The notes under the pieces were generated by a model that was given only the letters and a program-made list of their open reading frames with translations, made no database searches and was not told the origin of the DNA. From Ochrobactrum vermis (GTDB lineage Bacteria > Pseudomonadota > Alphaproteobacteria > Rhizobiales > Rhizobiaceae), in the NCBI RefSeq assembly GCF_002975205.1, contig NZ_PCOC01000001.1, positions 1,240,001 through 1,304,000 of the forward strand: a stretch of DNA of 64,000 nucleotides, written 5' to 3'. The translations under genes were made by a program, and so were the position numbers. Below, one piece after another: positions 1 to 64,000 of this stretch. How positions within the stretch are numbered: position 1 is the first letter of the stretch; the number at the start of each line of letters is the position of its first letter.

Positions 1-37
1 CGTGTTCCGGCTGAACTTCACTCATCGATTTAACTGA

Positions 38-123
38 TTACCTGCCGGGCCCCCAAGCCCCCTGCCTGTTACCCGGCAGGTAACGCCCGACGCGACGGGC
101 ACTCCTCCGAAGTCGCGTCGGGC
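38..123. repeat. Two tandem perfect 12-bp inverted repeats
   Basis: Two back-to-back hairpins lie in a 297-base stretch with no convincing gene. The first pairs TTACCTGCCGGG (38-49) with its complement at 72-83. The second pairs GCCCGACGCGAC (85-96) with its complement at 112-123. Both stems are GC-rich and perfect. Neither is followed by a T-run on the plus strand, so plain intrinsic terminators are doubtful; an RNA structure, a protein-binding site or part of a small RNA is possible. The rest of 1-297 shows nothing I can support. Confidence 0.55.
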
Positions 124-297
124 AAACATTCCTCGCGAAAGCGTCTCGATGAAACTGTGGCTGCCATGGAATGCGAAACCACAGTGGAGAGCGTGAGTAG
201 GCTCGCTCACCGGCGAAGGTGAGCTGCAACGTCTGAGTGAATGGGCGTGACAGTCGGGAGAGACCGGCACCGAATTTCAAACTGAAGGAACTCGACC

Positions 298-489
298 GTG
301 AACAGCAATTGGATCATCGCATGGCTTTACGTCGCGGGTTTCATTTCCTGCGCGGTTCTGGAGTTCGCTCCACCCAGCCGATCACCAAAATGGATCAAGT
401 GGGTTCTCGTTATAGGTTGGCCGCTTTGCGTGATGATTGCGGCTGCGGCTGGCCTTTGCCGGGGTGTCTTTCGAGGTTTCCGGCCATGA
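298..489 (+). CDS. Small membrane protein (63 aa), unknown function
   Basis: A 63-residue product with two hydrophobic stretches (about residues 5-22 and 34-54) joined by a short basic loop, so probably a two-helix inner-membrane protein. It starts at GTG 298, preceded by AAGGAA at 285-290. It is the first gene of the window in the prophage early direction and lies upstream of the operator-like palindromes at 631-674. I do not recognise the family. Confidence 0.5.
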   Translation: MNSNWIIAWLYVAGFISCAVLEFAPPSRSPKWIKWVLVIGWPLCVMIAAAAGLCRGVFRGFRP

Positions 490-630
490 CCATAAGACAA
501 GTTGGACGCCCGTATCAGTTTTCCAGGCCTTACGAGCTGTCCGTTTCATCTTCATCTCAGTTTCCTCTTTGTAACCGGTTGCGGCTTTACCGCCGCTCCA
601 ACCGACAATCTCAACGTACTGAAGGGGTTG

Positions 631-674
631 TCGGAAATGTCCGAAAAGTTGTCGGAGAAATCAGAAATGTCTGA
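631..674. promoter_or_regulatory. Two operator-like palindromes 30 bp apart
   Basis: TCGGAAATGTCCGA (631-644) and TCAGAAATGTCTGA (661-674) are each perfect 5-4-5 inverted repeats with the same AATG centre. They sit on the same face of the helix, about three turns apart. Each contains a possible start codon (637 and 667) of the following regulator-like gene. This is what a phage repressor or Cro-like operator pair looks like; the binding protein is not identified. Confidence 0.5.
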
Positions 675-1017
675 GTTGGTTTTTGCGTCCAAAGTTTTGA
701 AAAGCCACATCGCGCCGCCTTCACTGGCGAGCGGCATTGGCGCGCGCATTCTCGCAGCTTCTCGGGCTCTCAAATGGTCTTTCAATCGAACCAAGGACGT
801 TTGGTACGCGGATGAGCGCGTTTCGATCAAGCCTCGGGAACTACGCAAACTAGAGGAGGTGTCCGGTGTCAAATACGGACAGCAAGAACTCAGTGAAGTC
901 GACAAGCTCATCAGCCGAGCACAGGAAATCTTGGGTGACGAAGATCAGGATCTCGCTCGCTCGTTCCTTGCTGCGTTCCGCGCGTTCCTTGGCGCTGTGG
1001 ATCGCCCCAGAGCTTAA
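637..1017 (+). CDS. Putative phage regulatory protein
   Basis: A 126-residue protein if started at ATG 637 (AAGGGG at 622-627), or 116 residues from ATG 667 (GGAG at 654-657); both have usable ribosome sites. The region around RALKWSFNRTKDVWYADERV, followed by IKPRELRKLEE, resembles short helix-turn-helix-like proteins of rhizobial phages with a conserved W-S-x-x-R-T-x-D-x-W-Y core, so a DNA-binding role is plausible. The two palindromes overlapping its start region fit autoregulation. The function is an inference from context. Confidence 0.5.
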   Translation: MSEKLSEKSEMSELVFASKVLKSHIAPPSLASGIGARILAASRALKWSFNRTKDVWYADERVSIKPRELRKLEEVSGVKYGQQELSEVDKLISRAQEILGDEDQDLARSFLAAFRAFLGAVDRPRA

Positions 1018-1029
1018 GGAAGATCAGCG

Positions 1030-1224
1030 ATGACGGGCCCGGTCGATCAACGAAAAACACCGCCCGTCATTCTGAAATGGTTGCCACTGGTGAAGCGAAT
1101 GCGACTGGCAACCACGATCAAACGGATCGCCAAATCAATCGCAAATCGGGTTTGTCCAGAAATGGCTGAGTACCCGTCGATTGAACAAGAATTCAACATT
1201 CCACCATCGGGAGCCCGGAAATGA
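1030..1224 (+). CDS. Small basic phage protein, unknown
   Basis: A 64-residue, Lys/Arg-rich protein with AAGGAAG 6-12 bases upstream of its ATG. Its last codons overlap the start of the next gene (ATG at 1221), so the two are likely translationally coupled. No recognisable domain. Confidence 0.5.
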   Translation: MTGPVDQRKTPPVILKWLPLVKRMRLATTIKRIAKSIANRVCPEMAEYPSIEQEFNIPPSGARK

Positions 1225-1748
1225 ACGCAGGACATAATTCCAAACTCACCCAAGGCGAGTACGACGCGCTCCTGATGGATTGCGCACGGAAGGAAAGCGC
1301 CCATCTGGCACGTATCGCCGGGTTGCAAGCCGATCGCAAAGCGGACCGTAAGATATTCCAGAGCTACGGTTTCACTCTCAATGAAGTCGACACGCTTGTG
1401 AAGGCGATGAACGCCGAAGACAAGGACAAGGTCGGAGAAAAGCACCGTCGGCAGGCTAATGCTCTCTCACTTCTCGGTATCATCAAGAAGCAGGGCGATC
1501 TGTTCGGGGACGACCGCGACTATCTCGACAAGGTGTTTGATGACGGCAAGGTCGCCGGTCTCAAGGCTCTGGATCGTGTCAGCGAGTTCATGGCTGGTAC
1601 TGACGAGGATCAGGCGTGGCTGCGCGGATACGATGCCGGGCAGGAAGAACAGCGCAAGAACCTGCTCTCCGCGATGGAAAAGATCAACGCAGAAGCCGAT
1701 CGCGACCACGGCGACAATCCTGAATTTCCAGATCAGGAGGCGGCATAA
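1221..1748 (+). CDS. Phage early protein, unknown (175 aa)
   Basis: A charged, predicted helical protein of 175 residues. Near the C-terminus (about residues 132-145) is a short W-L-R-G-Y-D-A-G-Q motif reminiscent of the RG-x-x-AG signature in ribosome-modulation-factor-like segments of phage proteins; this is weak and only suggestive. It overlaps both neighbours at its ends (start 1221 and stop 1746-1748, where the next ATG begins), so it belongs to the early operon. Confidence 0.6.
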   Translation: MNAGHNSKLTQGEYDALLMDCARKESAHLARIAGLQADRKADRKIFQSYGFTLNEVDTLVKAMNAEDKDKVGEKHRRQANALSLLGIIKKQGDLFGDDRDYLDKVFDDGKVAGLKALDRVSEFMAGTDEDQAWLRGYDAGQEEQRKNLLSAMEKINAEADRDHGDNPEFPDQEAA

Positions 1749-2047
1749 TGGCCAAGCAACTCCCGATCATCGCCCGGACAAACAAGTCCGGGCTCGACCT
1801 CCTGACCGTTCACAAGTCCCAGACTTTGGTTCTGCCAGATGGCGACAGTGCACCGGACTGCGATGTAGCTCTGACACTTCATAGCGAGGCGCAGGAGATT
1901 ATCGACAGCCTTGTTGGGGCCGTGGAGCACTGCAAGCAGTTGATTATTCGATACGAGATCAACGCCGTCGACCATATGGAAATCGAAGACAAGGCTTTGA
2001 AGATAATTCAGAGCGCTCTCGCCAAAGCTCGCGGGGAGGAAGTCTGA
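1748..2047 (+). CDS. Phage early protein, unknown (99 aa)
   Basis: A 99-residue acidic protein whose ATG shares a base with the upstream stop codon and whose own stop overlaps the next ATG at 2047. GGAGG lies just upstream (1736-1740). No family recognised. Tight coupling on both sides supports a real gene. Confidence 0.6.
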   Translation: MAKQLPIIARTNKSGLDLLTVHKSQTLVLPDGDSAPDCDVALTLHSEAQEIIDSLVGAVEHCKQLIIRYEINAVDHMEIEDKALKIIQSALAKARGEEV

Positions 2048-2457
2048 TGGAACCGAACCGTACCGCCTACGACTACAAGACAAACCGGCCGTACTTCCAG
2101 GCGAAGGCGCTTGAACTTCAAAAGCAAGGGCTAGGCGTAGTTCAGATATCCCGAGAACTCGGAGTTTCACGTGAGGCAGCCCGCCATCTGATCGATGAAG
2201 AGGGATATCAAAAGAAACTGGAACGAAATCGTATCTATGAGCGGGAAAAGCGCGTTCGGATGAAGGCGGAAAACCTTTTGATACCGAAGGTGATTGCCAG
2301 AATACCGAACGAAGTGGTTGCAGCACGGCTTGCGGAGATCCCCGACGATCGAAGAAGCAAGACCGGTCGAATTTTCGGCGATCCCACATTCGAGCGCTCA
2401 GCATTGTTCGAAAAGCTGAAAGAGCAGCACACCATACCGATACGGAGGGTGGCATGA
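2047..2457 (+). CDS. Helix-turn-helix protein
   Basis: A 136-residue basic protein with a helix-turn-helix-like segment at about residues 32-52 (QISRELGVSREAARHLIDEE), followed by a very basic helix (residues 55-78) and the motif RLAEIPDDRRSKTGRIFGDP. It probably binds DNA as a small regulator or replication accessory factor. GGGGAGG lies upstream. It is coupled to the upstream gene and, by ATGA, to the 32-residue membrane gene downstream. Confidence 0.6.
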   Translation: MEPNRTAYDYKTNRPYFQAKALELQKQGLGVVQISRELGVSREAARHLIDEEGYQKKLERNRIYEREKRVRMKAENLLIPKVIARIPNEVVAARLAEIPDDRRSKTGRIFGDPTFERSALFEKLKEQHTIPIRRVA

Positions 2458-2552
2458 ACACCTTTCTATGCTGGTTCATGATCTACGCCGTGCTGGCCTT
2501 GGTCGGCTTCTTCATCGGTGTTTATCCGGTCATTGTTTGGTGGGTTGGGTGA
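2454..2552 (+). CDS. 32-aa single-pass membrane peptide
   Basis: A very short reading frame (M-N-T-F-L-C-W then a continuous hydrophobic helix ending V-W-W-V-G) whose ATG overlaps the previous stop as ATGA. It is preceded by GGAGGG at 2444-2449. It encodes essentially one transmembrane helix. The start overlap and good ribosome site argue that it is translated; function unknown. Confidence 0.5.
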   Translation: MNTFLCWFMIYAVLALVGFFIGVYPVIVWWVG

Positions 2553-2555
2553 GAT

Positions 2556-3137
2556 ATGACAGTTGTAGCATCGAACTACGCTCGCAAAGAGAATGACCTT
2601 TACCAGACTGAGCCATGGGCGACAGAAGCATTGATTCGACATTTCCCTGTCCAAGGCTTGAATGTCTTAGAACCTGCTGCCGGCAACCACCTGATAGCGG
2701 ATGTTCTCAAGGAATACGGCGCCACTGTCCTCACTAGCGACATCGTGACGTATGATCGAGAACACGACTATCTGTTCGATTTCCTGTCGGACAGTGAGGC
2801 TTACGAAGTCCATAACGCCATCATCACCAATCCTCCGTACGGCAAGAGCAATCGAGACGCTGTGAAGTTTGCACGGCTGGCACTGGAGCGCTGCAACGGT
2901 CTCGTTGCTCTGCTTCTCACCGCCAAGTTCGATTTCGGCAAAACCCGTGCTGACCTGTTCCGCGATAATCCTCGCTTCTGGACCAAGATCGCTCTGGTCG
3001 ACCGTATCCAATGGTTCCCCGGCGATACGTTAGGGACTGAGGATCATGCCTGGTACGTCTGGGGCCCGAAAGGTGGCGTCTACTCGCCGCGAATCCTCTG
3101 GGAAGGTCGAGACCTGATTTCAGGAGAGGCGGCATGA
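2556..3137 (+). CDS. Phage N6-adenine DNA methyltransferase
   Basis: A 193-residue class I SAM-dependent methyltransferase. Motif I for SAM binding is VLEPAAGNH (residues 37-45) and the amino-methyltransferase motif IV is TNPPYGKS (residues 91-98, catalytic NPPY). It probably methylates adenine in phage DNA, which would hide the DNA from host restriction or mark it for packaging or replication. It lies in the early operon directly before a RuvC-like nuclease (ATGA overlap at 3134) and a cytosine methyltransferase. No target-recognition domain is obvious, as usual for short phage enzymes. Confidence 0.8.
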   Translation: MTVVASNYARKENDLYQTEPWATEALIRHFPVQGLNVLEPAAGNHLIADVLKEYGATVLTSDIVTYDREHDYLFDFLSDSEAYEVHNAIITNPPYGKSNRDAVKFARLALERCNGLVALLLTAKFDFGKTRADLFRDNPRFWTKIALVDRIQWFPGDTLGTEDHAWYVWGPKGGVYSPRILWEGRDLISGEAA

Positions 3138-3799
3138 CCCTTCACAAGCTCACAATCGATATTTCGACCAAGGCTGGCTGGTGCCTTCTCCTTGATGATA
3201 GTGCCAAGCCAAAGGACGAACAGCGTCCAGTCGGTCAGCGTCTATTCTACGGCACATGGGATTTGACCCGCGACCGTGACGGCAACAAATGCACCCGCCG
3301 CGGTCAGTACTACCTCAATCTCTGGGACAGCATCAGCCAGATGCGCCGTCACCACGGGATCGAGGAAGAAGGCGTTGAGATCGTAATCGAAGCTGAAGCC
3401 TACTCAGCTGCCCGTACAGAAGCATCGGCACAGTTGGCCGGCGGATGGCTCGCAACACTCGAAATCATGTGTGAGCGGCGCGCTCTGCTGTATCCACGGA
3501 CGGTTACGACGTCGTCATGGCGTAGTGCCTTTATCGGTGTGATCATGGCGCCGAAGGAAGTCAAAGACACCAAGGAGCAGCCGAACGCACGCCGCACCTG
3601 GATCAAGGAAAAGGTTTTGGACGAGTGCGCACGTCGTGGGCTCAAGCCTCAGAATGATAACGAGGCTGACGCGATTGGAATCATGTTCTGGCTCGTCTCC
3701 GGCGGCAAAGTCCACCAGGAAGCCAAACGGGCAGCCAAGAAAGCCAAGTCTCTCGAAAAGCGCCGTCAGCAGAAGATGAATTTCAAGGTGGCGGCATGA
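3134..3799 (+). CDS. RuvC-like Holliday junction resolvase
   Basis: A 221-residue RNase-H-fold nuclease. The acidic residues expected for the RuvC active site are present: Asp9 in TIDIS, Glu86/Glu88 in IEAEAY and Asp175/Asp179 in QNDNEADAIG. The family cleaves branched DNA in recombination and clears branches before packaging. The lysine-rich tail (residues 205-221) could contact DNA. Start overlaps the adenine methyltransferase and stop overlaps the cytosine methyltransferase, both by ATGA. Confidence 0.75.
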   Translation: MTLHKLTIDISTKAGWCLLLDDSAKPKDEQRPVGQRLFYGTWDLTRDRDGNKCTRRGQYYLNLWDSISQMRRHHGIEEEGVEIVIEAEAYSAARTEASAQLAGGWLATLEIMCERRALLYPRTVTTSSWRSAFIGVIMAPKEVKDTKEQPNARRTWIKEKVLDECARRGLKPQNDNEADAIGIMFWLVSGGKVHQEAKRAAKKAKSLEKRRQQKMNFKVAA

Positions 3800-5271
3800 G
3801 ATATGGTTGTGTTTGCTCCGGCATAAGTGCCGCTACTCGGGCGTGGCATCCCCTCGGTTGGGAAGCGCAGTTCTTCAGCGAGATTGAATCTTTCCCTTCG
3901 GCAGTCCTCGCTCATCACTATGGATCGAACATGCCAGGTGAACCACTGGCAAAGAACGGGATACCGAACTATGGCGATTTCACAAAGATCGGCGCAGATG
4001 CAGGCCCAATCGACCTTCTTGTGGGAGGAACACCCTGCCAGTCTTTCTCAGTCGCAGGAAAGCGTCTCGGACTGGATGACCCGCGCGGTAACCTCGCCCT
4101 CGAGTATCTCAGCTTGGCTAGGCGCCTGCGCGCCCGCTGGATCGTCTGGGAGAACGTCCCCGGTGTCGTTTCCTCTGTCACGGATGAAGAGGAAGGTGAA
4201 GGCGGTATTCAGTCAGGAATTGAAGGACGCAAAGCCGGAGACGAATGGATTGAAGAAAGTGATTTTGCGACCTTTCTCTCATTCGTTCGGGAATGCGGGT
4301 ATGGGTTCGCCTACCGAGTTCTTGACGCTCAATATGTCAGAGTGGACGGCTTTGGACGGGCTGTCCCTCAACGACGAAGGCGTGTGTTCGTTGTCGGATA
4401 TCTTGGAGACTGGCGACGTGCCGCAGCAGTATTACTTGAGCCCCAAGGCATGCGCGGGGATTCTGCGCCGCGCCGGGAACCGGGGAAAAGAGTTGCCCCC
4501 ACAATTGCAAGCCGCCCTACAGGCGGTGGCGGACTTGGTACCGACTTCGATCTCGACGGCGGGTTGATTTCATCGACCGGAGACGTCGCACATTGCTTAA
4601 ATGCGGGCGGCATGGGCCGACAGGATTATGAAACCGAGACGATGGTCGCCCATCCATTGTCGGCGAAAGGTAACGACAGCCACGATGAAAGCAAAGAGAC
4701 GTATATTGCTTTCGACTGTAAGGCTTCCGGACAAGCTGGCTTTGGAGTCGGCGAAATAGCTCCAACGTTAAGAGCAATGGGCCATTTGCAAAGCAATCAG
4801 AATGCAGGTGGGCAGATTGCTGTATGCCATCCTACCCACGAAGTCGTCGGAACCCTGTGCGCCGAAGATAGCCCTCACGGTGCAAGAGGCCTTTCTGGCC
4901 TTCAGACAATGTTGTCGGGCTACATTCAGCCAGTGAAAGCAGTGGCGTTCGCCCAAAACACCCGTGATGAAGTTCGTCTGTTCGGCGGTGATGGTCAGAT
5001 TGTTGGAGCCTTGGCCGCTGAGCCGGGCATGAAACAGCATTCGTATGTTGCGAAAGATTGGGCCGTCCGTCGCCTAACCCCGACCGAATGCGAACGCCTT
5101 CAAGGCTTCCCAGACAATTTCACAAACGTCCCATGGGGGAAGAAAGACACGTCACCTGATGGGCCTCGATACAAGGCGCTCGGCAACAGCATGGCTGTCA
5201 ACGTCATGCGCTGGGTCGGCCGGCGGATTGAAGCTGTTGAAGCACTTTCATCAAAGGATAATGCTGCATGA
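3796..5271 (+). CDS. C5-cytosine DNA methyltransferase (Dcm type)
   Basis: A 491-residue enzyme with the ordered C5-methyltransferase motifs: SAM-binding motif I near residues 4-14 (GCVCSGISA), catalytic motif IV GGTPCQSFS (Cys81), motif VI WENVPG (residues 118-123), motif VIII QRRRRVFVVG (about 192-201), and the C-terminal ERLQGFPDNFT and ALGNSM motifs. The long region between VIII and the C-terminal motifs (about 200 residues) would be the target recognition domain. It probably protects phage DNA. No cognate restriction enzyme is adjacent, so it looks like an orphan phage methyltransferase. Confidence 0.9.
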   Translation: MRYGCVCSGISAATRAWHPLGWEAQFFSEIESFPSAVLAHHYGSNMPGEPLAKNGIPNYGDFTKIGADAGPIDLLVGGTPCQSFSVAGKRLGLDDPRGNLALEYLSLARRLRARWIVWENVPGVVSSVTDEEEGEGGIQSGIEGRKAGDEWIEESDFATFLSFVRECGYGFAYRVLDAQYVRVDGFGRAVPQRRRRVFVVGYLGDWRRAAAVLLEPQGMRGDSAPRREPGKRVAPTIASRPTGGGGLGTDFDLDGGLISSTGDVAHCLNAGGMGRQDYETETMVAHPLSAKGNDSHDESKETYIAFDCKASGQAGFGVGEIAPTLRAMGHLQSNQNAGGQIAVCHPTHEVVGTLCAEDSPHGARGLSGLQTMLSGYIQPVKAVAFAQNTRDEVRLFGGDGQIVGALAAEPGMKQHSYVAKDWAVRRLTPTECERLQGFPDNFTNVPWGKKDTSPDGPRYKALGNSMAVNVMRWVGRRIEAVEALSSKDNAA

Positions 5272-6770
5272 ACGCGCTTCGCAAATTCGAACAGGAGCCG
5301 GTCTACACGCCGATTTGTAACGTTGAAGGCGAGGGCGCGATCATTGGCTCTATCCTGCTGAACAATGATGCATATCAGTTGGTAGCCGGGCTTCTCCTGC
5401 GGGAACATTTCTATGACCCGGTTCTGGGCGAGATATTCGAAGTCATCGGTGATGTGATTAAGCAGGGCAAGGTTGCTCAGCCGATCTCCATCAAGCCGTA
5501 TTTGCCGTGGGACAAGAATATCGACAGTGAGACTACGGTAGGCCGTTTGGTCGCTCGATGCGTTGCTGAAGTCGCTATGCCAGCGGTGATGCTGCCTCAG
5601 ATGGCCCAGCAGCTGATCGACCTATACAAGCGCCGCCAGATGGTCGCGATTGCTCAAGACGTGATCCGGGCAGCCCATTCAATGACTGTGGACAGCAACC
5701 CGGCTGAAATCGGTGAACAGGCTATCGCAGACCTAAGCCAGACATTGTCCGATGGTGATGACATCTATGGTGCTGTGTCGCTCGGCACCGCACTCGATGA
5801 GGCCTTGGACGACACAAACCGGGCATACAGCGGCAAGAAGGGAACAGGAGTCAATTACCGCTTTCGTCCAGTGGAAGAGCTCATTGGCCCGATGTGTGGC
5901 GGGCAGCTCATAATCTTAGGCGGAGCAACTAAACAGGGAAAGAGTGCGTTGGCCGGTCAATTGGCGATGGGCGCTGCCACGGAAGGCTTCCCGGTCTGGT
6001 TCTACTCGGGCGAAATGTCAGCGAAAGAGCTGGCGATGCGTGAGAACAGTCGTGAAACGATGATTCCTGTCAATCGGCAGAAGCGCGGGAAGGTAACGGA
6101 AAGCGATTTCGAACGTCTGATGAACTTCCGGAACGCAAACCGGGACAAGCAGATATTCATTCAACAGAAGAGACTGACACTCGATCAGATCGAAGAACGG
6201 ATTCGGTACTTTGTTTCGAAGAAGGGCAAAGGTCTCGCCGTCATCGACCATATGGGTCTGATCGATCGGAACAAGGGCGAAACCAAGCTGGCAGACTGGG
6301 AATTTGGCCAGATCGTCACCGCAAGGCTCAAGCAAATCGCGAGAGAGGTCGATATCCCGATCATCGGATGTGCTCAGCTGAAGAAGAACGTCTTCGCCGA
6401 TTACAAGCCGACCGTGAATGAGAAGTTCTTTCACCAGCTGCTGGCGAAGAAGCCGCGGTACTCGGATCTGATCGGCGCGATCGAACGAGATGCTGACCAC
6501 GTATTGATCCCGTTCCGTCCGGTGGTTTTCCTCAAGGAATACGAACCGTCCAAGTTCTCCGATCTGTACGAGGTCTGGAAGAACTTGGTCGACCAGAACG
6601 AAGACAAGGCGAAGGTCTTTCTTGCTCTGTCACGTGAGAGCCAGTGGCCACGGGATGTGGAATGCGGCTGGCACGGGCCAACGACAACGTTTGTCGATCT
6701 GGGCGGCATGAACGAGCCGGAGCTGATCCGACAGGAAATCATCGAAAACCCACTGGGCTTAAACCTATGA
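5268..6770 (+). CDS. DnaB-like replicative helicase
   Basis: A 500-residue protein with a DnaB-type N-terminal domain (about residues 18-135, starting VEGEGAIIGSILLNNDAY) and a RecA-like ATPase core: Walker A GGATKQGKSA (218-227), Walker B LAVIDHMGL (323-331) and an H3 motif GCAQLKKN. It would unwind DNA at the phage replication fork. Start overlaps the cytosine methyltransferase stop by ATGA and the next gene starts inside its stop codon. Confidence 0.88.
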   Translation: MNALRKFEQEPVYTPICNVEGEGAIIGSILLNNDAYQLVAGLLLREHFYDPVLGEIFEVIGDVIKQGKVAQPISIKPYLPWDKNIDSETTVGRLVARCVAEVAMPAVMLPQMAQQLIDLYKRRQMVAIAQDVIRAAHSMTVDSNPAEIGEQAIADLSQTLSDGDDIYGAVSLGTALDEALDDTNRAYSGKKGTGVNYRFRPVEELIGPMCGGQLIILGGATKQGKSALAGQLAMGAATEGFPVWFYSGEMSAKELAMRENSRETMIPVNRQKRGKVTESDFERLMNFRNANRDKQIFIQQKRLTLDQIEERIRYFVSKKGKGLAVIDHMGLIDRNKGETKLADWEFGQIVTARLKQIAREVDIPIIGCAQLKKNVFADYKPTVNEKFFHQLLAKKPRYSDLIGAIERDADHVLIPFRPVVFLKEYEPSKFSDLYEVWKNLVDQNEDKAKVFLALSRESQWPRDVECGWHGPTTTFVDLGGMNEPELIRQEIIENPLGLNL

Positions 6771-7066
6771 ATGAATCGACCGCATACGCTGAAGGAACGC
6801 CCAAAGGCTTTATCGGAAAGTTCCGTCTGGTCTGGCGCACCCAACATTTCACCGTGGCCAATGAAGACGGCCAGCCAAGGTATTTCCCAACCGCCGAAAA
6901 GGCAGAATGCGAGGCGTGGAGAGCGAAACACAAGATCGAACAGAGTGTGATGGTCCGGGACGGGGAAAAGCTGTCAGCGGCTCGCTCTGAGGCAGAGAAA
7001 GTTTTCGGCGCCATCTACCGGAAAGGCCGCAAGATAGAAGTCGAGCGGAAGAGGAATGCGGCATGA
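6767..7066 (+). CDS. Small phage protein, unknown (99 aa)
   Basis: Starts at ATG 6767, which overlaps the helicase TGA (ATGA), giving 99 residues; longer upstream starts would overlap the helicase heavily and are unlikely. The sequence is basic at the C-terminus and has no recognised domain. Position suggests a role in DNA metabolism, but that is only context. Confidence 0.55.
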   Translation: MNESTAYAEGTPKGFIGKFRLVWRTQHFTVANEDGQPRYFPTAEKAECEAWRAKHKIEQSVMVRDGEKLSAARSEAEKVFGAIYRKGRKIEVERKRNAA

Positions 7067-7068
7067 GA

Positions 7069-7308
7069 TCAGCTATGCAATCGCGAAAACTGATGGATGG
7101 CGACAAGAAACGCAGCGCGCGCATCTTCCGGGCAGCATCCATCATCAATAACGTCGATAAGCTTTTCCAGAGGCCGAAGCATTTCCTCGTCCAATGTGCC
7201 TGGCCAGCGATCAAGAATAAAAGCCGCCGCATCTTGGGCGCTTCGGATCGTTGCCAGCTTTCCATCGTCGCCCATTACCAATATCGGCTTGTCCCAATAA
7301 CGGTTCAT
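7069..7308 (-). CDS. DUF982 family protein
   Basis: A 79-residue protein on the minus strand, against the early operon. It matches the rhizobial DUF982 pattern: an N-terminal W-x-K-P-I-x-V, a central AAAFILDRWPG and a C-terminal CPEDARAAFLVAI. The family is small, abundant in Rhizobiales and uncharacterised. AGAGAGG lies upstream of the start on the minus strand. The plus-strand frame covering the same bases is its shadow. Confidence 0.65.
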   Translation of the reverse strand: MNRYWDKPILVMGDDGKLATIRSAQDAAAFILDRWPGTLDEEMLRPLEKLIDVIDDGCCPEDARAAFLVAIHQFSRLHS

Positions 7309-7373
7309 GGTGCCTCTCTTTCAATAGAGAAACGGCCGCAGCAGGCAATCGTTCCGATCACAGGAGCTTGGCT

Positions 7374-7580
7374 ATGACCCGGATGTGGTTCTGTTACGAG
7401 TTGGAAAACATGTCTTGGTCTCCTGTTGTGTATCGGACAAACGGCGGTGCGCCTGAGCTCAAGTCCGTTACGCAGCGCAGCAAGATCGTAGAAGTGCCGG
7501 CGGACTGTGTCGGGTCAGACCGGGAGCCAATGTTCGGAGCCTTGAAACAGCGGTTCCAGTTGGAGGTCTCGGATGGCTAG
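7374..7580 (+). CDS. Small phage protein, unknown (68 aa)
   Basis: Starts at ATG 7374 with CAGGAG at 7361-7366, giving 68 residues; it resumes the rightward early operon after the minus-strand DUF982 gene. The end overlaps the next start at 7573. Function not recognised. Confidence 0.5.
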   Translation: MTRMWFCYELENMSWSPVVYRTNGGAPELKSVTQRSKIVEVPADCVGSDREPMFGALKQRFQLEVSDG

Positions 7581-8016
7581 GCGGTCATGCGACATCTACA
7601 AGGTAGCCCGTCAGTGCGGCGTCACCCTGCGGGCTAGCTGTGACCATTCACCAACGAGCCGGAAGCCGAGAGAATGCTTCTGCAAGCACACCTTGCGGGA
7701 AATAGGAAGAGAGCACGGCGAGGATCATCTTCGCCTTGTTCTGCAATTGATGGTCGGGACAGTGGCCAACTCGCGGGAACTGTTCGCAGACATGATCAAG
7801 GCCGTGTCGGCGGTGCTGGTCAGAAACCCGGAATTGGTCAGGCGCAGGACGTTATTGGATGACTTCGACGCCATCGACCTCGGCAGCCTGCGCGGAAAGG
7901 CAAAGGCCATGAACTGCGGCTTACCTACAAGCCATGTTCTGCGCGTTCTGATTACAGTAAAGTTCTATCAGCCGATACAGGGCGATCTGCTCGATTGGAT
8001 AGGGGAGGCAGCATGA
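7573..8016 (+). CDS. Phage early protein with Cys/His N-terminus (147 aa)
   Basis: A 147-residue protein with several cysteines and a histidine in the first 40 residues (C6, C15, C23, H25, C35, C37), a pattern that could bind a metal, followed by a helical region. It overlaps the upstream gene by 8 bases and the next gene by ATGA at 8013. No domain name can be given. Confidence 0.55.
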   Translation: MARRSCDIYKVARQCGVTLRASCDHSPTSRKPRECFCKHTLREIGREHGEDHLRLVLQLMVGTVANSRELFADMIKAVSAVLVRNPELVRRRTLLDDFDAIDLGSLRGKAKAMNCGLPTSHVLRVLITVKFYQPIQGDLLDWIGEAA

Positions 8017-8399
8017 AAGAATATATGGTCACAAAGATCGGTAAATCGGATGTCGCTCAGGATATTGTGAGATTGCACAAAAATGAACGCAAGGGTTTGT
8101 CGCGACACTCAGTAGTACTGCTGACCCATAGTTCGATGAAAAAAAAATACGTTGTCGCGCTCGGGCACGATGGAGATTCCGACGAGATCAAAATGGACTT
8201 CGATTTGCGGGAATATTTCGATGTTGACGCAAACAAGAAGGCTGAATTTTCCTTAACAGATGGTGGTCGATGGGGCAGGCTTGCGTTCCTTTGGAATGCC
8301 ACGTCTCCTTCGATCTACGTTCCATACAGAATTGCGCTGATTTCATTCATTATGGGCGCTGTTGGGCTACTTCTCGGAGGTATTTCTCTATGCAGATGA
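8013..8399 (+). CDS. Putative membrane-anchored phage protein (128 aa)
   Basis: Starts at ATG 8013 overlapping the previous stop (GGGGAGG upstream at 8002-8008). The 128-residue product has a soluble N-terminal part and one C-terminal transmembrane helix (about residues 105-127), so it is likely tail-anchored in the inner membrane. The codon usage and A-run at 8140-8147 are less GC-rich than its neighbours, which may indicate later acquisition. Confidence 0.55.
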   Translation: MKEYMVTKIGKSDVAQDIVRLHKNERKGLSRHSVVLLTHSSMKKKYVVALGHDGDSDEIKMDFDLREYFDVDANKKAEFSLTDGGRWGRLAFLWNATSPSIYVPYRIALISFIMGAVGLLLGGISLCR

Positions 8400-8956
8400 C
8401 CTACCAGCCTTGGACGCACAAAGACGTCGAAGCCCGAGTTCTCGAAGCCGCTGAAACATTGATGTTGATGCCTGGTGTGAAGATGCCAGCAGCGGTTCAA
8501 GCTATCTGGAGCGAATATAAGGACGACTATGGCAAGGAGAAAACACACTACCGCCGTCGACCCGAAGGCGCTGCAATTGACAGGATGCACGAGTGCTGGA
8601 GCTGGATTAACGCCATTGAAAGCGAGGAAGATCGCAAGCTCCTCTATGGCTGGACCTACGTGAAAACTCGTAGAGGCATGAAACTAAGCCGGTTCGCATC
8701 AGAAAACTTGATGAACGACAGAAAACTCAAAAGAAAGATTGATGAGCTGTGTCAACAAATTGCAGACGAAAGGAACCGATTGTATCAGGTTCGGTTGACA
8801 GTCGAGCTAGACAGCGTGTCCGAAAACGACGATAACTCACATCAACAAACGGTATCGTCCGAGAGTTGCGTTCGTGGGGCAAATCACTTCATGACGCAGG
8901 ACGCCAAGCCCAAGAACATCCCTTCTCTTCATGAGAAAATGAAACCCGCTGCATAG
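8390..8956 (+). CDS. DUF6362-like protein
   Basis: Start at ATG 8390 with CGGAGG at 8375-8380, giving 188 residues. The N-terminal VEARVLEAAETLMLMPG and the central RMHECWSWINAI followed by a helix-turn-helix-like stretch resemble the DUF6362 proteins often found just upstream of terminase small subunits in alphaproteobacterial phages. A transcription or packaging-related DNA-binding role is plausible. The C-terminal 50 residues look unstructured. The family assignment comes from memory of the pattern. Confidence 0.55.
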   Translation: MQMTYQPWTHKDVEARVLEAAETLMLMPGVKMPAAVQAIWSEYKDDYGKEKTHYRRRPEGAAIDRMHECWSWINAIESEEDRKLLYGWTYVKTRRGMKLSRFASENLMNDRKLKRKIDELCQQIADERNRLYQVRLTVELDSVSENDDNSHQQTVSSESCVRGANHFMTQDAKPKNIPSLHEKMKPAA

Positions 8957-9264
8957 CGGATGGGCACCAATATGCGGGTGCAAGTAGCAGGCGACCGAAT
9001 GTCCAACCGGTTGCCGGGAGGTGCAAATTCTCCCACAGCGCCAAATCGAGGCAACGCCTCAACGCCAAGCACCGGGAGCGATATACCCGGAGAGCCGTGG
9101 AAGTCGGTTTGCACACCAATCAGAACGGCGGCGCTGAAAGCGTACGGGAACCGCAGAAGAACTGCATAGCAGCGAAGTTCTTTGAGCCGCAGCCTAACGA
9201 TATAACCGAAATGGGTATCGCGCCGTTCTGTTCAAATCTGGAACTTGCGATTAATCGCATATTC

Positions 9265-9289
9265 AACCCCGCCATCGTGCGGGGTTTTT
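9265..9289 (+). terminator. Intrinsic terminator ending the early operon
   Basis: AACCCCGC (9265-9272) pairs with GCGGGGTT (9279-9286) around a 6-base loop, and T5 follows at 9285-9289. It closes the 298-8956 operon. The 308 bases between 8957 and 9264 hold no gene I can support: a 69-residue frame there has no ribosome site, and a T-arm-like hairpin near 9018-9036 does not extend to a tRNA. Confidence 0.85.
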
Positions 9290-9313
9290 CTTTATCCAAC
9301 ATCGGAGAACGAT

Positions 9314-9556
9314 ATGCGCTTTGGCTTCAGTGTCATGGCAGCAGCACTGCTGTCGTCTGTTCGTGGGTTCCTTGGCGGAGCAATTGCTTCACCATTCCCA
9401 GAGATTGCCGCGCCAGCACCGCACCGGCATCGCTCGGCAAGCAAGCGTATTCGCCTCGGTGGCCGTACATACAAGCCCAATGGTGCCCGTGAAGTGGATC
9501 GCCGCCAGCGGCAGATTGCCGAGGGAAGACTGACGGCTAGTAACGGCGTGGTGTGA
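9314..9556 (+). CDS. Small phage protein, basic C-terminus (80 aa)
   Basis: Starts at ATG 9314 (GGAGA at 9304-9308), 80 residues. The first 25 residues are hydrophobic, like a signal sequence or membrane anchor; the rest is basic and Arg-rich. It is coupled to the next gene by TGATG. Unknown function. Confidence 0.5.
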   Translation: MRFGFSVMAAALLSSVRGFLGGAIASPFPEIAAPAPHRHRSASKRIRLGGRTYKPNGAREVDRRQRQIAEGRLTASNGVV

Positions 9557-9663
9557 TGGCGTTCCTTGAATTCGCCTTTCAATCATTCTGGCACTTCATC
9601 GGCGTGGTCATCCTGCTGCAGTTGGTTGTGCTTGGGATTGCTGCTGCAAGAGGGAAATCATGA
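9556..9663 (+). CDS. 35-aa membrane peptide
   Basis: A single hydrophobic helix (about residues 12-31) framed by F-W-H-F and A-A-R-G-K-S. Its ATG overlaps the previous stop (TGATG) and its own stop overlaps the next ATG (9660-9663), so it is translationally coupled on both sides. Size fits a small phage membrane peptide; the function is unknown. Confidence 0.5.
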   Translation: MAFLEFAFQSFWHFIGVVILLQLVVLGIAAARGKS

Positions 9664-9962
9664 AGAGACGCGCATTCCTCAAGTTCCTCGGCCTCGCTCC
9701 TGTAGCTGTTGCCGTTCCTGCAATGGCGCTGCCAAGGGCGGAGAAGCCGATGGCTACCGGCGGATTTGTGAAAGGGAAGGTGGATTATCGCGTGGGCGAG
9801 ACGCCGGGCGAGAGCATTCTCATCGATGTCGACATGTCCAAGCCTAGCCAACTCGTGATCGACGTTGATGCTCTTACCCGAGACTTGGAAGAGAATAGCA
9901 AATGGCTAGGTGATGAAGCCCGCCGCATTATCAGTGAGCTTGATCGTCTAGGACGAGCCTAA
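9660..9962 (+). CDS. Exported phage protein with Tat-like signal (100 aa)
   Basis: A 100-residue protein that begins MKRRAFLKFLGLAPVAVAVP, a twin-arginine pattern (R-R-x-F-L-K) followed by a hydrophobic stretch and an Ala-x-Ala-like cleavage region near residue 25. The mature part is acidic with no recognised domain. It lies upstream of the terminase genes and is coupled to the 35-residue membrane peptide. Export by Tat is inferred from the signal alone. Confidence 0.55.
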   Translation: MKRRAFLKFLGLAPVAVAVPAMALPRAEKPMATGGFVKGKVDYRVGETPGESILIDVDMSKPSQLVIDVDALTRDLEENSKWLGDEARRIISELDRLGRA

Positions 9963-9980
9963 TGCCCAAGCCCATCCAGT

Positions 9981-10415
9981 TCATGCAGTGGGTCTTGGCA
10001 CGTGCTGCCCATAATTTGATTTGCAGCTAGGGCAAACGTAGGTGACGCGACCCACGCCTTTACTCCGGTCCTGGACTACCGCAAGGAATTTTCCTGACTT
10101 CTCACAAACAGGGCAAATAGGGGTTCCAGTTGGTTTACCGTCTTGATCTGCAAAATAACGGAACTGCCCTTTATCAATGAGTTTGTCGTTTTTGAACGAC
10201 AATAGATCCTTGAGGTGTCTTATCTCATCGTCTCGTTCCTTGATGTCGTCGCCGATCGACAAAATGTTTTGCTTCGCATCGGCAAGAGCCTCTGCCAAGT
10301 CAGCAATTTTCAGCTTTAATTCTGCTTTGTCGTATTCCTTATCAATTGAACGCAATTCTTTTGCGAGGCCAATTGCTGCGGTCACTGCACTGAGAGCAGC
10401 CGTAATATCTACCAT
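9981..10415 (-). CDS. Coiled-coil zinc-ribbon protein (144 aa), cargo gene
   Basis: A minus-strand gene against the late operon. Residues 1-25 are moderately hydrophobic, residues 30-85 are strongly charged and predicted coiled coil, and the C-terminal part has a CxxC...CxxC zinc ribbon (CPVC near residue 101 and CPSC near 129). GGAGGA lies just upstream on the minus strand. Opposite orientation and independent signals suggest a gene expressed from the prophage state; function unknown. Confidence 0.65.
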   Translation of the reverse strand: MVDITAALSAVTAAIGLAKELRSIDKEYDKAELKLKIADLAEALADAKQNILSIGDDIKERDDEIRHLKDLLSFKNDKLIDKGQFRYFADQDGKPTGTPICPVCEKSGKFLAVVQDRSKGVGRVTYVCPSCKSNYGQHVPRPTA

Positions 10416-10489
10416 TTTATCCTCCGTCCAAACCCGAACAGGATTGAACCGTGAGTCTCACGCCGAAACAAGAGCGGTGAAGGCGGATA

Positions 10490-10687
10490 TTAATTCCAGA
10501 AGAGGAAACGATCCTGCCAGACAACCCGGCACTGGGTTTCAATCTCGGCTGTAGATCGGTGAGGGAATACATCGTGCAGGCGTTCGGCAATCGGACCCAG
10601 TGAAAGGGTCTTGGGCGTAATCAATTCGGCCCGGTCGGCTTGGGCGCTAATAGCATTCAATAACAGAGCGTCGTCTGATCTTTTCAT
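10490..10687 (-). CDS. Small minus-strand protein, unknown (65 aa)
   Basis: A 65-residue frame with AAGGAT upstream of its ATG on the minus strand, placed between the zinc-ribbon gene and terminase. The sequence looks protein-like (SLGPIAERLHDVFPHRSTAE) but no family is recognised. It could instead be a leader region for terS. Confidence 0.4.
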   Translation of the reverse strand: MKRSDDALLLNAISAQADRAELITPKTLSLGPIAERLHDVFPHRSTAEIETQCRVVWQDRFLFWN

Positions 10688-10712
10688 AGAAAATCCTTAT
10701 GGTGATGGGCAT

Positions 10713-11207
10713 ATGCCAGTATTGAAAAATGCAAAGCATGAAATGTTCGCAAAGGGATTGGCTGAAGGTCTGACAGCGGACGAAGCATATCAGCGAGCCG
10801 GTTTTAAGCCTAATCGTGGCAATGCAATACGCCTGAAAGCAAATGAAAACATTTTGAAGCGAATTGATGAGATCCGCTCCAGAGTGGCAGAAAAGGCCGA
10901 ATGGACTGCCGCTGACAGGCTTCGCGACCTGAAAAGCATCTTTGACCGCACATCCGATAAAGACGAGCGTGTGGCCATCTCTGCCATTTCCGAGGCGAAC
11001 AAAATGCAGGGCAGTTATGCCCCCGCGAAGCATGAACATAAGGGCCGGTTCACGGTCGTCAATGTCACTCCCGAACAATTAGGTAGGTTGAACTCGGATG
11101 AACTTGCCGTTCTCGAAGCAGCCTATCCAGTTCTCGAGAAGCTCGGGGTTGTCTCTGCAGGCAATTCGGGCGGAGAAGCAGGCGAGGGAAGCGAACAAGA
11201 GGATTGA
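10713..11207 (+). CDS. terS: Terminase small subunit
   Basis: Starts at ATG 10713 (GGTGATGGG upstream), giving 164 residues. Residues 1-60 form the DNA-binding domain typical of small terminases: MFAKGLAEGLTADEAYQRAG, then RLKANENILKRIDEIRS. The C-terminal part is charged and helical for oligomerisation. It recognises the packaging site and delivers DNA to TerL, which follows in an overlapping frame. Confidence 0.8.
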   Translation: MPVLKNAKHEMFAKGLAEGLTADEAYQRAGFKPNRGNAIRLKANENILKRIDEIRSRVAEKAEWTAADRLRDLKSIFDRTSDKDERVAISAISEANKMQGSYAPAKHEHKGRFTVVNVTPEQLGRLNSDELAVLEAAYPVLEKLGVVSAGNSGGEAGEGSEQED

Positions 11208-12759
11208 GGAAGAAGCGGAAAGCGCCGGCGTTTCTCTATCTTCATTCATCCGCGGCGGCTGGCATGTACTGGAACCGGGCAGGGCATATCTGCATGGATG
11301 GCACATCGATGCGATATCCGATCATCTCGGAGCGGTAACGAACGATCAACTAACCCGGCTGATCATCAATGTTCCGCCAGGTACGATGAAGTCGCTTACT
11401 GTCGGAGTGTTCTGGCCTGCATGGGAATGGGGACCAGTCGGTAAACCATTCATCCGGTCTATCGCAACCTCGTATAAGGAAAGCCTGGCCAAGCGCGATA
11501 ATATCAAGGCTCGCCGCCTGGTTCAGTCTGACTGGTATCGCCAGAGATGGGGCAGCCAGTTCCAGATGATGCCTGACCAGAACTCGACATTGAAGTTCGA
11601 GAATGACAAGTCCGGCTTTCGTGCTGCTATGTCGTTCGAATCCCTCACCGGTGAGCGTGGCGACCGTGTGATTATCGATGATCCGCTGTCAGTGGGTAAG
11701 GCGAAGTCCGATGCTGACCGTCTAACGGCACAGGAAACATTTCTGGAAGCTGTTCCGAACCGTCTGAGTGACCCGATCAAGTCGGCCATCATCCTTGTGA
11801 TGCAGCGTCTACATGAAGGCGACACAACGGGCGTGGCGCTGGCGAAGAACCTCGGTTACGAGCATCTAATGCTCCCGATGGAGTTTGAGCCTGAACGCCG
11901 TTGCTACACGATAGTGAAGCCGACAGGGTTCGATAGCCCGCCGGTTAAGGCCCGATACGACGCTGGAAAGCAGATTTGGTATCGTGAAGGTCAGGAAGTC
12001 CCGGAAGCCCGGCGCGAGTATGTCGAGAAGTCCGAGCTCAAGACTGTCTATACCCACGACCGACGCGAGAAGGATGGCGAATTGCTCTTTCCAGAGCGAT
12101 TCCCGCGTGAAGTGGTCGAGCGTGATAAGGTATCTCTCGGGTCAACTGGCCATGCTGGACAGAACCAGCAGAGACCGGCGCCACGGGAAGGCGGGATGTT
12201 CAAACGGTCCTACTTCTCGATTGTTGGAGCGATACCGGCAGGAACCGTGTTTGTACGCGGCTGGGATTTGGCCGCAACAGAGGATGGCGACGGCGCGAGA
12301 ACAGCCGGTGTGAAGTTCGGACGTATGCCCGACGGCAAGTTCATTATCGCTCACTGTGTGGCAGAGCGGGCCAGCCCTGCAGGTGTTCGCACTCTGATCA
12401 AGAACACGGCTGAGCAGGACGGCAAGGATTGCTCAATCTCCATGCCGAAGGATCCGGGTCAAGCCGGTAAGGACCAGGCACAACAGCTTGTTGCGATGCT
12501 GGCCGGCTACAAGGCCAAGGCAACGCCGGAAAGCGGCGACAAGGTTACACGTGCCGAGCCTCTATCGGCTCAGTGTGAGGCTGGAAACGTAGTCATGCTG
12601 AAAGGAGCGTGGAATGACCCGTTCCTGGACGAGGTCGAGGTTTTCCCAAACGGGAAGCTGAAAGACATCGTGGACGCATCGTCCCGCGCATTTAACGAAC
12701 TGGCGACAAACCAGACACGAACCGCACTCTTCGGAACATCAGGACGAGTAAATGGCTGA
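11098..12759 (+). CDS. terL: Terminase large subunit
   Basis: A 553-residue packaging motor. Walker A is VPPGTMKS (residues 92-99), Walker B VIIDDP (191-196), and the nuclease domain starts with VRGWDLAATED (Asp390). It hydrolyses ATP to translocate DNA into the prohead and cuts the concatemer. The ATG at 11098 overlaps terS by 110 bases, which is long; no better start is visible before residue 98, so the N-terminus is uncertain. It overlaps the portal gene by 8 bases. Confidence 0.9.
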   Translation: MNLPFSKQPIQFSRSSGLSLQAIRAEKQAREANKRIEEEAESAGVSLSSFIRGGWHVLEPGRAYLHGWHIDAISDHLGAVTNDQLTRLIINVPPGTMKSLTVGVFWPAWEWGPVGKPFIRSIATSYKESLAKRDNIKARRLVQSDWYRQRWGSQFQMMPDQNSTLKFENDKSGFRAAMSFESLTGERGDRVIIDDPLSVGKAKSDADRLTAQETFLEAVPNRLSDPIKSAIILVMQRLHEGDTTGVALAKNLGYEHLMLPMEFEPERRCYTIVKPTGFDSPPVKARYDAGKQIWYREGQEVPEARREYVEKSELKTVYTHDRREKDGELLFPERFPREVVERDKVSLGSTGHAGQNQQRPAPREGGMFKRSYFSIVGAIPAGTVFVRGWDLAATEDGDGARTAGVKFGRMPDGKFIIAHCVAERASPAGVRTLIKNTAEQDGKDCSISMPKDPGQAGKDQAQQLVAMLAGYKAKATPESGDKVTRAEPLSAQCEAGNVVMLKGAWNDPFLDEVEVFPNGKLKDIVDASSRAFNELATNQTRTALFGTSGRVNG

Positions 12760-14245
12760 TACAGATTATCTCGCTACATCAGCCGATTATAAGGCTATGA
12801 TGGGTTACTGGACGAAGGTTGCGGCGATCCGTGGCGGTGTGGATTCCATGCGGGCTGCGGGCAAGCCGTATCTGCCACAGTTCCCGAACGAGAACGATCC
12901 GAACTATTCCTACCGTCTGGCGAACTCGAAGTTCACCGACATCTATTCGGACATCGTTGAGAACCTGGCATCCAAGCCATTCTCGAAAGAAGTCACGCTC
13001 GCCAACGATACCGTGCCGGACGCGATCAAGGCAGTTACCGAAGATATCGACGGCGGCGGCAATCATTTGCATGTGTTCGCCGACAATGTGTTCTTCAACG
13101 GTATTCACAACGCCATTGACTGGATACTGGTCGACTATCCGACTGTACCGGAGGGCGCCACGCTTGCCGATGAGAAACGGATGGGTGCGCGACCTTATTG
13201 GGTGAATATCCCAGCCACAGACATGCTCTGGGTCGAAAGCAAGGTCATCAACGGCAAGGAACAGTTCACCTACGCCAAGATTTACGAGCCCGTCACCCAG
13301 CGAGACAGCACCGGAACCGAACAGTGCATTGATCGTGTGCGAATCCTAATCCGGGATGAGCTTGAAGGTGGTCAATATGGACCGGCCCGATATGAAATCT
13401 GGGAGAAGGGTACAAAAAACAATGCCGGCTGGACGCTGATCGATCAAGGTTCGATCTCGATTGGTGTGATCGCCCTTGTTCCATTCTTCACCGGCCGGCG
13501 CGAAGGATCGACATGGCGCATTCGCCCGCCGATGCGAAACGTCGCTGAACTGCAGGTCGAGCATTACCAGCAGGAGACCAACCTCAAGTCCGCCAAGGAG
13601 CTCACAGCCTTTCCGATGCTCGCGGGCAATGGCGTAACGCCGCCTGTGGATGAGACGGGCGAGCCGATCATGGCGCCGATCGGCCCATCGGTCGTTCTGT
13701 ATGCGCCTCCCACGCCGGATGGCACCAAGAGTGGGCAGTGGCAGTTCATCGAGCCGTCAGCGTCCTCTCTCAAGTTTCTCTCCGAGGAAGTGGACAAGAC
13801 CGAGGCGCAGATGCGTGAGCTTGGCCGCCAGCCGCTTTCAGCTGGTACGAGCGGGATAACTCAGGTTGCAGCCGCCTTCGCCTCGCAGAAGTCAGCCAGC
13901 GCCGTGCAGGCATGGGCGTTCATGCTCAAGGATTGTCTGGAACGGGCGTATGTCTTCACATCGATGTGGCTGAAGGTGAAGCTTGAACCGACAGTCTACG
14001 TGAACACTGACTTCGCCATCGAACTCGGCGAGGAAAAAGCACCTGACACGCTTCTGACCATGAATGAGCGTGGTAAGCTCAGCACTCAGACGCTCTGGCA
14101 GGAAATGAAACGTAGAAGCATCCTTTCGCCTGAGTTTGATGCGGATGATGAGGAAAAGCGGCTTATGGAAGAACTCCCCGGTGACGATACCGAGGATGAT
14201 CTGACTGCTGCTGTCACTCCACCGGTGAAAGCACCGGCGGAATAG
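12752..14245 (+). CDS. Phage portal protein (DUF4055 type)
   Basis: A 497-residue protein directly after TerL. The N-terminus (residues 1-90, with YLPQFPNENDPNYSYRLANS) and the later VELQVEHYQQET-like segment match the DUF4055 portal-like family of tailed phages. As portal it would form the dodecameric ring at the capsid vertex through which DNA passes. The C-terminal about 60 residues are acidic. An intrinsic terminator follows. Confidence 0.75.
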   Translation: MADTDYLATSADYKAMMGYWTKVAAIRGGVDSMRAAGKPYLPQFPNENDPNYSYRLANSKFTDIYSDIVENLASKPFSKEVTLANDTVPDAIKAVTEDIDGGGNHLHVFADNVFFNGIHNAIDWILVDYPTVPEGATLADEKRMGARPYWVNIPATDMLWVESKVINGKEQFTYAKIYEPVTQRDSTGTEQCIDRVRILIRDELEGGQYGPARYEIWEKGTKNNAGWTLIDQGSISIGVIALVPFFTGRREGSTWRIRPPMRNVAELQVEHYQQETNLKSAKELTAFPMLAGNGVTPPVDETGEPIMAPIGPSVVLYAPPTPDGTKSGQWQFIEPSASSLKFLSEEVDKTEAQMRELGRQPLSAGTSGITQVAAAFASQKSASAVQAWAFMLKDCLERAYVFTSMWLKVKLEPTVYVNTDFAIELGEEKAPDTLLTMNERGKLSTQTLWQEMKRRSILSPEFDADDEEKRLMEELPGDDTEDDLTAAVTPPVKAPAE

Positions 14246-14270
14246 CTCAACCAACAATCTGACTTCACAC

Positions 14271-14301
14271 GGCTCGGCGGGATCATCCTTCCGGGCCTTT
14301 T
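14271..14301 (+). terminator. Intrinsic terminator-like hairpin after the portal gene
   Basis: GGCTCGG (14271-14277) pairs with CCGGGCC (14291-14297), one G-T pair included, followed by TTTT at 14298-14301. It lies between the portal and scaffold genes, so it may set different expression levels within the head operon. Confidence 0.6.
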
Positions 14302-14342
14302 CAATGCGCGGGAAGCGCAACAACTATCCGGGATGGATAAAC

Positions 14343-15029
14343 ATGGCTCTCAAAGCAATTCTGGCATCGCTTGACGGTATCGATGAGGCAATCAAGGCTC
14401 TCTATTTCGAGAAAGACGGCAAGTTCATTCTTGATGTCGAAGGCGTCGACGGGTTCTCACTGGAAGATGTGAACGGCCTTAAGACTGCACTCGGCAAGGA
14501 GCGCACCACTCGCGAGAACCTCGAAAAGCTGGTCGTAAAGTACAAGGATATTGATCCTGATAAGGCCCGCGAAGCTCTTACCAAACTGGAAGAACTGACC
14601 AGCATCGACCCGGCCAAGGAAGCCGACAAGATCGCAAACACGAAGTTTGAGGCAGCCAAGGCCCAGCTTCTTGAAAAGCACACCGGCGAGCTTACCAGCC
14701 GTGATGAGCGCATCGGCCATCTGACCAAGACAGTTGAGGGCCTGCTCATTGATGCTGCCGCAACGTCTGCGCTGGCTGAAGCGAAGGGTTCGGTTGAACT
14801 GCTCCTTCCTCATGTCCGGGCTCACACCCGCGTCAAGGAAGTCGACGGCAAGTTTACGGTCGAAGTGATCGACAAGGACGGCAATGCAAAGATTGCGGAT
14901 TCCAAGGGTACTCCGATGGATATCTCCGGTCTGGTTGCTGAGATGAAGGAATCTGATGCGTTCGGACGGGCTGTTGGTTTGCACGCGGAACTGAGCCAGT
15001 TTTTCCACCGAGAAGTGAGCCACCTCTAA
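14343..15029 (+). pseudogene. Phage scaffold protein, 3' end replaced by IS21
   Basis: Starts at ATG 14343. About 209 native residues form a highly charged coiled-coil protein (residues 30-150 rich in K, E, D) like minor-structural/scaffolding proteins of the GP20 type. At 14972 the reading frame runs into the IS21 element, and the last 19 codons to the stop at 15027-15029 are IS sequence (A-V-G-L-H-A-E-L...). The natural C-terminus, which usually contacts the major capsid protein, is missing. The major capsid gene expected next is absent. Confidence 0.75.
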
Positions 15030-15043
15030 GTATGGTTTTCTGA

Positions 15044-15838
15044 TCAGGGTTTAGTCAAGGGATTGGCGTTTTGTCCTCTCTTCTGTGCTGCGGCTGCCGA
15101 GCTGGCCTTGAAGCGGAAGCTGTCGTTCCCTGTTTCCAGGATATGGCAGCGATGGGTCAAACGATCGAGCAATGCGGTTGTCATCTTGGCGTCGCCGAAG
15201 ACGGTTGCCCATTCGCTGAAGCTGAGGTTGGTGGTAATCACAACGCTCGTCCGTTCATAGAGCTTGCTCAGAAGGTGGAAGAGCAGTGCTCCCCCTGAGG
15301 CGCTGAACGGCAGGTATCCCAACTCGTCGAGGATGAGCAGATCAAGGCGGACCAAGGTCTCTGCGATCTGCCCCGCCTTGCCTTTAGCCTTCTCCTGCTC
15401 AAGCGCGTTGACCAATTCGATGGTCGAGAAGAATCGGACCTTTCGACGGTGATGCTCGATCGCCTGGATGCCGAGGGCGGTGGCGACATGTGTTTTTCCT
15501 GTGCCCGGTCCGCCGACAAGCACGATATTCTGCGCGCCGTCGATGAACTCGCATCTATGCAATTGGCGCACCGTCGCTTCGTTGATTTCGCTGGCGGCGA
15601 AGTCGTATCCGGAGAGGTCCTTGTAGGCTGGAAAGCGGGCAGCCTTCATGTGATAGGCGATGGACCGGACCTCGCGCTCGGCCATCTCGGCTTTCAGCAA
15701 CTGGGACAGGATCGGCACGGCTGCATCAAAGGCTGGAGCACCTTGCTCGATCAGGTCACTGACGGCTTGGGACATGCCATACATCTTCAGGCTTCGCAGC
15801 ATGATGACGACGGCGGCACTGGCTGGATCATGACGCAT
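15044..15838 (-). CDS. istB: IstB, IS21 helper ATPase
   Basis: A 264-residue AAA+ ATPase from ATG 15838 (overlapping the istA stop). Walker A is [10 protein letters not shown] and Walker [10 protein letters not shown], followed by sensor residues in [12 protein letters not shown]. IstB binds target DNA and activates the IstA transposase. Length is normal for the family and the frame is intact, so this IS could be active. Confidence 0.93.
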
Positions 15839-17360
15839 GGCGACCTCCAACGATCCGGACACGCAGGCCATCATAGCGTTCGACATTGGCCTTGGGTTCG
15901 CGCAGCAAAGTCAGTGCCTGTGGCGTATCGACGTCGGGACCGTCAGTCGTCTTATCGTCGATCAGCATATGCAGCAGGTTTAGCACATGCATTTTGGTTG
16001 CCACGCCTTGATCCAAAGCCAATTCCACAGCACTGATGACGGCCTGTTCGTTGTGATGAAGGACGAGGGCAAGGATATCGGCCATCTCACGATCACCACC
16101 AGGGCGGCGCAGCATCTGCTCCTGCAGCTGTCGAAAGGCCAGCGGCAATTCCAGGAAGGGTGCGCCATTGCGCAGTGCTCCAGGCTTGCGCTGGATGACC
16201 GCAAGGTAATGGCGCCAGTCGTAAATCGTCCTCGGCGGTTTGTCGTGGCTGCGTTCTATGATCCGCGGATGTTCGCAAAGGATATTGCCCTCGGCCGCAA
16301 CGACCAGTCGCTCGGGATAAATCCTCAGGCTGACGGGCCGGTTCGCAAAAGACGCAGGCACGCTGTAACGATTGCGCTCGAAGGTGATCAGGCATGTCGG
16401 CGAGACGCGCTTGCTCTGCTCGACGAAGCCGTCAAACATGGCGGGGAGCGCCATCAATGCTGCCCGCTCATCAGCCCAAACATCCGCGATCGAGCCGGAC
16501 AAGGTGCCATGCGCTGTCTCCCGCCACAGGTCCTGGCAATGCTGTTCCAGCCAGATATTCAATGCCCCCAAATCTGGAAAGTCGGGCATCTGTTGCCACA
16601 GCCGCGGTCGGGCATCCTGGACGTTCTTCTCGACCTGCCCCTTCTCCCAGCCCGCGGCGGGATTGCAGAACTCTGGCGCAAAGACGTAATGGTTCGTCAT
16701 CGCAAGGAAACGGATGTTGACCTGTCGCTCCTTGCCGCGGCCCACACGATCGACCGCTGTCTTCATGTTATCGTAGATGCCACGACCAGGCACGCCGCCA
16801 AACACGCGGAAGCCGTGCCAATGGGCGTCAAACAGCATCTCATGCGTCTGCAACAGGTAGGCCCTGACAAAAAACGCGCGACTGTGCGATAGCTTGATAT
16901 GCGCGACCTGAAGCTTCGTGCGCTCGCCGCCTATCACGGCATAGTCCTCACTCCAATCGAACTGGAATGCTTCGCCTGGTCGGAAAGACAGCGGAACGAA
17001 TATGCCGCGGCCCGTCGTCTGCTGCTCACGTTGCCGATCAGCCCGCCAATCACGAGCGAATGCGGCGACCCGACCATAGGAGCCGGTAAAGCCGAGAACC
17101 ACCAGATCGGAATGAAGCTGCTTCAGTGTTCGGCGCTGCTTGCGCGACTTTCCGGTCTCGGTCTTCAGCCAGGCCGCGAGTTTGTCGGCAAAAGGATCAA
17201 GCTTGCTCGGTCGTTCCGGTACCGTGAACGTCGGCTCTATCGTACCCGCGCTCAAATACTTCGCGATCGTGTTGCGCGACAGACCGGTGCGCCGGCTGAT
17301 CTCGCGGATCGACTGCTTCTCTCGCAGCGCCATGCGCCGGATGATGTTTAAAAGTCCCAT
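15828..17360 (-). CDS. istA: IstA, IS21 transposase
   Basis: A 510-residue DDE transposase from ATG 17360. It has an N-terminal helix-turn-helix ([20 protein letters not shown]), a retroviral-type integrase core with [11 protein letters not shown] as the first Asp and [12 protein letters not shown] as the second, and the downstream Glu in GQVEKNVQ. The C-terminal domain is basic. It overlaps istB by 11 bases, the normal coupled arrangement. Confidence 0.93.
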
Positions 17361-17476
17361 GTGGATCACTCCGCTGCCCCCGTCGCTCACCGCGTTGGGG
17401 GGAAGGTTCACATGGCTCAGTTCTCAATGGAAATTATCTGCCTAACTGGCTCAGTTCTGCGTGGAAACCAACATCG

Positions 17477-17836
17477 TTGGTGCTTAATCCTGCGCTTTCG
17501 GTCGCTTGGCCCAATATCGCCTTCCAGCGGCCCGCTACGGGATATTTGCGCGTGACGCATGTGCCGAACACATCACGACGCCGGTTCGTCGGGTCCACGG
17601 CACCTCATCAACGACGCGGAATTCTTCAGATTGACGTGTTCCTGCCGTTGAACGGTGGAGCAACGAAGGCGACGGAAAATGCAGGCAAGGTTGCTGAGCA
17701 TTTCCCGACTGACCTTAAACTGCCGAAAGACGGATTGTCCGTTCGCATCACCAAGGCACCCGACATCGCACAAGGGTTCAGCGATGAGACGCACTGGCAA
17801 GTGCCGGTGACAATCTCATACGACTGTTTCGCCTAA
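17477..17836 (+). pseudogene. Tail terminator (DUF4128-like), 5' end deleted at IS21
   Basis: The frame begins directly beside the IS21 right end (17473). Its first recognisable segment, LNPALSVAWPNIAF, then GYLRV, is the conserved start of the DUF4128 tail-terminator family, which normally has about 20-30 residues before it. The rest (DVFLPLNGG, GLSVRITKAP, WQVPVTISYDCF) is complete to the C-terminus. It would cap the tail tube. Only the N-terminal few residues are lost, so the deletion joined scaffold and this gene through the IS. A TTG at 17477 could start translation, but there is no ribosome site. Confidence 0.7.
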
Positions 17837-17861
17837 CATTCATCCGGCCTGAGCCGTTAAC

Positions 17862-17884
17862 AGCCCCGCTCCGGGGCTTTTTTC
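17862..17884 (+). terminator. Intrinsic terminator before the tail tube gene
   Basis: AGCCCCG (17862-17868) pairs with CGGGGCT (17872-17878) around a 3-base loop, with T6 at 17878-17883. Confidence 0.85.
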
Positions 17885-17899
17885 ATATGGAGAAGACCC

Positions 17900-18391
17900 A
17901 TGATTACAACTGCTTCGGGCTCTACGATTGCTATCGGGCCTGCAACTCCAGTAACCGGTGCAAATGAAGCTGCGATCATTGCAGCCTATAAGGCGCTCAC
18001 GTTCGTGCCTGTCGGCGAGGTCCAGAATCTCGGTGAATTTGGTGATGAGGCGAACGACGTTACGTTCACGAGCCTTTCCGATGCCCGTGTACGCCACCTC
18101 AAGGGCGCTCGTGATGCTGGCGTTCTTGCTCTGGTATGTGGCCGTGATCCTCTCGATGCAGGTCAGATCGCGCTGAGGGCGGCTGAAAAGACCAATCTCG
18201 CTTATGCTATCCGGGTTGTTGCGAACGACGCGCCAGATGAAACCGGAACCCCAACTGAGTTCTATTTTCATGCGCTCGTACAGTCGGCCAAGGAAAGCTA
18301 CGGCGAAGCCGATGACGTGGTCACCACAGCTTTCAATCTCGGCATCACGACCGCTGTGTTTGAAGAAGAAGCCACTGCCGGAACACCATAA
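17900..18391 (+). CDS. Major tail tube protein
   Basis: A 163-residue protein preceded by GGAGAAG (17888-17894). The pattern of an N-terminal TGANEAAIIAAYKALTFVPVGEV stretch and a C-terminal FHALVQSAKESYGEADDVVT region is that of rhizobial siphophage tail tube proteins, and the position between the tail terminator and the tail assembly chaperones supports this. Confidence 0.7.
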   Translation: MITTASGSTIAIGPATPVTGANEAAIIAAYKALTFVPVGEVQNLGEFGDEANDVTFTSLSDARVRHLKGARDAGVLALVCGRDPLDAGQIALRAAEKTNLAYAIRVVANDAPDETGTPTEFYFHALVQSAKESYGEADDVVTTAFNLGITTAVFEEEATAGTP

Positions 18392-18445
18392 TTCCAACAG
18401 CTTATCAACCGTTTCTCCACAGACGTATCAACAGGAAATTCACAG

Positions 18446-18859
18446 ATGGATCTGTCAGTATTTGACGGCGCGGCAAAGGCATTTGACGAAGGTTTCGAGG
18501 TGGATATCGTTCACCCGACCACAGGCAAGAAGCTGGGCATGAAGGTTCGGGTTGCGTCGTATCAGTCGCAGCGCGTTCGTGATGTTCAGCGTCGCCTGGC
18601 AAATGCCAATATCCGTGACCAGAAGCGAAACCCGAAGAAAACCCAGACGGTTGAGGAAGTCGAAGAACGCGCTATCGACGTGATGGTGGCTGCGGTGCTT
18701 TCGTGGGAAGGTTTCGAACGCGGTGGCAAGCCGATCGAATGCACGAAGGAGAACGTTCGTTCCGTGCTGTCGAATCCGGATCTCTGGTTCATTGCAGAGC
18801 AGATCGATTCTGCCGCGGATAACCAGTTGGCTTTCATCAAGGCCTTGCCAGCGACCTGA
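18446..18859 (+). CDS. Tail assembly chaperone (gpG-like)
   Basis: A 137-residue protein after the tail tube gene. It contains VRVASYQSQRVRDVQRRL and VLSWEGFERGGKPIECTKEN, typical of tail assembly chaperones that coat the tape measure. Its stop (18857-18859) is overlapped by an open -1 frame that has no good start of its own, the arrangement of gpG/gpGT frameshift pairs. Confidence 0.72.
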   Translation: MDLSVFDGAAKAFDEGFEVDIVHPTTGKKLGMKVRVASYQSQRVRDVQRRLANANIRDQKRNPKKTQTVEEVEERAIDVMVAAVLSWEGFERGGKPIECTKENVRSVLSNPDLWFIAEQIDSAADNQLAFIKALPAT

Positions 18860-19218
18860 TATCGTTTGGTGAGGCCGTATTCGCCATTCGGCGGCCATCT
18901 GTGCTGCCTGACTTCCCAGAAGAGCTCATGCACGTCTGGGAATGGTTTCTCGACCTTAATTCTCGACGGTCTGTCGGCATGGCTGCTAACCCTATCTCCT
19001 ACGTCGATATTGAAGCGTATTGTCGCCTGTATGGCATTGCTATGCTGACGTGGGAGATAGAGATGATCTGCTCACTGGATAACGCGATTCTCGCTGTCAC
19101 ACGATCCGGCCAGAAAACCAAATCCAGCGACCAGTTGAAGAATGAAACGCCAGCCAGTGACGGACATGGCGTCGCATCTCTCCTACGCGGGTTCAGATCG
19201 AAAAAGCAGAAGAGATGA
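18856..19218 (+). CDS. Tail assembly chaperone T-like domain in the -1 frame
   Basis: This frame is open from 18823 and codes for L-I-S-F-G-E-A-V-F-A-I-R-R-P followed by LPDFPEELMHVWEWFLDLNS and a W-E-I-E-M-I-C-S-L-D segment, the conserved core of the downstream tail assembly chaperone in alphaproteobacterial siphophages. No ATG precedes the conserved part; the first conventional start (GTG 18901) would remove the conserved beginning. Expression as a -1 frameshift fusion with the 18446 gene is likely, although no textbook slippery heptamer is visible. Coordinates mark the non-overlapping part. Confidence 0.6.
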   Translation: MISFGEAVFAIRRPSVLPDFPEELMHVWEWFLDLNSRRSVGMAANPISYVDIEAYCRLYGIAMLTWEIEMICSLDNAILAVTRSGQKTKSSDQLKNETPASDGHGVASLLRGFRSKKQKR

Positions 19219-19233
19219 CAAACGGGGAAGCGA

Positions 19234-19581
19234 TCACTTGAACGGGTCTATTGGTGAATTCTCCGGAATGTCCGTTCTCATCTTGATCGAAAACTTGCCA
19301 GCCTCGGCGTCACGGTATGGCGAGCATCGTTCTATAGCAAGTGACGCTGATCTGACGACTTTCTCACCGTGCTTATCCTTTGGGGAGTAATCGGTGACAG
19401 AGATATCTTTGACCGCACCTCGCTGATCGAAAACTACATCGAACGACATTTGGACAGGTTTGTCTTCAGCTTCGGCTGGGATGTTCCAGCATTTGTATGC
19501 GGCATTCGTCACGCTCTCGGCGTCAAACGCCAGAGCTGGCGAAGCAATGATCGATAGAGCGGCAATAATCATGAATTTCAT
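19234..19581 (-). CDS. Secreted TolA/TonB C-terminal-domain-like protein A
   Basis: A 115-residue protein on the minus strand between the tail chaperone and tape measure genes. Residues 1-18 form a signal peptide (MKFMIIAALSIIASPALAF). The mature part has the alphaproteobacterial TolA C-domain pattern: AYKCWNIPA, then a beta strand VQMSFDVVFDQRGAV, then RSASLAIERCSPY, with the paired cysteines kept. There is no membrane anchor or proline-rich linker, so it is a free periplasmic domain. It is probably transcribed independently in the lysogen. A second, divergent copy lies at 23307-23666. Confidence 0.7.
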   Translation of the reverse strand: MKFMIIAALSIIASPALAFDAESVTNAAYKCWNIPAEAEDKPVQMSFDVVFDQRGAVKDISVTDYSPKDKHGEKVVRSASLAIERCSPYRDAEAGKFSIKMRTDIPENSPIDPFK

Positions 19582-19602
19582 GTCGAACCCCCAAGGTGAA
19601 AT

Positions 19603-21840
19603 ATGGCTGATATAGCAACTCTGGGCCTTGAGGTGAACAGCGGGCCAGTCGAGAAGGGTACCCGTGCGCTCGATAAGATCTCAGGTGCAGCTAAACGGGC
19701 AGAGGCAGCGGTAGAAGGGTTCTCTTCCACGAGCAGCGGTGCAGCGTCGGCAGCATCGCGTCTTTCAGCTGGTATGAACGGTGCCGAAGCAGGGTTGGAG
19801 CGCGTTGCGGGTGCTGCGAAGCAAGCCCAACAGTCCCTTCGGTTAGCCAGCGTTGCCGCCAACGACAACATCCGGGCCGCCAGCAAATTCAATACGGCAA
19901 ATATCGCGGCACAGTTTCAGGATATCGCGGTATCGGCCCAGATGGGCATGGGTGCTTTCCAGATTGGCTTGCAGCAGGGCACACAGCTTGCAGCAGTTAT
20001 CAGCATGATGGAGAACCCACTGCGTGGGCTTGGTGCGGCATTCATGTCGGTCATATCGCCCGTCAGCCTCCTGACCATCGGTCTAGTGTCGTTGTCCGCG
20101 GCTGGCCTGCAGATGGTTGATTGGCCGAAACGAGCTTCTCAGGCCCTTATCTTCCTTGCCGACAATCTCAAGGCTATTGCTCCTTACGCTGCAACGGCTG
20201 CTGCCGCACTAGCGCTGATCTATGCGCCGTCCGTAATCGCCGGGATGGTTTCGCTCATTGCGTGGATGGGACGTGTATCGGTAGCTGCGCTCGGGATGGG
20301 TGCATCGTTCGCGCTCGCCAATCCCGCGACCGCTCTTGTGGCTGGGTTTGCAGCAGCAGTTATCGCCGCGAACATCTTCCGCGATGAACTGACCAAGATC
20401 ATTGGCTTTGATATCGTTGCGGCAACAAAGGAAGGTGTAAACGCGATCATCGGCATATTCGTCGGGTCTTACGACGCGATCGTCGCCGGTTGGTCTAAAC
20501 TGCCTGATGCCTTCGGAGATTTGGCTTACCAGGCCGCTAATTCATTCCTCGCTGGCATCCAGTTTATGGTTCGTGAGGCCGTCACGCTTGTGAATGGCAT
20601 GATCGCCAGCATGAATGGCTCGATCCGCGACGGATTTGAAGCCATGGGCCTTAATCGCGGTGATGCTCCGCAGTTGTCGGACCTTGGACAGCCACGGGAT
20701 TACAAATTTCAACGGCTGGATAACCCTTATTCCGGTTCGGCGAAGTCGTTTGACGACAGTGTCCTAAAATCCATTCAGGACGCGCAAAAGACTGACTACG
20801 TCGGCAGCATGTATTCCGCTATCGAAAGCGGAGCATCGGCCGCAGCGGACAAGCTGAGAGAGCTTGCCAAGGGCCTTACCGACGTTGACGATAAGTCGAA
20901 GAAAGGCCGCAAGCGGAGAGGTAAGACTGATGCCGAATATTATCAGGACATCATTGACGGTGCTGATCGACGGATAGCGTCACTTTTGGTTGAACAGCAG
21001 GCACTCGGGATGACCGAAGAGGCGGCAAATGCGCTTCGGTATGAACAGGAAATGCTCAACCAGGCGCAACAGCATGGTATCGAGCTCACGCCGAAACAGG
21101 CTGACTATATCAAGATGCTCGCGGGCACAATGGCTGGTCTGGAATCTGCAATCCAGAAGACGCAGGACGCGATCAACTTCACTAAGGACACGACGAAGGG
21201 CTTCTTCTCCGATATGGCGAACGGGCTTGCCAATGGACGAGGTTGGTGGGGTTCGCTCGCCGACGCCGCGGTGAATGCGATCACCAAGATTGCAGATGCC
21301 CTGATAGACAGCGGTATTGAATCTCTCTTCGGCGGAAGTGGCTTTGGCAGCCTCTTAGGCGGGTTGTTCGGCGGTAAATCGGCAGACCCGTGGTCAGGCC
21401 TTCGGCTTGCAAGCGGCGGCTATGTTTCCGGTCCCGGCTCCGCAACCTCTGACAGCATTCCTGCTTGGTTGTCGAATGGTGAGTTCGTCATGAATGCCCA
21501 GGCAACCAAGGCCTTCGGTCCATGGCTTCAAGCTATGAACGATAATAAGTTGCGCGGTTTTGCCTATGGCGGCCCTGCAGACGGAAACGTTGTTTCAATG
21601 CCCTCGCGGGCTTCCCTGCCGAGTGTCAGGGAAGCTGCCGTAAACGGTGGCAACTCTCAGGACGTGAACGTTACAACAGATGTAAAGATTTCCTTCGACA
21701 AGGACGGGAATCCGCTTGCGGCAGTCGATAGCCGGATCGACCGCAAAATAGCGGCCAACAACAAGAGTTGGGACAAGGGTAGCGCCTTTCGTGCCGCTCG
21801 TGATCTGAAACAGGTGAACCAGCGAGGCTATGCCCGATGA
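19603..21840 (+). CDS. Tail tape measure protein
   Basis: A 745-residue protein, the longest of the tail module after the hub protein. It starts with the typical LGLEVNSGPVEKGTRALDKI segment, has a coiled-coil first part, hydrophobic segments at about residues 140-260, and a Gly/Ser-rich C-terminal region with LFGGSGFGSLLGGLFGG and GEFVMNA, typical of lambda-H-like proteins. It sets tail length and helps DNA entry. It overlaps the next gene by ATGA. Confidence 0.88.
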   Translation: MADIATLGLEVNSGPVEKGTRALDKISGAAKRAEAAVEGFSSTSSGAASAASRLSAGMNGAEAGLERVAGAAKQAQQSLRLASVAANDNIRAASKFNTANIAAQFQDIAVSAQMGMGAFQIGLQQGTQLAAVISMMENPLRGLGAAFMSVISPVSLLTIGLVSLSAAGLQMVDWPKRASQALIFLADNLKAIAPYAATAAAALALIYAPSVIAGMVSLIAWMGRVSVAALGMGASFALANPATALVAGFAAAVIAANIFRDELTKIIGFDIVAATKEGVNAIIGIFVGSYDAIVAGWSKLPDAFGDLAYQAANSFLAGIQFMVREAVTLVNGMIASMNGSIRDGFEAMGLNRGDAPQLSDLGQPRDYKFQRLDNPYSGSAKSFDDSVLKSIQDAQKTDYVGSMYSAIESGASAAADKLRELAKGLTDVDDKSKKGRKRRGKTDAEYYQDIIDGADRRIASLLVEQQALGMTEEAANALRYEQEMLNQAQQHGIELTPKQADYIKMLAGTMAGLESAIQKTQDAINFTKDTTKGFFSDMANGLANGRGWWGSLADAAVNAITKIADALIDSGIESLFGGSGFGSLLGGLFGGKSADPWSGLRLASGGYVSGPGSATSDSIPAWLSNGEFVMNAQATKAFGPWLQAMNDNKLRGFAYGGPADGNVVSMPSRASLPSVREAAVNGGNSQDVNVTTDVKISFDKDGNPLAAVDSRIDRKIAANNKSWDKGSAFRAARDLKQVNQRGYAR

Positions 21841-22451
21841 GTATCAGCCTCCCTGACTTCATCGAGTATCAGGCTGGCCGTCCGCGACTGAATAAGCCGA
21901 TTTCCATGTCTCGATATGGCGAACGTGCCATATCGATGATCCAGAACGGTGATGAGTGGTGGACGGTCAATATCGAAACACAGCCAATGTATGATGAAGA
22001 CTTGGCCGAGTTCGAAGGCTGGCTTGCTCAGGCACAAAACGGCATGGAGACGATTGTTTACGCGGTTCTCGGCAAGCAGTCGCTTCCTCGTGCCTACTGG
22101 AACAATCCGAACAGTGCCGTTCCAACTGACAACGGTTCACTGACGTCGGTTACAAATGGCAAGTCACTGCTGATTGGAGGCATAACTGTTGGGCTGGTGA
22201 TGACGAAGGGCGATCTTATTTCTCTGACATCCGGCGATTATCACAGCCTGCATCGTGTGACAGCCAGTGCAACAGCTGGGGCGACAATAACGCTTCCAGT
22301 CGAGCCGCCTGTGCCTTCTTACATCGCAAACGGGGCAACGGTTCACTTCAAAGACCCAGTTCTGAATACCCGGATTGTGCCGGGCTCGACCGAAGTTGAA
22401 GACGGCGTAATGCCAACGGCAAAGTTCCAGCTTATTGAGGTGCCGAGGTGA
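21837..22451 (+). CDS. Minor tail protein, distal tail-like
   Basis: A 204-residue beta-rich protein after the tape measure, coupled by ATGA. It has a W-W-T-V-N-I-E-T-Q pattern near residue 40 and a C-terminal KFQLIEVPR typical of distal tail proteins. It would link the tail tube end to the hub. The specific family is not certain. Confidence 0.6.
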   Translation: MSISLPDFIEYQAGRPRLNKPISMSRYGERAISMIQNGDEWWTVNIETQPMYDEDLAEFEGWLAQAQNGMETIVYAVLGKQSLPRAYWNNPNSAVPTDNGSLTSVTNGKSLLIGGITVGLVMTKGDLISLTSGDYHSLHRVTASATAGATITLPVEPPVPSYIANGATVHFKDPVLNTRIVPGSTEVEDGVMPTAKFQLIEVPR

Positions 22452-22494
22452 TCCGTTAAGATAAGCACTCGGTATCGGGAGAAAGAGGACGCAT

Positions 22495-23028
22495 ATGCAG
22501 ATAAGCGAATATAAAATACGGCCCGGAACACTCGCCGATCTTTCGCTGCTGTCCCTCCATGACTTTTCATTTGAAGTTCAAGATGAGCTTGTTGAACCAT
22601 TTGAAAGAATGGTTTCCGTTCCGCTGATGGAGCCATATCGCAAAGACTATGGCTTTGATGAAACTGATCTGACGGAATTTCTGACAGACCCTGGCAAACA
22701 GCTTTTCATCGCAGTTCGAAATGATGTTCCTATTGGGTATCTTGCAATCAGCGAAGGCTGGAACAAGTACGCTATTGTGGAGGACGTCGCGGTCGCCGCT
22801 GGCAATCGAAAGGGTGGTGTCGGAAGGCTTTTAATGGGCTCAGCCGTCCAATGGGCCAGAGACACGGGAATGGCCGGTGTCCGCCTCGAAACCCAATCCA
22901 CCAACGTTTCTGCGTGCCGCTTCTATAGCAACTACGGATTTTCGTTAGGCGGATATGACAGATTTCTATATCGCGGCCTTTATCCCGAAACACGGGAAAT
23001 AGCATTATTTTGGTATCTGCATTTCTAA
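22495..23028 (+). CDS. GNAT acetyltransferase, streptothricin-acetyltransferase-like
   Basis: A 177-residue GNAT enzyme with AAAGAGGA upstream. The acetyl-CoA loop is VAAGNRKGGVGRLLM (about residues 98-112). The C-terminal half matches the Sat family closely in pattern: IVEDVAVA, MAGVRLETQSTNVSACRFY, NYGFSLGGYDRFLY and the final EIALFWYLHF. Sat enzymes acetylate the beta-lysine of streptothricin and confer resistance. Length (177 versus about 180) also fits. It sits between two tail genes and is not a structural gene, so it is cargo. Activity on streptothricin is inferred. Confidence 0.72.
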   Translation: MQISEYKIRPGTLADLSLLSLHDFSFEVQDELVEPFERMVSVPLMEPYRKDYGFDETDLTEFLTDPGKQLFIAVRNDVPIGYLAISEGWNKYAIVEDVAVAAGNRKGGVGRLLMGSAVQWARDTGMAGVRLETQSTNVSACRFYSNYGFSLGGYDRFLYRGLYPETREIALFWYLHF

Positions 23029-23261
23029 GGGCGCTGTCGCCGTTCCCGAATAGCGCGAACCCACGTGTTGTTGAACATAATAGCCCCGATGACTAACGCG
23101 ACAGCGCCGATGGCTATCATGCCGATTGCAACGCCCTGGTCTCCGAACTGCTGATACAACCAGCCCGTTTTTTCTACTGCTTGGGCTGGTTTTCCAAGAC
23201 GGAGCAACCCCTGAATGAGTGCTCCGAAACCGACAATCAACATGCAAACGCTTCTAATCAT
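23025..23261 (-). CDS. Small two-helix membrane protein (78 aa), cargo
   Basis: A minus-strand gene with two transmembrane stretches (about residues 5-22 and 42-64) and a basic C-terminal tail. It ends within the last bases of the GNAT gene and is transcribed against the tail operon, near the second TolA-C-like gene. No family recognised. Confidence 0.5.
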   Translation of the reverse strand: MIRSVCMLIVGFGALIQGLLRLGKPAQAVEKTGWLYQQFGDQGVAIGMIAIGAVALVIGAIMFNNTWVRAIRERRQRP

Positions 23262-23306
23262 GGCGTGCGGATAGCAGACGGACGCGGTCGAATCCAGACT
23301 ACTTGT

Positions 23307-23666
23307 CTATGGCGCGGCTTTTTCTGGCGTTGGCGTGTCAGCCTTGAATATGAATGGCACCCGCACCTTACCCACTATCGAAGTCTTGTAAGGCTGGCAT
23401 TTTTTGACGGCCTTCATTGCCGCCAATCCTACGATATAATTGGTAAATCCACCTGATTTCACCAACTCAACATTAGTCGCCTTGCCGTCTTTGTGAAGCC
23501 TGAACTCAACCACCGCGTTCCCGGTCTGGTTGAGAGGCATCCTGAAACACTTGCGAACCTGATTTGCCAAACGGAAGGCTTCTTCGCGGCTAGGCGGTTC
23601 CTTTGCTATCGAAATACTGGGGGCGAGCGCAATCAGCAACGCGGCGCAGTACGGCAAAATCTTCAT
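23307..23666 (-). CDS. Secreted TolA/TonB C-terminal-domain-like protein B
   Basis: Start chosen at ATG 23666 (GAGGGG upstream), giving 119 residues with a signal peptide (MKILPYCAALLIALAPSISI) cleaved near residue 23. The mature part reads VRKCFRMP, then a strand AVVEFRLHKDGKATNVELV, then AAMKAVKKCQPY and VRVPFIFKA: the same two-cysteine TolA/TonB C-domain layout as the protein at 19234-19581. No anchor or linker is present. It is a second independent cargo gene in the tail region, on the minus strand. Confidence 0.7.
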   Translation of the reverse strand: MKILPYCAALLIALAPSISIAKEPPSREEAFRLANQVRKCFRMPLNQTGNAVVEFRLHKDGKATNVELVKSGGFTNYIVGLAAMKAVKKCQPYKTSIVGKVRVPFIFKADTPTPEKAAP

Positions 23667-23734
23667 ACGTAAGCCCCTCGATGTATCCGTTCGGCGGGCA
23701 GACTTTAGCGACTTGACTTCGAAAAGGTAAGGCC

Positions 23735-24301
23735 ATGGCTTTCCCAGCACGTCTACAGCAACTGCTCAATGAGGGCAGGGGCAAGATTGCCTCTGCCGTG
23801 AAGTTCGAGTTCGGCACCGGCATTTACGGCTTCTTCTCAGGGAAGGGCAGCCAAGATTATGGCGATCTGACCTATCACGGCAATACGCTGATCGATATCG
23901 ACGAGCCGATGTATGCACTCGGTACTGCAGCGCAGCCGGTGACAATGCGCCTTCCTGCAGCAGCAGACTTCGGCCTGACGCCAGACAAACTTGGGCAAAT
24001 CGAGCAGGAGGACTACAAGAACCGTCCTGTCACATTCTACGACTTCTATTTCGATCCGGACACGAACGCTTTCCTTCATGCTGAGCCGACCTGGTATGGC
24101 TATGTCGATACCATCGATCACCGGGAAGAAAGCGACGAAGTCTGGCTTGAAGGCCATATTGAGACCGGTGCTGTCGACAATTTCCGCGAAGGCTATCGCT
24201 ACGCTTCACATGAGGACCAGCAGCTTGTTTCAACTGGCGACATGCTTTTCGAACACGCAGCGAGGACCAAGAATGAATTCTTCAAAATCAAATTCGGCTA
24301 G
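23735..24301 (+). CDS. Minor tail protein
   Basis: A 188-residue protein that resumes the tail operon. It has the pattern of phage minor tail/hub adaptor proteins (KFEFGTGIYGFFSG, then VTMRLP, and YVDTIDHREESDEVWLEG). It overlaps the next gene, which starts at 24273. I cannot name the exact family; a gpL-like or DUF2163-like role is possible. Confidence 0.6.
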   Translation: MAFPARLQQLLNEGRGKIASAVKFEFGTGIYGFFSGKGSQDYGDLTYHGNTLIDIDEPMYALGTAAQPVTMRLPAAADFGLTPDKLGQIEQEDYKNRPVTFYDFYFDPDTNAFLHAEPTWYGYVDTIDHREESDEVWLEGHIETGAVDNFREGYRYASHEDQQLVSTGDMLFEHAARTKNEFFKIKFG

Positions 24302-24710
24302 GGTTCCCGGCTGGGATCGGGCGCTGGAAGACCTTGCGACGGCGCATGTCTCGATCATCCCGGAATGGGGCGTTTCAGACTGTCTTATGACCGCAGCCGA
24401 TGCGATCAATGCCGTTACCGGTGAAGACCCGCTCGCCGAGTTCCGAGGTAGGTACAAGACCGAAGCCGGTGCCGCCCGCAAGATGCGCGCCAATGGCTGC
24501 GAGAACGTCAAAGACGTGCTTGAATCCTTCCTGCAGCTCGAACCGGTCAATCGGCTCTCTGCTCGCCGTGGCGACGTCGGCGTGATGCTCATCAATGACG
24601 AATACGTTGCCGGGTTCATTTGTGGCTCCGGCTTCGCGGTCAAGCAGCCGCACGGGCTCACGTTCTTTCCGGTGACCGATATCGAGCAGGCCTTCAGGGT
24701 CGGCAGCTAA
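24273..24710 (+). CDS. DUF6950-type tail assembly protein
   Basis: Start at ATG 24273 (CGAGGA upstream), 145 residues. WGVSDCLMTAADAINAVTG, then EFRGRYKTEAGAARKM and RRGDVGVM, is the pattern of the DUF6950 family, a papain-like/NlpC-P60-like domain with a catalytic-type Cys (near residue 37) found next to the central tail hub protein. It may be a peptidase cleaving peptidoglycan during entry or tail assembly, like lambda gpK. Confidence 0.68.
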   Translation: MNSSKSNSARVPGWDRALEDLATAHVSIIPEWGVSDCLMTAADAINAVTGEDPLAEFRGRYKTEAGAARKMRANGCENVKDVLESFLQLEPVNRLSARRGDVGVMLINDEYVAGFICGSGFAVKQPHGLTFFPVTDIEQAFRVGS

Positions 24711-24737
24711 ACACCACTACAATCAGCGCCTTTGAAA

Positions 24738-24762
24738 GGTCCGCCAGCCGCGGGCCTTTTTT
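24738..24762 (+). terminator. Intrinsic terminator before the hub gene
   Basis: GGTCCGC (24738-24744) pairs with GCGGGCC (24750-24756) with one G-T pair, followed by T6 at 24757-24762. Confidence 0.8.
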
Positions 24763-24786
24763 GTTGCGCCTGCATGAGGCCTCCGT

Positions 24787-27387
24787 ATGCCATTTCTAGC
24801 ACCGATAGGCGCTTTCATTGGCGGTATCGTGTCGAGCGTGGCCGCATGGGCCGCAGCCAGTCCGATTCTTGCCGGTATCGCGCAGACAGCCTTCGGCATT
24901 GCGCTCAAATACGCCGTCAATGCGCTGTTTCCTCCCAAGACGCAAAGCCGCGCTTCCGAACTGGATACTCAGTACGGCGCCAATATCCCGCGCTCGGTCA
25001 TTCTCGGCACCTGTGCGACCGAAGGCCATCATATCTATCGCAACAGCTATGGCAGCGGCGGGCGTCTGATACAGGACGTGTTCGTACTTTCGAGTTTCCG
25101 CATCACGGCTGTTAACCGAGTCCGGTATAATGGCGAGTGGCGGAACCTGACCCAGCAAGACGCAGACGGATACTGGCTTGTGCCGAACGAAGGCACGAGC
25201 GGCGATGATCATGATAACGTCCGCGTCAAGTTCTACTACGGTACCATGGATCAGCAGGCCGAGCCGACGCTGATCAATAATGCCCGTCCTGCCGGTCGCT
25301 GGACTGCAAACCATCGCGGTGCAGGCGTTGCCTATGCCATCGTGTTTTCGGAACTGCGCAAGAATGGCGATGGCCTGACCTCGCCAGCCAAGCTGCTGTT
25401 CGAAGTTGTCGGTGCTCCGCTGTATGACTGGCGCAAAGACAGCACGATGGGCGGTTCGGGCGCGCATCGCTGGAATGACCAAAGTACGTGGGAATATTCC
25501 GATAATCCGCCTGTTCAGATTTACAATCTGGAGCGCGGTTTCTTCAACGGCACTCAGCGTATAGTCGGCAAGGCCGTTCGTGCGGGCCGCTTGCCGTTGG
25601 CTGAATATACCCAGGCAGCGAACATCTGCGATGAAGTCATGTCGGATGGCTCGAAGCGTTATCGTGCTCATGCGATTGCCAAGGATGGCCCCGGCGCGAA
25701 CCACGATGCCAACCTTTCACCGATCCTCGAAGCCATGTGCGGCTCATGGGTCGAGCGCGTCGACGGCGAGTTCCCGATTGCGGGAGCTCCACAGGCCATT
25801 GTAGCGACCATCACCGATGACGATATCAAGCGCGGTGCACCGCTTCGCTTCAGTGCCAAACGTAAGCGTACCGAACTCATTAACACGGTTGCTGCCTCTT
25901 ATGTTTCGCCGGATGACTTCTACGAGACGAAGGACGCGGCCACCCGCATCGATGCTGGCGCACTTGCTGAAGATCGAGAGACCCTTGCCAGCGCCATTCC
26001 GTACGCCGCTGTCACTGACGTCAGACAGGTGGATCGGCTGGCTGACATCGCTATCCGTGGCGCTCGTTATCAGGCATCGGCAGAGATTGTCGTTCATCCG
26101 AAATTCCTCGACACGATCAAGGAAGGCCGCTGGGTTCGCTGGAACAGCGCCAAGTATGGCGACCGCACATATCAGGTACTGACGCGCCAGCTTGGCGGGA
26201 TCAATACGGATGGCGCTCGCGATATCTCGATTGCGTTACAGCAGATCAGCAATGGTGTGTTTGACCCGACGGCATACGAGACCAACCCGCCGAACATCAT
26301 CGTTATTCCACCACCGCAATATCTGGCCGAGGTGCAGAATTTCTTCGCCATTCCAATTGTTGTCGTTGCAGATGGACAAGGCGAACTGCCCGGTGTGCGG
26401 CTGATCTGGGACCCGATTGACGATATCTCGGTCGTCGGCGTCGATATCGAGTACTGGCCAGCGAACGACCCGTCACAGGTGTTCACCAAGTTCGTGACTT
26501 GGGACGTGATCAACGTCCCAATAGTTGAAGGCCTGACCTCGCTGACTGACTGGTTTGTCCGGACCCGCTTGCGCGTGGACAATGGCCGTTCGGTCGCTTG
26601 GTCGACCGAAACGCCGTTCACGACACTTAAAGCGGCGGGCGATGATAGCCTGGTTGATTACGAGCGTCTTGACGGTGACGTTAAGGGTCTCATCAACTGG
26701 ATGACCGATGACCGCCGTGAGATTATTCGGCAGGCTCAGGAGAATGCGACTAAGACCGCTGACGGCATGCTGGCCGGTTATGCGGATAGCCGGTCGCTTC
26801 GCCGCGAGCTTGCCAGCACCTACGGCAAGGCGAAAGCTTCGTGGTCGGAAGATATCTATGTGGCGACCGGTCCAAACAGCGCCATCGTGCAGCAGTTGAC
26901 ACAGTTGAACGCCGAGCTTGATGACAAGGCTGACGCCAGCGTCGTGACGCTGCTGTCTACGCGAGTGGATAATGTCGAGGGTCAATATACAGCCGTCGCA
27001 GATGCAATCACTGACGTGAACGCATCGGTCGATGGCTCGGTAGCCAACTCCGGTTGGCGTATGACGTCAACGGTTGGTGCGGGTGGCACATCGGCCAGAA
27101 TATCGGCTTACGCTCGCATCAACACCGGCGACACTTGGAAACAAGCAGGTTGGTTCATCAACGTCACCCCGACGGGAAGCCAGTTTATTGTTGTTTCCAA
27201 CCAGTTTGCGATTGCCGATCCGAACAATAACGGCACCTTCACCTACCCGTTCGTTGTGCAGAATGGGCAGGTCTACATTCAGAACGCCCGTCTGGGCACC
27301 CTGTATTTCGACGTGCTTCAGTCCAACAATAACAAGATGATCATGCGCGGGTACGACAACTTCGCAGATTGGCGGATATTCACATGA
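24787..27387 (+). CDS. Central tail hub / host specificity protein (gpJ-like)
   Basis: An 866-residue protein. The N-terminus (residues 1-60) has hydrophobic Ala/Gly-rich segments and then LDTQYGANIPRSVILGTCAT, the typical start of gpJ-like hub proteins. A fibronectin-like segment spans about residues 510-620, followed by a coiled-coil stretch (640-740) and a beta-rich tip. It forms the tail tip and contacts the host receptor. Its stop overlaps the next start by ATGA at 27384. Confidence 0.8.
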   Translation: MPFLAPIGAFIGGIVSSVAAWAAASPILAGIAQTAFGIALKYAVNALFPPKTQSRASELDTQYGANIPRSVILGTCATEGHHIYRNSYGSGGRLIQDVFVLSSFRITAVNRVRYNGEWRNLTQQDADGYWLVPNEGTSGDDHDNVRVKFYYGTMDQQAEPTLINNARPAGRWTANHRGAGVAYAIVFSELRKNGDGLTSPAKLLFEVVGAPLYDWRKDSTMGGSGAHRWNDQSTWEYSDNPPVQIYNLERGFFNGTQRIVGKAVRAGRLPLAEYTQAANICDEVMSDGSKRYRAHAIAKDGPGANHDANLSPILEAMCGSWVERVDGEFPIAGAPQAIVATITDDDIKRGAPLRFSAKRKRTELINTVAASYVSPDDFYETKDAATRIDAGALAEDRETLASAIPYAAVTDVRQVDRLADIAIRGARYQASAEIVVHPKFLDTIKEGRWVRWNSAKYGDRTYQVLTRQLGGINTDGARDISIALQQISNGVFDPTAYETNPPNIIVIPPPQYLAEVQNFFAIPIVVVADGQGELPGVRLIWDPIDDISVVGVDIEYWPANDPSQVFTKFVTWDVINVPIVEGLTSLTDWFVRTRLRVDNGRSVAWSTETPFTTLKAAGDDSLVDYERLDGDVKGLINWMTDDRREIIRQAQENATKTADGMLAGYADSRSLRRELASTYGKAKASWSEDIYVATGPNSAIVQQLTQLNAELDDKADASVVTLLSTRVDNVEGQYTAVADAITDVNASVDGSVANSGWRMTSTVGAGGTSARISAYARINTGDTWKQAGWFINVTPTGSQFIVVSNQFAIADPNNNGTFTYPFVVQNGQVYIQNARLGTLYFDVLQSNNNKMIMRGYDNFADWRIFT

Positions 27388-28946
27388 CCCAGACATTCAT
27401 TGGCTATAAACCGGGCGTCGGCCCGGTTTTGAAGTGCCTGAAATATGACACTGACGATCCGCTGACGCTGGCAAACACGGCATACGACAGGTTCTTCTTC
27501 AATTCGGAGACACAGAACCTGTCTTATGTCTTTACAACAAACGCCTTTTATTATCGAGCTGCCGAAATCTCCGCGCTACCAACTTCATTCAGTATTTCGA
27601 ATAATCTGGGCAACACGGTAATTACTGGCCGATATGGTGAGGCATCGACGTTTTATAACGTCACGACATACTACAAAATCGCAAGTGCCTATCCGAGTAT
27701 AGGGTATGTTCCGCTGTCTGAATTCAGGATGGTTAATCTTTTGAATAACCGTGTTGAGTGCGGAAGCTTCTACAATAAGGTCTATGTAGCCGATGGCGGA
27801 CATAGAATTGTTGATGCGCAACAGTTCTATACCATCATGGGAAGGTGCACGGGGTATATTTCTAACGAAACGACGATGCCGACTGTTTATACAGGTCAAA
27901 TTTCTAATACTGACAGCGGTCGTGTCGGCGTCGGTGAATGGTTTGTTTGGGAAAGAAAGAACGTCTACAAGGATAATCGCGATCCCAATGCGTTCTTTCC
28001 TAACGTTTGGGACTTGCCAGCAGATAACAGCCCGATGCGTTCATATGGCTACATCGCGGGCTTAGAAGGTTTCCGAGCAAATAGCAGCGAATTCATTTTG
28101 GCGCGTCCTGGCTTCGACGTGAATACCACCAATGAGTTTGGTACGATCATAAGTAGCCGTAACCGTTCCCCGGCGCTGTGCGTCATGAATGGCGTGCGCA
28201 ATTCCATTCCGATCAATGGCTCCGTCACTATACCGGCACCTCCGGGTGTAATCCTTTCGCAGCGTGCTGTTGCCGATGTGATGTTTCGAGTTTCCGGGCA
28301 GACATGGTGTGTCCCAGGACTGCTATCTGATACGACAGAAGCCGGGAAGTTTGTTGTCAGCTACGAAATATCAAACAACGCCGTTACCTTCCATAACTCT
28401 CATAAAGACGTCATCGATATCCGCTATGTAGTTTTCAACGTTGATGATTTCGGAACGTCAACGGGTGGCAACCAAGTGATGTTCCGTGGCAATGATGGGA
28501 CGCGGGACTTTGTGCAGATCAAGAAACCCGGAACAAGTGACCCGGCCAGTCGCCCGAACGATATCCTGTTCGACAGTCGCTTCCCGCAGTTCCAGATTAT
28601 TGCTCAAGGGTTTATCCCCATTGGAAGCTTTTCGAACAGTTCGACTTTCGGATCAAAAACCTATCGGCTGAATTTCAATAACTCCGGCTTCGTGCCGTTT
28701 CTGAAATATTCGATAGTTTTCCCAAACTGTGTAACCACCCCACTGCTACGATATGAAGTCGGGACAGGCGGAGGTATGGCAAATATCGCCATGCGCGCGC
28801 ACGTTTCCGATACGTTTGTTGACTTCTTCTGTCAGCCCGATAGCGGGTGGTCAGACGCATATGCAGATGGAAGCAGCTGGAAAAAAGTAGACTATGGCGC
28901 ACCGATGCAAGGTGTCCGGTACTACATTTTTGGCATCGCTCAATAG
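27384..28946 (+). CDS. Phage tail/receptor-binding protein (520 aa)
   Basis: Start at ATG 27384, overlapping the hub TGA. The 520-residue product is rich in Asn, Phe, Tyr and beta-strand patterns and lower in GC than the hub, which suits a receptor-binding or fibre-tip protein under diversifying selection. No domain is recognised. A terminator-like hairpin lies within codons 9-16. Confidence 0.6.
   Translation: MTQTFIGYKPGVGPVLKCLKYDTDDPLTLANTAYDRFFFNSETQNLSYVFTTNAFYYRAAEISALPTSFSISNNLGNTVITGRYGEASTFYNVTTYYKIASAYPSIGYVPLSEFRMVNLLNNRVECGSFYNKVYVADGGHRIVDAQQFYTIMGRCTGYISNETTMPTVYTGQISNTDSGRVGVGEWFVWERKNVYKDNRDPNAFFPNVWDLPADNSPMRSYGYIAGLEGFRANSSEFILARPGFDVNTTNEFGTIISSRNRSPALCVMNGVRNSIPINGSVTIPAPPGVILSQRAVADVMFRVSGQTWCVPGLLSDTTEAGKFVVSYEISNNAVTFHNSHKDVIDIRYVVFNVDDFGTSTGGNQVMFRGNDGTRDFVQIKKPGTSDPASRPNDILFDSRFPQFQIIAQGFIPIGSFSNSSTFGSKTYRLNFNNSGFVPFLKYSIVFPNCVTTPLLRYEVGTGGGMANIAMRAHVSDTFVDFFCQPDSGWSDAYADGSSWKKVDYGAPMQGVRYYIFGIAQ
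27408..27429 (+). promoter_or_regulatory. Terminator-like hairpin inside the 5' coding region
   Basis: AAACCGGGC (27408-27416) pairs perfectly with GCCCGGTTT (27421-27429) around the tetraloop GTCG, ending in TTTT. It sits about 25 bases into the coding sequence of the 27384 gene, so it could reduce read-through or translation between hub and fibre genes. Confidence 0.5.
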
Positions 28947-28968
28947 CTGACTTTTCAGGAGAAAATCT

Positions 28969-30279
28969 ATGGCTACTTTGTCCGACTATACGTCGGGAAC
29001 GATTTCGCTCGCCAATGGGTCAGTGACCGTTACCGGCACCGGAACACTGTTCGAAGTGACGCGTTTCCGCGAAGGCGACACTCTCCTAATCCAGAACCTG
29101 ACGGCCGTCATCGCCAGTGTCGATAGTGACACTCAGTTGACCCTTACTGAGCCATGGACCGGCACAACCATTGTTGACGGCCCGTACCGCGCCAGACAGC
29201 TTGGCGATGGAAGCCGGGTCTCGACGCAAGCCGCAACGGTTATAGAACTGCTCGGCAATGGTGTTTTGACCAATCTGGCAGAACTGGGCGTCGAAGAGGG
29301 TAAAGCACCTGTCGGCGGCCCAACAGGCGAGTACGAACTTGTCGACACATCTTCGTTCGGCATCCAAGACCCCAACGGCAGCCTTGGCAAACTGGCGGCG
29401 CTCACGCTGGCGGCAAACAAGGCAATCACAACGGACGGCAGCGGTAACGCTCAACAGTCTGATCTTGGAACCCTTGGCCGTGCCTTGCTTGCTCTTGCGA
29501 CCGGCACGAGTGCTCAATATGTTCAGGGTGACGGCACCTTGCAGGTGAAAACCGGCTTGCCGATCAGCACCGCCACTCAGACAGCATTGAATACCAAACT
29601 AAGTATATCCTCGGGCGGAACCGTCGATGGCGCCGTGCGGGTCAATAACGCTCTTTATACCTACATCAATCAAACCGGCAGTAATCAATATTCTAATCAG
29701 GTTTCGTGCTTCATCGGTGATGGCATCGCATCTCGCTTCATGGCCGAACATGCGCCGGGCTATTATTACGCCACATTGATCCAAACCGCTTATCCTGGTG
29801 GCTCACGCGAGTTCCTGTTTAAGAGCGATGGTTCGTTTACGGCTCCGGGCGCAATCATAGGCGCGGCCAAGAACTTTGAAATCGACCATCCGGTTGACCC
29901 AGATAATTTCGATCTCCGTCATGCGGCAACCGAAGCGCCAGAAATGCTGGTCGAGTATCGTGGCACAGCGCAACTTGTGAATGGCCATGTCACAGTTGAT
30001 GTCGAAGAACACTATGGCGTCAAACCCGGCACATTCGGCGAGCTTTGGGTCGATACGTGGGTGACTGCGCTGCAAAATCAGGACGGCTTTGACCGTCTCC
30101 GTCCAAGCCGCCTGTCCGGCTCCGTCTTCGAAATATTCTGCGAGAACGAAAATTCTAATGACCTTGTGACGTGGGTCGTCATGGCTCGGCGCAATGATCC
30201 TTATGTCCGCTGGGATGGCTGCAAGTTCACTGATGCCGATGGAAAGCTGATTATCGAATTTGAAAAGGAAGATGCGTGA
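28969..30279 (+). CDS. Tail fibre protein
   Basis: A 436-residue protein with GGAGAAA upstream. The N-terminal 65 residues (TSGTISLANGSVTVTGTGT and GDTLLI) form the attachment domain common in phage fibres, the middle is repetitive and Ala/Thr/Gly rich, and the C-terminal part has KNFEIDHPVDP and LRHAATEAPEMLVEYRGTA, the conserved end domain of fibre or autotransporter-like proteins. It would bind the host surface. Confidence 0.72.
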   Translation: MATLSDYTSGTISLANGSVTVTGTGTLFEVTRFREGDTLLIQNLTAVIASVDSDTQLTLTEPWTGTTIVDGPYRARQLGDGSRVSTQAATVIELLGNGVLTNLAELGVEEGKAPVGGPTGEYELVDTSSFGIQDPNGSLGKLAALTLAANKAITTDGSGNAQQSDLGTLGRALLALATGTSAQYVQGDGTLQVKTGLPISTATQTALNTKLSISSGGTVDGAVRVNNALYTYINQTGSNQYSNQVSCFIGDGIASRFMAEHAPGYYYATLIQTAYPGGSREFLFKSDGSFTAPGAIIGAAKNFEIDHPVDPDNFDLRHAATEAPEMLVEYRGTAQLVNGHVTVDVEEHYGVKPGTFGELWVDTWVTALQNQDGFDRLRPSRLSGSVFEIFCENENSNDLVTWVVMARRNDPYVRWDGCKFTDADGKLIIEFEKEDA

Positions 30280-30755
30280 TGCCTGAATCGACCAAGGAAG
30301 TCTTCGACACTGCAAAAGTTGGAAAGAAAGGCTTTCCGCGCTTTGCTGAAGCTCTCGGCCGGGAACCGCCCATGAAGATCGTTCCTGTCGAGAACGGCGA
30401 GCCGCAAACCAATCACCCCGGCATGACGCTGCAGGAATATGCTGCCGCCAAGCGCTGGGAAAAGGAAGTCGGCGGGATCGAGGTCAACGGCCTGACCGTC
30501 GCTACCGATGACCGATCGAAGACCATGATCTCCGGCGCGCGGGTGGCTGCTATGGCTAATCCTGATTTCACTACGGCTTGGAAAGGATCTGGCGGGGAAT
30601 TCGTCCCACTCGATGCCAGGGCAGTTGTCGCCGTCAGCGATGCGGTGCTTGCTCACGTGTCGAATTGTTTTGCAACTGAAGCGCAGGTTCTGGCCGATAT
30701 CGACGCTGGAGCTATCACTACCGTCGAACAGATCGACGCTGCATTCACAGCTTAA
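30279..30755 (+). CDS. DUF4376-domain protein, fibre-associated
   Basis: Start at ATG 30279 (TGATG overlap with the fibre stop; the GTG at 30276 is less likely), 158 residues. Residues 55-150 (KRWEKEVGGIEVNGLTVATD, then ISGARVAAM, TTAWKGSGGEFVPLDA) match the DUF4376 pattern of proteins encoded after tail fibres, which may be fibre assembly or tip factors. Confidence 0.7.
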   Translation: MPESTKEVFDTAKVGKKGFPRFAEALGREPPMKIVPVENGEPQTNHPGMTLQEYAAAKRWEKEVGGIEVNGLTVATDDRSKTMISGARVAAMANPDFTTAWKGSGGEFVPLDARAVVAVSDAVLAHVSNCFATEAQVLADIDAGAITTVEQIDAAFTA

Positions 30756-30775
30756 AGCCGGAGCCAATTCCCCGC

Positions 30776-30802
30776 GTCGCCGCCCACTGAGGCGACCTTT
30801 TT
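30776..30802 (+). terminator. Intrinsic terminator ending the tail operon
   Basis: GTCGCC (30776-30781) pairs with GGCGAC (30791-30796), followed by CTTTTTC. It lies 20 bases after the DUF4376 stop. Confidence 0.7.
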
Positions 30803-30817
30803 CGTTGCCAAGGAAAA

Positions 30818-31009
30818 GGCCCCAGTAAGGTTTCAATGAACTGGGGCCTGAGCACCTTAGCAAACCAAGCTGAAAGCAATGATAAGCGCCTAGTCGATGC
30901 GTACGGCCGAGTTATTAACATTCGACTTCGGGCCAAGAAAAACCCCGGCAACGTGCGGCTACCGGGGTTGCGCACCGCGATGAGTTGGCGGGGGGTATTA
31001 CGGTGCGCA
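30818..31009. repeat. Stack of three further inverted repeats
   Basis: Between the tail operon terminator and the minus-strand gene terminator lie GGCCCCAGT/ACTGGGGCC (30818-30826 and 30840-30848), AACCCCGG/CCGGGGTT (30941-30948 and 30962-30969), and TGCGCACCG/CGGTGCGCA (30969-30977 and 31001-31009). The first two are followed by T-rich sequence on the minus strand. No gene is supported between 30756 and 31168; the frames there have no ribosome site. Confidence 0.55.
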
Positions 31010-31029
31010 CCGCCATCTTAACCAGCAGA

Positions 31030-31072
31030 AAATAAAAATAAACCCCGACAAGTCTCCCAACCTGTCGGGGCC
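31030..31072 (-). terminator. Minus-strand intrinsic terminator
   Basis: CCCCGACA (31043-31050) pairs with TGTCGGGG (31063-31070); on the minus strand it is followed by the T-rich stretch complementary to 31030-31042. It ends the 31169-31366 gene. Confidence 0.75.
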
Positions 31073-31168
31073 ACGCGCTTCACATGCGGCGAACAAGTTT
31101 TGGCGCGCTGCTCAAGTGTAGCATTAGAATGCCGTGCGACGCATTTCTGACAAAGGTCAGGGGACGGA

Positions 31169-31366
31169 TTAAAGCTCGGACAGGGCTTCATATCCATTTC
31201 GTTTGACGAGCCTGTCTCCGATATCAATCAGGGCAGCGCCGACGTCGTCGACGCGCCAGCCTGCCTCAACCGCGCGGTCAACAGCATTCTTCAAGTCAGA
31301 TCCTATAGCCTGAATGCATTCATTGATCCGGCCATCATATTCAACGTCGGATTTCGGCGCTCTCAT
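31169..31366 (-). CDS. Small acidic protein, unknown (65 aa)
   Basis: Start at ATG 31366 with a strong AGGAGG seven bases upstream on the minus strand. The 65-residue helical product (INECIQAIGSDLKNAVDRAV) faces away from the lysis genes and has its own terminator, so it is a single-gene unit likely expressed from the prophage. Family unknown. Confidence 0.6.
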   Translation of the reverse strand: MRAPKSDVEYDGRINECIQAIGSDLKNAVDRAVEAGWRVDDVGAALIDIGDRLVKRNGYEALSEL

Positions 31367-31480
31367 TGCTTCCTCCTTTTTCTGGAGAGAAGAGCGTAAC
31401 CCGTACTTCACATTAACGTCTCTCCTCATTTTTGAGGATTGACCAGGGGCAATCAGCTTCCAATTGAAAGGAAATCACCA

Positions 31481-32164
31481 ATGACACGACGCATCAACGC
31501 GGCGGGGCTTTCGCTCGTCAAACAGTGGGAAGGCCTGAAAACGACGGCATATCGAGACGTGGCCGGTGTCCTTACCATCGGTTACGGCCATACGAGCGCA
31601 GCCGGATCACCGAAGGTCACGCCGGGAATGGCAATCGGTAACAAGGAAGCCGAACGCATCCTGAAAGCCGATCTGGCGAAGTTCGAGGCGAGGGTAGAGC
31701 GGTTCGTAAAGGTGCCGATCACTGACAATCAGTTTGCGGTGCTTGTCTCGTTCGACTTCAACACTGGCGCCCTGGACAAATCCACGCTGCTGAAGAAGTT
31801 GAATAAAGGTGACTATGCCGCTGTTCCGATCGAGCTCATGAAATGGGTGAACGCTGGCGGCAAGAAGGTGCAAGGTCTTGTGAACCGGCGAGCCGCCGAA
31901 GCTGGCTTGTGGGCGAAGGGCGATTTCGTATCCTCCAATTATGTGCCAGCCAAGACGGCGGCGAACAAATCCGACGTCGTGACAATTGGCAGTGCCGGTG
32001 CTGTTGGCGTCGGTAGCTCGGTCGGCCCGATCTTGCCGGATATTACCCAAGCGATTGTTGACCAGCAGGACAGCCTCACAAGCGGGCAGTGGGCGCGCAT
32101 CATCGTCGGCGGGATCGTCCTCGGCTTAACGCTCTGGGGTATCTGGCGAAAGACGCGCTCATGA
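31481..32164 (+). CDS. Endolysin, GH24 lysozyme with C-terminal membrane helix
   Basis: Start at ATG 31481 (GAAAGGAAA upstream), 227 residues. The T4-lysozyme catalytic triad spacing is exact: Glu17 in QWEG, Asp26 in YRDVAG, Thr32 in LTIGYGHT (9 and 6 residues apart as in T4). The muramidase domain ends near residue 145; the C-terminal part carries one transmembrane helix (about residues 203-222), unusual for a soluble endolysin and suggesting membrane tethering. It overlaps the spanin gene by ATGA. Confidence 0.88.
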   Translation: MTRRINAAGLSLVKQWEGLKTTAYRDVAGVLTIGYGHTSAAGSPKVTPGMAIGNKEAERILKADLAKFEARVERFVKVPITDNQFAVLVSFDFNTGALDKSTLLKKLNKGDYAAVPIELMKWVNAGGKKVQGLVNRRAAEAGLWAKGDFVSSNYVPAKTAANKSDVVTIGSAGAVGVGSSVGPILPDITQAIVDQQDSLTSGQWARIIVGGIVLGLTLWGIWRKTRS

Positions 32165-32409
32165 TCTGGGCGCTCATTCCCTCATGGCTGAAATACTCGC
32201 TCGCTGCTCTGGCTGCCGCTGCGCTTGTCGCTGGCGGTAGCTATCTCGCCGGAAGGCTCTCAGGCAAGGCCAGCACGGAAACCAAAATCGAAAGACAGAA
32301 CAATGAAGCCACAGGCAAAGCTCTGGACGCTGCTCATTCTTATGATGAGTGCATTGACGCTGGCGGGATGTGGACATTTGGCACCGGCAAATGTGGAAGG
32401 CGTCCGTAG
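32161..32409 (+). CDS. Inner-membrane spanin-like protein (Rz-like, 82 aa)
   Basis: Start at ATG 32161, overlapping the endolysin stop. An N-terminal transmembrane helix (about residues 8-30) is followed by a charged helix and a cysteine motif DECIDAGGMWTFGTGKCG at the C-terminus. The o-spanin-like gene starts inside it at 32303 in another frame, the classical nested Rz/Rz1 layout. It is short for an i-spanin. Confidence 0.68.
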   Translation: MIWALIPSWLKYSLAALAAAALVAGGSYLAGRLSGKASTETKIERQNNEATGKALDAAHSYDECIDAGGMWTFGTGKCGRRP

Positions 32410-32545
32410 GGTGCTCGGAACCGATCTGCTGGGCGCTCGCGGGGCAACCGAGGCGGATCAACGAAAGATCGACCGCACCATAGTGCGCGGTTGTGCAGGC
32501 GGCGTCTGGTCGAAAGACGAGTGCGCTATTCACGACAAGAAGTAA
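32303..32545 (+). CDS. Outer-membrane lipoprotein spanin-like (Rz1-like, 80 aa)
   Basis: Start at ATG 32303 inside the Rz-like gene. The signal peptide ends in a lipobox LTLAGC (Cys about residue 23), so the mature protein is a lipoprotein. The C-terminus has GCAGGVWSKDEC, which repeats the C-x(n)-AGG-x-W pattern of the Rz-like partner. It would join the outer membrane to the inner spanin in lysis. It is not proline-rich, unlike lambda Rz1. Confidence 0.65.
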   Translation: MKPQAKLWTLLILMMSALTLAGCGHLAPANVEGVRRVLGTDLLGARGATEADQRKIDRTIVRGCAGGVWSKDECAIHDKK

Positions 32546-32562
32546 TAGGGGCAACCGGGCGG

Positions 32563-32844
32563 ATGGATGCAACGAATATGCCGGAAGAAAACGCTGATCT
32601 GCGCACACGGGTCGTTACACTGGAACACGGGCAGACTGCCATTCAGCAGCGTGTCTCCGATCTTGAGAAGTATCGCCAGACGAACGAGATTGCCGACGCG
32701 AAGATGGAAACCCGTGTCGAAGCTATGAATGAAAAGCTGTCAGCCATCTCGTCAAATACGACATGGATTATCCGCCTAGTTATCGGCGGGTTCCTTTTGG
32801 CGATCATAGCGTTCATTGTGAGCGGTGGATTGAAATCGGTGTGA
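32563..32844 (+). CDS. XhlA-like coiled-coil membrane protein (holin-associated)
   Basis: Start at ATG 32563, 93 residues. A long coiled coil (residues 8-65, heptad pattern around RVVTLEHGQTAIQQRVSDLE) precedes one C-terminal transmembrane helix (about 71-92). This is the layout of haemolysin XhlA-type proteins found in phage lysis modules. It may act as the holin or its partner; no other holin candidate is visible nearby. Confidence 0.62.
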   Translation: MDATNMPEENADLRTRVVTLEHGQTAIQQRVSDLEKYRQTNEIADAKMETRVEAMNEKLSAISSNTTWIIRLVIGGFLLAIIAFIVSGGLKSV

Positions 32845-32923
32845 TTGGATTTAAGGCTTTTCCCATCCAGGAAGGCTCTAGCTTGAAGTTCACGCGTGTA
32901 GAGTGTTTCAAAGTTGGTTAAAC

Positions 32924-33361
32924 ATGGTCGTCGAAGCGATGAAAAAAAGCCCTGCTTCTTATCGAGGAAAAACCGAGTTTCCGTACGAAACGTTCGTTGA
33001 GGACGCGGTCAAAAGGTGGCTGGTTGATCAAGCGTTCGAAATCACCCGCAATGGGCATATAGATGTGTTCGCGGTACGAGAGGAGAACGATATTCGGCAA
33101 GTATGGCATGTTGAATGCAAAGGGCAGACGTCTCAGAATACAGTCGATTTTTGCACGGCCATCGGACAACTGCTCAAGCGGATTAACGAACGCGGACACC
33201 ATCACGCAATTGCGTTTCCTGACCTGCCAGTGTTCAGAAGGCAGTCGGCACAGTTCGCCCCCTGGGTTCTAGCTGCGCTAAATCTCCATTGGATATGGGT
33301 GGATGAGAACGGCGGGGTGAGTGTCGACTTCCCGCCGGTTTTGAGCCGTGACAATCAATAA
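32924..33361 (+). CDS. PD-(D/E)xK nuclease-like protein, cargo
   Basis: A 145-residue protein from ATG 32924 (the ribosome site is weak; GTG 32903 is an alternative). The core has GHIDVFAV (Asp47) and, one strand later, WHVECKGQT (Glu64-x-Lys66), the PD-(D/E)xK active-site layout of restriction and repair nucleases; an upstream Glu in TEFPYETFVED could complete it. It follows the lysis module where phages often keep lysogen-expressed genes. Substrate unknown; anti-phage or DNA-processing roles are possible. Confidence 0.6.
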   Translation: MVVEAMKKSPASYRGKTEFPYETFVEDAVKRWLVDQAFEITRNGHIDVFAVREENDIRQVWHVECKGQTSQNTVDFCTAIGQLLKRINERGHHHAIAFPDLPVFRRQSAQFAPWVLAALNLHWIWVDENGGVSVDFPPVLSRDNQ

Positions 33362-33399
33362 TAAGACAATCGACAGCGTCTGACTTCAAAGGGACTTGA

Positions 33400-33735
33400 T
33401 CACTTACAACCCTTGCTCTTGGCCGCGTTCTCAATAGCGTTTACCTTGCCCTTCGACACGGCTACCTGTCCTTCTTTGTCGCCGCCGAACGTGCTGGAAG
33501 CTGGAACGCCGATCAAGAACACCCCAACTGCATCACCGGTAGCAGCCTCGTTCTGCTGCTTTGACAAGCTCGCGAGGGTATTCCGTTCTTTGACCAATTC
33601 GCTCGCCAAAGCTTGGCAGCTCAGGTTGGTGTAAGCAGCCATCGGGATATCAACTGGCACGATTGCATCAGGACGCTTCGCACACGCGACGGAACCCACG
33701 CTGAGAGCCAGCGCAACGATAATCTTCAATTTCAT
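33400..33735 (-). CDS. Prophage-encoded lipoprotein (111 aa)
   Basis: A minus-strand gene with a signal peptide ending in a lipobox-like S-V-A-C (Cys18), followed by AKRPDAIVPVD and SCQALASELVKERNTLASLS, a small lipoprotein type frequent in Brucella-group prophages. AGGGGAG lies upstream on the minus strand. It is likely anchored in the outer membrane and expressed in the lysogen. Function unknown. Confidence 0.65.
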   Translation of the reverse strand: MKLKIIVALALSVGSVACAKRPDAIVPVDIPMAAYTNLSCQALASELVKERNTLASLSKQQNEAATGDAVGVFLIGVPASSTFGGDKEGQVAVSKGKVNAIENAAKSKGCK

Positions 33736-33842
33736 GGAAATACTCCCCTTTCCCCATTCCGATTTCTGGCAAAGGAAAGCGTCGTCGTCAATATGGTGCT
33801 TTCGTATTAGATCGGGTCAGCGTTCGCGTTATCCGGGGCTGA

Positions 33843-33998
33843 GACGAATATGTACGTCGTGTGGATCTGGATGGCCATGTGAAGCAGTTACGCGAGGGCA
33901 TGAAGGAAATGAGGGATGAAACGAGAGAGGGATTGAAGGAAACGAACAAACGGCTTGATCAGGTGCTGGCCGTACTGGCGCAAGATAAGAAAGTCTGA
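33843..33998 (+). pseudogene. Fragment of a coiled-coil phage protein
   Basis: An open frame of 51 codons without a convincing start, coding for VRRVDLDGHVKQLREGMKEM and a further coiled-coil with ETNKRLDQVLAVLA. The sequence looks like the C-terminal piece of a larger phage protein whose front is gone. GTG 33861 or 33879 could still start a short peptide. Confidence 0.35.
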
Positions 33999-34033
33999 TT
34001 GTTTACAAGCGAAGACCAATGGGAGGTGGTGGA

Positions 34034-34423
34034 TTGCTTAAGGACAGAGACTACGATGTGTTGGCGTCGAAGAAACTTCATAATCAGTCGAGCTGGGTAT
34101 TGGAAAGGTCAGGCATTATTTATCTCAGGATTGTTGGAAATTACCCTGTTTGTCGGTTTATGACCGCAACTGCCGATGAGGACGACCTTTCCCTGCATGT
34201 ATGCCGTTCACAAAAAAGGCTGTTAGGTGCGGCGGAAAAACTTTGCAAAGAATTGGGATGTGTTCCAGTTCCGACGCTAGACAATTCTAAAGATCAGAGG
34301 CCATATCTTAAAATGTTCGGATTCGATTATACTACAAGTTCATCCGAAGAGCAGGCTGAAAAGGAACTTCTCACAATATTTGATTGTTTCTTCAAAATAT
34401 ACGATTCCGAGACAGATTTGTAA
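34034..34423 (+). CDS. Unknown protein (129 aa), AT-rich
   Basis: The frame has an ATG at 34019, but that would translate the Shine-Dalgarno-like GGGAGGTGG into M-G-G-G-G; TTG 34034, placed 6 bases after GGAGGT (34022-34027), is the more likely start. The 129-residue product is lower in GC than its surroundings (IYLRIVGNYPVCRF, EKELLTIFDCFFKIYD). It faces the SRAP operon convergently. No family recognised; probably acquired cargo. Confidence 0.5.
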   Translation: MLKDRDYDVLASKKLHNQSSWVLERSGIIYLRIVGNYPVCRFMTATADEDDLSLHVCRSQKRLLGAAEKLCKELGCVPVPTLDNSKDQRPYLKMFGFDYTTSSSEEQAEKELLTIFDCFFKIYDSETDL

Positions 34424-34485
34424 TCGCCATACACCTCAATCGAACTGAAAGTAAGATGCGACTTTGTTCCGGAAGATGTGGCCGT

Positions 34486-35163
34486 TCAAAACAAACTTGC
34501 CTGCGCTTCCTTATTGTCATTGCTTGGTGTGAGGTCGATCAGATCCGCATCGGGCAAGGGCTTTTGCATTTCCTTGGCTTCATCCCATGGAGCGCGTAGC
34601 CAGGTGTCTATTTCCTCCGTAGTGCGGAGAATGACTGGCATTGCCTTTGGATGGATCGGTTTCACCACGGCGTTTGGCTCGGTCGTGAGAAACCCGAAGA
34701 TATCGACCTCTACCGGCCCCTCTTTCTTCTTCCTCACGCCTTTCCAACCGGTCCAGATGCCAGCGAATGCGAAAAGCGGCTTCTCTTCATTGAGAGCGAA
34801 CCAGTGAAGCGGCTTTCGTTTGGTCTTCGGGTCCGGTTCCTGCCCATATTCGGAAAAGGAAGTGGCTGGAACGACGCAACGGCTTTCAACGCCCTGCCAA
34901 CGCCGCCAGTGAGGCGAGGTGAGGTTGCGGATATTCGTTACTCCGCCATCTGCTTCACCCTTCACATACATCGGTGGCGTCGGCATGCCCCAGCGGAGCA
35001 TTGCGAGCTCTGGTTCGTCGCCTTTGATGTTTCGCAATACCGGGGCCGGATAGTCGGGATACACGTCAAGTTGAGGATCAACCCGGTTCGTCACGTCTCC
35101 GAATTTCGGAAACAGGCGGCGCATGGCCTCATGTGCCGTGGTCAGGTTATATAGATTGCACAT
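34486..35163 (-). CDS. SRAP domain protein (YedK/HMCES family)
   Basis: A 225-residue protein starting MCNLYNLT, with the catalytic Cys2 used by SRAP proteins to crosslink abasic sites in single-stranded DNA. Conserved family motifs follow: YPAPVLRN, MLRWGMPTPP, the N-I-R-N/R segment, ESRCVVPATSFSEY, FAFAGIW and HPKAMPVIL. The family shields abasic sites during replication and is often SOS-induced. It is the last gene of a leftward operon with a LexA box at 36164-36178. A broken paralogue lies at 55546-56112. Confidence 0.9.
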   Translation of the reverse strand: MCNLYNLTTAHEAMRRLFPKFGDVTNRVDPQLDVYPDYPAPVLRNIKGDEPELAMLRWGMPTPPMYVKGEADGGVTNIRNLTSPHWRRWQGVESRCVVPATSFSEYGQEPDPKTKRKPLHWFALNEEKPLFAFAGIWTGWKGVRKKKEGPVEVDIFGFLTTEPNAVVKPIHPKAMPVILRTTEEIDTWLRAPWDEAKEMQKPLPDADLIDLTPSNDNKEAQASLF

Positions 35164-35196
35164 ACGCTCCTCCTCGTTGCCAAGAGAATAGCGCGC

Positions 35197-35382
35197 TTAT
35201 TTGCGCCGTCCAGTGAGAGCGTCCTCGCCTTCAAGCTTATGGGCGCGACAGAACCACAGTTGTCCGTGCGTCGTTTTGTAACCGAACGTTCCCCATTCCT
35301 TACAGTCCTTCGAATCGCAAAGATGCACGAACAGGCTTCCAGCCTTCGCCACGTGCGCATTGTCGTTCTTGTATCCCGCCAT
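35197..35382 (-). CDS. Small Cys/His zinc-binding-like protein (61 aa), SOS operon
   Basis: Residues 22-46 read LCDSKDCKEWGTFGY followed by LWFCRAHK, a C-x4-C...C-x2-H pattern that could bind one zinc. Its ATG overlaps the stop of the gene before it (TAATG). It lies between the 101-residue gene and SRAP in the LexA-box operon. Function unknown. Confidence 0.55.
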   Translation of the reverse strand: MAGYKNDNAHVAKAGSLFVHLCDSKDCKEWGTFGYKTTHGQLWFCRAHKLEGEDALTGRRK

Positions 35383-35687
35383 TAGTACCAGCTCTTTCTG
35401 TCATTCCACTTATACGGTCGCTGAAACTCCAGCCGGTTGGTATCGCGCAGTTCTTCAAACATCCGTTTCACTAGGCTTACGACTTCTTCCTTGTCCTCAC
35501 ATACTCCGTAAGGAAGGTCTTGGAACGGGCTACGACATTCAACCAGACACCATTTCCACGTCCCAGCGCTCGGACCAAAGTCGCTTCTCAGGATTCGGCA
35601 GAAGCTACCCCATTCAGTGTATGCTATGAAGTCACCGGCGCATGTTTGTCCGCCAATGACAGTTCGACACCATTTAAGCTGCATCAT
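35382..35687 (-). CDS. Unknown protein of the SOS operon (101 aa)
   Basis: A 101-residue protein rich in Cys and Trp (CRTVIGGQTCAGDFIAYTEW) with a helical C-terminal half. Start overlaps the stop of the zinc-ribbon gene by ATGA; there are two consecutive ATG codons. No family recognised. Confidence 0.5.
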   Translation of the reverse strand: MMQLKWCRTVIGGQTCAGDFIAYTEWGSFCRILRSDFGPSAGTWKWCLVECRSPFQDLPYGVCEDKEEVVSLVKRMFEELRDTNRLEFQRPYKWNDRKSWY

Positions 35688-35893
35688 TTCTCAGGCAGTC
35701 CGTAGCTGATGAAGTTGCCAGCCTTGTTCCCGCATTTGCTGCAAACCAGGCGGGGTTCGATCTCTTCGAGAGTAACCCACTCGCCGAAGCGAGCGGCCAT
35801 AAGTGGGGCAGTCTTTTCCAGATAATTCCGACAACGGGAGCAGCTAAAGCGCACCACATTTCGCGGGCGCAGTTCTCGCAGTACCGTTCGCAT
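35684..35893 (-). CDS. Zinc-ribbon protein (69 aa), SOS operon
   Basis: Residues 18-54 contain FSCSRCRNYL and RLVCSKCGN, two CxxC knuckles that form a zinc ribbon. It is the second gene of the LexA-box operon and overlaps the next gene by ATGA. A DNA- or protein-binding role is likely for the fold; the target is unknown. Confidence 0.58.
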   Translation of the reverse strand: MRTVLRELRPRNVVRFSCSRCRNYLEKTAPLMAARFGEWVTLEEIEPRLVCSKCGNKAGNFISYGLPEK

Positions 35894-35894
35894 T

Positions 35895-36092
35895 TCACTT
35901 CACGAAAATTGTAGGCTTCCAGCCACGTGCAAAGCCCATCGACATAGCCATACTGGCATATTCGATCTCTTTGACGAGAAAATCCCGATCTTTCAGAAGT
36001 GCCTCTATCGCAGCTCGCACGTCGCCCTTGTGATAGGCGAGAACCAATTCAATTTCATCGTCGTATTCATTTTCCTGCGCAACCGCATTCAT
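35895..36092 (-). CDS. MNAVAQ-family small protein, copy 1 (65 aa)
   Basis: Start at ATG 36092 (GGAG seven bases upstream). Acidic N-terminus, then YHKGDVRAAIEALLKDRDFL, a helical core shared with two paralogues at 56405-56602 and 57014-57199. All three are the first gene behind a LexA box. C-terminus: MAMSMGFARGWKPTIFVK. No known domain; the shared core and shared regulation suggest a damage-inducible regulator or accessory factor, which is inference. Confidence 0.65.
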   Translation of the reverse strand: MNAVAQENEYDDEIELVLAYHKGDVRAAIEALLKDRDFLVKEIEYASMAMSMGFARGWKPTIFVK

Positions 36093-36163
36093 TGTCCTGC
36101 TCCGAATGAAGCAGACACACACGCCACCAACGTGTCTGAGATACTATCGGGCCGCCTTCCGAT

Positions 36164-36178
36164 GTTCTTATTCTGTTC
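36164..36178 (-). promoter_or_regulatory. LexA (SOS) box 1
   Basis: GTTC-TTATTCT-GTTC fits the alphaproteobacterial LexA operator GTTC-N7-GTTC exactly. It lies 72 bases upstream of the start of the MNAVAQ copy 1 gene and so should control the five-gene operon that ends with SRAP. Confidence 0.75.
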
Positions 36179-36252
36179 ACGGTTGTTTAGGAGAGTCAAA
36201 CTGAATCTCGGGGCAGGGCTATGGAGCGGATCAAAAATTCCACAGAAAGAGA

Positions 36253-36271
36253 AATCCGTGTAGAATCCGTG
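36253..36271. repeat. Short direct repeats near the att site
   Basis: AATCCGTG occurs at 36253-36260 and again at 36264-36271, an 11-bp period about 50 bp from the tRNA-Val fragment. That is the spacing and location expected of integrase arm-type sites, but no protein evidence is available in this window. Confidence 0.35.
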
Positions 36272-36320
36272 GAGAATGATAGATTCGGTGCCTAAGCTAT
36301 TGTAAACAACTGCGCAGCGA

Positions 36321-36370
36321 ATCCCTTCACACGGGAGGGGTCACAGGTTCAATCCCTGTCACGCCCACCA
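36321..36370 (+). other. attR of prophage 1: 3' half of tRNA-Val(CAC)
   Basis: The segment runs from an anticodon stem and loop with CAC (CCCTTCACACGGG) through a variable loop GGGGTC, a perfect T-arm (ACAGGTTCAATCCCTGT) and ACGCCCACCA. The 5' half (acceptor 5' strand and D-arm) is missing; the sequence before it does not pair. This is what an integration into the 3' end of a tRNA-Val gene leaves at the far end of a prophage. The intact tRNA and the integrase should lie to the left of the window. Confidence 0.75.
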
Positions 36371-36469
36371 TTTAACTTCCTGTTTTATAGAAATAATTGG
36401 TGCGGTTTATTTCGTCCGCCCGATATTCGTCGTCTCCACCGCAGTCTTGTTCATTTTTATCCCGCAGGA

Positions 36470-36559
36470 TCAGGACCGTTCATATCTCCAAAGCATGACA
36501 CATGCAGCGATTACTACCGCAGACGTCAACACGCCCAAGACAATAGAGAAGAGGATCAT
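36470..36559 (-). CDS. 29-aa membrane peptide
   Basis: A tiny minus-strand frame, M-I-L-F-S-I-V-L-G-V-L..., one transmembrane helix ending W-R-Y-E-R-S. AGGGG lies eight bases upstream of the ATG, a good ribosome site. Size and layout are like KdpF- or CydX-type small subunits, but no partner gene is near, so the function is open. Confidence 0.4.
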   Translation of the reverse strand: MILFSIVLGVLTSAVVIAACVMLWRYERS

Positions 36560-37228
36560 AGCATTACCCCTGCCACCTTATTTTTTTGATTGGTGAGAGA
36601 ATGACCGAGGAAAACAACTTCGTCAGGTCTGCAATGACGAATCAACATCCCGTGCATTTGAATTGACGAGTCATGCATTGACGCCTTCCCGCGCAGCTCG
36701 CGGAATATATGCGTTGACGAGTGCTGCAACGTATATTTCTTGTTGCTGTTACGAAACTTTCACCGTAACCGGACCGGCGAGGGCGTCCGCCTATTGAGCA
36801 GGCCGGACGGGCTTAAGAGGCGGGATAACAGAATAATCGTTTTGGTGAATGTTGCGGGCGAAAGAACTTTAATTGTCAATTTTCATTTTGAAATATACTG
36901 AGTATGTAATGATGATCTATAAGAGAATATTCTGTTAGATATACTTTGAATGAATTTCATAGTACATTTATGGTCATAAATGCCGGAAATAGCTTATCGC
37001 CTATTCTTTCGTTCGAAGAAGGTGGAATTTCCAATTCGGACTTTGACGCCACGATCAAGGATTGCATGTCGCAGGCCCATTGGTTGCCGAATTTCTTGTT
37101 TTATATTGAAACATCTGTCGGAATATTACTTCAAGCGGGCGGAAAACTGTTCGAGTTAGACTGGTTTCGGCAGGCTTGGCTTGCTGTCACGGCTCTCCTC
37201 ACTATCTATAGCCCGAAAAGAAGTTTGA
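36560..37228. other. Host intergenic region, AT-rich leader of the GGDEF gene
   Basis: No gene is firmly supported. The part from 36860 to 36960 is AT-rich (ATATACTGAGTATGTAATG and similar) and probably holds the promoter of the downstream gene. TTGACGAGT-like words recur at 36663, 36677 and 36713. A weak 119-codon plus-strand frame (36946-37305) overlaps the GGDEF start and is not annotated. Confidence 0.4.
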
Positions 37229-38317
37229 ATGACGGTGAGAATGATGAGTTTGGATGCGCATGGTTCGATGACAGAAAGGAAGCCTTTTTCGGTTCCTGCA
37301 AATGAAATCGAGCGGCTTGAAAGCGTCCGCAGCCTGGTTTCAGTGACGAGCCTTGGACTGCCCGAACTGGATACGCTTGTATCGCTTGTGAAAGATGTTT
37401 TTGGCGTCAGTACATCGGCTCTCAACATCGTCGATGAGGACTGGCAGCGCGTTGCTGCCAATGCGGGCGAAAAGGTCAGCAGTTGTCCGCGTGAGCTAAC
37501 CGCGTGCACTTTTGTCGTGGAAAGCGGCAAACTCTTCGTCATCGAAAACATGGTCGAAAACGACTTCTTCTGCGCAATGCCCTATGTGACAGGCGAACCG
37601 CGTTTTCGCTTCTATGCCGGTGCGCCAGTATCGGTAGAGAACGGGTTAGTCGTCGGCTCGCTCTGTATTCTCGATAATGCGCCCAGACAGCTTTCCGATA
37701 CAGAGCGCACCAAGCTAGAGGACTTTGCCCGTATAGCGAGCGGATTGCTGCGCTTGCAGAAGACGAACAAATTTCTTAACGATGATTCCACCGCTCTCAA
37801 ACGCCTCGCACTGACAGACCGGTTGACCAAGCTTTATAATCGCGGGGCACTGACCGAACTTGCCGTTCCGTTGATCGAAAAAGCTTTGCAGCAGGGCAAG
37901 CCCATTGGTGCCCTGCTGATCGATCTCGATCGCTTCAAGGCAGTCAACGATACTTACGGTCATTTGATGGGCGACACACTTTTGATCGAGGCGGCACGAC
38001 GTCTGCGCTCTGCATTGAGGGAGACCGATATTCCAGTGCGTGTGGGCGGTGATGAATTTGCCGTCATTCTTCCCGATGAAGACTGCCGGGAGAATATAGA
38101 GTTAGTCGCAGGAAGGGTTGTCGAGGCCTTCCGCGTGCCCTTTGTCATCCACGGCGTCAATCTTGATGTCTCGGCAAGCGTCGGAGCGGTTCTTGCGCCG
38201 CGCGACGGTTCATCGCCCGAGGCGCTGGCTCGCAATGCGGATATCGCGCTCTATGCAGCGAAAAGCAAAGGTCGCAATTGCTATAGCGTTTTCGGTGAAT
38301 CCGAGAGCAAGAGATAA
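37229..38317 (+). CDS. GAF-GGDEF diguanylate cyclase
   Basis: About 362 residues (start 37229 or the ATG at 37241/37244). Residues 30-170 form a GAF sensor (DTLVSLVKDVFGVSTSALNI; GEPRFRFYAGAPV). Residues 190-355 form the GGDEF domain with an intact VGGDEFAV motif and, five residues before it, the inhibitory I-site R-E-T-D. It should make cyclic-di-GMP with product feedback. It is a host gene, separate from the prophages, followed by a bidirectional terminator. Confidence 0.88.
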   Translation: MTVRMMSLDAHGSMTERKPFSVPANEIERLESVRSLVSVTSLGLPELDTLVSLVKDVFGVSTSALNIVDEDWQRVAANAGEKVSSCPRELTACTFVVESGKLFVIENMVENDFFCAMPYVTGEPRFRFYAGAPVSVENGLVVGSLCILDNAPRQLSDTERTKLEDFARIASGLLRLQKTNKFLNDDSTALKRLALTDRLTKLYNRGALTELAVPLIEKALQQGKPIGALLIDLDRFKAVNDTYGHLMGDTLLIEAARRLRSALRETDIPVRVGGDEFAVILPDEDCRENIELVAGRVVEAFRVPFVIHGVNLDVSASVGAVLAPRDGSSPEALARNADIALYAAKSKGRNCYSVFGESESKR

Positions 38318-38367
38318 TAAAAACAGTTTGTTAGACGTACCTTAGAGTTGCTGCTTTAACTGAATAG

Positions 38368-38399
38368 CAAAAGCCCGGACCGCTCAGTCCGGGCTTTTG
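38368..38399. terminator. Bidirectional intrinsic terminator
   Basis: CAAAAGCCCGGAC (38368-38380) pairs perfectly with GTCCGGGCTTTTG (38387-38399). The A and T runs flank the GC stem on both strands, so it serves the GGDEF gene and the convergent secreted-protein gene. Confidence 0.9.
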
Positions 38400-38417
38400 T
38401 ATTCTTACGTTCCACTT

Positions 38418-38960
38418 TTAGTCGAGGACGTAGCAAGCCTTGGCCTTGCCGCGCGCCGGATCGCCGAAGGCGCGGTTATCGCACCGAACGCCATCGCGGA
38501 AGACACCTTCCGTGAACCGGCCATTCGCGCCATAACGAACGCGTTTGCGACCGTAGAAGTCGCAGAACCCGCCTTCCTTGGCGCAGCGGCTCCAATCGCG
38601 ATCATTGTCATCATAGCGATCATACCTGTCGGGGCGACCGGGGCGATCAGGACGGCCTGGCCGATCCGGCCTGTCCCAGCGATCCTGTACGACGAAGGAG
38701 CAGCTTTTCTTTTTGCCGGGTGCAGGATCACCGAAGACCCTGTTCGAGCAGGTAACCTGCGGGCGGTCGATGAAGCGTGACGTATTCTGTCCGCTTGTTC
38801 CATAAACCACTTCCGCCGGATAGGGCAGCTGGCAGACTCCGTTTTCGCTTGCGCAGCGCTGCAGCTGGGCTGCGGATGCCTGCGTAACAAGTGGAGCGAA
38901 GGTGGCGACAAGGCCGCCTAGACATAGTGAAGCAACAGTCGTCTTGAGTGCAGGCATCAT
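38418..38960 (-). CDS. Secreted protein with two cysteine-rich repeats (180 aa)
   Basis: A signal peptide (about residues 1-30, ending A-S-A-A) is followed by two copies of a module of about 45 residues with four cysteines: repeat 1 has CASENGVCQLPYPAEVVYG and CSNRVFGDPAPGKKKSC; repeat 2 has CAKEGGFCDFYGRKRVRYG and CDNRAFGDPARGKAKAC. A basic/acidic linker with R-P-D-R-P-G repeats (about 95-118) separates them. It is likely exported and disulphide-bonded; the module resembles small lectin-like repeats of the group but function is not known. Confidence 0.7.
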   Translation of the reverse strand: MMPALKTTVASLCLGGLVATFAPLVTQASAAQLQRCASENGVCQLPYPAEVVYGTSGQNTSRFIDRPQVTCSNRVFGDPAPGKKKSCSFVVQDRWDRPDRPGRPDRPGRPDRYDRYDDNDRDWSRCAKEGGFCDFYGRKRVRYGANGRFTEGVFRDGVRCDNRAFGDPARGKAKACYVLD

Positions 38961-39154
38961 GATGAGTCCCTCTGATGTCGATGAAATATGCTTTAGTTCC
39001 GATATCTTGAACAGAGGATGAATGCGTAACCCGTAAAAAGCTGCAAGGCGGCAACATCCAATCGAAATTTACGAATGCTCACGAACCTGAACTTGTGTGG
39101 GGTCGACAACCGTTTCCTGCTCTGGTTAGCTTACGGCCGGAGTGAGGATCGGAA

Positions 39155-39301
39155 ATGCGCCATCTGCCTTTCAGTTTCAAAGCGATCATTGTTGTTCTGG
39201 CGGTCGTAATTGCTGCCGGGTTTTATGTCGGTCACAAGACGACAGAAGTGCGCCAGGCCTTTCTCATTCAACGCGCCGCACCTTCGGAAGCTGGAATATA
39301 G
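39155..39301 (+). CDS. 48-aa single-pass membrane protein
   Basis: A short frame with GAGTGAGGATCGGAA upstream and one transmembrane helix (about residues 9-26), followed by a short soluble tail (G-H-K-T-T-E-V-R-Q). It lies between the secreted repeat protein and the lipoate ligase. Function unknown. Confidence 0.45.
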   Translation: MRHLPFSFKAIIVVLAVVIAAGFYVGHKTTEVRQAFLIQRAAPSEAGI

Positions 39302-39394
39302 TCCGGTTTGTCGCGCCGGAACCGGCTTTCTTTCCAGCAGATTTCGTGAAATTAGAGTGAAGTACTCACGTTCACTCTTCGGAAGGCTGCCCAC

Positions 39395-40444
39395 ATGCAC
39401 GGCGAATACAAAGTCCACGGCGGAAAACTTGTCGTAGTCGATCTGGAAGTTCGTGACGGGCGTCTGAGCGATGTGCAGGTCGCGGGCGATTTTTTCCTGG
39501 AACCGGACGAGGCCCTGGAGGATATCCGCAACGCTATTGAAGGTCTTTCGGCCGATGCGTCGTCGGAGCAGATTGCCGACGCGGTGAGGGCAGGTCTTCG
39601 TCCCGGTGCGATGATGCTCGGTTTCAGCCCGGAAGCGGTGGCAATCGCCGTCCGGCGGGCATTGGGTGTGGCGCGCACTTGGCGGGATTTCGAATGGCAG
39701 ATCGTCGAAATGCCTGCGGTTTCGCCTGCCATGCATCTTGCGCTGGACGAGGTTCTGGCGCAGGAAGTCGCCGCAGGACGTCGCGCGCCGACATTGCGCT
39801 TCTGGGAATGGGAGCGCCCGGCAATCATCATTGGCGCGTTCCAGTCGCTGCGCAATGAAGTTGATATGGACGCAACCAGTAAATTCGGTGTCGAAACCGT
39901 CCGTCGTGTTACCGGTGGCGGAGCTATGTTCGTGGAGCCAGGCAGCACCATAACCTATTCGCTCTATGCGCCCGGCGAACTGGTGCGCGACATGAGTTTT
40001 GCCGATTCCTACGCATTTCTGGACGATTGGGTGCTGAAGGCGCTCAATTCACTCGGCATTGACGCTTTTTATAAGCCGCTCAACGATATTTCGAGCTCCA
40101 AGGGCAAGATCGGTGGCGCGGCGCAGAAGCGGTTCTCAAAAGGGACTGTTCTCCACCATGTCACGATGGCTTACGACATGGATGCCGAAAAAATGGTGAA
40201 GGTCCTGCGCATCGGGCGCGAGAAGCTTAGCGACAAGGGCACGACGAGCGCAGTGAAGCGCGTCGATCCGGTTCGCAGCCAGACCGGACTGCCACGCGAA
40301 GAAGTCATCAAGCGTATGAAGGACACCTTTGTGTCTTTGAATGGCGGCGTAGGCAGCAAAATTACGCCCGAAGAATATGCAGCTGCCGAAAAGCTTGTGG
40401 TTGAAAAATTCTCGACCGAGCAGTGGCTGCACAACATCCCTTGA
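39395..40444 (+). CDS. lplA: Lipoate-protein ligase, accessory domain first
   Basis: A 349-residue protein. Residues 1-90 (HGEYKVHGGKLVVVDLEV, GDFFLEPDEAL) match the LplA C-terminal accessory domain, placed here at the N-terminus. The catalytic domain follows with VRRVTGGGAMF (about residues 168-178) and the lysine-containing GKIGGAAQKR. It would attach lipoate to the E2 subunits of 2-oxoacid dehydrogenases and to GcvH. Domain order is the reverse of E. coli LplA. Confidence 0.82.
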   Translation: MHGEYKVHGGKLVVVDLEVRDGRLSDVQVAGDFFLEPDEALEDIRNAIEGLSADASSEQIADAVRAGLRPGAMMLGFSPEAVAIAVRRALGVARTWRDFEWQIVEMPAVSPAMHLALDEVLAQEVAAGRRAPTLRFWEWERPAIIIGAFQSLRNEVDMDATSKFGVETVRRVTGGGAMFVEPGSTITYSLYAPGELVRDMSFADSYAFLDDWVLKALNSLGIDAFYKPLNDISSSKGKIGGAAQKRFSKGTVLHHVTMAYDMDAEKMVKVLRIGREKLSDKGTTSAVKRVDPVRSQTGLPREEVIKRMKDTFVSLNGGVGSKITPEEYAAAEKLVVEKFSTEQWLHNIP

Positions 40445-40561
40445 TCTGAACCGACTGCGGTTCAATCGCGAAGCGGGGTGACTTGCCTGTGTCATCATGG
40501 CATAGGAGGCCGCAACGCGTTCCTTTACGTTCCACTCCATCTCACAAAGTCCTTCCGTTCC

Positions 40562-42184
40562 ATGATCCGTATCGACAATATCAGCAAGTCCAACAGCCAT
40601 CGCATTCTCTTTATCGAGGCTTCCGCCGGTTTGAACCGCGGCGAAAAGATCGGCCTTGTCGGTCCTAACGGTGCAGGCAAGACAACCCTATTTCGGATGA
40701 TTACCGGCGATGAGCAGCCGGATGAGGGACAGGTCGGCGTCGAAAAGGGTGTGACAGTCGGTTATTTCGACCAGAATGTCGGCGAGATGGGCGGTCGATC
40801 CGCTGTTGCGGAAGTGATGGAAGGTGCGGGGCCTGTCAGCGTGGTTGCGGCGGAACTCCGCGAGCTGGAGGCGGCTATGGTCGATCCAGACCGCATGGAC
40901 GAGATGGACGCCATCATCGAACGTTACGGTGAAGTGCAGGCACGTTACGAACAGCTCGATGGTTACGGTCTGGATGGCCGCGCGCGCGAGGTTCTGGCAG
41001 GTCTCAGCTTCTCGCAGGAAATGATGGACGGCGATGTCGGCAAGCTCTCCGGCGGCTGGAAAATGCGCGTTGCGCTGGCGCGTATTCTGCTGATGCGCCC
41101 GGATGTGATGCTGCTCGACGAACCGAGCAACCATCTGGATCTCGAAAGCCTCATCTGGCTCGAAGCATTTCTCAAAAACTATGACGGCGCGCTACTGATG
41201 ACCTCGCACGACCGCGAGTTCATGAACCGTATCGTGACCAAGATTATTGAAATCGACGGCGGCTCGCTCACAACCTATTCCGGCGACTATGCCTTCTATG
41301 AGGGGCAGCGGGTGCTGAATGAAAAGCAGCAGCAGGCCCAGTTTGAACGCCAGCAGGCGATGCTTGCCAAGGAAATCAAGTTCATCGAGCGCTTCAAGGC
41401 GCGTGCTTCCCATGCTTCTCAGGTGCAAAGCCGTGTGAAGAAGCTGGAGAAGATCGACCGTGTAGAACCGCCACGCCGCCGTCAGACAGTTGCCTTCGAT
41501 TTCGCACCGGCGCCGCGTTCGGGCGAGGACGTCGTCAGCTTCAAGGGTGTGCACAAGACCTATGGAAGCCGCACAATCTATGACGGTTTAGATTTCATGG
41601 TTCGCCGTCGCGAACGCTGGTGCATCATGGGCATCAACGGTGCGGGAAAATCGACGCTGCTGAAGCTGGTTGCAGGTGCCGCAGAGCCTGACAAGGGCAA
41701 TGTCAATATCGGCGCCAGCGTCAAGCTCGGTTATTTTGCGCAGCATGCGATGGATGTGCTCGATGGCGACGCCACGATACTGGAATGGCTGGAAGAACGT
41801 TTTCCAAAGGCAGGTCAGGCGCCGCTTCGTGCTCTGGCTGGCTGCTTCGGATTTTCCGGCGACGATATCGAAAAGAAGTGTCACGTGCTCTCGGGCGGCG
41901 AAAAGGCCCGTCTGGTCATGGCGGCAATGCTGTTCGATCCGCCGAATTTTCTGGTTCTGGACGAGCCGACCAACCACCTTGATCTCGATACGAAGGAAAT
42001 GCTCATCAAGGCGCTTGCGGCCTACGAGGGCACGATGCTGTTCGTATCGCACGACCGGCACTTCCTTGGCGCGTTGTCGAACCGGGTTCTGGAACTGACA
42101 CCGGATGGTATTCACCAATATGGCGGTGGCTATACGGAATATGTGGAGCGGACGGGGCAGGAGGCTCCGGGTTTGCGTTCGTAG
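40562..42184 (+). CDS. ABC-F family ATPase
   Basis: Start at ATG 40562, 540 residues, no membrane segments. Two ABC domains: first Walker A VGPNGAGKTT, signature LSGGWKMRVA, Walker B VMLLDEPSNHLD; second Walker A GINGAGKST, signature LSGGEKARLVM, Walker B LVLDEPTNHLD, with a charged linker between them. ABC-F proteins act on the ribosome (Uup/YbiT/EttA-like translation factors). A host housekeeping gene next to tRNA-Arg. Confidence 0.88.
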   Translation: MIRIDNISKSNSHRILFIEASAGLNRGEKIGLVGPNGAGKTTLFRMITGDEQPDEGQVGVEKGVTVGYFDQNVGEMGGRSAVAEVMEGAGPVSVVAAELRELEAAMVDPDRMDEMDAIIERYGEVQARYEQLDGYGLDGRAREVLAGLSFSQEMMDGDVGKLSGGWKMRVALARILLMRPDVMLLDEPSNHLDLESLIWLEAFLKNYDGALLMTSHDREFMNRIVTKIIEIDGGSLTTYSGDYAFYEGQRVLNEKQQQAQFERQQAMLAKEIKFIERFKARASHASQVQSRVKKLEKIDRVEPPRRRQTVAFDFAPAPRSGEDVVSFKGVHKTYGSRTIYDGLDFMVRRRERWCIMGINGAGKSTLLKLVAGAAEPDKGNVNIGASVKLGYFAQHAMDVLDGDATILEWLEERFPKAGQAPLRALAGCFGFSGDDIEKKCHVLSGGEKARLVMAAMLFDPPNFLVLDEPTNHLDLDTKEMLIKALAAYEGTMLFVSHDRHFLGALSNRVLELTPDGIHQYGGGYTEYVERTGQEAPGLRS

Positions 42185-42194
42185 GCGCGCTGGT

Positions 42195-42300
42195 GCGCGT
42201 TTCGATCTGATTGAATCAGATCGGCGCTCTAACGGTTTGTTTTGCGCACATCTTATTTGAAAACCGTTTCACACTTTTCGGGATGCGCTTTAACGACAAA
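42195..42300. repeat. Palindromic intergenic repeat, copy 1
   Basis: GCGCGTTTCGATCTGA, then TTGAATCAGATCGGCGCTCTAA (42195-42232) is repeated almost exactly at 63747-63785. The core GATCTGATT/AATCAGATC is a nine-base inverted repeat. The downstream part (AACCGTTTCACACTTTTCGG to 42300) also has a loose counterpart after copy 2. It looks like a dispersed REP-type element of this genome group that may also serve as terminator after the ABC-F gene. Confidence 0.6.
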
Positions 42301-42390
42301 ATTTGCGTCGCTTAATCAAAATAAGCCATTGATGCACATGCGCGGTTCAGTTAGAAACGCGCATGAAAAGGCTTCGAGCCTTCCGGCAAT

Positions 42391-42467
42391 GCACCCGTAG
42401 CTCAGCTGGATAGAGTGCTGCCCTCCGAAGGCAGAGGTCGCAGGTTCGAATCCTGCCGGGTGCGCCA
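42391..42467 (+). tRNA. tRNA-Arg(CCG)
   Basis: Complete cloverleaf with encoded CCA: acceptor GCACCCG/CGGGTGC, D-arm from GCTCAGCTGGATAGAGT, anticodon stem CTGCC/GGCAG with loop CTCCGAA (anticodon CCG, reads CGG), T-arm GCAGGTTCGAATCCTGC. Its 3' part is the left attachment site of element 2. Confidence 0.95.
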
Positions 42468-42468
42468 T
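42420..42468. other. attL of element 2
   Basis: The 49 bases from the anticodon stem to just past CCA recur at 57392-57440 with two differences (G to A at the first T-stem position and C to T at its partner). The integrase remnant is immediately inside. Confidence 0.85.
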
Positions 42469-42506
42469 AAAAACAATGACTTAGCGGCTATAATGGCAGT
42501 GACCAC

Positions 42507-42522
42507 AGGTTCAATTGAACCT
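42507..42522. repeat. Perfect 16-bp palindrome inside the left end of element 2
   Basis: AGGTTCAATTGAACCT is fully self-complementary and ends at the integrase stop. A near copy, AGGTTCAATTGCACCT, sits at 57283-57298 just inside the right end, in the same orientation, each preceded by ACA or CAC. It may be a recombination or integrase accessory site. Confidence 0.5.
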
Positions 42523-43491
42523 AAAAGTCGAGTGCGGATACCGCTTTTCGTAGATAATCCGGCGAGAATCGAGCGTAGACCTTGAATGTGATTGCCGGTG
42601 AGGAATGCCCCAGATATTGGGTGATCTCATCCATCGATACGCCAGCTTCAGCCATCCAAACGGCAGCGCTGTGTCGTAGGTCATGCGGAACGACATCGGT
42701 CAAGCCCGCACGACGCACAGCTCCAGCAAAGCCCTTTTTAATGTCGAGCACGCGCTCGCCACCGTATTCCACCACGTAGGGCGACTGTCGAGCCGCATGG
42801 GCCTCCTGCAATACGGCAAACGCACTGTCTCGGTCATTGGCACCGTGGCGCGGCCCTTGCGGTTCTTGTCACCAACGATGCCTAACATGATCAGCTTGCG
42901 ATCGAAGTCCACTCGATCCCAGGTTAATTGAAGGATTGCTGTTTTTCGCGCAGCCGTTGTCAACGCCAGTACGCAGAATAGGCGCATGTGAGGCGAGGAA
43001 CATCCGCCCAACAGCCGTTTGTACTCGGCTTTTGTCAAGTGTCGGTCACGCGGCGGCGATGCAGGTGGCGCCTCAAAACGCGCGCCATTAACGCCACGCC
43101 AATTCAATGCTTGGCGGATGACGTTAATTTCCTTCAGCACAGTGGCTTCTTTTCGACCAGCTAGATAACGGCTCGTGGCATACTCAGTGCAGATGTCCTC
43201 GGTGATCTGATCTGGCCGCAGGTGCGCAAAATGACCTTCAGCTTGTTTTCAGGCATATCGAAGCCGTTCTGGATTAGCGATTTTGCCATCCTTTGCTTCA
43301 ATATATGCAGCGACAATATCGCCGACGAGTGAGCCCGTCGGCGCTGCAAAATCGCGTTTGAAATCTTGTAGGCGACGTGCGGCCTCATCACTATCAGTGG
43401 TGCACAGGCTTCGTCGGTGCGTTGATTTTCCGTCGTGCCAAACGGCGTACCATTTGCCGCGGAAAAGCTTTTGTCGGACATCGTAGGACAT
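42521..43491 (-). pseudogene. int: Tyrosine integrase, inactivated
   Basis: Start MSYDVRQKLFRGKWYAVW at 43491. A stop codon (TGA for an expected Trp) interrupts the frame at 43249-43251; the frame then continues normally (KQAEGHFAHLRPDQ, NVIRQALNW). A one-base shift near 42832 moves the rest into another frame (QEAHAARQSPYVVEYGGERV, then PHDLRHSAAVW, YLGHSSPAIT and the nucleophile Tyr in YARFSPDYL). All catalytic motifs are recognisable, so this was a normal integrase of about 320 residues, now with two lesions. Confidence 0.8.
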
Positions 43492-43661
43492 TCGTAATCC
43501 AGTACAGCGTTGTAAGGAATTCGGTAAAGCCTGCCGACGCGGAAGGACGGCAGTCGGTTCTTATTGACCAAATCTCTTAAGTGCTGTGGGCTGCATTGCC
43601 ACCTCGCGGCCAGCGTTTCTGGAGTAAAGGCGATGTTATCATTTGAATGATGATGTGTCAT
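43485..43661 (-). CDS. Excisionase-like helix-turn-helix protein
   Basis: About 59 recognisable residues: FTPETLAARWQCSPQHLRDL and KNRLPSFRVGRLYRIPYNAV, the winged-helix HTH_17/Xis pattern. The natural end should be near 43485, where the integrase gene begins, but the frame stays open to 43161 in the wrong frame over int, so a small indel at its end is likely. It is coupled to the gene upstream at 43658. Confidence 0.6.
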
Positions 43662-43885
43662 TCGTCACCTCCTTTCATTCGCTGCGGCGCTACCTGCCTT
43701 TTCTGCGGCTTCCTGCGCTTCTCTTCCGCCTTCGAAACACCTTCGTCTGAGGCACTCCCGCCCTCGTAACGGCCTTGTGCGCGCTCACCGATGTAAATAT
43801 GCGGAATTTGCTGATAGGCGACAATGAGAGCGACGATTGCCGCAATGATGATGAGTATGCGCTTGTTGTCTTTGCTGACCTTCAT
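43658..43885 (-). CDS. Membrane-anchored basic protein (75 aa)
   Basis: One transmembrane helix near the N-terminus (about residues 9-25) and a long highly basic, Glu/Lys/Arg-rich tail. It starts at ATG 43885 directly after the stop of the winged-helix gene and overlaps the excisionase start. Unknown function. Confidence 0.5.
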   Translation of the reverse strand: MKVSKDNKRILIIIAAIVALIVAYQQIPHIYIGERAQGRYEGGSASDEGVSKAEEKRRKPQKRQVAPQRMKGGDE

Positions 43886-44077
43886 CTACTCACCGCTTTT
43901 CAGGGCTTGGCGACCGGCTTCGGTGATCGTGTAATAACCGAGTTTATCCTTGCGATTAGACAGAAGCCCGTTGGCTCGAAGTATTTCTACAGTGCGATAG
44001 TGCTGACCGAAGCCAAGAACACCGCCCGACCGGTCCGCTGCAGCCAATGCTCGCTTTTGTGCCTCTGTCAGCTTCAT
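43886..44077 (-). CDS. Winged-helix-like protein (63 aa)
   Basis: KLTEAQKRALAAADRSGG, then TVEILRANGLLS and GYYTITEAGRQAL follow the winged-helix pattern of small phage regulators. Start overlaps the previous gene by ATGA (44074-44077). It is part of the leftward int operon. Confidence 0.55.
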   Translation of the reverse strand: MKLTEAQKRALAAADRSGGVLGFGQHYRTVEILRANGLLSNRKDKLGYYTITEAGRQALKSGE

Positions 44078-44259
44078 TCGCTCTGCTCCCCTAGTGGACT
44101 GGCGTTGAGGGCTGCTAGTATCTTATTCGCGGACACCCCTACGTCAGTGAAGGAATACTTCCAACCCAACTTGTTAAGACGATCATATGCGATACGCAGC
44201 GCTTCTGCCTTTGTTCTGTCGCCGTGAGCCACCTTCTCGATGAGTTCCTTACTCGCCAT
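44074..44259 (-). CDS. Small unknown protein (61 aa)
   Basis: Start chosen at ATG 44259 (AAGAGG upstream on the minus strand), overlapping the end of the 85-residue gene. Predicted helical (ELIEKVAHGDRTKAEALRIA). No family recognised. Confidence 0.48.
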   Translation of the reverse strand: MASKELIEKVAHGDRTKAEALRIAYDRLNKLGWKYSFTDVGVSANKILAALNASPLGEQSE

Positions 44260-44506
44260 GGTTGGCCTCTTTCTTGCGCAAATCTCGCGGCTTGAATTCG
44301 TCGGTGATGTAACCGTCATGCAGGAGGGTGATGCACGGCTCAAGACGATCAGAGCCGTAAACCCGTCGCAATTCGATCCCGATAATCACGCCTTCAAAAC
44401 GGTCATAATCGGCTGCCGCATCACAGATGACTTCATCACCAATGTCGAAGCTAAGAAGCTCTGGAATGTCGATAATTTTGTTCTCAGTCGTCAGCGAAAG
44501 TCTCAC
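44249..44506 (-). CDS. Small beta-rich protein, KOW/SH3-like pattern (85 aa)
   Basis: Start at GTG 44506, which overlaps the TGA of the degraded upstream gene. FDIGDEVICDAAADYDRFEG, then VIIGIELRRVYG and PCITLLHDGYI suggest a small SH3-like barrel. Unknown role. Confidence 0.5.
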   Translation of the reverse strand: MRLSLTTENKIIDIPELLSFDIGDEVICDAAADYDRFEGVIIGIELRRVYGSDRLEPCITLLHDGYITDEFKPRDLRKKEANHGE

Positions 44507-44669
44507 GTGCTGGCCTCCTTTGCGCGCAAGAGGGCGGACAGCGTGTCACGAAACACCTTCCAGCCTCGTCAGCGGTCTGCTTTGCGATTTTGCTCAATTC
44601 GGCGCGTCTCATGGGGTCGATCCTGTCAGGCGCGTCTAGCTTGGAGAGGTGGGTAAGGAGTGAGGTCAT
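44503..44669 (-). pseudogene. Small gene with one-base frameshift
   Basis: From ATG 44669 the frame reads MTSLLTHLSKLDAPDRIDPM and RRAELSKIAKQTADEAG, then an extra base near 44565 shifts it. Reading the other frame from there gives VFRDTLSALLRAKEAST and a TGA that overlaps the next start, so the original gene was about 54 residues and coupled. Confidence 0.5.
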
Positions 44670-44764
44670 TCGTCACTCTCCCAAATGAGTTTTTCAGGGT
44701 GTTTGATGAAATATGGGTCCATTCCGAAACCCATTTCTTGCCAGGATCGAATACGCGTGACCAT
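44666..44764 (-). CDS. C-terminal remnant or 32-aa peptide
   Basis: A minus-strand frame M-V-T-R-I-R-S-W-Q-E-M-G-F-G-M-D-P-Y ending E-S-D-E, whose stop overlaps the 44669 start. It has no ribosome site and its first bases coincide with the start of the methyltransferase fragment, so it may be a truncated gene cut at that junction. Confidence 0.35.
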   Translation of the reverse strand: MVTRIRSWQEMGFGMDPYFIKHPEKLIWESDE

Positions 44765-44991
44765 GCCGGGGCGCGTCCACGCCGTGCATTGCATGCAGTT
44801 GCCGACCAGCAAGATCAGACACGGCCATATCGGCATGCGCGACTTCCGCGGCGAGGTCGTTCGTGCTTACGAAGATGCAGGATGGATCTTCCATAGCGAG
44901 GTATGCATCTGGAAAGATCCAGTTGTCGCTCAGCAGCGCACGAAATCCATCCGCCTTCTGCATAAGCAGATCACGAAAGACAGCACGACTA

Positions 44992-46037
44992 AAGCGTGTC
45001 GCATCTATTCAACCTCATAACCCGCAGCTTTGAAGAAGTTTCTGCATTCATGAACGGAGAATAGGCTAATGATATCGCCGAGGGCTTTCGTGATGGCATC
45101 GAAGCTACGAGCTGCTCGCTTTCGTAGAAGTGCCTTGAGCTTTGAGAAAGCCATTTCGATGGGGTTCAGGTCTGGCGAGTAAGGTGGCAAGAAAAGCAGC
45201 CAGGCGCCTTTAGCCTTGACTAAGAGGTCGGCTCGCTCGCTTTTATGGAAGCCGACATTGTCGAGGATGACGATGTCGCCGGGCGAGAGTGTCGGCGCAA
45301 GCTGTGTTTCGATCCATGTTTCGAAGATGCGGCTGTTCATTGGTGCATTGACGATCCATGGCGCGGTCAGGCCGTGGCATCGCAGGCCAGCAATGAAGGT
45401 CTGGGTTTTCCAGTGACCGAACGGAGCATAGCCGACAAAACGGCTGCCTCTGGCCGACCATCCGGTGCGTTTTGTCAGGCGCGTGTTTGTTGAAGTCTCA
45501 TCGATAAAAACGAGCCGCGACAAGGCTTTGTTGAAAAATGGCTTTCGGCGATTGATCCATAGATCACGCGCCCTGGCGATCTGCGGCCTGCGCTGTTCGC
45601 TTGCCTTGATGCTTTTTTTTATTGCTCAGCCCAAGCCCGTGCAGAAACCGACCAACTGTCGCACGGTGCACTTCAATACCACGCTCTGCGAGTTCGACAC
45701 ACAATTCATCCAAGGTCACTTCACCCTGGGCCGCCACGCGCTCACTGATCCATTCACAATGGGCTGATAGTTTGCTGCCGGGCGGATGGCCTTGTTTAGC
45801 AGCGGCAAGAGAACCAGATGACCGGTGCAGGATCATCATGTTGTTGACGAACCGAGGCGAAACGCGGAAATGCCGCGCGGTTTCCCGGTTACTATTGCCT
45901 TCATTCACAAACGCAACGACACGCTCACGCAACTCGATCGGATGCGGCTTGCCCATGGCGCGTCTCCTTCCATGGGCAAAGTGAATCATAGATCACACAA
46001 AAGCGAAACTCTGAATCCGCTTAGACGCGACACGCTT
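44992..46037 (-). mobile_element. IS630-family insertion sequence, 1046 bp
   Basis: Ends are inverted: AAGCGTGTCGC at 44992 and GCGACACGCTT ending at 46037. Both are flanked by TA (44990-44991 and 46038-46039), the IS630 target. Removing the IS and one TA rejoins the methyltransferase frame (K-D-S-T-T-S-G-Q-G-L-A-D-Y). Confidence 0.9.
45005..45956 (-). CDS. IS630 transposase, expressed by frameshift
   Basis: The N-terminal frame from ATG 45956 (MGKPHPIELRERVVAF, helix-turn-helix NRETARHFRVSPRFV) meets a run of eight A on the minus strand (complement of 45613-45620). The catalytic part is in the +1 frame after it: SIKASEQRRPQIARARDLWI, then FIDETSTNTRL (first Asp), IVILDNVGFHKS (second Asp) and DLNPIEMAFSKL (Glu). 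Slippage on A8, or loss of one A, would make the full DDE transposase. Confidence 0.8.
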
Positions 46038-46571
46038 TAGCGGGCAGGGCCTTGCTGACTATATGCTGATGTTCCGCAAGCCGGGCGATAACCCCGATCC
46101 TGATGATGGCATGTTCGATCGTTATGTCGGTTATGGCAACGAGCCAACATCATTGGCCGACCGGCTGGCATCTGGCGAAGATCGGGCACGGACCGAGAAA
46201 TGGTTCTCGATTGAAGTCTGGCAGCGTTATGCATCGCCGGTCTGGATGGACATAAACCAGACGCACACCTTGCAATATCGGTCGGCGCGCGACGAAAAGG
46301 ACGAGTAGCACATTTCGCCTTTGCAGTTGGACGTTATCGAACGTTGCATAGAACTGTGGAGTAACCCCGGCGATGTGATCCTGACGCCTTTTCTCGGCAT
46401 TGGAAGCGAAGTCTATGGAGCCGTGGCCGCTGGTCGCAAGGGCATCGGGTTCGAGTTGAAGCCGTCCTACTTCGCGCAGGCCGCGCGTAACATCGATGCG
46501 CTGGATAGTAAGCAGGACAGCATATTCGACGCCGCTAATGACAATGCCGTCTTTTCAGCGAAGGTAGCCGC

Positions 46572-46757
46572 ATGACTATCCGCGACCGTCTTCAGCAAAA
46601 TGGCCGGGGGCACAGTCATCCCGAAAGCGCCCCGGCCCAATGTCCTCTCGAGGGAGAGGTCTCCGAGCGTCCACATTGCGACGGTTCACTTGAAGTTGCT
46701 CACCATAACACGTCTTCTCAACCAGAAGTTAAAATAAATGCGAGGAGGGCCATATGA
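46572..46757 (+). CDS. Small unknown protein (61 aa)
   Basis: Its ATG overlaps the methyltransferase stop (ATGA) and its own stop overlaps the next ATG. Composition is polar with several His, Cys and Pro. The coupling supports translation; nothing else is recognised. Confidence 0.4.
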   Translation: MTIRDRLQQNGRGHSHPESAPAQCPLEGEVSERPHCDGSLEVAHHNTSSQPEVKINARRAI

Positions 46758-47074
46758 CGGTTGATCAAGACATCTGCCACGTCTGCGCCCGCCACGCCGT
46801 AGGCCTCGGCGTGCAAGCAGACCTCGAGCCGATCCGCTGGCTATGCAAGGAATGCGCCGACATTGCCGAGCATATCTGCTCCCGCCGGCGGCTCGACCCT
46901 TACGAACTGCGCGCCCTTGATACCGGCGTCGGGTCGGTTGGGGAGTATTTGCAAGTGCTTGGCAAAACCGACCTTAAGGAAATGGACGAGCTTGAGGCGC
47001 GCATGATCGTGAAAGCCGCGTGGGAAGGGTGCGGGCGAGGGATGCGCGGAGCGTTAAAGGAGGCGCCGTTTTGA
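46754..47074 (+). CDS. Zinc-finger phage protein, DUF6511-like (106 aa)
   Basis: HVCARHAVGLGV and WLCKECADIAEH give a C-x2-C...C-x2-C zinc pattern in the first 45 residues, followed by a helical region. The layout recalls DUF6511 proteins of rhizobial phages. CGAGGAGGG lies upstream. It converges on the HNH gene. Confidence 0.55.
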   Translation: MTVDQDICHVCARHAVGLGVQADLEPIRWLCKECADIAEHICSRRRLDPYELRALDTGVGSVGEYLQVLGKTDLKEMDELEARMIVKAAWEGCGRGMRGALKEAPF

Positions 47075-48112
47075 ACTGCCGTTCTAGGTTCCGTTCGGCG
47101 GCTCGATCGATGGCATTTTCTTGAGTAACGTATCATTGTATGTGGAGCCATCCTGGCCATGATGAACTTTTCGATGGCAAGTCGGGCAAAGCGCAATCAC
47201 GTAGCTGGGGTCATCAGGACCGCCGTCGCTCACTCGACGGATGTGATGAGGTTCCAGGTACGGTTGCCCGTTGATGCGCAGAAAGGACGCTTGGCAGCAG
47301 CAACCCTCACAATGACCGTTGGCCCGAGCAAGCACATAATCTCTAACGTGTCGGCTTCGCTCATAGATAGTTCGGGTTGATGCCCTACCTTCGCGGCTGC
47401 CGGCAGCCTCTTCTGCAAGGCGTCGCATGGCAGCCAGGTCGACTGTGGGGGCGGGTTGCTCATCATCGACAGCTTCAACAATATTCTCGAGGCTTCTAAG
47501 TTCGAAGATTAGGGCTTTACGCATATCACTGTTGCGATCGGGCGACTGTCCCCATCGCCAACTTTCGCAGATAAAGCTGCCCAGGAAGATCAAATCTTTG
47601 CCTTTCCCGAGGCTTTCGAAAAGGAGTAGATCCTTGCCCAACATAGCATGGTCACGAATTGCTTTATTGCCGCGGACCATTTCCATGTCGCCGACTTGAC
47701 CTTCACCATAATAGCGCTCGTGGACAAAGGTTGACTGCGGAATCGATTTTTGATTCAAAGCTACCATTTGGAGGCTGCTTTGGGCGAACGGATCGGTTTG
47801 ACAGACGAGGAATGGGCAGTAATCAGTCCGCTTCTACCTGCTGAAAGTGGGCGTGGATGCCGCCCTGCTCAGGACAATCGGCGTTATTTCGAAGGCATGC
47901 TGTGGATGGCGCGCACAGGAGCGCAATGGCGGCATCTGCCTGATGAATACGGCAAGTGGAACAGCGTCTTTCGTCGATATCGACGCTGGGTCGAGACCGG
48001 TGTTTTCGAGGCAATGCTTGAGACACTGGCCGAACTGGTGGAACGGGATCGAAGTGCCGACATGATCGACAGCACCGTCGTCCGGGCGCACCATTGTGCA
48101 GTCGGCATAAAA

Positions 48113-49653
48113 AGATCCCATGGGGATAGCGGCCTCCACTGTGACAGAGTGAGGCTGCAACAAACTCTGTGGAGACAATCATGTTTTTTACGGCTGACCA
48201 ATCCGAAGCGCGTGCCACGATCCGCATCGACCTTGGTGCAATTTTCGTATCAATAGAACTGAGTAAATCGACTTGGCTAATCACATCCTTGTCGCCGGGC
48301 AGCGGCGAAAAAATGTCGCGGCACGCGGTTGTCGGTGGTGACGTAGCAGGACTTCTGGAGCGCTTTGGCGAATTGCGAGAAAAGGCGCAGGCGCGTACTG
48401 GAACATGGTACCCATTGGTGGTGATACAGGAAGCGGGTCTCGATGGTTTCTGGATCGATCGACGGTTGTGTCAAGAAGATTGGATCGAAAGCCATATCGT
48501 CGATGCCGCCTCGATCGCGGTGTCGCGCCGACGCCGCCGAGTGAAGACCGACCGTCTTGACGGCGAGACACTGGTGCGAACGCTGTTAGCCTACAAGCGA
48601 GGAGAGCCGCGTGTTTGCTCAATGGTCAGGGCACCGACGCGCGAGCAGGAGGATCGTCGTCGGATTTGCCGTGAGCGGAAGACACTGGTATGTGAGCGAA
48701 CGCTTCACATCAATCGCGTCAAGGGATTGCTCTTCAGCCAAGGTATCACCGGCTACGAACCGTTGCGCAGCGACCGTCGCAAGAAACTGGAGGCACTTAA
48801 GACCGGTGATGGCTGCCCGCTACCGCCGCATTTGAAAGCGCAGATCAGCCGCGAGCTCGATCGACTTGAGCTGCTTCTTGAGCAGATCAAGTCGGTGGAG
48901 AGGGAGCGTGACGCTCTCGTAGCCGAGAAAAAGACGTCCACCCCAGCGTCGCCAGCTGCGATGTTACTTGAGATCAAAGGGATTGGTCCCGAGTTTGCTG
49001 TCAATCTCTACTCGGAAGGTCTGTTCCGACATTTTTCCAACCGGAGACAGCTCGCTGCCTATGCAGGGCTGTCACCGACACCTTGGAGAAGCGGATCGAT
49101 TGATCGCGAACAGGGCGTTTCAAAAGCGGGCAATCCTCGCCTGCGAACGACGATGGTCCAGCTTGCCTGGCTCTGGTTGCGCCACCAGCCACAATCTGCG
49201 CTCACTTTGTGGTTTAAGGCCCGGATCAAGCCTGGCGGCGGTCGTCTCAAGAAGACGACGATCGTCGCACTTGCCCGCAAGCTGCTGGTCGCATTGTGGA
49301 AATACGTCACCGCCGGTGTTGTCATAGAGGGCGCCGTAATGAAAGCCGGCTGATACTACGCAAACCTATTCTGAAATCTTCCGGAGCCTGATCAGTTCCG
49401 GCGGATCCGGGTCAACGGACCGATGAGTCCCCTGGCGAAATGCCGTTTTAAAGAAAGGTCCCGTTGTCCTGAGCCTTGCCCGCCGTAAGCGGGATATTGG
49501 TGTAGCCGCATACAACGGCGACCGGATGTGAGGTTGATCAGGCTCGGATGTCGAGCCGCGTCATGCAGTATGGCTCAGAACCTGGATACCGATAGGGTGG
49601 AGAATGCTGATGTAGCACGAACAACAACCTTGACTTAAATATCCCCATGTGAG
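48113..49653 (+). mobile_element. IS110-family (IS1111-type) element inside the IS5 element
   Basis: About 1540 bp. Subterminal inverted repeats CATGGGGATA (48119-48128) and TATCCCCATG (49640-49649) lie four to six bases inside the junctions, as in the IS1111 subgroup. Removing it rejoins GIK and GTQETEAL in the IS5 transposase. No target duplication is needed for this family; boundaries are accurate to a few bases. The bases 49354-49630 after the transposase are non-coding IS sequence. Confidence 0.8.
48181..49353 (+). CDS. IS110-family transposase
   Basis: Start at ATG 48181 with GGAG at 48171-48174, about 390 residues. The N-terminal RuvC-like domain has RIDLGAIFVSIELSKSTW, VVIQEAGLDGFW and VKTDRLDGETLVR (acidic catalytic residues), and the C-terminal Tnp20 domain has LEIKGIGPEFAVNLYSEG, LAAYAGLSPTPWRSGS and GVSKAGNPRLRTTMVQLAW with its serine region. 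Intact frame. Confidence 0.9.
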   Translation: MFFTADQSEARATIRIDLGAIFVSIELSKSTWLITSLSPGSGEKMSRHAVVGGDVAGLLERFGELREKAQARTGTWYPLVVIQEAGLDGFWIDRRLCQEDWIESHIVDAASIAVSRRRRRVKTDRLDGETLVRTLLAYKRGEPRVCSMVRAPTREQEDRRRICRERKTLVCERTLHINRVKGLLFSQGITGYEPLRSDRRKKLEALKTGDGCPLPPHLKAQISRELDRLELLLEQIKSVERERDALVAEKKTSTPASPAAMLLEIKGIGPEFAVNLYSEGLFRHFSNRRQLAAYAGLSPTPWRSGSIDREQGVSKAGNPRLRTTMVQLAWLWLRHQPQSALTLWFKARIKPGGGRLKKTTIVALARKLLVALWKYVTAGVVIEGAVMKAG

Positions 49654-50354
49654 GGGACTCAAGAGACCGAGGCGCTTGGCCGATCGCGCGGCGGTTTCAC
49701 AACCAAGCTCCATGCCCGGTGCGATGCGAAAGGCCGACCGCTAGGCTTCGTCCTGACGCCCGGACAAACGCATGACACCCAAGGCTTCGCGCCTTTGTTC
49801 CGGATGATCTCCGACCGGATCGAGGCGTTCCTCGCCGACAAGGGGTACGACGCTGACGCCATTCGCGAAGAGATCGCCCGCGCCGATATCGAGGCCGTCA
49901 TTCCGACAAAGAGCAACAGACGCCAACCAATCCCGCACGACAAAGCCAAATACAAATGGCGCAATCAGATCGAGCGCCTCTTCAACAAGCTCAAGAACTG
50001 GCGACGGGTCGCAACCCGATACGACAAGACCAAGGAATCCTACCTCGGTTTCGTCGCAATCGCTGCAGTCAAACTATGGATACCCTTTGTCCACGAGCGC
50101 TAGTCAAAACGTCCATCGGGCAGGTGTTGGTCTTCATAGCCGTAATGACTGCCAGCCTTGCCGGTGATGATAATTACAACGTTATGGTTGGACGGAGTAA
50201 CGATGCCACCCTGTTGCTGGCCGGCAAACTGACCGTGGATGTCTTTCCGCCTATTATAATATCTGCCTACGACGAAGCCCCAAGTCATGCTTACCCCCCC
50301 GCGATGAAAGCCAGGGTTAAGCACTACAATATCATCGCGAAGTGTTCCAGACCG

Positions 50355-50564
50355 TCAGCAAGCCTGACGCCGCTCTTCTAGCGAGTTGAGCAAATCGCTC
50401 AGTTCCTTGGCATCGCGGTAGTTCATTCCTACCGCCTGCCGAACGCCCATCTCAACTGGCTTTTGAACTTGTTGATCAACCACTGACCAGGTGTCGTTTA
50501 TTCCGTTTGACGCTTTGTATCGTCCGCCGATGTGCCGCCCACCCTTCAATGTTGATCTGCTCAT
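50355..50564 (-). CDS. Small unknown protein upstream of the HNH gene (69 aa)
   Basis: Start at ATG 50564 with AAAGGA upstream. Residues 35-69 are helical (MNYRDAKELSDLLNSLEERR). It is divergent from the PrimPol gene and reads toward HNH. Confidence 0.45.
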   Translation of the reverse strand: MSRSTLKGGRHIGGRYKASNGINDTWSVVDQQVQKPVEMGVRQAVGMNYRDAKELSDLLNSLEERRQAC

Positions 50565-50599
50565 CCCAGTCCTTTCAAGGTTCGAATCGATTGAAATCT

Positions 50600-51907
50600 A
50601 TGATTACAGACATGGTTAACACATCGCAAGTTGCTGCCGTCGCAACAGACCCCATGCTCGAAGTTGCGCTGTCCTACACGGCGCGCAGCTGGCCTGTATT
50701 CCCATGCCGTGCCGCCGACGAAGAGTTCGTTGACGAGGACGGCATCATTGAAATTCTCGCCACCAAAACTCCGCTGACCTCAAATGGTTTCCGCGGCGCG
50801 ACGCTGAACGAGCGCATTGTGCGTGAGCTTTGGCGTCGTAATCCCGGTGCTATGATCGGCGTGCCAACTGGTGCACCTATTGGTGCTTGGGTGCTGGACA
50901 TCGACCCGAAGCATGGCGGGCCGGATACGCTCGCCGCATTGGAGGCCGAGCACGGCGCGTTGCCAGCCACGCTTACGGCCGAAACCACGAGCGGCGGACG
51001 GCATTACTTCTTCAAGCACAAGGCTGGCGTGCGCAATCGTGATGCACTGGGCGCTGGCATCGATGTTCGTGGTGACGGCGGCTATGTCATCGCGGCTGGC
51101 AGTGTGCCTGCTGTTGGCCAGCCTTACCGCTGGTTGGTCGATATGGAACCGGTTGACGCACCAGACTGGCTGCTGGAGCTTGTGTTGCCGCGATCTTACG
51201 ACAGCACGACCATGTACCAGGCGCCGTCGGTCTCGGGCACGATTAACGACCGATACGTGGAGCGCGCGGTACAGTCCGAGCTCGACGACCTCGCCATGGA
51301 GCCAATGGGCAACCGCAACAACCGCTTGAACGACGCGGCTTTCCGGATGGGAACGTTTGTTGGAGCTGGGGCATTGTCGGAATCCGAAGCGCGGGCCTTG
51401 TTGCAAGACGTGGCGCGCCGCTGGGGCAGGGACTTCCCGCGCTGCTGCAAGACGATCGACAACGGCTTGAAGGCGGGCAAGATGCATCCGCGTCAGGCTC
51501 CAGAAGCCGTCAATGACAATACCAAGCTCGTGGACATCACGCGCATGCTCGACAACGCGCGTGCGAAAGTTGATGAGCAGCGTGAACCCGAAGCACACAA
51601 CGACCTACCAGACGCAGCCGCCATCCAGCCTGCCGTTGAGGAGGTTCCCACCGACCAACCCATCCTCGCAGCTACGCCGTTCCAGTGGAAAGACCCGTCG
51701 ACCCTGCCACGCCGCGAGTTCGCCTTTGGGCGCCATTTCATCCGCAAGTATGTCTCGGTTAACGCAGCGCAAGGAAAAGGGAAGCGGGGCTTTGGATCCA
51801 CTTTTTTATTGCTGCGACCAATCTGGCGTGATGCCGTTCTTACCCATGATGCCGTATGTCCCCCCTGTATTAATAAACCAAACGCTGAAAATTGCGCACA
51901 GGACTAA
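50600..51907 (+). pseudogene. Bifunctional primase-polymerase (PrimPol), helicase part lost
   Basis: Start at ATG 50600. Residues 15-200 form the PrimPol domain: YTARSWPVFPCRA, MIGVPTGAPIGAWVLDIDPK (D-x-D), TSGGRHYFFKHKAG (catalytic His) and GIDVRGDGGYVIAAGS. A linker follows to RHFIRKYVSVNAAQG, where the helicase P-loop should begin; instead the frame changes to unrelated sequence at about 51770 and stops at 51907. The replication protein lacks its ATPase domain. Confidence 0.75.
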
Positions 51908-52012
51908 GAATACTGAGGCCGAGACGGTGATACGTGCTTTACGAGTTCTCCGCCTCAATAAGAGATAGACGCCTACGCCAACGGCAGCAGATGAAACATA
52001 GGCAGCAAACAT
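51806..52012 (-). CDS. Small membrane protein (68 aa)
   Basis: Start at ATG 52012 (AAGGG nine bases upstream on the minus strand). Two hydrophobic helices (about residues 3-19 and 28-47) with a basic RRRTRKAR loop between. It lies over the degraded end of the PrimPol frame. Function unknown. Confidence 0.42.
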   Translation of the reverse strand: MFAAYVSSAAVGVGVYLLLRRRTRKARITVSASVFLVLCAIFSVWFINTGGTYGIMGKNGITPDWSQQ

Positions 52013-52234
52013 ACACGACCCTTGTGGGAAAAAGGCGGAAGCCCACAAAAGACTTACAGCGCGCTATCGCTGCGTTCAATAGCACCGCTTTTTGTTCCTC
52101 GTAATGGATCACAACATGCATCACGAGAGTTCACACATCGCTAACCATAAGTGAATGGGCCGCCGATTGTCCGCCAACTTTTCGCCGCATGACAGTCGGC
52201 AAATGTCGCATCGGAATTCAACGGGAGACGAAAA

Positions 52235-52795
52235 ATGTCAATTGGTCGGAAAATCGGTGCCATTGGCCTTACGGCTGGCTTGGCCATTTCACTTAGCTTA
52301 CTGCCAGCTCTAACAGGGGCAATTCAATCTGATACCGCTTTCGCCAAGGGAGACGGCGGTGGCAATGGAGGAGGTAATGGCGGAGGCCACGGCGGCGGTC
52401 ACGGTGGTGGCCATGGAGGAAGCAAAGGCGGGAACTCCAGTCACGCAGGCAAAGGCGACTCGCACCGATCTTCTTCCGCTAAGTCGAGCCATCATAAATC
52501 GGGCTCAGTAACGAAGTCGAGCGTCACCAAGGCTAGCGTGACAAAAGACAAGAACACGCTCGGTCCGCTGAATGCCGCACATGCATCTGCGACTGCGCGG
52601 GCAAATGCAGCTCCGAATTCGGCTGTTGGCAGAATTGCATCCTACGAACAGGCACGAGATGGTGCACTGACGATTAGTGATCCAATTGAGAGAGAGCAGG
52701 CTCTGGATGAGGCCAAAGACCAGCTTGAAACGGCATTCAGCCGCACGATTTCAGAGAAAGAATTCTCCCAAATCGATAGTATGCTGGACGAATAA
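52235..52795 (+). CDS. Secreted Gly/His-rich protein (186 aa)
   Basis: A signal peptide (about residues 1-37, ending T-A-F-A) is followed by GGGNGGGNGGGHGGGHGGGH-type repeats, a Ser/Lys/His-rich middle and a helical C-terminal domain (NSAVGRIASYEQARDGALTI). The His-Gly repeats may bind metal. AACGGGAGACG precedes the start. It has its own terminator and looks like a cargo gene of element 2. Confidence 0.6.
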   Translation: MSIGRKIGAIGLTAGLAISLSLLPALTGAIQSDTAFAKGDGGGNGGGNGGGHGGGHGGGHGGSKGGNSSHAGKGDSHRSSSAKSSHHKSGSVTKSSVTKASVTKDKNTLGPLNAAHASATARANAAPNSAVGRIASYEQARDGALTISDPIEREQALDEAKDQLETAFSRTISEKEFSQIDSMLDE

Positions 52796-52820
52796 GACAG
52801 GCCTTGCAGTGGAAGGAACG

Positions 52821-52845
52821 CCCCCGCCATCGAGCGGGGGTTTTT
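52821..52845 (+). terminator. Intrinsic terminator after the Gly/His-rich gene
   Basis: CCCCCGC (52821-52827) pairs with GCGGGGG (52834-52840), followed by T5. Confidence 0.9.
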
Positions 52846-52896
52846 CATAAAGAGGAGATGCCAAGGCCATCAATTGGCTCTGATCGCCCCAGCGTG

Positions 52897-53043
52897 TTAA
52901 GCGCGTCGCAACCGCTCGCCGTTCGTTCCCTGCTGAATCTCCGCAGCAATGGCTTCCAAGGCTTTCAGGTCAGCGTCAGCATCGCTCACGAGGTCTTCTA
53001 TGCAGGAAACAGCGATAGCCAAAGCGGCGGCAAGATGTTGCAT
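52897..53043 (-). CDS. Small helical protein (48 aa)
   Basis: A minus-strand frame from ATG 53043 reading M-Q-H-L-A-A-A-L-A-I-A-V-S then an acidic helix ending G-E-R-L-R-R-A. Overlapping frames on the same strand make the choice uncertain. Unknown function. Confidence 0.38.
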   Translation of the reverse strand: MQHLAAALAIAVSCIEDLVSDADADLKALEAIAAEIQQGTNGERLRRA

Positions 53044-53168
53044 CTTCACTGACTCCGATGGACTCCAAAGCTTGGCCTATCGTCGCCTTTGTCTTTTTGC
53101 AGGCGATTAGCTGTCCCATAAATATATCAGCTATTTGCTTAATCATGCCGAGTGCAATCGCGACTATA

Positions 53169-53354
53169 TCAGCTCTTGGAATGTGTTTGTGAGGCCAACT
53201 CCAGCACCCATTTGAACGCCGCATCCCAAGACGACAGCGTTTCTCGCTGCCCGTTGACGCCATAGGCAACCCAGCTGTCTTGCTGGGCGCCGTCCTTCTC
53301 CGTCATGATGGTGCCTATACGAGTTCCACGGCTATCATGAACCGGGTAGATCAT
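53169..53354 (-). CDS. Small unknown phage-type protein (61 aa)
   Basis: Start at ATG 53354 with AGGAG seven bases upstream on the minus strand (the TTG at 53360 is too close to it). YPVHDSRGTRIGTIMTEKDG and WVAYGVNGQRETLSSWDAAF suggest a small beta-alpha protein of a type seen in rhizobial elements. No known function. Confidence 0.5.
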   Translation of the reverse strand: MIYPVHDSRGTRIGTIMTEKDGAQQDSWVAYGVNGQRETLSSWDAAFKWVLELASQTHSKS

Positions 53355-53576
53355 TGTCAAACTCCTAAACTCGAGTGGTCGCCTATTGGATATCCGTGGG
53401 CGTTACTAGCTGACGACTACACCTGCCGTGCTGGTGGCAGTTTAAGTTGGGGGTTTTTGTGGGTTTAGGCAAGGGCCAAAATATTGGTGTCGTGAACCAG
53501 GAGCCGCCGTCGCCGTCAAGGGAAAGTAAGCCTTGATACAGCCGCCTGTCACAATAAAAATACAACTTCTGATACT

Positions 53577-53721
53577 GCGAACTTCTTCTTGCGCACTTCT
53601 TGGAAAACCCTAAAAGAAGTTCGCAAATGCACGCTGCTTTTGGTGCGTAAGAGTTCTTATATAGAAACACACGCACAAAGCGCGCGGCGCGCAGTTCGCG
53701 TAATTTGAGAAGTGCGCACTT
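53577..53721. repeat. Inverted and direct repeats in an AT-rich gap, origin-like
   Basis: The 583 bases 53355-53937 hold no supported gene. GCGAACTTCTT (53577-53587) is inverted at 53614-53624 (AAGAAGTTCGC). GCGCACTTCTT (53591-53601) recurs as half of the palindrome AAGTGCGCACTT (53710-53721). AT-rich sequence lies between and beside them. This could be a replication origin or operator cluster for the element that carries the PrimPol. Confidence 0.4.
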
Positions 53722-53937
53722 TTCCTGATTTCGACCAATTCCAAAATACAACCTGCTTTGAGGATGGCGACAAGACGCCCCCGGTGAATGGTGTAACTGG
53801 AGGACCGCAAAGCGCCTTGCCCCGCGGCAAGGTAACGTCTCGCTTTTTGCCTGTCCATTAACACCACATTTATTGAGGCATTCCACATTCATCTTGCCGC
53901 TACCAACGGCATACCGCAATAAACACGAGGAGCACAC

Positions 53938-54075
53938 ATGGCACGCAACCGCATGCGCGCGCCTTCGTCTACGACGACAACCGTCACCAAAACCCAAACC
54001 GTCCGCATCAACGGCGCTCGCGTTAAGATCACCACAAAGGCCGAGAAGGTGACGACAAAGCCAGCCAGCCGCTAG
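53938..54075 (+). CDS. Small basic Thr-rich protein (45 aa)
   Basis: A strong ribosome site (CGAGGAG) precedes the ATG. The product starts MARNRMRAPSSTTTTVTKTQ and is strongly basic with no acidic patches, like a DNA- or RNA-binding peptide. It may be joined by frameshift to the next open frame. Confidence 0.48.
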   Translation: MARNRMRAPSSTTTTVTKTQTVRINGARVKITTKAEKVTTKPASR

Positions 54076-54254
54076 AATGGGAACTACAGGCGGCACAGGT
54101 GTCCGCGTTGCGCCGCCTGCCACAGTATCAGCGCCAGTTCCTGCTGGCCGGTGACATGAACGCCAGCAAGAGAGGCCCGCGGGCACAGGCCCAGGCAATC
54201 GCAACGGGAATGACCAGTGGCGAGCCGAAGCGGAAGGTGACGGAGGAGGTATGA
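54027..54254 (+). other. Open frame without a start (LEWELQAAQ frame)
   Basis: From 54072 the frame reads LEWELQAAQVSALRRLPQYQ, then FLLAGDMNASKRGPRAQAQA and a stop that overlaps the next ATG at 54251. It looks coding but has no ATG, GTG or TTG before its conserved-looking part. A frameshift from the 53938 gene, or a lost start, would explain it. Confidence 0.4.
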
Positions 54255-54558
54255 TGCCAAATATATTTACATAAACGTCCCCGCTGACTGGGCGCGCGTA
54301 CCTGACACGTTCAATCCTGGCCGCCCTTCCACCGTAACCTCCGATAGCGGTAGCACGAGCTATTACGAATTGCCAGCTGGCGCGACAGAGCTGAACGACC
54401 TGATTGAGTACAAAGGTATGTCCTTTGCGCTCGGCAACATCTTCAAGGCTTGCTATCGGTTCGGAGAGAAAGACGCGGCCAGCCGAATGTATGACTTGAA
54501 CAAAATCATATATTTCGCGGGTAGGTTGAAAGCGTTGGCGCAGGATAAGAAGACGTAA
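54251..54558 (+). pseudogene. DUF3310-like gene, frameshifted at codon 4
   Basis: GGAGGAGGT precedes ATG-ATG at 54251, but the frame stops after seven codons. One missing base near 54262 would lead into the long open frame YIYINVPADWARVPDTFNPG, ELNDLIEYKGMSFALGNIFK and FGEKDAASRMYDLNKIIYFA. The last part matches the DUF3310 pattern (E-x-x-D-x-I, G-N-x-x-K, K-D-x(n)-D-L-x-K) of phage nucleotide-metabolism-associated proteins. Confidence 0.55.
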
Positions 54559-54602
54559 TTCCCCTTTATGACGTCCTGCCCTTGATTACCCACTGGATTA
54601 TG

Positions 54603-54815
54603 TCATGAGTGATTACTATTGAGTCGGTACCATCCTCGAAATACCTTGATGTATGACGGCTCGTGCTTTCGGCTTAGCTTTACTGAATATTTGCGGAGAT
54701 GGATGGCAATCTGCTCCTTTCCAAGCTCCGGTAATGCACGCTGAACGCATCGCGCACTGAACGGCTCCCGCAGCGTCGTGTGTCTGATCGCATCCTCAAT
54801 ATGTGAGTGTTTCAT
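54603..54815 (-). CDS. Small basic protein (70 aa)
   Basis: Start at ATG 54815 with GGGGAAG upstream on the minus strand. The sequence (IEDAIRHTTLREPFSARCVQ, QIAIHLRKYSVKLSRKHEPS) is helical and basic, perhaps winged-helix. The longer frame upstream runs through strong hairpins and is unlikely to be translated. Confidence 0.5.
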   Translation of the reverse strand: MKHSHIEDAIRHTTLREPFSARCVQRALPELGKEQIAIHLRKYSVKLSRKHEPSYIKVFRGWYRLNSNHS

Positions 54816-54845
54816 TGTTCTTCCCCCATTACTGCCATCACTATA

Positions 54846-54990
54846 AAGCACGGCCCCGACGTCCTCTACAGACGTCGGGGCCGTGCTTGGCAAAGGTGAC
54901 TGTCCTTGCCGTGCACTATATTCGCTGAGCTTCGTACGCCCCAGCGAATAACTTGAAAAAGCCCTGCCGAGGGACGAGCTAGGCAGGGCT
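54846..54990. repeat. Three consecutive strong hairpins
   Basis: AAGCACGGCCCCGACGTC (54846-54863) pairs perfectly with 54871-54888 (18 bp, 7-base loop). TATTCGCTG (54919-54927) pairs with 54942-54950. AGCCCTGCC (54960-54968) pairs with 54982-54990 and on the minus strand is followed by five T, so it can end the 55092-55376 gene. The first two have no T-run and remain unexplained. Confidence 0.65.
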
Positions 54991-55091
54991 GCGTCAGCGA
55001 CGTTTCTAGTGGTGACAGAATTGCGCTGACGCGAGGTGGTATCGATGCATTCCGTGAAACTACGTTGAAGCAGATTTGTTCCCATCAACGG

Positions 55092-55376
55092 CTAGTCTGT
55101 GTTGGCTGCCTCAATGTTGGAGTTGGCTGCCGGGAAACTGTCGTACGGGTGGCGGAACTGATATTTTTGATGAGCCAGCCGGACAGCCAGTTCGGTGATG
55201 TAGCCGAGGTCGCGAAGCCCGCTCTCATAGAGCATGACAATTGTGCTGGACAAATCGACTGCAACATAGTCGAGCTCGCCCTCTTCAAGCTTGGCCGCTG
55301 CGTTCGAATAACAGCGCCTCATGAAATTGACTTCTTCGAGCGTGTATATACGGCTTGCTTCATTGAAAAACGGCAT
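55092..55376 (-). CDS. Unknown protein (94 aa)
   Basis: A strong GGAGGGAGG precedes ATG 55376 on the minus strand. Predicted helical (TLEEVNFMRRCYSNAAAKLE, SSTIVMLYESGLRDLGYITE). A hairpin terminator follows at 54960-54990. No family recognised. Confidence 0.52.
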   Translation of the reverse strand: MPFFNEASRIYTLEEVNFMRRCYSNAAAKLEEGELDYVAVDLSSTIVMLYESGLRDLGYITELAVRLAHQKYQFRHPYDSFPAANSNIEAANTD

Positions 55377-55545
55377 AGATAGCCTCCCTCCAGTTGTGAA
55401 CCAAAGTAAAAGCCGTTGCGGCGTTCATTCGTGTGATAATGGTTAATGCATAACAGCCGAGAAAGTTTCTGAGAAACTTCCCGTATGACGCGGCTTACTC
55501 GGGATGGCAGGCGACTGCATTGTGGGCTGGTAGTAAGTGACCGGC

Positions 55546-56112
55546 TTAGAACAAACTTGCCTGCTCTTTCTTATTATCATTGCTTGGTGTGAGGTCGATC
55601 AGATCAGCATCGGGCAGGGGTTTTTGCATTTCCTTGGCTTCATCCCATGGAGCGCGTAGCCAAGTGTCGATCTCCTCCGTGGTTCGGAGTATGACCGGCA
55701 TTGCCTTCGGGTGAACTGGCTTCATGACAGCATTCGGCTCGGTCGTGAGACCCCCGAAGATATCGACCTCGACCGGCCGGCCCTTCCTTTTTCTTCCGTA
55801 CACCCTTCCAGCTTGTCCAGATGCCAGCGAATGCGAAAAGCGGCTTCTCTTCATTGAGAGCGAACCAGTGAAGCGGCTTTCGTTTGGTCTTCGGGTCCGG
55901 TTCCTGCCCGTATTCGGAGAAGGATGTAGCAGGAACAACGCATCGGCTTTGAAATAGGTATGCGTTCCGTATTTGCGTTGAAGCCTCTCTTTATCGATCG
56001 ATCCGATGTGGCCGCAGCGGCAACAGAAACCGTATAGCTCGTACCACTTAAACAGGTCCATTATCCGGGTCGATACCGGCATTTCGGTCAGGTAAAGCGG
56101 GCGCGATTTCAT
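55546..56112 (-). pseudogene. Chimera: Cys-rich gene start fused to a broken SRAP gene
   Basis: From ATG 56112 the first 57 residues (MKSRPLYLTEMPVSTRIMDL, then YGFCCRCGHIGSID) belong to a small zinc-knuckle protein. At about 55950 the sequence switches into SRAP DNA matching 34486-34900, first in the wrong frame (S-E-Y-G-Q-E-P-D region read as P-N-T-G-R-N-R), then after an indel near 55790 in the right frame (VEVDIFGGLTTEPNAV, HPKAMPVILRTTEEIDTWLR to the end). The catalytic N-terminus of SRAP is absent. Almost certainly a deletion remnant. Confidence 0.72.
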
Positions 56113-56180
56113 CGATCAAAGTACGTCTCCCACGGCTTGGAATTCTTGTTCGTTGGGTCACAGGGTACACCGCCATATAA

Positions 56181-56408
56181 TTAGATGAACTCCTGCTGGC
56201 CTTCGACGGTCTGGAATTTCACAATCCAGAAATGATGACCTTCATGATACTGACGGCCGTGCAAGCGGTAGGCGCCCAGCCGATGTTCATCTGCGATCAC
56301 TTCCAGAAGCCTTCTGCGTAGTTCATCGGTGAGATACAAAACCACCTGGAACAGGTATTCCTTATTGATCAGCGTCTTCGGAGGCTCGCCACGGGATCTG
56401 CCACTCAT
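56181..56408 (-). CDS. Unknown protein of SOS unit 2 (75 aa)
   Basis: Follows MNAVAQ copy 2 with an ATGA overlap (56405-56408). YLFQVVLYLTDELRRRLLEV and RLHGRQYHEGHHFWIVKF suggest an alpha/beta fold. No equivalent is present in the 35-36 kb operon. Confidence 0.48.
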   Translation of the reverse strand: MSGRSRGEPPKTLINKEYLFQVVLYLTDELRRRLLEVIADEHRLGAYRLHGRQYHEGHHFWIVKFQTVEGQQEFI

Positions 56409-56602
56409 TTCACGAACACCGTCGGTTTCCAGCCTCGCGCAAAGCCCATCGACATAGCCATACTGGCGTATTCGATCTCTTTAACGAGAAAATCCCGATC
56501 TTTCAGAAGCGTCTCTATCGCAGCCCGCGCATCGCCGTTGTGGTAGGTGAGAACCAATTCAATTTCGTCGTCGTATTCATTTTCCTGCGCAACCGCATTC
56601 AT
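56405..56602 (-). CDS. MNAVAQ-family small protein, copy 2 (65 aa)
   Basis: Nearly identical to the protein at 35895-36092; differences include YHNGDARAAIETLLKDRDFL and the C-terminal KPTVFVK. Start at ATG 56602, with a LexA box 84 bases upstream. It heads a degraded copy of the SRAP cassette. Confidence 0.65.
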   Translation of the reverse strand: MNAVAQENEYDDEIELVLTYHNGDARAAIETLLKDRDFLVKEIEYASMAMSMGFARGWKPTVFVK

Positions 56603-56685
56603 TGTCCTGCTCCGAGTGAAGCAGACACACACGCCGCCAAGCATGTCTGGATTTCATCAGCGTCGCTCGCTGATGTTCCTAAAAT

Positions 56686-56700
56686 GTTCTCATCTGAATT
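56686..56700 (-). promoter_or_regulatory. LexA (SOS) box 2
   Basis: GTTC-CTAAAAT-GTTC, an exact GTTC-N7-GTTC operator, upstream of MNAVAQ copy 2. The 254 bases from here to 56954 hold no supported gene. Confidence 0.72.
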
Positions 56701-56954
56701 GAGAGACAATCGCTATCTTGAAGCTGTGGAAACCCGGTGGATTGTCTGTGGATTTCCTGTGCGTTTTCATGGCTCGCTCAACAAACGACCGTCTTCTGCC
56801 AAATGCCATCGCCAAAAGGCTTGTCGCCATGTCTCCGCATGAAAGCGCTCATGCACCTCTCTGTAGGAAAGCTGAACACGCAGAAGCCTATTCCAGACTT
56901 GCGAGCCATACGATGAGGCAATCTGGCGCCGAGCCGATCTGCATCACGATGAAC

Positions 56955-57017
56955 CTAGCGACGCGCAAACTTCAGCGCGTAAGTTTCGGGGAGGGCAACC
57001 TGGTACGTTTTCATCAT
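56955..57017 (-). CDS. 20-aa peptide coupled to MNAVAQ copy 3
   Basis: A short frame (M-M-K-T-Y-Q-V-A-L-P-E-T-Y) whose ATG-ATG overlaps the stop of the gene before it. It ends at TAG after 20 codons and may be the start of a gene that was truncated. Confidence 0.3.
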   Translation of the reverse strand: MMKTYQVALPETYALKFARR

Positions 57018-57199
57018 GCTGCCCTCTTAAAAAAATCGACAAGTTGGCCATGGGTGACCGCAAGTCGCGAAAGCTCGACTTCGCGAACAAGAAAGTCGCG
57101 GTCCTTCAAAAGCGCCTCGATTGCGGCGTGCACGTCTCCGCCGTGATAGGCGAGAACTTCCTCGATTTCAGCTTCATAGCTTTGGACAAGAGCGTTCAT
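57014..57199 (-). CDS. MNAVAQ-family small protein, copy 3 (61 aa, diverged)
   Basis: Start at ATG 57199. Shares the core YHGGDVHAAIEALLKDRDFL with copies 1 and 2 but has a different C-terminus (VTHGQLVDFFKRAA). LexA box 3 lies only 24 bases upstream, overlapping the promoter region. It is the outermost gene of element 2, about 190 bp from attR. Confidence 0.62.
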   Translation of the reverse strand: MNALVQSYEAEIEEVLAYHGGDVHAAIEALLKDRDFLVREVELSRLAVTHGQLVDFFKRAA

Positions 57200-57222
57200 G
57201 GTTTTCTCCTGTTTCAATATGT

Positions 57223-57237
57223 GTTCTTATTTTGTTC
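57223..57237 (-). promoter_or_regulatory. LexA (SOS) box 3
   Basis: GTTC-TTATTTT-GTTC, exact GTTC-N7-GTTC, immediately upstream of MNAVAQ copy 3 and 155 bp from attR. Confidence 0.75.
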
Positions 57238-57282
57238 TCATTGGCGCTCGTCGTTAAGTATCGAATTTCGGACAGGGGTTAC

Positions 57283-57298
57283 AGGTTCAATTGCACCT
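57283..57298. repeat. Near-palindrome inside the right end of element 2
   Basis: AGGTTCAATTGCACCT differs by one base from the perfect palindrome at 42507-42522. Confidence 0.45.
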
Positions 57299-57391
57299 AA
57301 TTATATGACCCAAACAGGAACAAACTGGCTATTTTGGACGTTGTCGCTTAAAATTTATCATTAGAAAACAATACTTTGAGCGACGCCCTGC

Positions 57392-57440
57392 GCCCTCCGA
57401 AGGCAGAGGTCACAGGTTCGAATCCTGTCGGGTGCGCCAT
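57392..57440. other. attR of element 2: 3' part of tRNA-Arg(CCG)
   Basis: Repeats 42420-42468 with two compensating changes in the T-stem (G-C pair to A-T). It ends in GCGCCAT. The 5' tRNA half is absent here. Confidence 0.85.
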
Positions 57441-57657
57441 TTCCTTCGATATCACCGTTGCCATGCTGCTCATTTGGAGCAGCATCAGGCCGTGTTGCAG
57501 CCGCCGTTGACGACGTGTTAAAGATATCCAATCCGGCTGTGCTTTGTGATGCGATGCGCCTTTTGCATCGAATATTACTCTGAGTGTACCGAAGACCGGG
57601 AAAGACATAATATTTCTTTGCTTCCACTGCGTTGGTGTGTCCATTTGGAGAACCGTT

Positions 57658-57978
57658 ATGCTGAGAAATTTATCGGTCGCGGCGATCAGTATTTTGATGC
57701 TTGCAAGCTTCGAGCATTCAGCGTCTGGCGCGTCTATCGGTGCGGGCAATCCCTATCCCGTCAGCGATTATACATGCGAGGATAGCACACGTCTGGCAGT
57801 GCGCCTTTTCGGTGATCGTGCTTCGGTATCTGTTAATGGTGCTGCCGCTGTCGATCTGCCCGCCATGGGCCAGGAAGGAACGACCTATTCGAACGGCAAG
57901 CAGACGCTGACCATCGTGCAAGGACGTCTATCATGGGGCGTTGGTCGAGCCGTTCCTTCCGCATGTACCGGCGGGTGA
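57658..57978 (+). CDS. MliC-like lysozyme inhibitor, secreted
   Basis: Start at ATG 57658 (GGAG upstream), 106 residues with a signal peptide of about 25 residues (MLRNLSVAAISILMLASFEH). The mature part follows the MliC fold pattern: YTCEDSTRLAVRLFGDRASV, a loop with AMGQEGTTYSNG, GRLSWGVG and a C-terminal Cys paired with the first. MliC proteins block C-type lysozyme in the periplasm. No lipobox, so it would be soluble. Confidence 0.65.
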   Translation: MLRNLSVAAISILMLASFEHSASGASIGAGNPYPVSDYTCEDSTRLAVRLFGDRASVSVNGAAAVDLPAMGQEGTTYSNGKQTLTIVQGRLSWGVGRAVPSACTGG

Positions 57979-58198
57979 GCGTTTCGTTTCGCTGCCTGTC
58001 TGAAGCACATCCTGGACTGCCTTCACCTTTCTGGAAAAGACATTGTGCAAGCTCCACCGAACCATCTATTGATAACGGTGGGGGAGAAATCATGACGAGT
58101 CGGCAATTCGCAATGACGATTGTGAATCTTCCCCTTTGCAAGGGCTGAACCGGAAGATCAATTCTGGAACCAGCAGAGATAAATTGGGAGGACTTGGA

Positions 58199-59005
58199 AT
58201 GCGCGTTTTAAAGCGTATTGCTGTGGCAGCTTCGATTGTGGGGATCGTGGCCACGGCGGGTGGTTTGGCAATTGGTGCCGCAAGTGCTGAAGAACCGCTG
58301 AAACTGATAATCGGAACAGAGGGCGCATATCCTCCGTTCAACTTCACCAATCCTGATGGCTCGTTGTCAGGATTCGATGTCGACATCGCAAGAGCGCTTT
58401 GCGAGGAAATGAAAGCCGAGTGTACATTCATCACCCAGGAGTGGGATGGCACGATTCCTGCGCTGCAGGCCGGTAAATTCGATGCGTATGTTTCTTCCAT
58501 GTCGATCACGGAAGAGCGCAGGAAGCAGGTCGATTTCTCCAACAAATACTACAACACGCCTCCCGGCATTGCGGTACCCAAGGATAGCGATATCAAGGGT
58601 GTGACCAAGGAAGACCTCGCGGGCAAGACGATCGGTGTTCAGGTGTCCACGACACACGCAAACTATGCCGAACACGCTTTCACCGATAGCACGATCAAGG
58701 CCTATCCGACTGCCGAAGAATATCGGCTCGATATGGCCAATGGCCGCCTCGATGCCGTCAACGACGACAGCGTAACGCTGAGCGAGTGGCTGAAGACGCC
58801 GGATGGCGCTTGCTGCAAGATGGTCGGCACTTATCCATCGGATGATAACATTCATGGCGTCGGTGTCGGCGTTGCCTTGAAGAAGGGGCGTCCTGAACTG
58901 GTTGAAAAGTTCAACAATGCCATCAAGGCGATCCGAGCGAACGGCAAGTACAAGGAAGTCAACGACAAATACTTTGATTTCGATGCTTACGGCGCTGAAA
59001 ACTGA
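58199..59005 (+). CDS. Amino-acid ABC transporter substrate-binding protein
   Basis: Start at ATG 58199 (GGGAGGA upstream), 268 residues with a signal peptide ending A-S-A (about residue 30). The type II binding-protein core has LIIGTEGAYPPFNFTNPDGS, GFDVDIARALCEEM, WDGTIPALQAGKFDAYVSSM and VDFSNKYYNTP, typical of lysine/arginine/ornithine or histidine-binding proteins. No permease genes lie next to it, so it probably works with a transporter encoded elsewhere. Confidence 0.82.
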   Translation: MRVLKRIAVAASIVGIVATAGGLAIGAASAEEPLKLIIGTEGAYPPFNFTNPDGSLSGFDVDIARALCEEMKAECTFITQEWDGTIPALQAGKFDAYVSSMSITEERRKQVDFSNKYYNTPPGIAVPKDSDIKGVTKEDLAGKTIGVQVSTTHANYAEHAFTDSTIKAYPTAEEYRLDMANGRLDAVNDDSVTLSEWLKTPDGACCKMVGTYPSDDNIHGVGVGVALKKGRPELVEKFNNAIKAIRANGKYKEVNDKYFDFDAYGAEN

Positions 59006-59045
59006 CCGGACCAAACGATAAGCCAGTTGCATATTGAGGTTTGCA

Positions 59046-59073
59046 GCGCCGCCCAATTGGGCGGCGTTGTTTT
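59046..59073 (+). terminator. Intrinsic terminator after the binding-protein gene
   Basis: CGCCGCCC AATT GGGCGGCG (59047-59066) is a perfect hairpin followed by TTGTTTT. The bases 59074-59194 hold nothing else I can support. Confidence 0.85.
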
Positions 59074-59194
59074 GGAAGGATCTGCTCACGCAGGCGCAAT
59101 AGATTATCGATATAATTACGAGGCAATTGTTGGCGTTGAGAATTTCTCCGCCAGCACGGACAATATTTGATCTTCCGGCACAAGGGAGTTCAAA

Positions 59195-59365
59195 ATGCAT
59201 CGAATACTGTGCCTGATGGTTCCGGCTTTCGTGTTGGTTGTAATTTATTCATTTTGCGACCGGGAAATGCCCGCGCTATCCTATAACGCGTCAAACGGCT
59301 GTATCTGTGATAAAAACCGTCAGCCAATTTCAGCTTGTCTGGATGTTTGTCAGCCTGCGAACTGA
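59195..59365 (+). CDS. 56-aa Cys-rich membrane or secreted peptide
   Basis: AAGGGAG precedes ATG 59195. A hydrophobic N-terminal helix (about residues 4-20) is followed by five cysteines in CDREMPALSYNASNGCICDK and ACLDVC. It could be a small disulphide-bonded periplasmic peptide. Its stop is 32 bases before the GNAT start. Confidence 0.5.
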   Translation: MHRILCLMVPAFVLVVIYSFCDREMPALSYNASNGCICDKNRQPISACLDVCQPAN

Positions 59366-59396
59366 AGATTGCCTGAGCGCTAAACCGGGAGTTCAA

Positions 59397-59894
59397 ATGC
59401 GACCTGAAAATCTAGTCATTCGCGCGGTTGAAGCCACAGATGCCGAAGGGCTTGCTCGCCTGCAAAACATGCCGGGATTTCGGTTTGGGACATTACGCAC
59501 ACCGTTCCAGCGTCTCGAGACCACGAAAAAGTGGCTGGAGGCGCTCGGGCCGGAAGCCACGGTGATGGTAGCGACTATCAATGACGAGATTGTTGGAAAT
59601 GGCGGCTTGCTGCGGCATAGCGGACGACGGAGCCATGCCGCAGATATCATATTGGGCATACATGACGACCATGTCGGCATGGGGATCGGCACGGCGCTTA
59701 TGACTGAGCTGATCGATATCGCCGACAACTGGCTCGGTCTGAAGCGGCTTGAACTGACAGTGTATGTCGATAACGCTGTCGGAATTCGCCTCTATGAGAA
59801 GTTCGGTTTTGTTTCGGAAGGCGTTCACAAGAAAAATGCCTTCAGAGCTGGAGAGTTTGTCGACGCGCTCTCAATGGCCAGACTCAACTTCTGA
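59397..59894 (+). CDS. GNAT family N-acetyltransferase
   Basis: Start at ATG 59397 (CGGGAG upstream), 165 residues. ILGIHDDHVGMGIGTALMTE is the acetyl-CoA loop and RLELTVYVDNAVGIRLYEKF the C-terminal motif, as in RimJ/PhnO-like enzymes. The N-terminal GFRFGTLRTPFQRLETTKKW is typical of L-amino-acid or small-molecule acetyltransferases. Substrate unknown. Confidence 0.8.
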   Translation: MRPENLVIRAVEATDAEGLARLQNMPGFRFGTLRTPFQRLETTKKWLEALGPEATVMVATINDEIVGNGGLLRHSGRRSHAADIILGIHDDHVGMGIGTALMTELIDIADNWLGLKRLELTVYVDNAVGIRLYEKFGFVSEGVHKKNAFRAGEFVDALSMARLNF

Positions 59895-60059
59895 AGTATT
59901 TCTCTTGGAAATTGAGGAGTGAATGCGAGGCCTTTAGGGCCGATTGCTGGACTTCCCACCCGTCTCCGAGCGAGAGTTTCCATCATCAACAACTCTGTTG
60001 GAAAGAAACGTTGCATTTTCGCCACAATGCGTTGCATAGATGCAACGCTATTGGGTAAC

Positions 60060-62372
60060 ATGGTTAACATGAACACGGCGAATCTGACGGCGGACATGAA
60101 CAGCGAGACACAATCATCGCAAGGCGGCGAGGGGCGCAGGCTTCTGGCCCTTCCGGGCATTATCACCGTTGTTTCAGCGCTGATTACTGCCTCGATTTCC
60201 TTTGCCATTCTGATTGGTATCACACCGATCACACCCGACCGGACCGTCACGCTGGCATTGGTCATCGTCAATGTCGCGTTGATTGTGTTCCTCATCCTGC
60301 TGATCTGCCGCGAAGTCTATCGCATCGTTATGGCGCGGCGGCTTGGAAAAGCCGCTTCGCGCCTGCATGTCCGTATTGTCGCGTTGTTTTCGCTGATCGC
60401 GGCGGTGCCTGCTATCGTGGTCGCCATCGTCGCGTCGGTGACACTCAATCTCGGTCTGGATCGCTGGTTCGATACCAATACGCGCGATATTGTGAGTTCG
60501 TCGCAGAGCCTGACGACCGCCTATATCCGCGAAACCGCGCTCAATCTGCAAAGCACGTCCTATTCGATGTTGCAGGATCTGGACGGGCAACGCACTGTTT
60601 ACAGTCTCGATCGCCAAAGATTTATCGATACGATGACGCTGCAGGCACGTGGTCGCGGTCTGCTTGGTGCGTTTCTGGTGCGCGAAAACGGCGATGTGGT
60701 CGTAAAGAGCAAAACCGGTGTTGAAGGTCATTTGCCTCCGCCGACGGAAGATGCGTTGAAAACGGCTCTGGACGGCAAGCCGGTCATCATTCCTCCAGGA
60801 AACAGTAATTTCGTCGGCGCTATCATCAAGATGCGCGAGATACCTGATGTCTATCTTTATACTGTTCGGGCTGTAGATTCGCAGATTATCGACGCCATGC
60901 GTCTGATGGAAGCCAACACCCAGCGCTATCAGGAGATGGACGCGAACCGCATTCCGACGCAGATCGCTTTCGCGCTGCTTTATTTCGGCCTGACGCTGAT
61001 CGTGCTGCTCTCGGCCATCTGGACAGGCATTGCCGTCGCTGACCGGTTGGTGCGTCCGATCCGACTGCTGATCGGAGCATCGGATGATGTGGCGGCAGGC
61101 AATCTTGACGTTTCGGTGCCAGTGCGGGCCTCGGACGGCGACGTTGGTGCATTGTCCGGTACTTTCAACAACATGGTCGCGGAACTCAAGAGCCAGCGTA
61201 ACGAGCTGATCTCTGCCAAAGACCAGATCGATGAGCGTCGTCGTTTCTCCGAAGCCGTACTTTCCGGCGTGACGGCGGGCGTCATCGGTATCGAGACGGA
61301 TGGCTGTATCTCCATTCTGAGCCGTTCTGCAGAACATATGTTCGGCGTTACCTCGGAAGAAGCTGTCGGCAAGAACCTCACCAGCATTGCACCCGAGATC
61401 GGACAAGCTTTCGAGGTCGCCCGTTCAACGGGGCGCGCGGTACATCGCGAGCAGGTCAGCATGACCCGCAGCGGCGTGGCGCGCACCTTCAATGTGCAGG
61501 TGACAGTCGAAGATACGGAATCCGAAGATCATTCCTATGTGGTTACCGTGGATGACATCACCGATCTGGTGCAGGCGCAGCGTTCGTCCGCCTGGGCGGA
61601 TGTTGCGCGCCGCATTGCGCATGAGATCAAGAACCCGCTCACGCCGATCCAGCTTTCCGCAGAACGCATTCGTCGCCGGTATGGCAAGGTGATTACCGAG
61701 GATCGCGAGGTTTTCGACCAGTGCACGGATACAATCATCCGCCAGGTGGGTGATATCGGGCGCATGGTCGATGAATTCTCGGCCTTTGCCCGTATGCCGA
61801 AACCGGAAATGCGTCTTATGGACATGCGCGAGGCATTGCGTGAAGCCTCCTTCCTGATCGAAGTCAGCCGCAGCGATATTCAGTTCCAGAATGATTTTGG
61901 CACCGAAAAATTGATCGGTTCCTTTGACAGCCGCCTGGTCGGACAGGCGTTTGGCAATGTCATAAAGAATGCAAGTGAAGCCATCGACGGACTTCCGAAG
62001 GAAGATCGCGATGAGGGACATATTCTCATTCGTTCTTATCAGGCGGATGGGCAACTGGTTGTCGATGTCATTGACAATGGCAAGGGCCTGCCCGGCGATG
62101 ATCGCCAGAAGCTGCTCGAACCTTATATGACGACGCGGGAGAAAGGCACCGGCCTTGGTCTCGCGATTGTCCGCAAGATCGTCGAGGATCATGGCGGGCA
62201 TCTGGAATTGCATGACGCGCCTCCGGATTTCCATGGAGGACGGGGCGCGATGATACGTATGGTCTTTCCGCAAGCGCCTGCCAGCGAAGCTGGCACAGAT
62301 GCGGGACCTGCCAGCGAAGCTGGCGTGAATACGGAAAATGGCGAAAAGAACATAGCTGGACAGGTGATTTGA
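60060..62372 (+). CDS. ntrY: NtrY sensor histidine kinase
   Basis: About 770 residues from ATG 60060 (ATG 60069 is also possible). Four transmembrane segments (three in residues 28-140, one near 305-325) bracket a periplasmic domain; then HAMP (VADRLVRPIRLLIGASDDVA), PAS (about 385-480), the phospho-acceptor His in RIAHEIKNPLTPIQ, and the ATPase motifs NVIKNASEAI, VIDNGKGLPG and GTGLGLAIVRKI. With NtrX it senses nitrogen or redox status. It ends one base before ntrX. Confidence 0.93.
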   Translation: MVNMNTANLTADMNSETQSSQGGEGRRLLALPGIITVVSALITASISFAILIGITPITPDRTVTLALVIVNVALIVFLILLICREVYRIVMARRLGKAASRLHVRIVALFSLIAAVPAIVVAIVASVTLNLGLDRWFDTNTRDIVSSSQSLTTAYIRETALNLQSTSYSMLQDLDGQRTVYSLDRQRFIDTMTLQARGRGLLGAFLVRENGDVVVKSKTGVEGHLPPPTEDALKTALDGKPVIIPPGNSNFVGAIIKMREIPDVYLYTVRAVDSQIIDAMRLMEANTQRYQEMDANRIPTQIAFALLYFGLTLIVLLSAIWTGIAVADRLVRPIRLLIGASDDVAAGNLDVSVPVRASDGDVGALSGTFNNMVAELKSQRNELISAKDQIDERRRFSEAVLSGVTAGVIGIETDGCISILSRSAEHMFGVTSEEAVGKNLTSIAPEIGQAFEVARSTGRAVHREQVSMTRSGVARTFNVQVTVEDTESEDHSYVVTVDDITDLVQAQRSSAWADVARRIAHEIKNPLTPIQLSAERIRRRYGKVITEDREVFDQCTDTIIRQVGDIGRMVDEFSAFARMPKPEMRLMDMREALREASFLIEVSRSDIQFQNDFGTEKLIGSFDSRLVGQAFGNVIKNASEAIDGLPKEDRDEGHILIRSYQADGQLVVDVIDNGKGLPGDDRQKLLEPYMTTREKGTGLGLAIVRKIVEDHGGHLELHDAPPDFHGGRGAMIRMVFPQAPASEAGTDAGPASEAGVNTENGEKNIAGQVI

Positions 62373-62373
62373 T

Positions 62374-63735
62374 ATGGCTGCCGATATTCTTGTAGTTGAT
62401 GACGAAACGGATATCCGGGAACTTGTTGCAGGCATCCTGAGCGATGAAGGTCATGAAACCCGCACGGCTTTCGATGCGGACAGCGCTCTTGCGGCGATCA
62501 ACGATCGCGTTCCCCGACTGGTTTTTCTGGACATCTGGCTGCAGGGCAGTCGTCTGGACGGCCTGGCGCTGCTCGATGAAATCAAGAAGCAGCATCCTGA
62601 ACTGCCGGTGGTGATGATTTCCGGCCATGGCAACATCGAAACAGCGGTCTCGGCGATCCGGCGCGGTGCCTACGACTTCATCGAGAAGCCGTTCAAAGCC
62701 GATCGTCTGATCCTTGTCGCGGAACGGGCGCTCGAAACTTCGAAGCTGAAGCGCGAAGTTTCGAACCTGCGCAAGCGTACCGGCGACCATCTCGAACTGA
62801 TCGGCGCCTCGCTCGCAATGAACCAGTTGCGTCAAACGATCGAGCGCGTCGCGCCGACCAACAGCCGCATCATGATTACGGGTCCGTCAGGCGCGGGCAA
62901 GGAACTTGTCGCGCGTGCCATCCATGCACAGTCGAGCCGTTCTGATGGGCCGTTTGTGACGGTCAATGCGGCGAATATCACGCCGGAGCGCATGGAAATC
63001 GAGCTTTTCGGCACAGAAATGGACGGCGGCGAGCGCAAGGTCGGCGCTCTGGAAGAAGCCCATAGCGGTATTCTCTACCTCGACGAAGTCGCCGACATGC
63101 CGCGCGAAACGCAGAACAAGATTCTGCGTGTGCTTGTCGACCAGCAGTTCGAACGCGTCGGCGGCACCAAGCGTGTGAAGGTGGATGTGCGCATCATCTC
63201 CTCTACGGCACAGAATCTTGAGGGCATGATCGCGGAGGGTACGTTCCGCGAAGACCTGTTCCATCGTCTTTCAGTAGTTCCGGTGCAGGTGCCGCCGCTT
63301 GCTTCGCGGCGCGAGGACATTCCGTCTCTGGTCGATTACTTCATGAAGCAGATTGCCGAACAGGCTGGCATCAAGCCGCGCAAGATCGGCCCGGATGCCA
63401 TGGCGGTTCTGCAGGCGCATAGCTGGCCGGGCAATCTTCGCCAGCTTCGCAACAATGTCGAACGCCTGATGATTCTGGCGCGTGGCGATGATCCCGAAGC
63501 ACCGGTCACGGCCGACCTTCTTCCGGCTGAAATCGGCGATACGCTACCGCGTGCACCGACAGAGTCGGACCAGCACATCATGGCGCTCCCGTTGCGCGAA
63601 GCACGTGAACGCTTCGAGAAGGAATATCTGATTGCGCAGATCAACCGGTTTGGCGGCAATATTTCGCGTACGGCGGAATTCGTTGGCATGGAGCGTTCTG
63701 CGCTGCATCGCAAACTGAAATCGCTTGGCGTATAA
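62374..63735 (+). CDS. ntrX: NtrX response regulator
   Basis: A 453-residue regulator with receiver domain (phospho-acceptor Asp53 in FLDIWLQ), AAA+ domain (Walker A TGPSGAGKELVA, Walker B ILYLDEVADMP) and a Fis-type HTH at the C-terminus (NISRTAEFVGMERSALHRKL). The GAFTGA loop that contacts sigma-54 is replaced by TEMDGGERKVG, as in alphaproteobacterial NtrX, so it is not a classic sigma-54 activator. Confidence 0.93.
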   Translation: MAADILVVDDETDIRELVAGILSDEGHETRTAFDADSALAAINDRVPRLVFLDIWLQGSRLDGLALLDEIKKQHPELPVVMISGHGNIETAVSAIRRGAYDFIEKPFKADRLILVAERALETSKLKREVSNLRKRTGDHLELIGASLAMNQLRQTIERVAPTNSRIMITGPSGAGKELVARAIHAQSSRSDGPFVTVNAANITPERMEIELFGTEMDGGERKVGALEEAHSGILYLDEVADMPRETQNKILRVLVDQQFERVGGTKRVKVDVRIISSTAQNLEGMIAEGTFREDLFHRLSVVPVQVPPLASRREDIPSLVDYFMKQIAEQAGIKPRKIGPDAMAVLQAHSWPGNLRQLRNNVERLMILARGDDPEAPVTADLLPAEIGDTLPRAPTESDQHIMALPLREARERFEKEYLIAQINRFGGNISRTAEFVGMERSALHRKLKSLGV

Positions 63736-63746
63736 CGAACTTTAGA

Positions 63747-63785
63747 GCGCGTTTCGATCTGAGTTGAATCAGATCGGCGCTCTAA
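63747..63785. repeat. Palindromic intergenic repeat, copy 2
   Basis: GCGCGTTTCGATCTGAGTTG, then AATCAGATCGGCGCTCTAA matches 42195-42232 except for two inserted bases in the loop. It lies between ntrX and trkA. Confidence 0.6.
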
Positions 63786-63869
63786 ATTCTTCTATTTGAA
63801 GCATAATCTTGATCGTCCTCGTTTCACTCCGGTCGGATTGTGCTCTAGTTCGGGTAGAACGGAGCGGTC

Positions 63870-64000
63870 ATGCGGGTAATCGTTTGCGGAGCAGGGCAGG
63901 TCGGATACGGTATCGCCGAGCGGCTTGCCGCCGAAGAGAACGATGTCTCCGTCATCGACACATCTGCACGCCACATTGAAATCGTGCGCGATACGCTCGA
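63870..64000 (+). CDS. trkA: TrkA potassium uptake regulator (5' end only)
   Basis: The first 43 codons from ATG 63870 read MRVIVCGAGQVGYGIAERLA, a Rossmann NAD-binding GxGxxG, then EENDVSVIDTSARHIEIV, the start of TrkA-N. TrkA controls K+ uptake through TrkH. The gene runs past the window. Position after ntrX is the usual one in Brucella-group genomes. Confidence 0.85.
   Translation, partial: MRVIVCGAGQVGYGIAERLAAEENDVSVIDTSARHIEIVRDTL

What the first reader, a model, noticed from the sequence alone, without database searches (positions are those of the whole stretch)
56405..57237. Two further LexA-box units in a different element, headed by paralogues of the same small gene
Element 2, integrated at another tRNA, carries two more exact LexA boxes (56686-56700, 57223-57237), each just upstream of a gene sharing the core GD-x2-AAIE-x-LLKDRDFL with 35895-36092. 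In both elements the outermost box lies about 150 bp inside the right att site and reads inward. Three independent copies with the same regulation and location imply a selected, mobile SOS module whose lead protein has no known function.
Basis: partly seen in the sequence, partly recalled or inferred. Interest (0 to 1): 0.72.

Follow-up and report, generated by a model that had tools for sequence, protein, structure and literature searches.

The report
DNA-damage-switched gene module at prophage ends
Two prophage-type elements in this genome end in genes predicted to be switched on by DNA damage, each set headed by a small protein family of unknown function whose relatives in related bacteria, plasmids and phages mostly carry the same predicted switch.

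Summary
Each overlaps the -10 region of a likely promoter feeding a small gene ("LEAD"). Right att sites lie 142 and 154 bp outside the outer boxes. Element 1 is a ~50.5-kb prophage in tRNA-Val with a 55-bp exact att repeat; element 2 is a decayed remnant in tRNA-Arg.

LEAD is a conserved, unnamed family. An exact box lies within 300 bp upstream in 73/80 genomic and 46/65 viral genes, against 50/4439 random windows. LEAD often heads a row of small genes plus SRAP (YedK/HMCES type). In 75/80 viral contigs the box side faces the nearer end. In 18/18 Phyllobacterium-type loci LEAD keeps the box without SRAP, nearly all at one chromosomal place.

"Three independent copies" is not right: element 2 holds a B-A tandem pair also seen in seven other loci. 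Best reading: an SOS-inducible damage-tolerance cargo module of Hyphomicrobiales prophages and plasmids, with LEAD as a small soluble adaptor. An antirepressor role is unlikely: the three phage repressors examined carry the S24 self-cleavage domain. The biochemical function of LEAD is untested.

The parts
36321..36375 (.). attR of element 1 (end of tRNA-Val(CAC); 55-bp exact direct repeat with the tRNA gene outside the window)
   Evidence: blastn and ARAGORN on joined neighbouring stretches
36194..36199 (-). -35 element TTGACT of the element-1 promoter (predicted)
   Evidence: sequence shown; family-wide rule
36164..36178 (-). LexA-type box (GAACAGAATAAGAAC read with the gene), overlapping the predicted -10 region
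35895..36092 (-). LEAD gene A1 (65 aa)
35684..35893 (-). 69-aa protein with Cys pairs, next gene
35382..35687 (-). 101-aa protein (phrog_12188, unknown function)
35197..35382 (-). 61-aa Cys-rich protein, called p61 here (phrog_29777; EsV-1-7 motif below its cut-off)
34486..35163 (-). SRAP (YedK/HMCES type); Cys2 present and Asn, Glu and His in the motifs where they are expected
   Evidence: PF02586 E 6e-25; phrog_1599; motifs; residue roles from PMC3765255
57392..57440 (.). attR of element 2 (copy of the tRNA-Arg(CCG) end)
57223..57237 (-). outer LexA-type box of element 2 (GAACAAAATAAGAAC)
57014..57199 (-). LEAD gene B (61 aa, ends FKRAA instead of RGWKP; conserved subtype)
56675..56689 (-). 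inner LexA-type box of element 2 (GAACATTTTAGGAAC)
56405..56602 (-). LEAD gene A2 (65 aa, 92% identical to A1)
56181..56408 (-). p75 gene, ends early (75 aa; the relative in L294 has 99 aa)
55546..56112 (-). SRAP remnant: an open frame of which only the C-terminal part matches SRAP (residues 121-168 of 188, below the cut-off)
42391..42468 (+). tRNA-Arg(CCG) with the left att repeat of element 2 (42420-42468)
42700..43140 (-). integrase-like fragment next to the left att of element 2
   Evidence: PF00589 E 5e-6, 26.8 bits against a cut-off of 27.1

Best explanation
The three boxes are most likely operators of LexA-controlled promoters that sit just inside the right ends of two prophage-derived elements. 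When DNA is damaged, host LexA should be cleaved and each promoter should fire, giving the LEAD protein and, in the intact element 1, three further small proteins and SRAP. SRAP of the YedK/HMCES type binds covalently to abasic sites in single-stranded DNA (recalled). The module is therefore most likely a damage-tolerance cargo that protects replicating phage or host DNA while SOS is on. LEAD is most likely a small acidic helical adaptor that acts early in that response, at single-stranded DNA or on a repair or RecA-LexA partner, and not only through SRAP, because it also stands alone. Shown here: boxes, promoter geometry, family-wide box linkage, gene order, terminal placement, purifying selection. 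Inferred: LexA binding and induction, the SRAP role here, and above all what LEAD does.
For: Box within 300 bp upstream of LEAD in 73/80 genomic and 46/65 viral genes against 50/4439 random windows; TTGAC 19-23 bases before the box in 94/110 distinct contexts. Host recA in the same genome has the same type of box (GAACGATCATGGAAC). SRAP within 3 kb downstream in 57/77 viral and 23/73 genomic genes with at least 3 kb held. LEAD followed by small genes and SRAP in Sinorhizobium phage phi2LM21 and in 3 of 8 annotated plasmid regions viewed (the other five are). Terminal placement, 75/80. LEAD with a box in 18/18 Phyllobacterium-type loci, SRAP 0/18. Distant relatives in the order keep a box in 12 of 21 loci. 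Purifying selection.
Against: No expression or binding data. SRAP is missing near LEAD in 20/77 viral and 50/73 genomic genes with enough sequence, so the LEAD-SRAP link may be only shared regulation. In element 2 SRAP is a remnant and p75 ends early, while both LEAD genes are intact. 19 of 65 viral LEAD genes lack a box within 300 bp; 12 of these 19 have one 303-382 bp up, before another small gene, and 6 of 56 still lack one at 500 bp. On nine plasmid loci fetched, 6 have a box within 300 bp, one has it at 477 bp and two have none in reach. The adaptor role rests on weak resemblance to eukaryotic UBA domains, all below Pfam's cut-offs.
Confidence: 0.55

Rival explanations
1. LEAD is a LexA-controlled antirepressor like GfoA of Gifsy-1: it binds the prophage repressor and couples induction to SOS.
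For: Small LexA-type-controlled gene outside the immunity region of prophages, as in Lemire et al. 2011 (PMC3121763, abstract and section list seen).
Against: Repressors of element 1, phi2LM21 and Rivra all carry the S24 self-cleavage domain (E 4e-8, 8e-15, 3e-9), so the 3 phages examined should not need an antirepressor. LEAD with its box is also kept in Phyllobacterium-type chromosomes with no phage gene noticed among the recurrent neighbours and on plasmids.
Confidence: 0.1
2. LEAD is an SOS-induced checkpoint protein that stops cell division or replication while damage is repaired, as SulA and SidA do (recalled).
For: Small first gene of an SOS-type promoter, able to stand without SRAP; the family varies in its C-terminal tail (FKRAA, RGWKP and others), as a target-binding tail might.
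Against: No membrane stretch in 162 members (highest 19-residue hydropathy 1.31), unlike SidA (recalled). No Pfam, NCBIfam or PHROG match to known inhibitors.
Confidence: 0.2
3. LEAD modulates RecA or LexA directly, as DinI or PsiB do (recalled), tuning SOS in favour of the mobile element.
For: Small acidic proteins (median net charge -3 over 162 members), LexA-type control, presence on prophages and on plasmids of which about half are typed conjugative (57 of 118).
Against: No DinI or PsiB model appears in the Pfam and NCBIfam results; retention at one place in Phyllobacterium-type chromosomes.
Confidence: 0.2
4. Chance motifs: the boxes have no regulatory meaning.
For: GTTC-N7-GTTC occurs 6 times in the window against 2.33 expected, so single boxes prove little.
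Against: Family-wide linkage and promoter geometry.
Confidence: 0.03

Closest known systems
SRAP/YedK-HMCES SOS operons (Aravind et al. 2013, PMC3765255)
   Same: SRAP under SOS-type control, with Zn-ribbon-like small neighbours and sometimes ATP-dependent DNA ligase; SRAP in temperate phages was noted there (passages and section 6 read).
   Different: The passages and the section read describe SRAP next to umuCD, imuAB-dnaE2, dinB, Ku or a RecD-like helicase, not a LEAD-headed row at prophage ends; its additional file was not seen.
Sinorhizobium phage phi2LM21 gene block p58-p63 (PMC5537653)
   Same: Lead gene of the same family (phi2LM21_p63), a Cys-rich small protein (phi2LM21_p61) and SRAP (p58); LexA-type box 91 bp before the lead gene.
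   Different: The passages found name SRAP (p58) as an extra gene; the term LexA does not occur in that main text.
LexA-controlled antirepressor genes of Gifsy prophages (PMC3121763)
   Same: Small LexA-controlled protein encoded outside the immunity region (abstract).
   Different: Those phages have repressors that are not cleaved; here the three repressors examined are S24 type, and LEAD also occurs without a phage.
Alphaproteobacterial LexA regulon (PMC3323433, passages and section 7 read)
   Same: Same GTTC-N7-GTTC direct repeat.
   Different: The core named there is lexA, recA, dinB and/or polB, uvrA and imuA-imuB-dnaE2; the section text does not mention such a small lead gene (its figures were not seen).
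UBA-type domains
   Same: The N-terminal GDxRAAIxALL region resembles UBA_HOIP and UBA_HYPK (best E 0.00065 and 0.0011); the only two PDB profile hits up to E 1 are 5nnp_C (E 0.26, listed as an uncharacterised protein; recalled to be HypK) and 4ae4 (E 0.82, ubiquitin-associated protein 1).
   Different: All below the curated cut-offs; the C-terminal RGWxP tail lies outside the matched part.

Membership tests
Alphaproteobacterial LexA regulon | GTTC-N7-GTTC / GAAC-N7-GAAC direct repeat in the promoter | tested here: met
Alphaproteobacterial LexA regulon | Same motif at a known SOS gene (recA) of the same genome | tested here: met
   GAACGATCATGGAAC upstream of recA
Alphaproteobacterial LexA regulon | LexA binding and damage-dependent induction | not testable with these tools
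   needs gel shift and RNA measurements
SRAP (PF02586) | Full-length domain with Cys2, Asn, Glu and His residues | tested here: met
   element 1, 34486-35163: E 6e-25, residues 1-205; motifs present, matched by eye
SRAP (PF02586), element 2 copy | Full-length domain with the N-terminal Cys | tested here: not met
   55546-56112 matches only over residues 121-168, below the cut-off
LexA-controlled phage antirepressors (GfoA type) | LexA-type operator | tested here: met
LexA-controlled phage antirepressors (GfoA type) | Partner phage repressor lacks self-cleavage | tested here: not met
   S24 domain in the repressors of element 1, phi2LM21 and Rivra
LexA-controlled phage antirepressors (GfoA type) | Binds the repressor | not testable with these tools
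   needs a binding assay
UBA domain | Match above the curated cut-off of a UBA family | tested here: not met
   best listed score 19.9 bits against a cut-off of 22.4; 4 of 47 members at E <= 0.01 for UBA_HOIP
UBA domain | Three-helix fold | not testable with these tools
SidA-like SOS division inhibitor | Single membrane segment (recalled) | tested here: not met
   0 of 162 members above 1.6 hydropathy
DinI/PsiB | Sequence match to the family | tested here: not met
   no such model in the results

The most novel reading that the evidence does not exclude
LEAD founds a new superfamily of SOS effectors found, in these searches, almost only in Hyphomicrobiales: a shared acidic helical N-terminal core (GDxRAAIxALL) with exchangeable C-terminal tails (RGWxP, FKRAA and others), spread by prophages and plasmids and settled in chromosomes, that acts as an adaptor choosing which target is held or released during DNA damage.
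Probability: 0.3. Interest if true: 0.7.

Novelty: new variant of a known kind. Interest (0 to 1): 0.52.

Why it matters
SOS regulons are usually described through core host genes. Here a small protein family with no name in the four libraries scanned carries a very consistent LexA-type promoter across many genera of one order, on phages, plasmids and chromosomes. That makes it a ready test case for what mobile elements add to the host damage response, and for why abasic-site protection (SRAP) is carried at prophage ends.

Tried and rejected
Rejected: chance motifs; decay of copy B (its FKRAA tail is conserved, 18 distinct genes with pN/pS 0.19); three independent insertions (B-A tandem pairs in seven other loci); antirepressor as the first choice.

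Led nowhere: PADLOC and NCBIfam scans of LEAD; PHROGs with 47 members (one weak match); first gene calling, replaced by a codon-model caller. A class-wide search found LEAD in 2 of 289 genomes at E <= 1e-4, both of the same order, one of them the window's own; that search scored at most 21 first-look candidates in the genomes listed.

The viral set was capped at the best 80 of 108 and the genome set at the best 80 of 95. In one search no lead gene was called in 8 of the 163 loci given, and these drop out of the later box, SRAP and T-arm counts. One search used 52 of the 80 viral loci and the other 28; some contigs there are under 15 kb, where the nearer end means little. The T-arm count (21 of 139) held four artefact rows with negative distance and a biased denominator; one search recounts it as 16 of 134. 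In one search one of the 21 rows (L060) was read in a wrong frame. The Phyllobacterium-type loci are L229-L247 without L244 (18), chosen by neighbourhood; 16 are titled Phyllobacterium (one of them as Candidatus) and two (L240, L245) Rhizobiales bacterium. Names such as cold-shock, spanin, endolysin, transposase and dehydrogenase for neighbours were given by eye unless a call is cited.

Full report
What is there. The window lies at bases 1240001-1304000 of a contig of 2.83 Mb in a 5.4-Mb genome (contig length). The nearest named relatives of its lead gene are from Ochrobactrum and Brucella species. Exact GTTC-N7-GTTC boxes occur six times in the window; three concern this finding: 36164-36178, 56675-56689 and 57223-57237. 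Read with the genes, which lie on the minus strand, the boxes are GAAC-N7-GAAC.

The elements. Element 1 is a prophage of about 50.5 kb. Its right end, window 36321-36375, repeats exactly, over 55 bp, the end of a tRNA-Val(CAC) gene at 1225818-1225872 of the contig. An integrase lies just inside that left end and a repressor with an S24 peptidase domain lies further in. Element 2 lies between tRNA-Arg(CCG) (42391-42467) and a 49-bp, 96% copy of its end at 57392-57440. It has an integrase-like fragment, frames that look like transposases by eye and broken genes, so I read it as a remnant.

The genes. A1 (35895-36092) and A2 (56405-56602) encode 65-aa proteins 92% identical to each other; B (57014-57199) encodes 61 aa. 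A fourth copy lies at 2172036 of the same contig with a box 87 bp upstream; no T-arm-like motif was found in the 10 kb around it. B lacks the RGWKP tail and ends FKRAA, but this is a conserved subtype: 18 distinct B genes have pN/pS 0.19 and 46 distinct A genes 0.21. B and A occur in tandem, B first, in seven other loci, so element 2 most likely holds one inherited pair, not two separate arrivals. In element 1, A1 is followed by a 69-aa, a 101-aa and a 61-aa protein and then SRAP with Cys2 and the Asn, Glu and His motifs. In element 2, p75 ends early and SRAP is reduced to an open frame matching only at its C-terminal part.

The promoter. In 110 distinct upstream contexts the box is preceded by TTGAC in 94, 86 of them at 19 or 20 bases and 8 at 21 or 23, against 42 of 3240 random 16-mers. 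In the window, element 1 has TTGACT; the two element-2 promoters are weaker matches (TTGTC, TTAAC). The box covers the -10 position, so LexA bound there should block RNA polymerase (inference). The recA gene of the same genome has the same type of box.

The family. Pfam, NCBIfam, PHROGs and PADLOC give it no name. Searches in whole genomes found it in 46 of 199 genomes of the family at E <= 0.01, 78 of 397 of the order at E <= 0.001, many of these weak, 27 of 35 of the genus, and 2 of 289 of the class at E <= 1e-4, both of the same order. One of the 80 loci (L256) comes from a metagenome bin titled Burkholderiaceae. In plasmid records 118 of 72,556 have a match at E <= 0.1, and in phage records 2 of 50,697.

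Box linkage. In 111 genes on fetched loci 90 have a box within 300 bp; the box played no part in choosing the loci. Random 315-base windows in the same loci give 50 of 4439; other genes of the same loci give 87 of 1634, some through the same boxes. Of the 19 viral misses, 12 have a box 303-382 bp up, before another small gene. Among distant relatives in the order, 12 of 21 loci have a box within 300 bp. Of nine plasmid loci, 6 have one within 300 bp.

Neighbours. SRAP lies within 3 kb downstream in 57 of 77 viral and 23 of 73 genomic genes with enough sequence. A Cys-rich protein (p61, 59 genes), p75 (52) and a cold-shock-like protein (34) recur. A frequent order in prophages is LEAD, small genes, SRAP, more small genes, then what look like spanin and endolysin genes on the other strand. 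LEAD, small genes and SRAP are in Sinorhizobium phage phi2LM21, where a ligase, a holin and a chitinase gene face them, and LEAD, one further gene and SRAP-like RIVRA_30 in Agrobacterium phage Rivra. Of eight annotated plasmid regions viewed, three have SRAP annotated after LEAD and five do not. In 75 of 80 viral contigs the box side of LEAD faces the nearer end, 54 of 80 lie in the outer 10% and 67 of 80 in the outer 20%. A T-arm-like tRNA end lies within 500 bp outside the box in 16 of 134 genes with enough sequence, control 37 of 1590 windows; in loci L204-L228 and L244, mostly Brucella, Ochrobactrum and Falsochrobactrum, it is 11 of 28 genes.

A chromosomal form. In 18 of 18 Phyllobacterium-type loci LEAD has a box, and SRAP is absent in 18 of 18. 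Nearly all share a row of neighbours: a small basic protein, a cold-shock-like protein and a dehydrogenase-like gene (labels by eye). This matters for function: whatever LEAD does under SOS, it does not need a neighbouring SRAP or a phage there.

Mechanism. The evidence fixes predicted control and context, not biochemistry. I think the most likely reading is damage tolerance: SRAP shields abasic sites and LEAD is a small soluble adaptor acting in the same response. LEAD is acidic (median net charge -3 over 162 members) and has no membrane stretch. Its N-terminal half has a weak likeness to UBA domains that does not reach any cut-off. The antirepressor rival is weakened by S24 repressors in 3 of 3 phages examined and by the chromosomal form. 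A checkpoint protein or a RecA/LexA modulator remain open.

What is known. Aravind et al. 2013 (PMC3765255; passages and section 6 read) described SRAP in SOS operons and temperate phages, with Zn-ribbon-like neighbours. The phi2LM21 paper (PMC5537653; passages seen) noted SRAP in that phage. A comparative study of SOS genes (PMC3323433; passages and section 7) names an alphaproteobacterial core without this gene in its text. Lemire et al. 2011 (PMC3121763; abstract and section list) gives the antirepressor model. I found no paper on the LEAD family in ten searches, which cover open-licence papers only and cannot search by sequence.

Verdict. The new part is the lead family and its independence from phage and SRAP; its function is the open question.

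Noticed in passing
L366:18312-18326 (contig 1238312, left of the window, element 1 immunity region): A further box (GTTCTTGTTCCGTTC) sits just before a small gene (L366:18379-18636) that by eye resembles the gene preceding LEAD in Rivra-type phages.
   Followed up: no
window 14972-17473: An IS21-like pair of frames (label recalled; 15044-15886 and 15828-17411) inside 30-bp inverted ends sits within prophage 1.
   Followed up: no
L377:2645-2659: Paracoccus phage Pyei1 carries SRAP near the end of its record with a GTTC-N7-GTTC box 356 bp upstream; no gene is annotated between them.
   Followed up: partly
L217, L218, L219, L221, L223: In these five loci LEAD is followed by the same four recurrent genes (c51-c54) and not by SRAP; four of the five have a tRNA-end-like motif about 183 bp outside the box.
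   Followed up: no
weak matches: Several order-wide matches fall inside open frames of about 900 aa (around positions 8-53 of the model); the protein was not identified.
   Followed up: no
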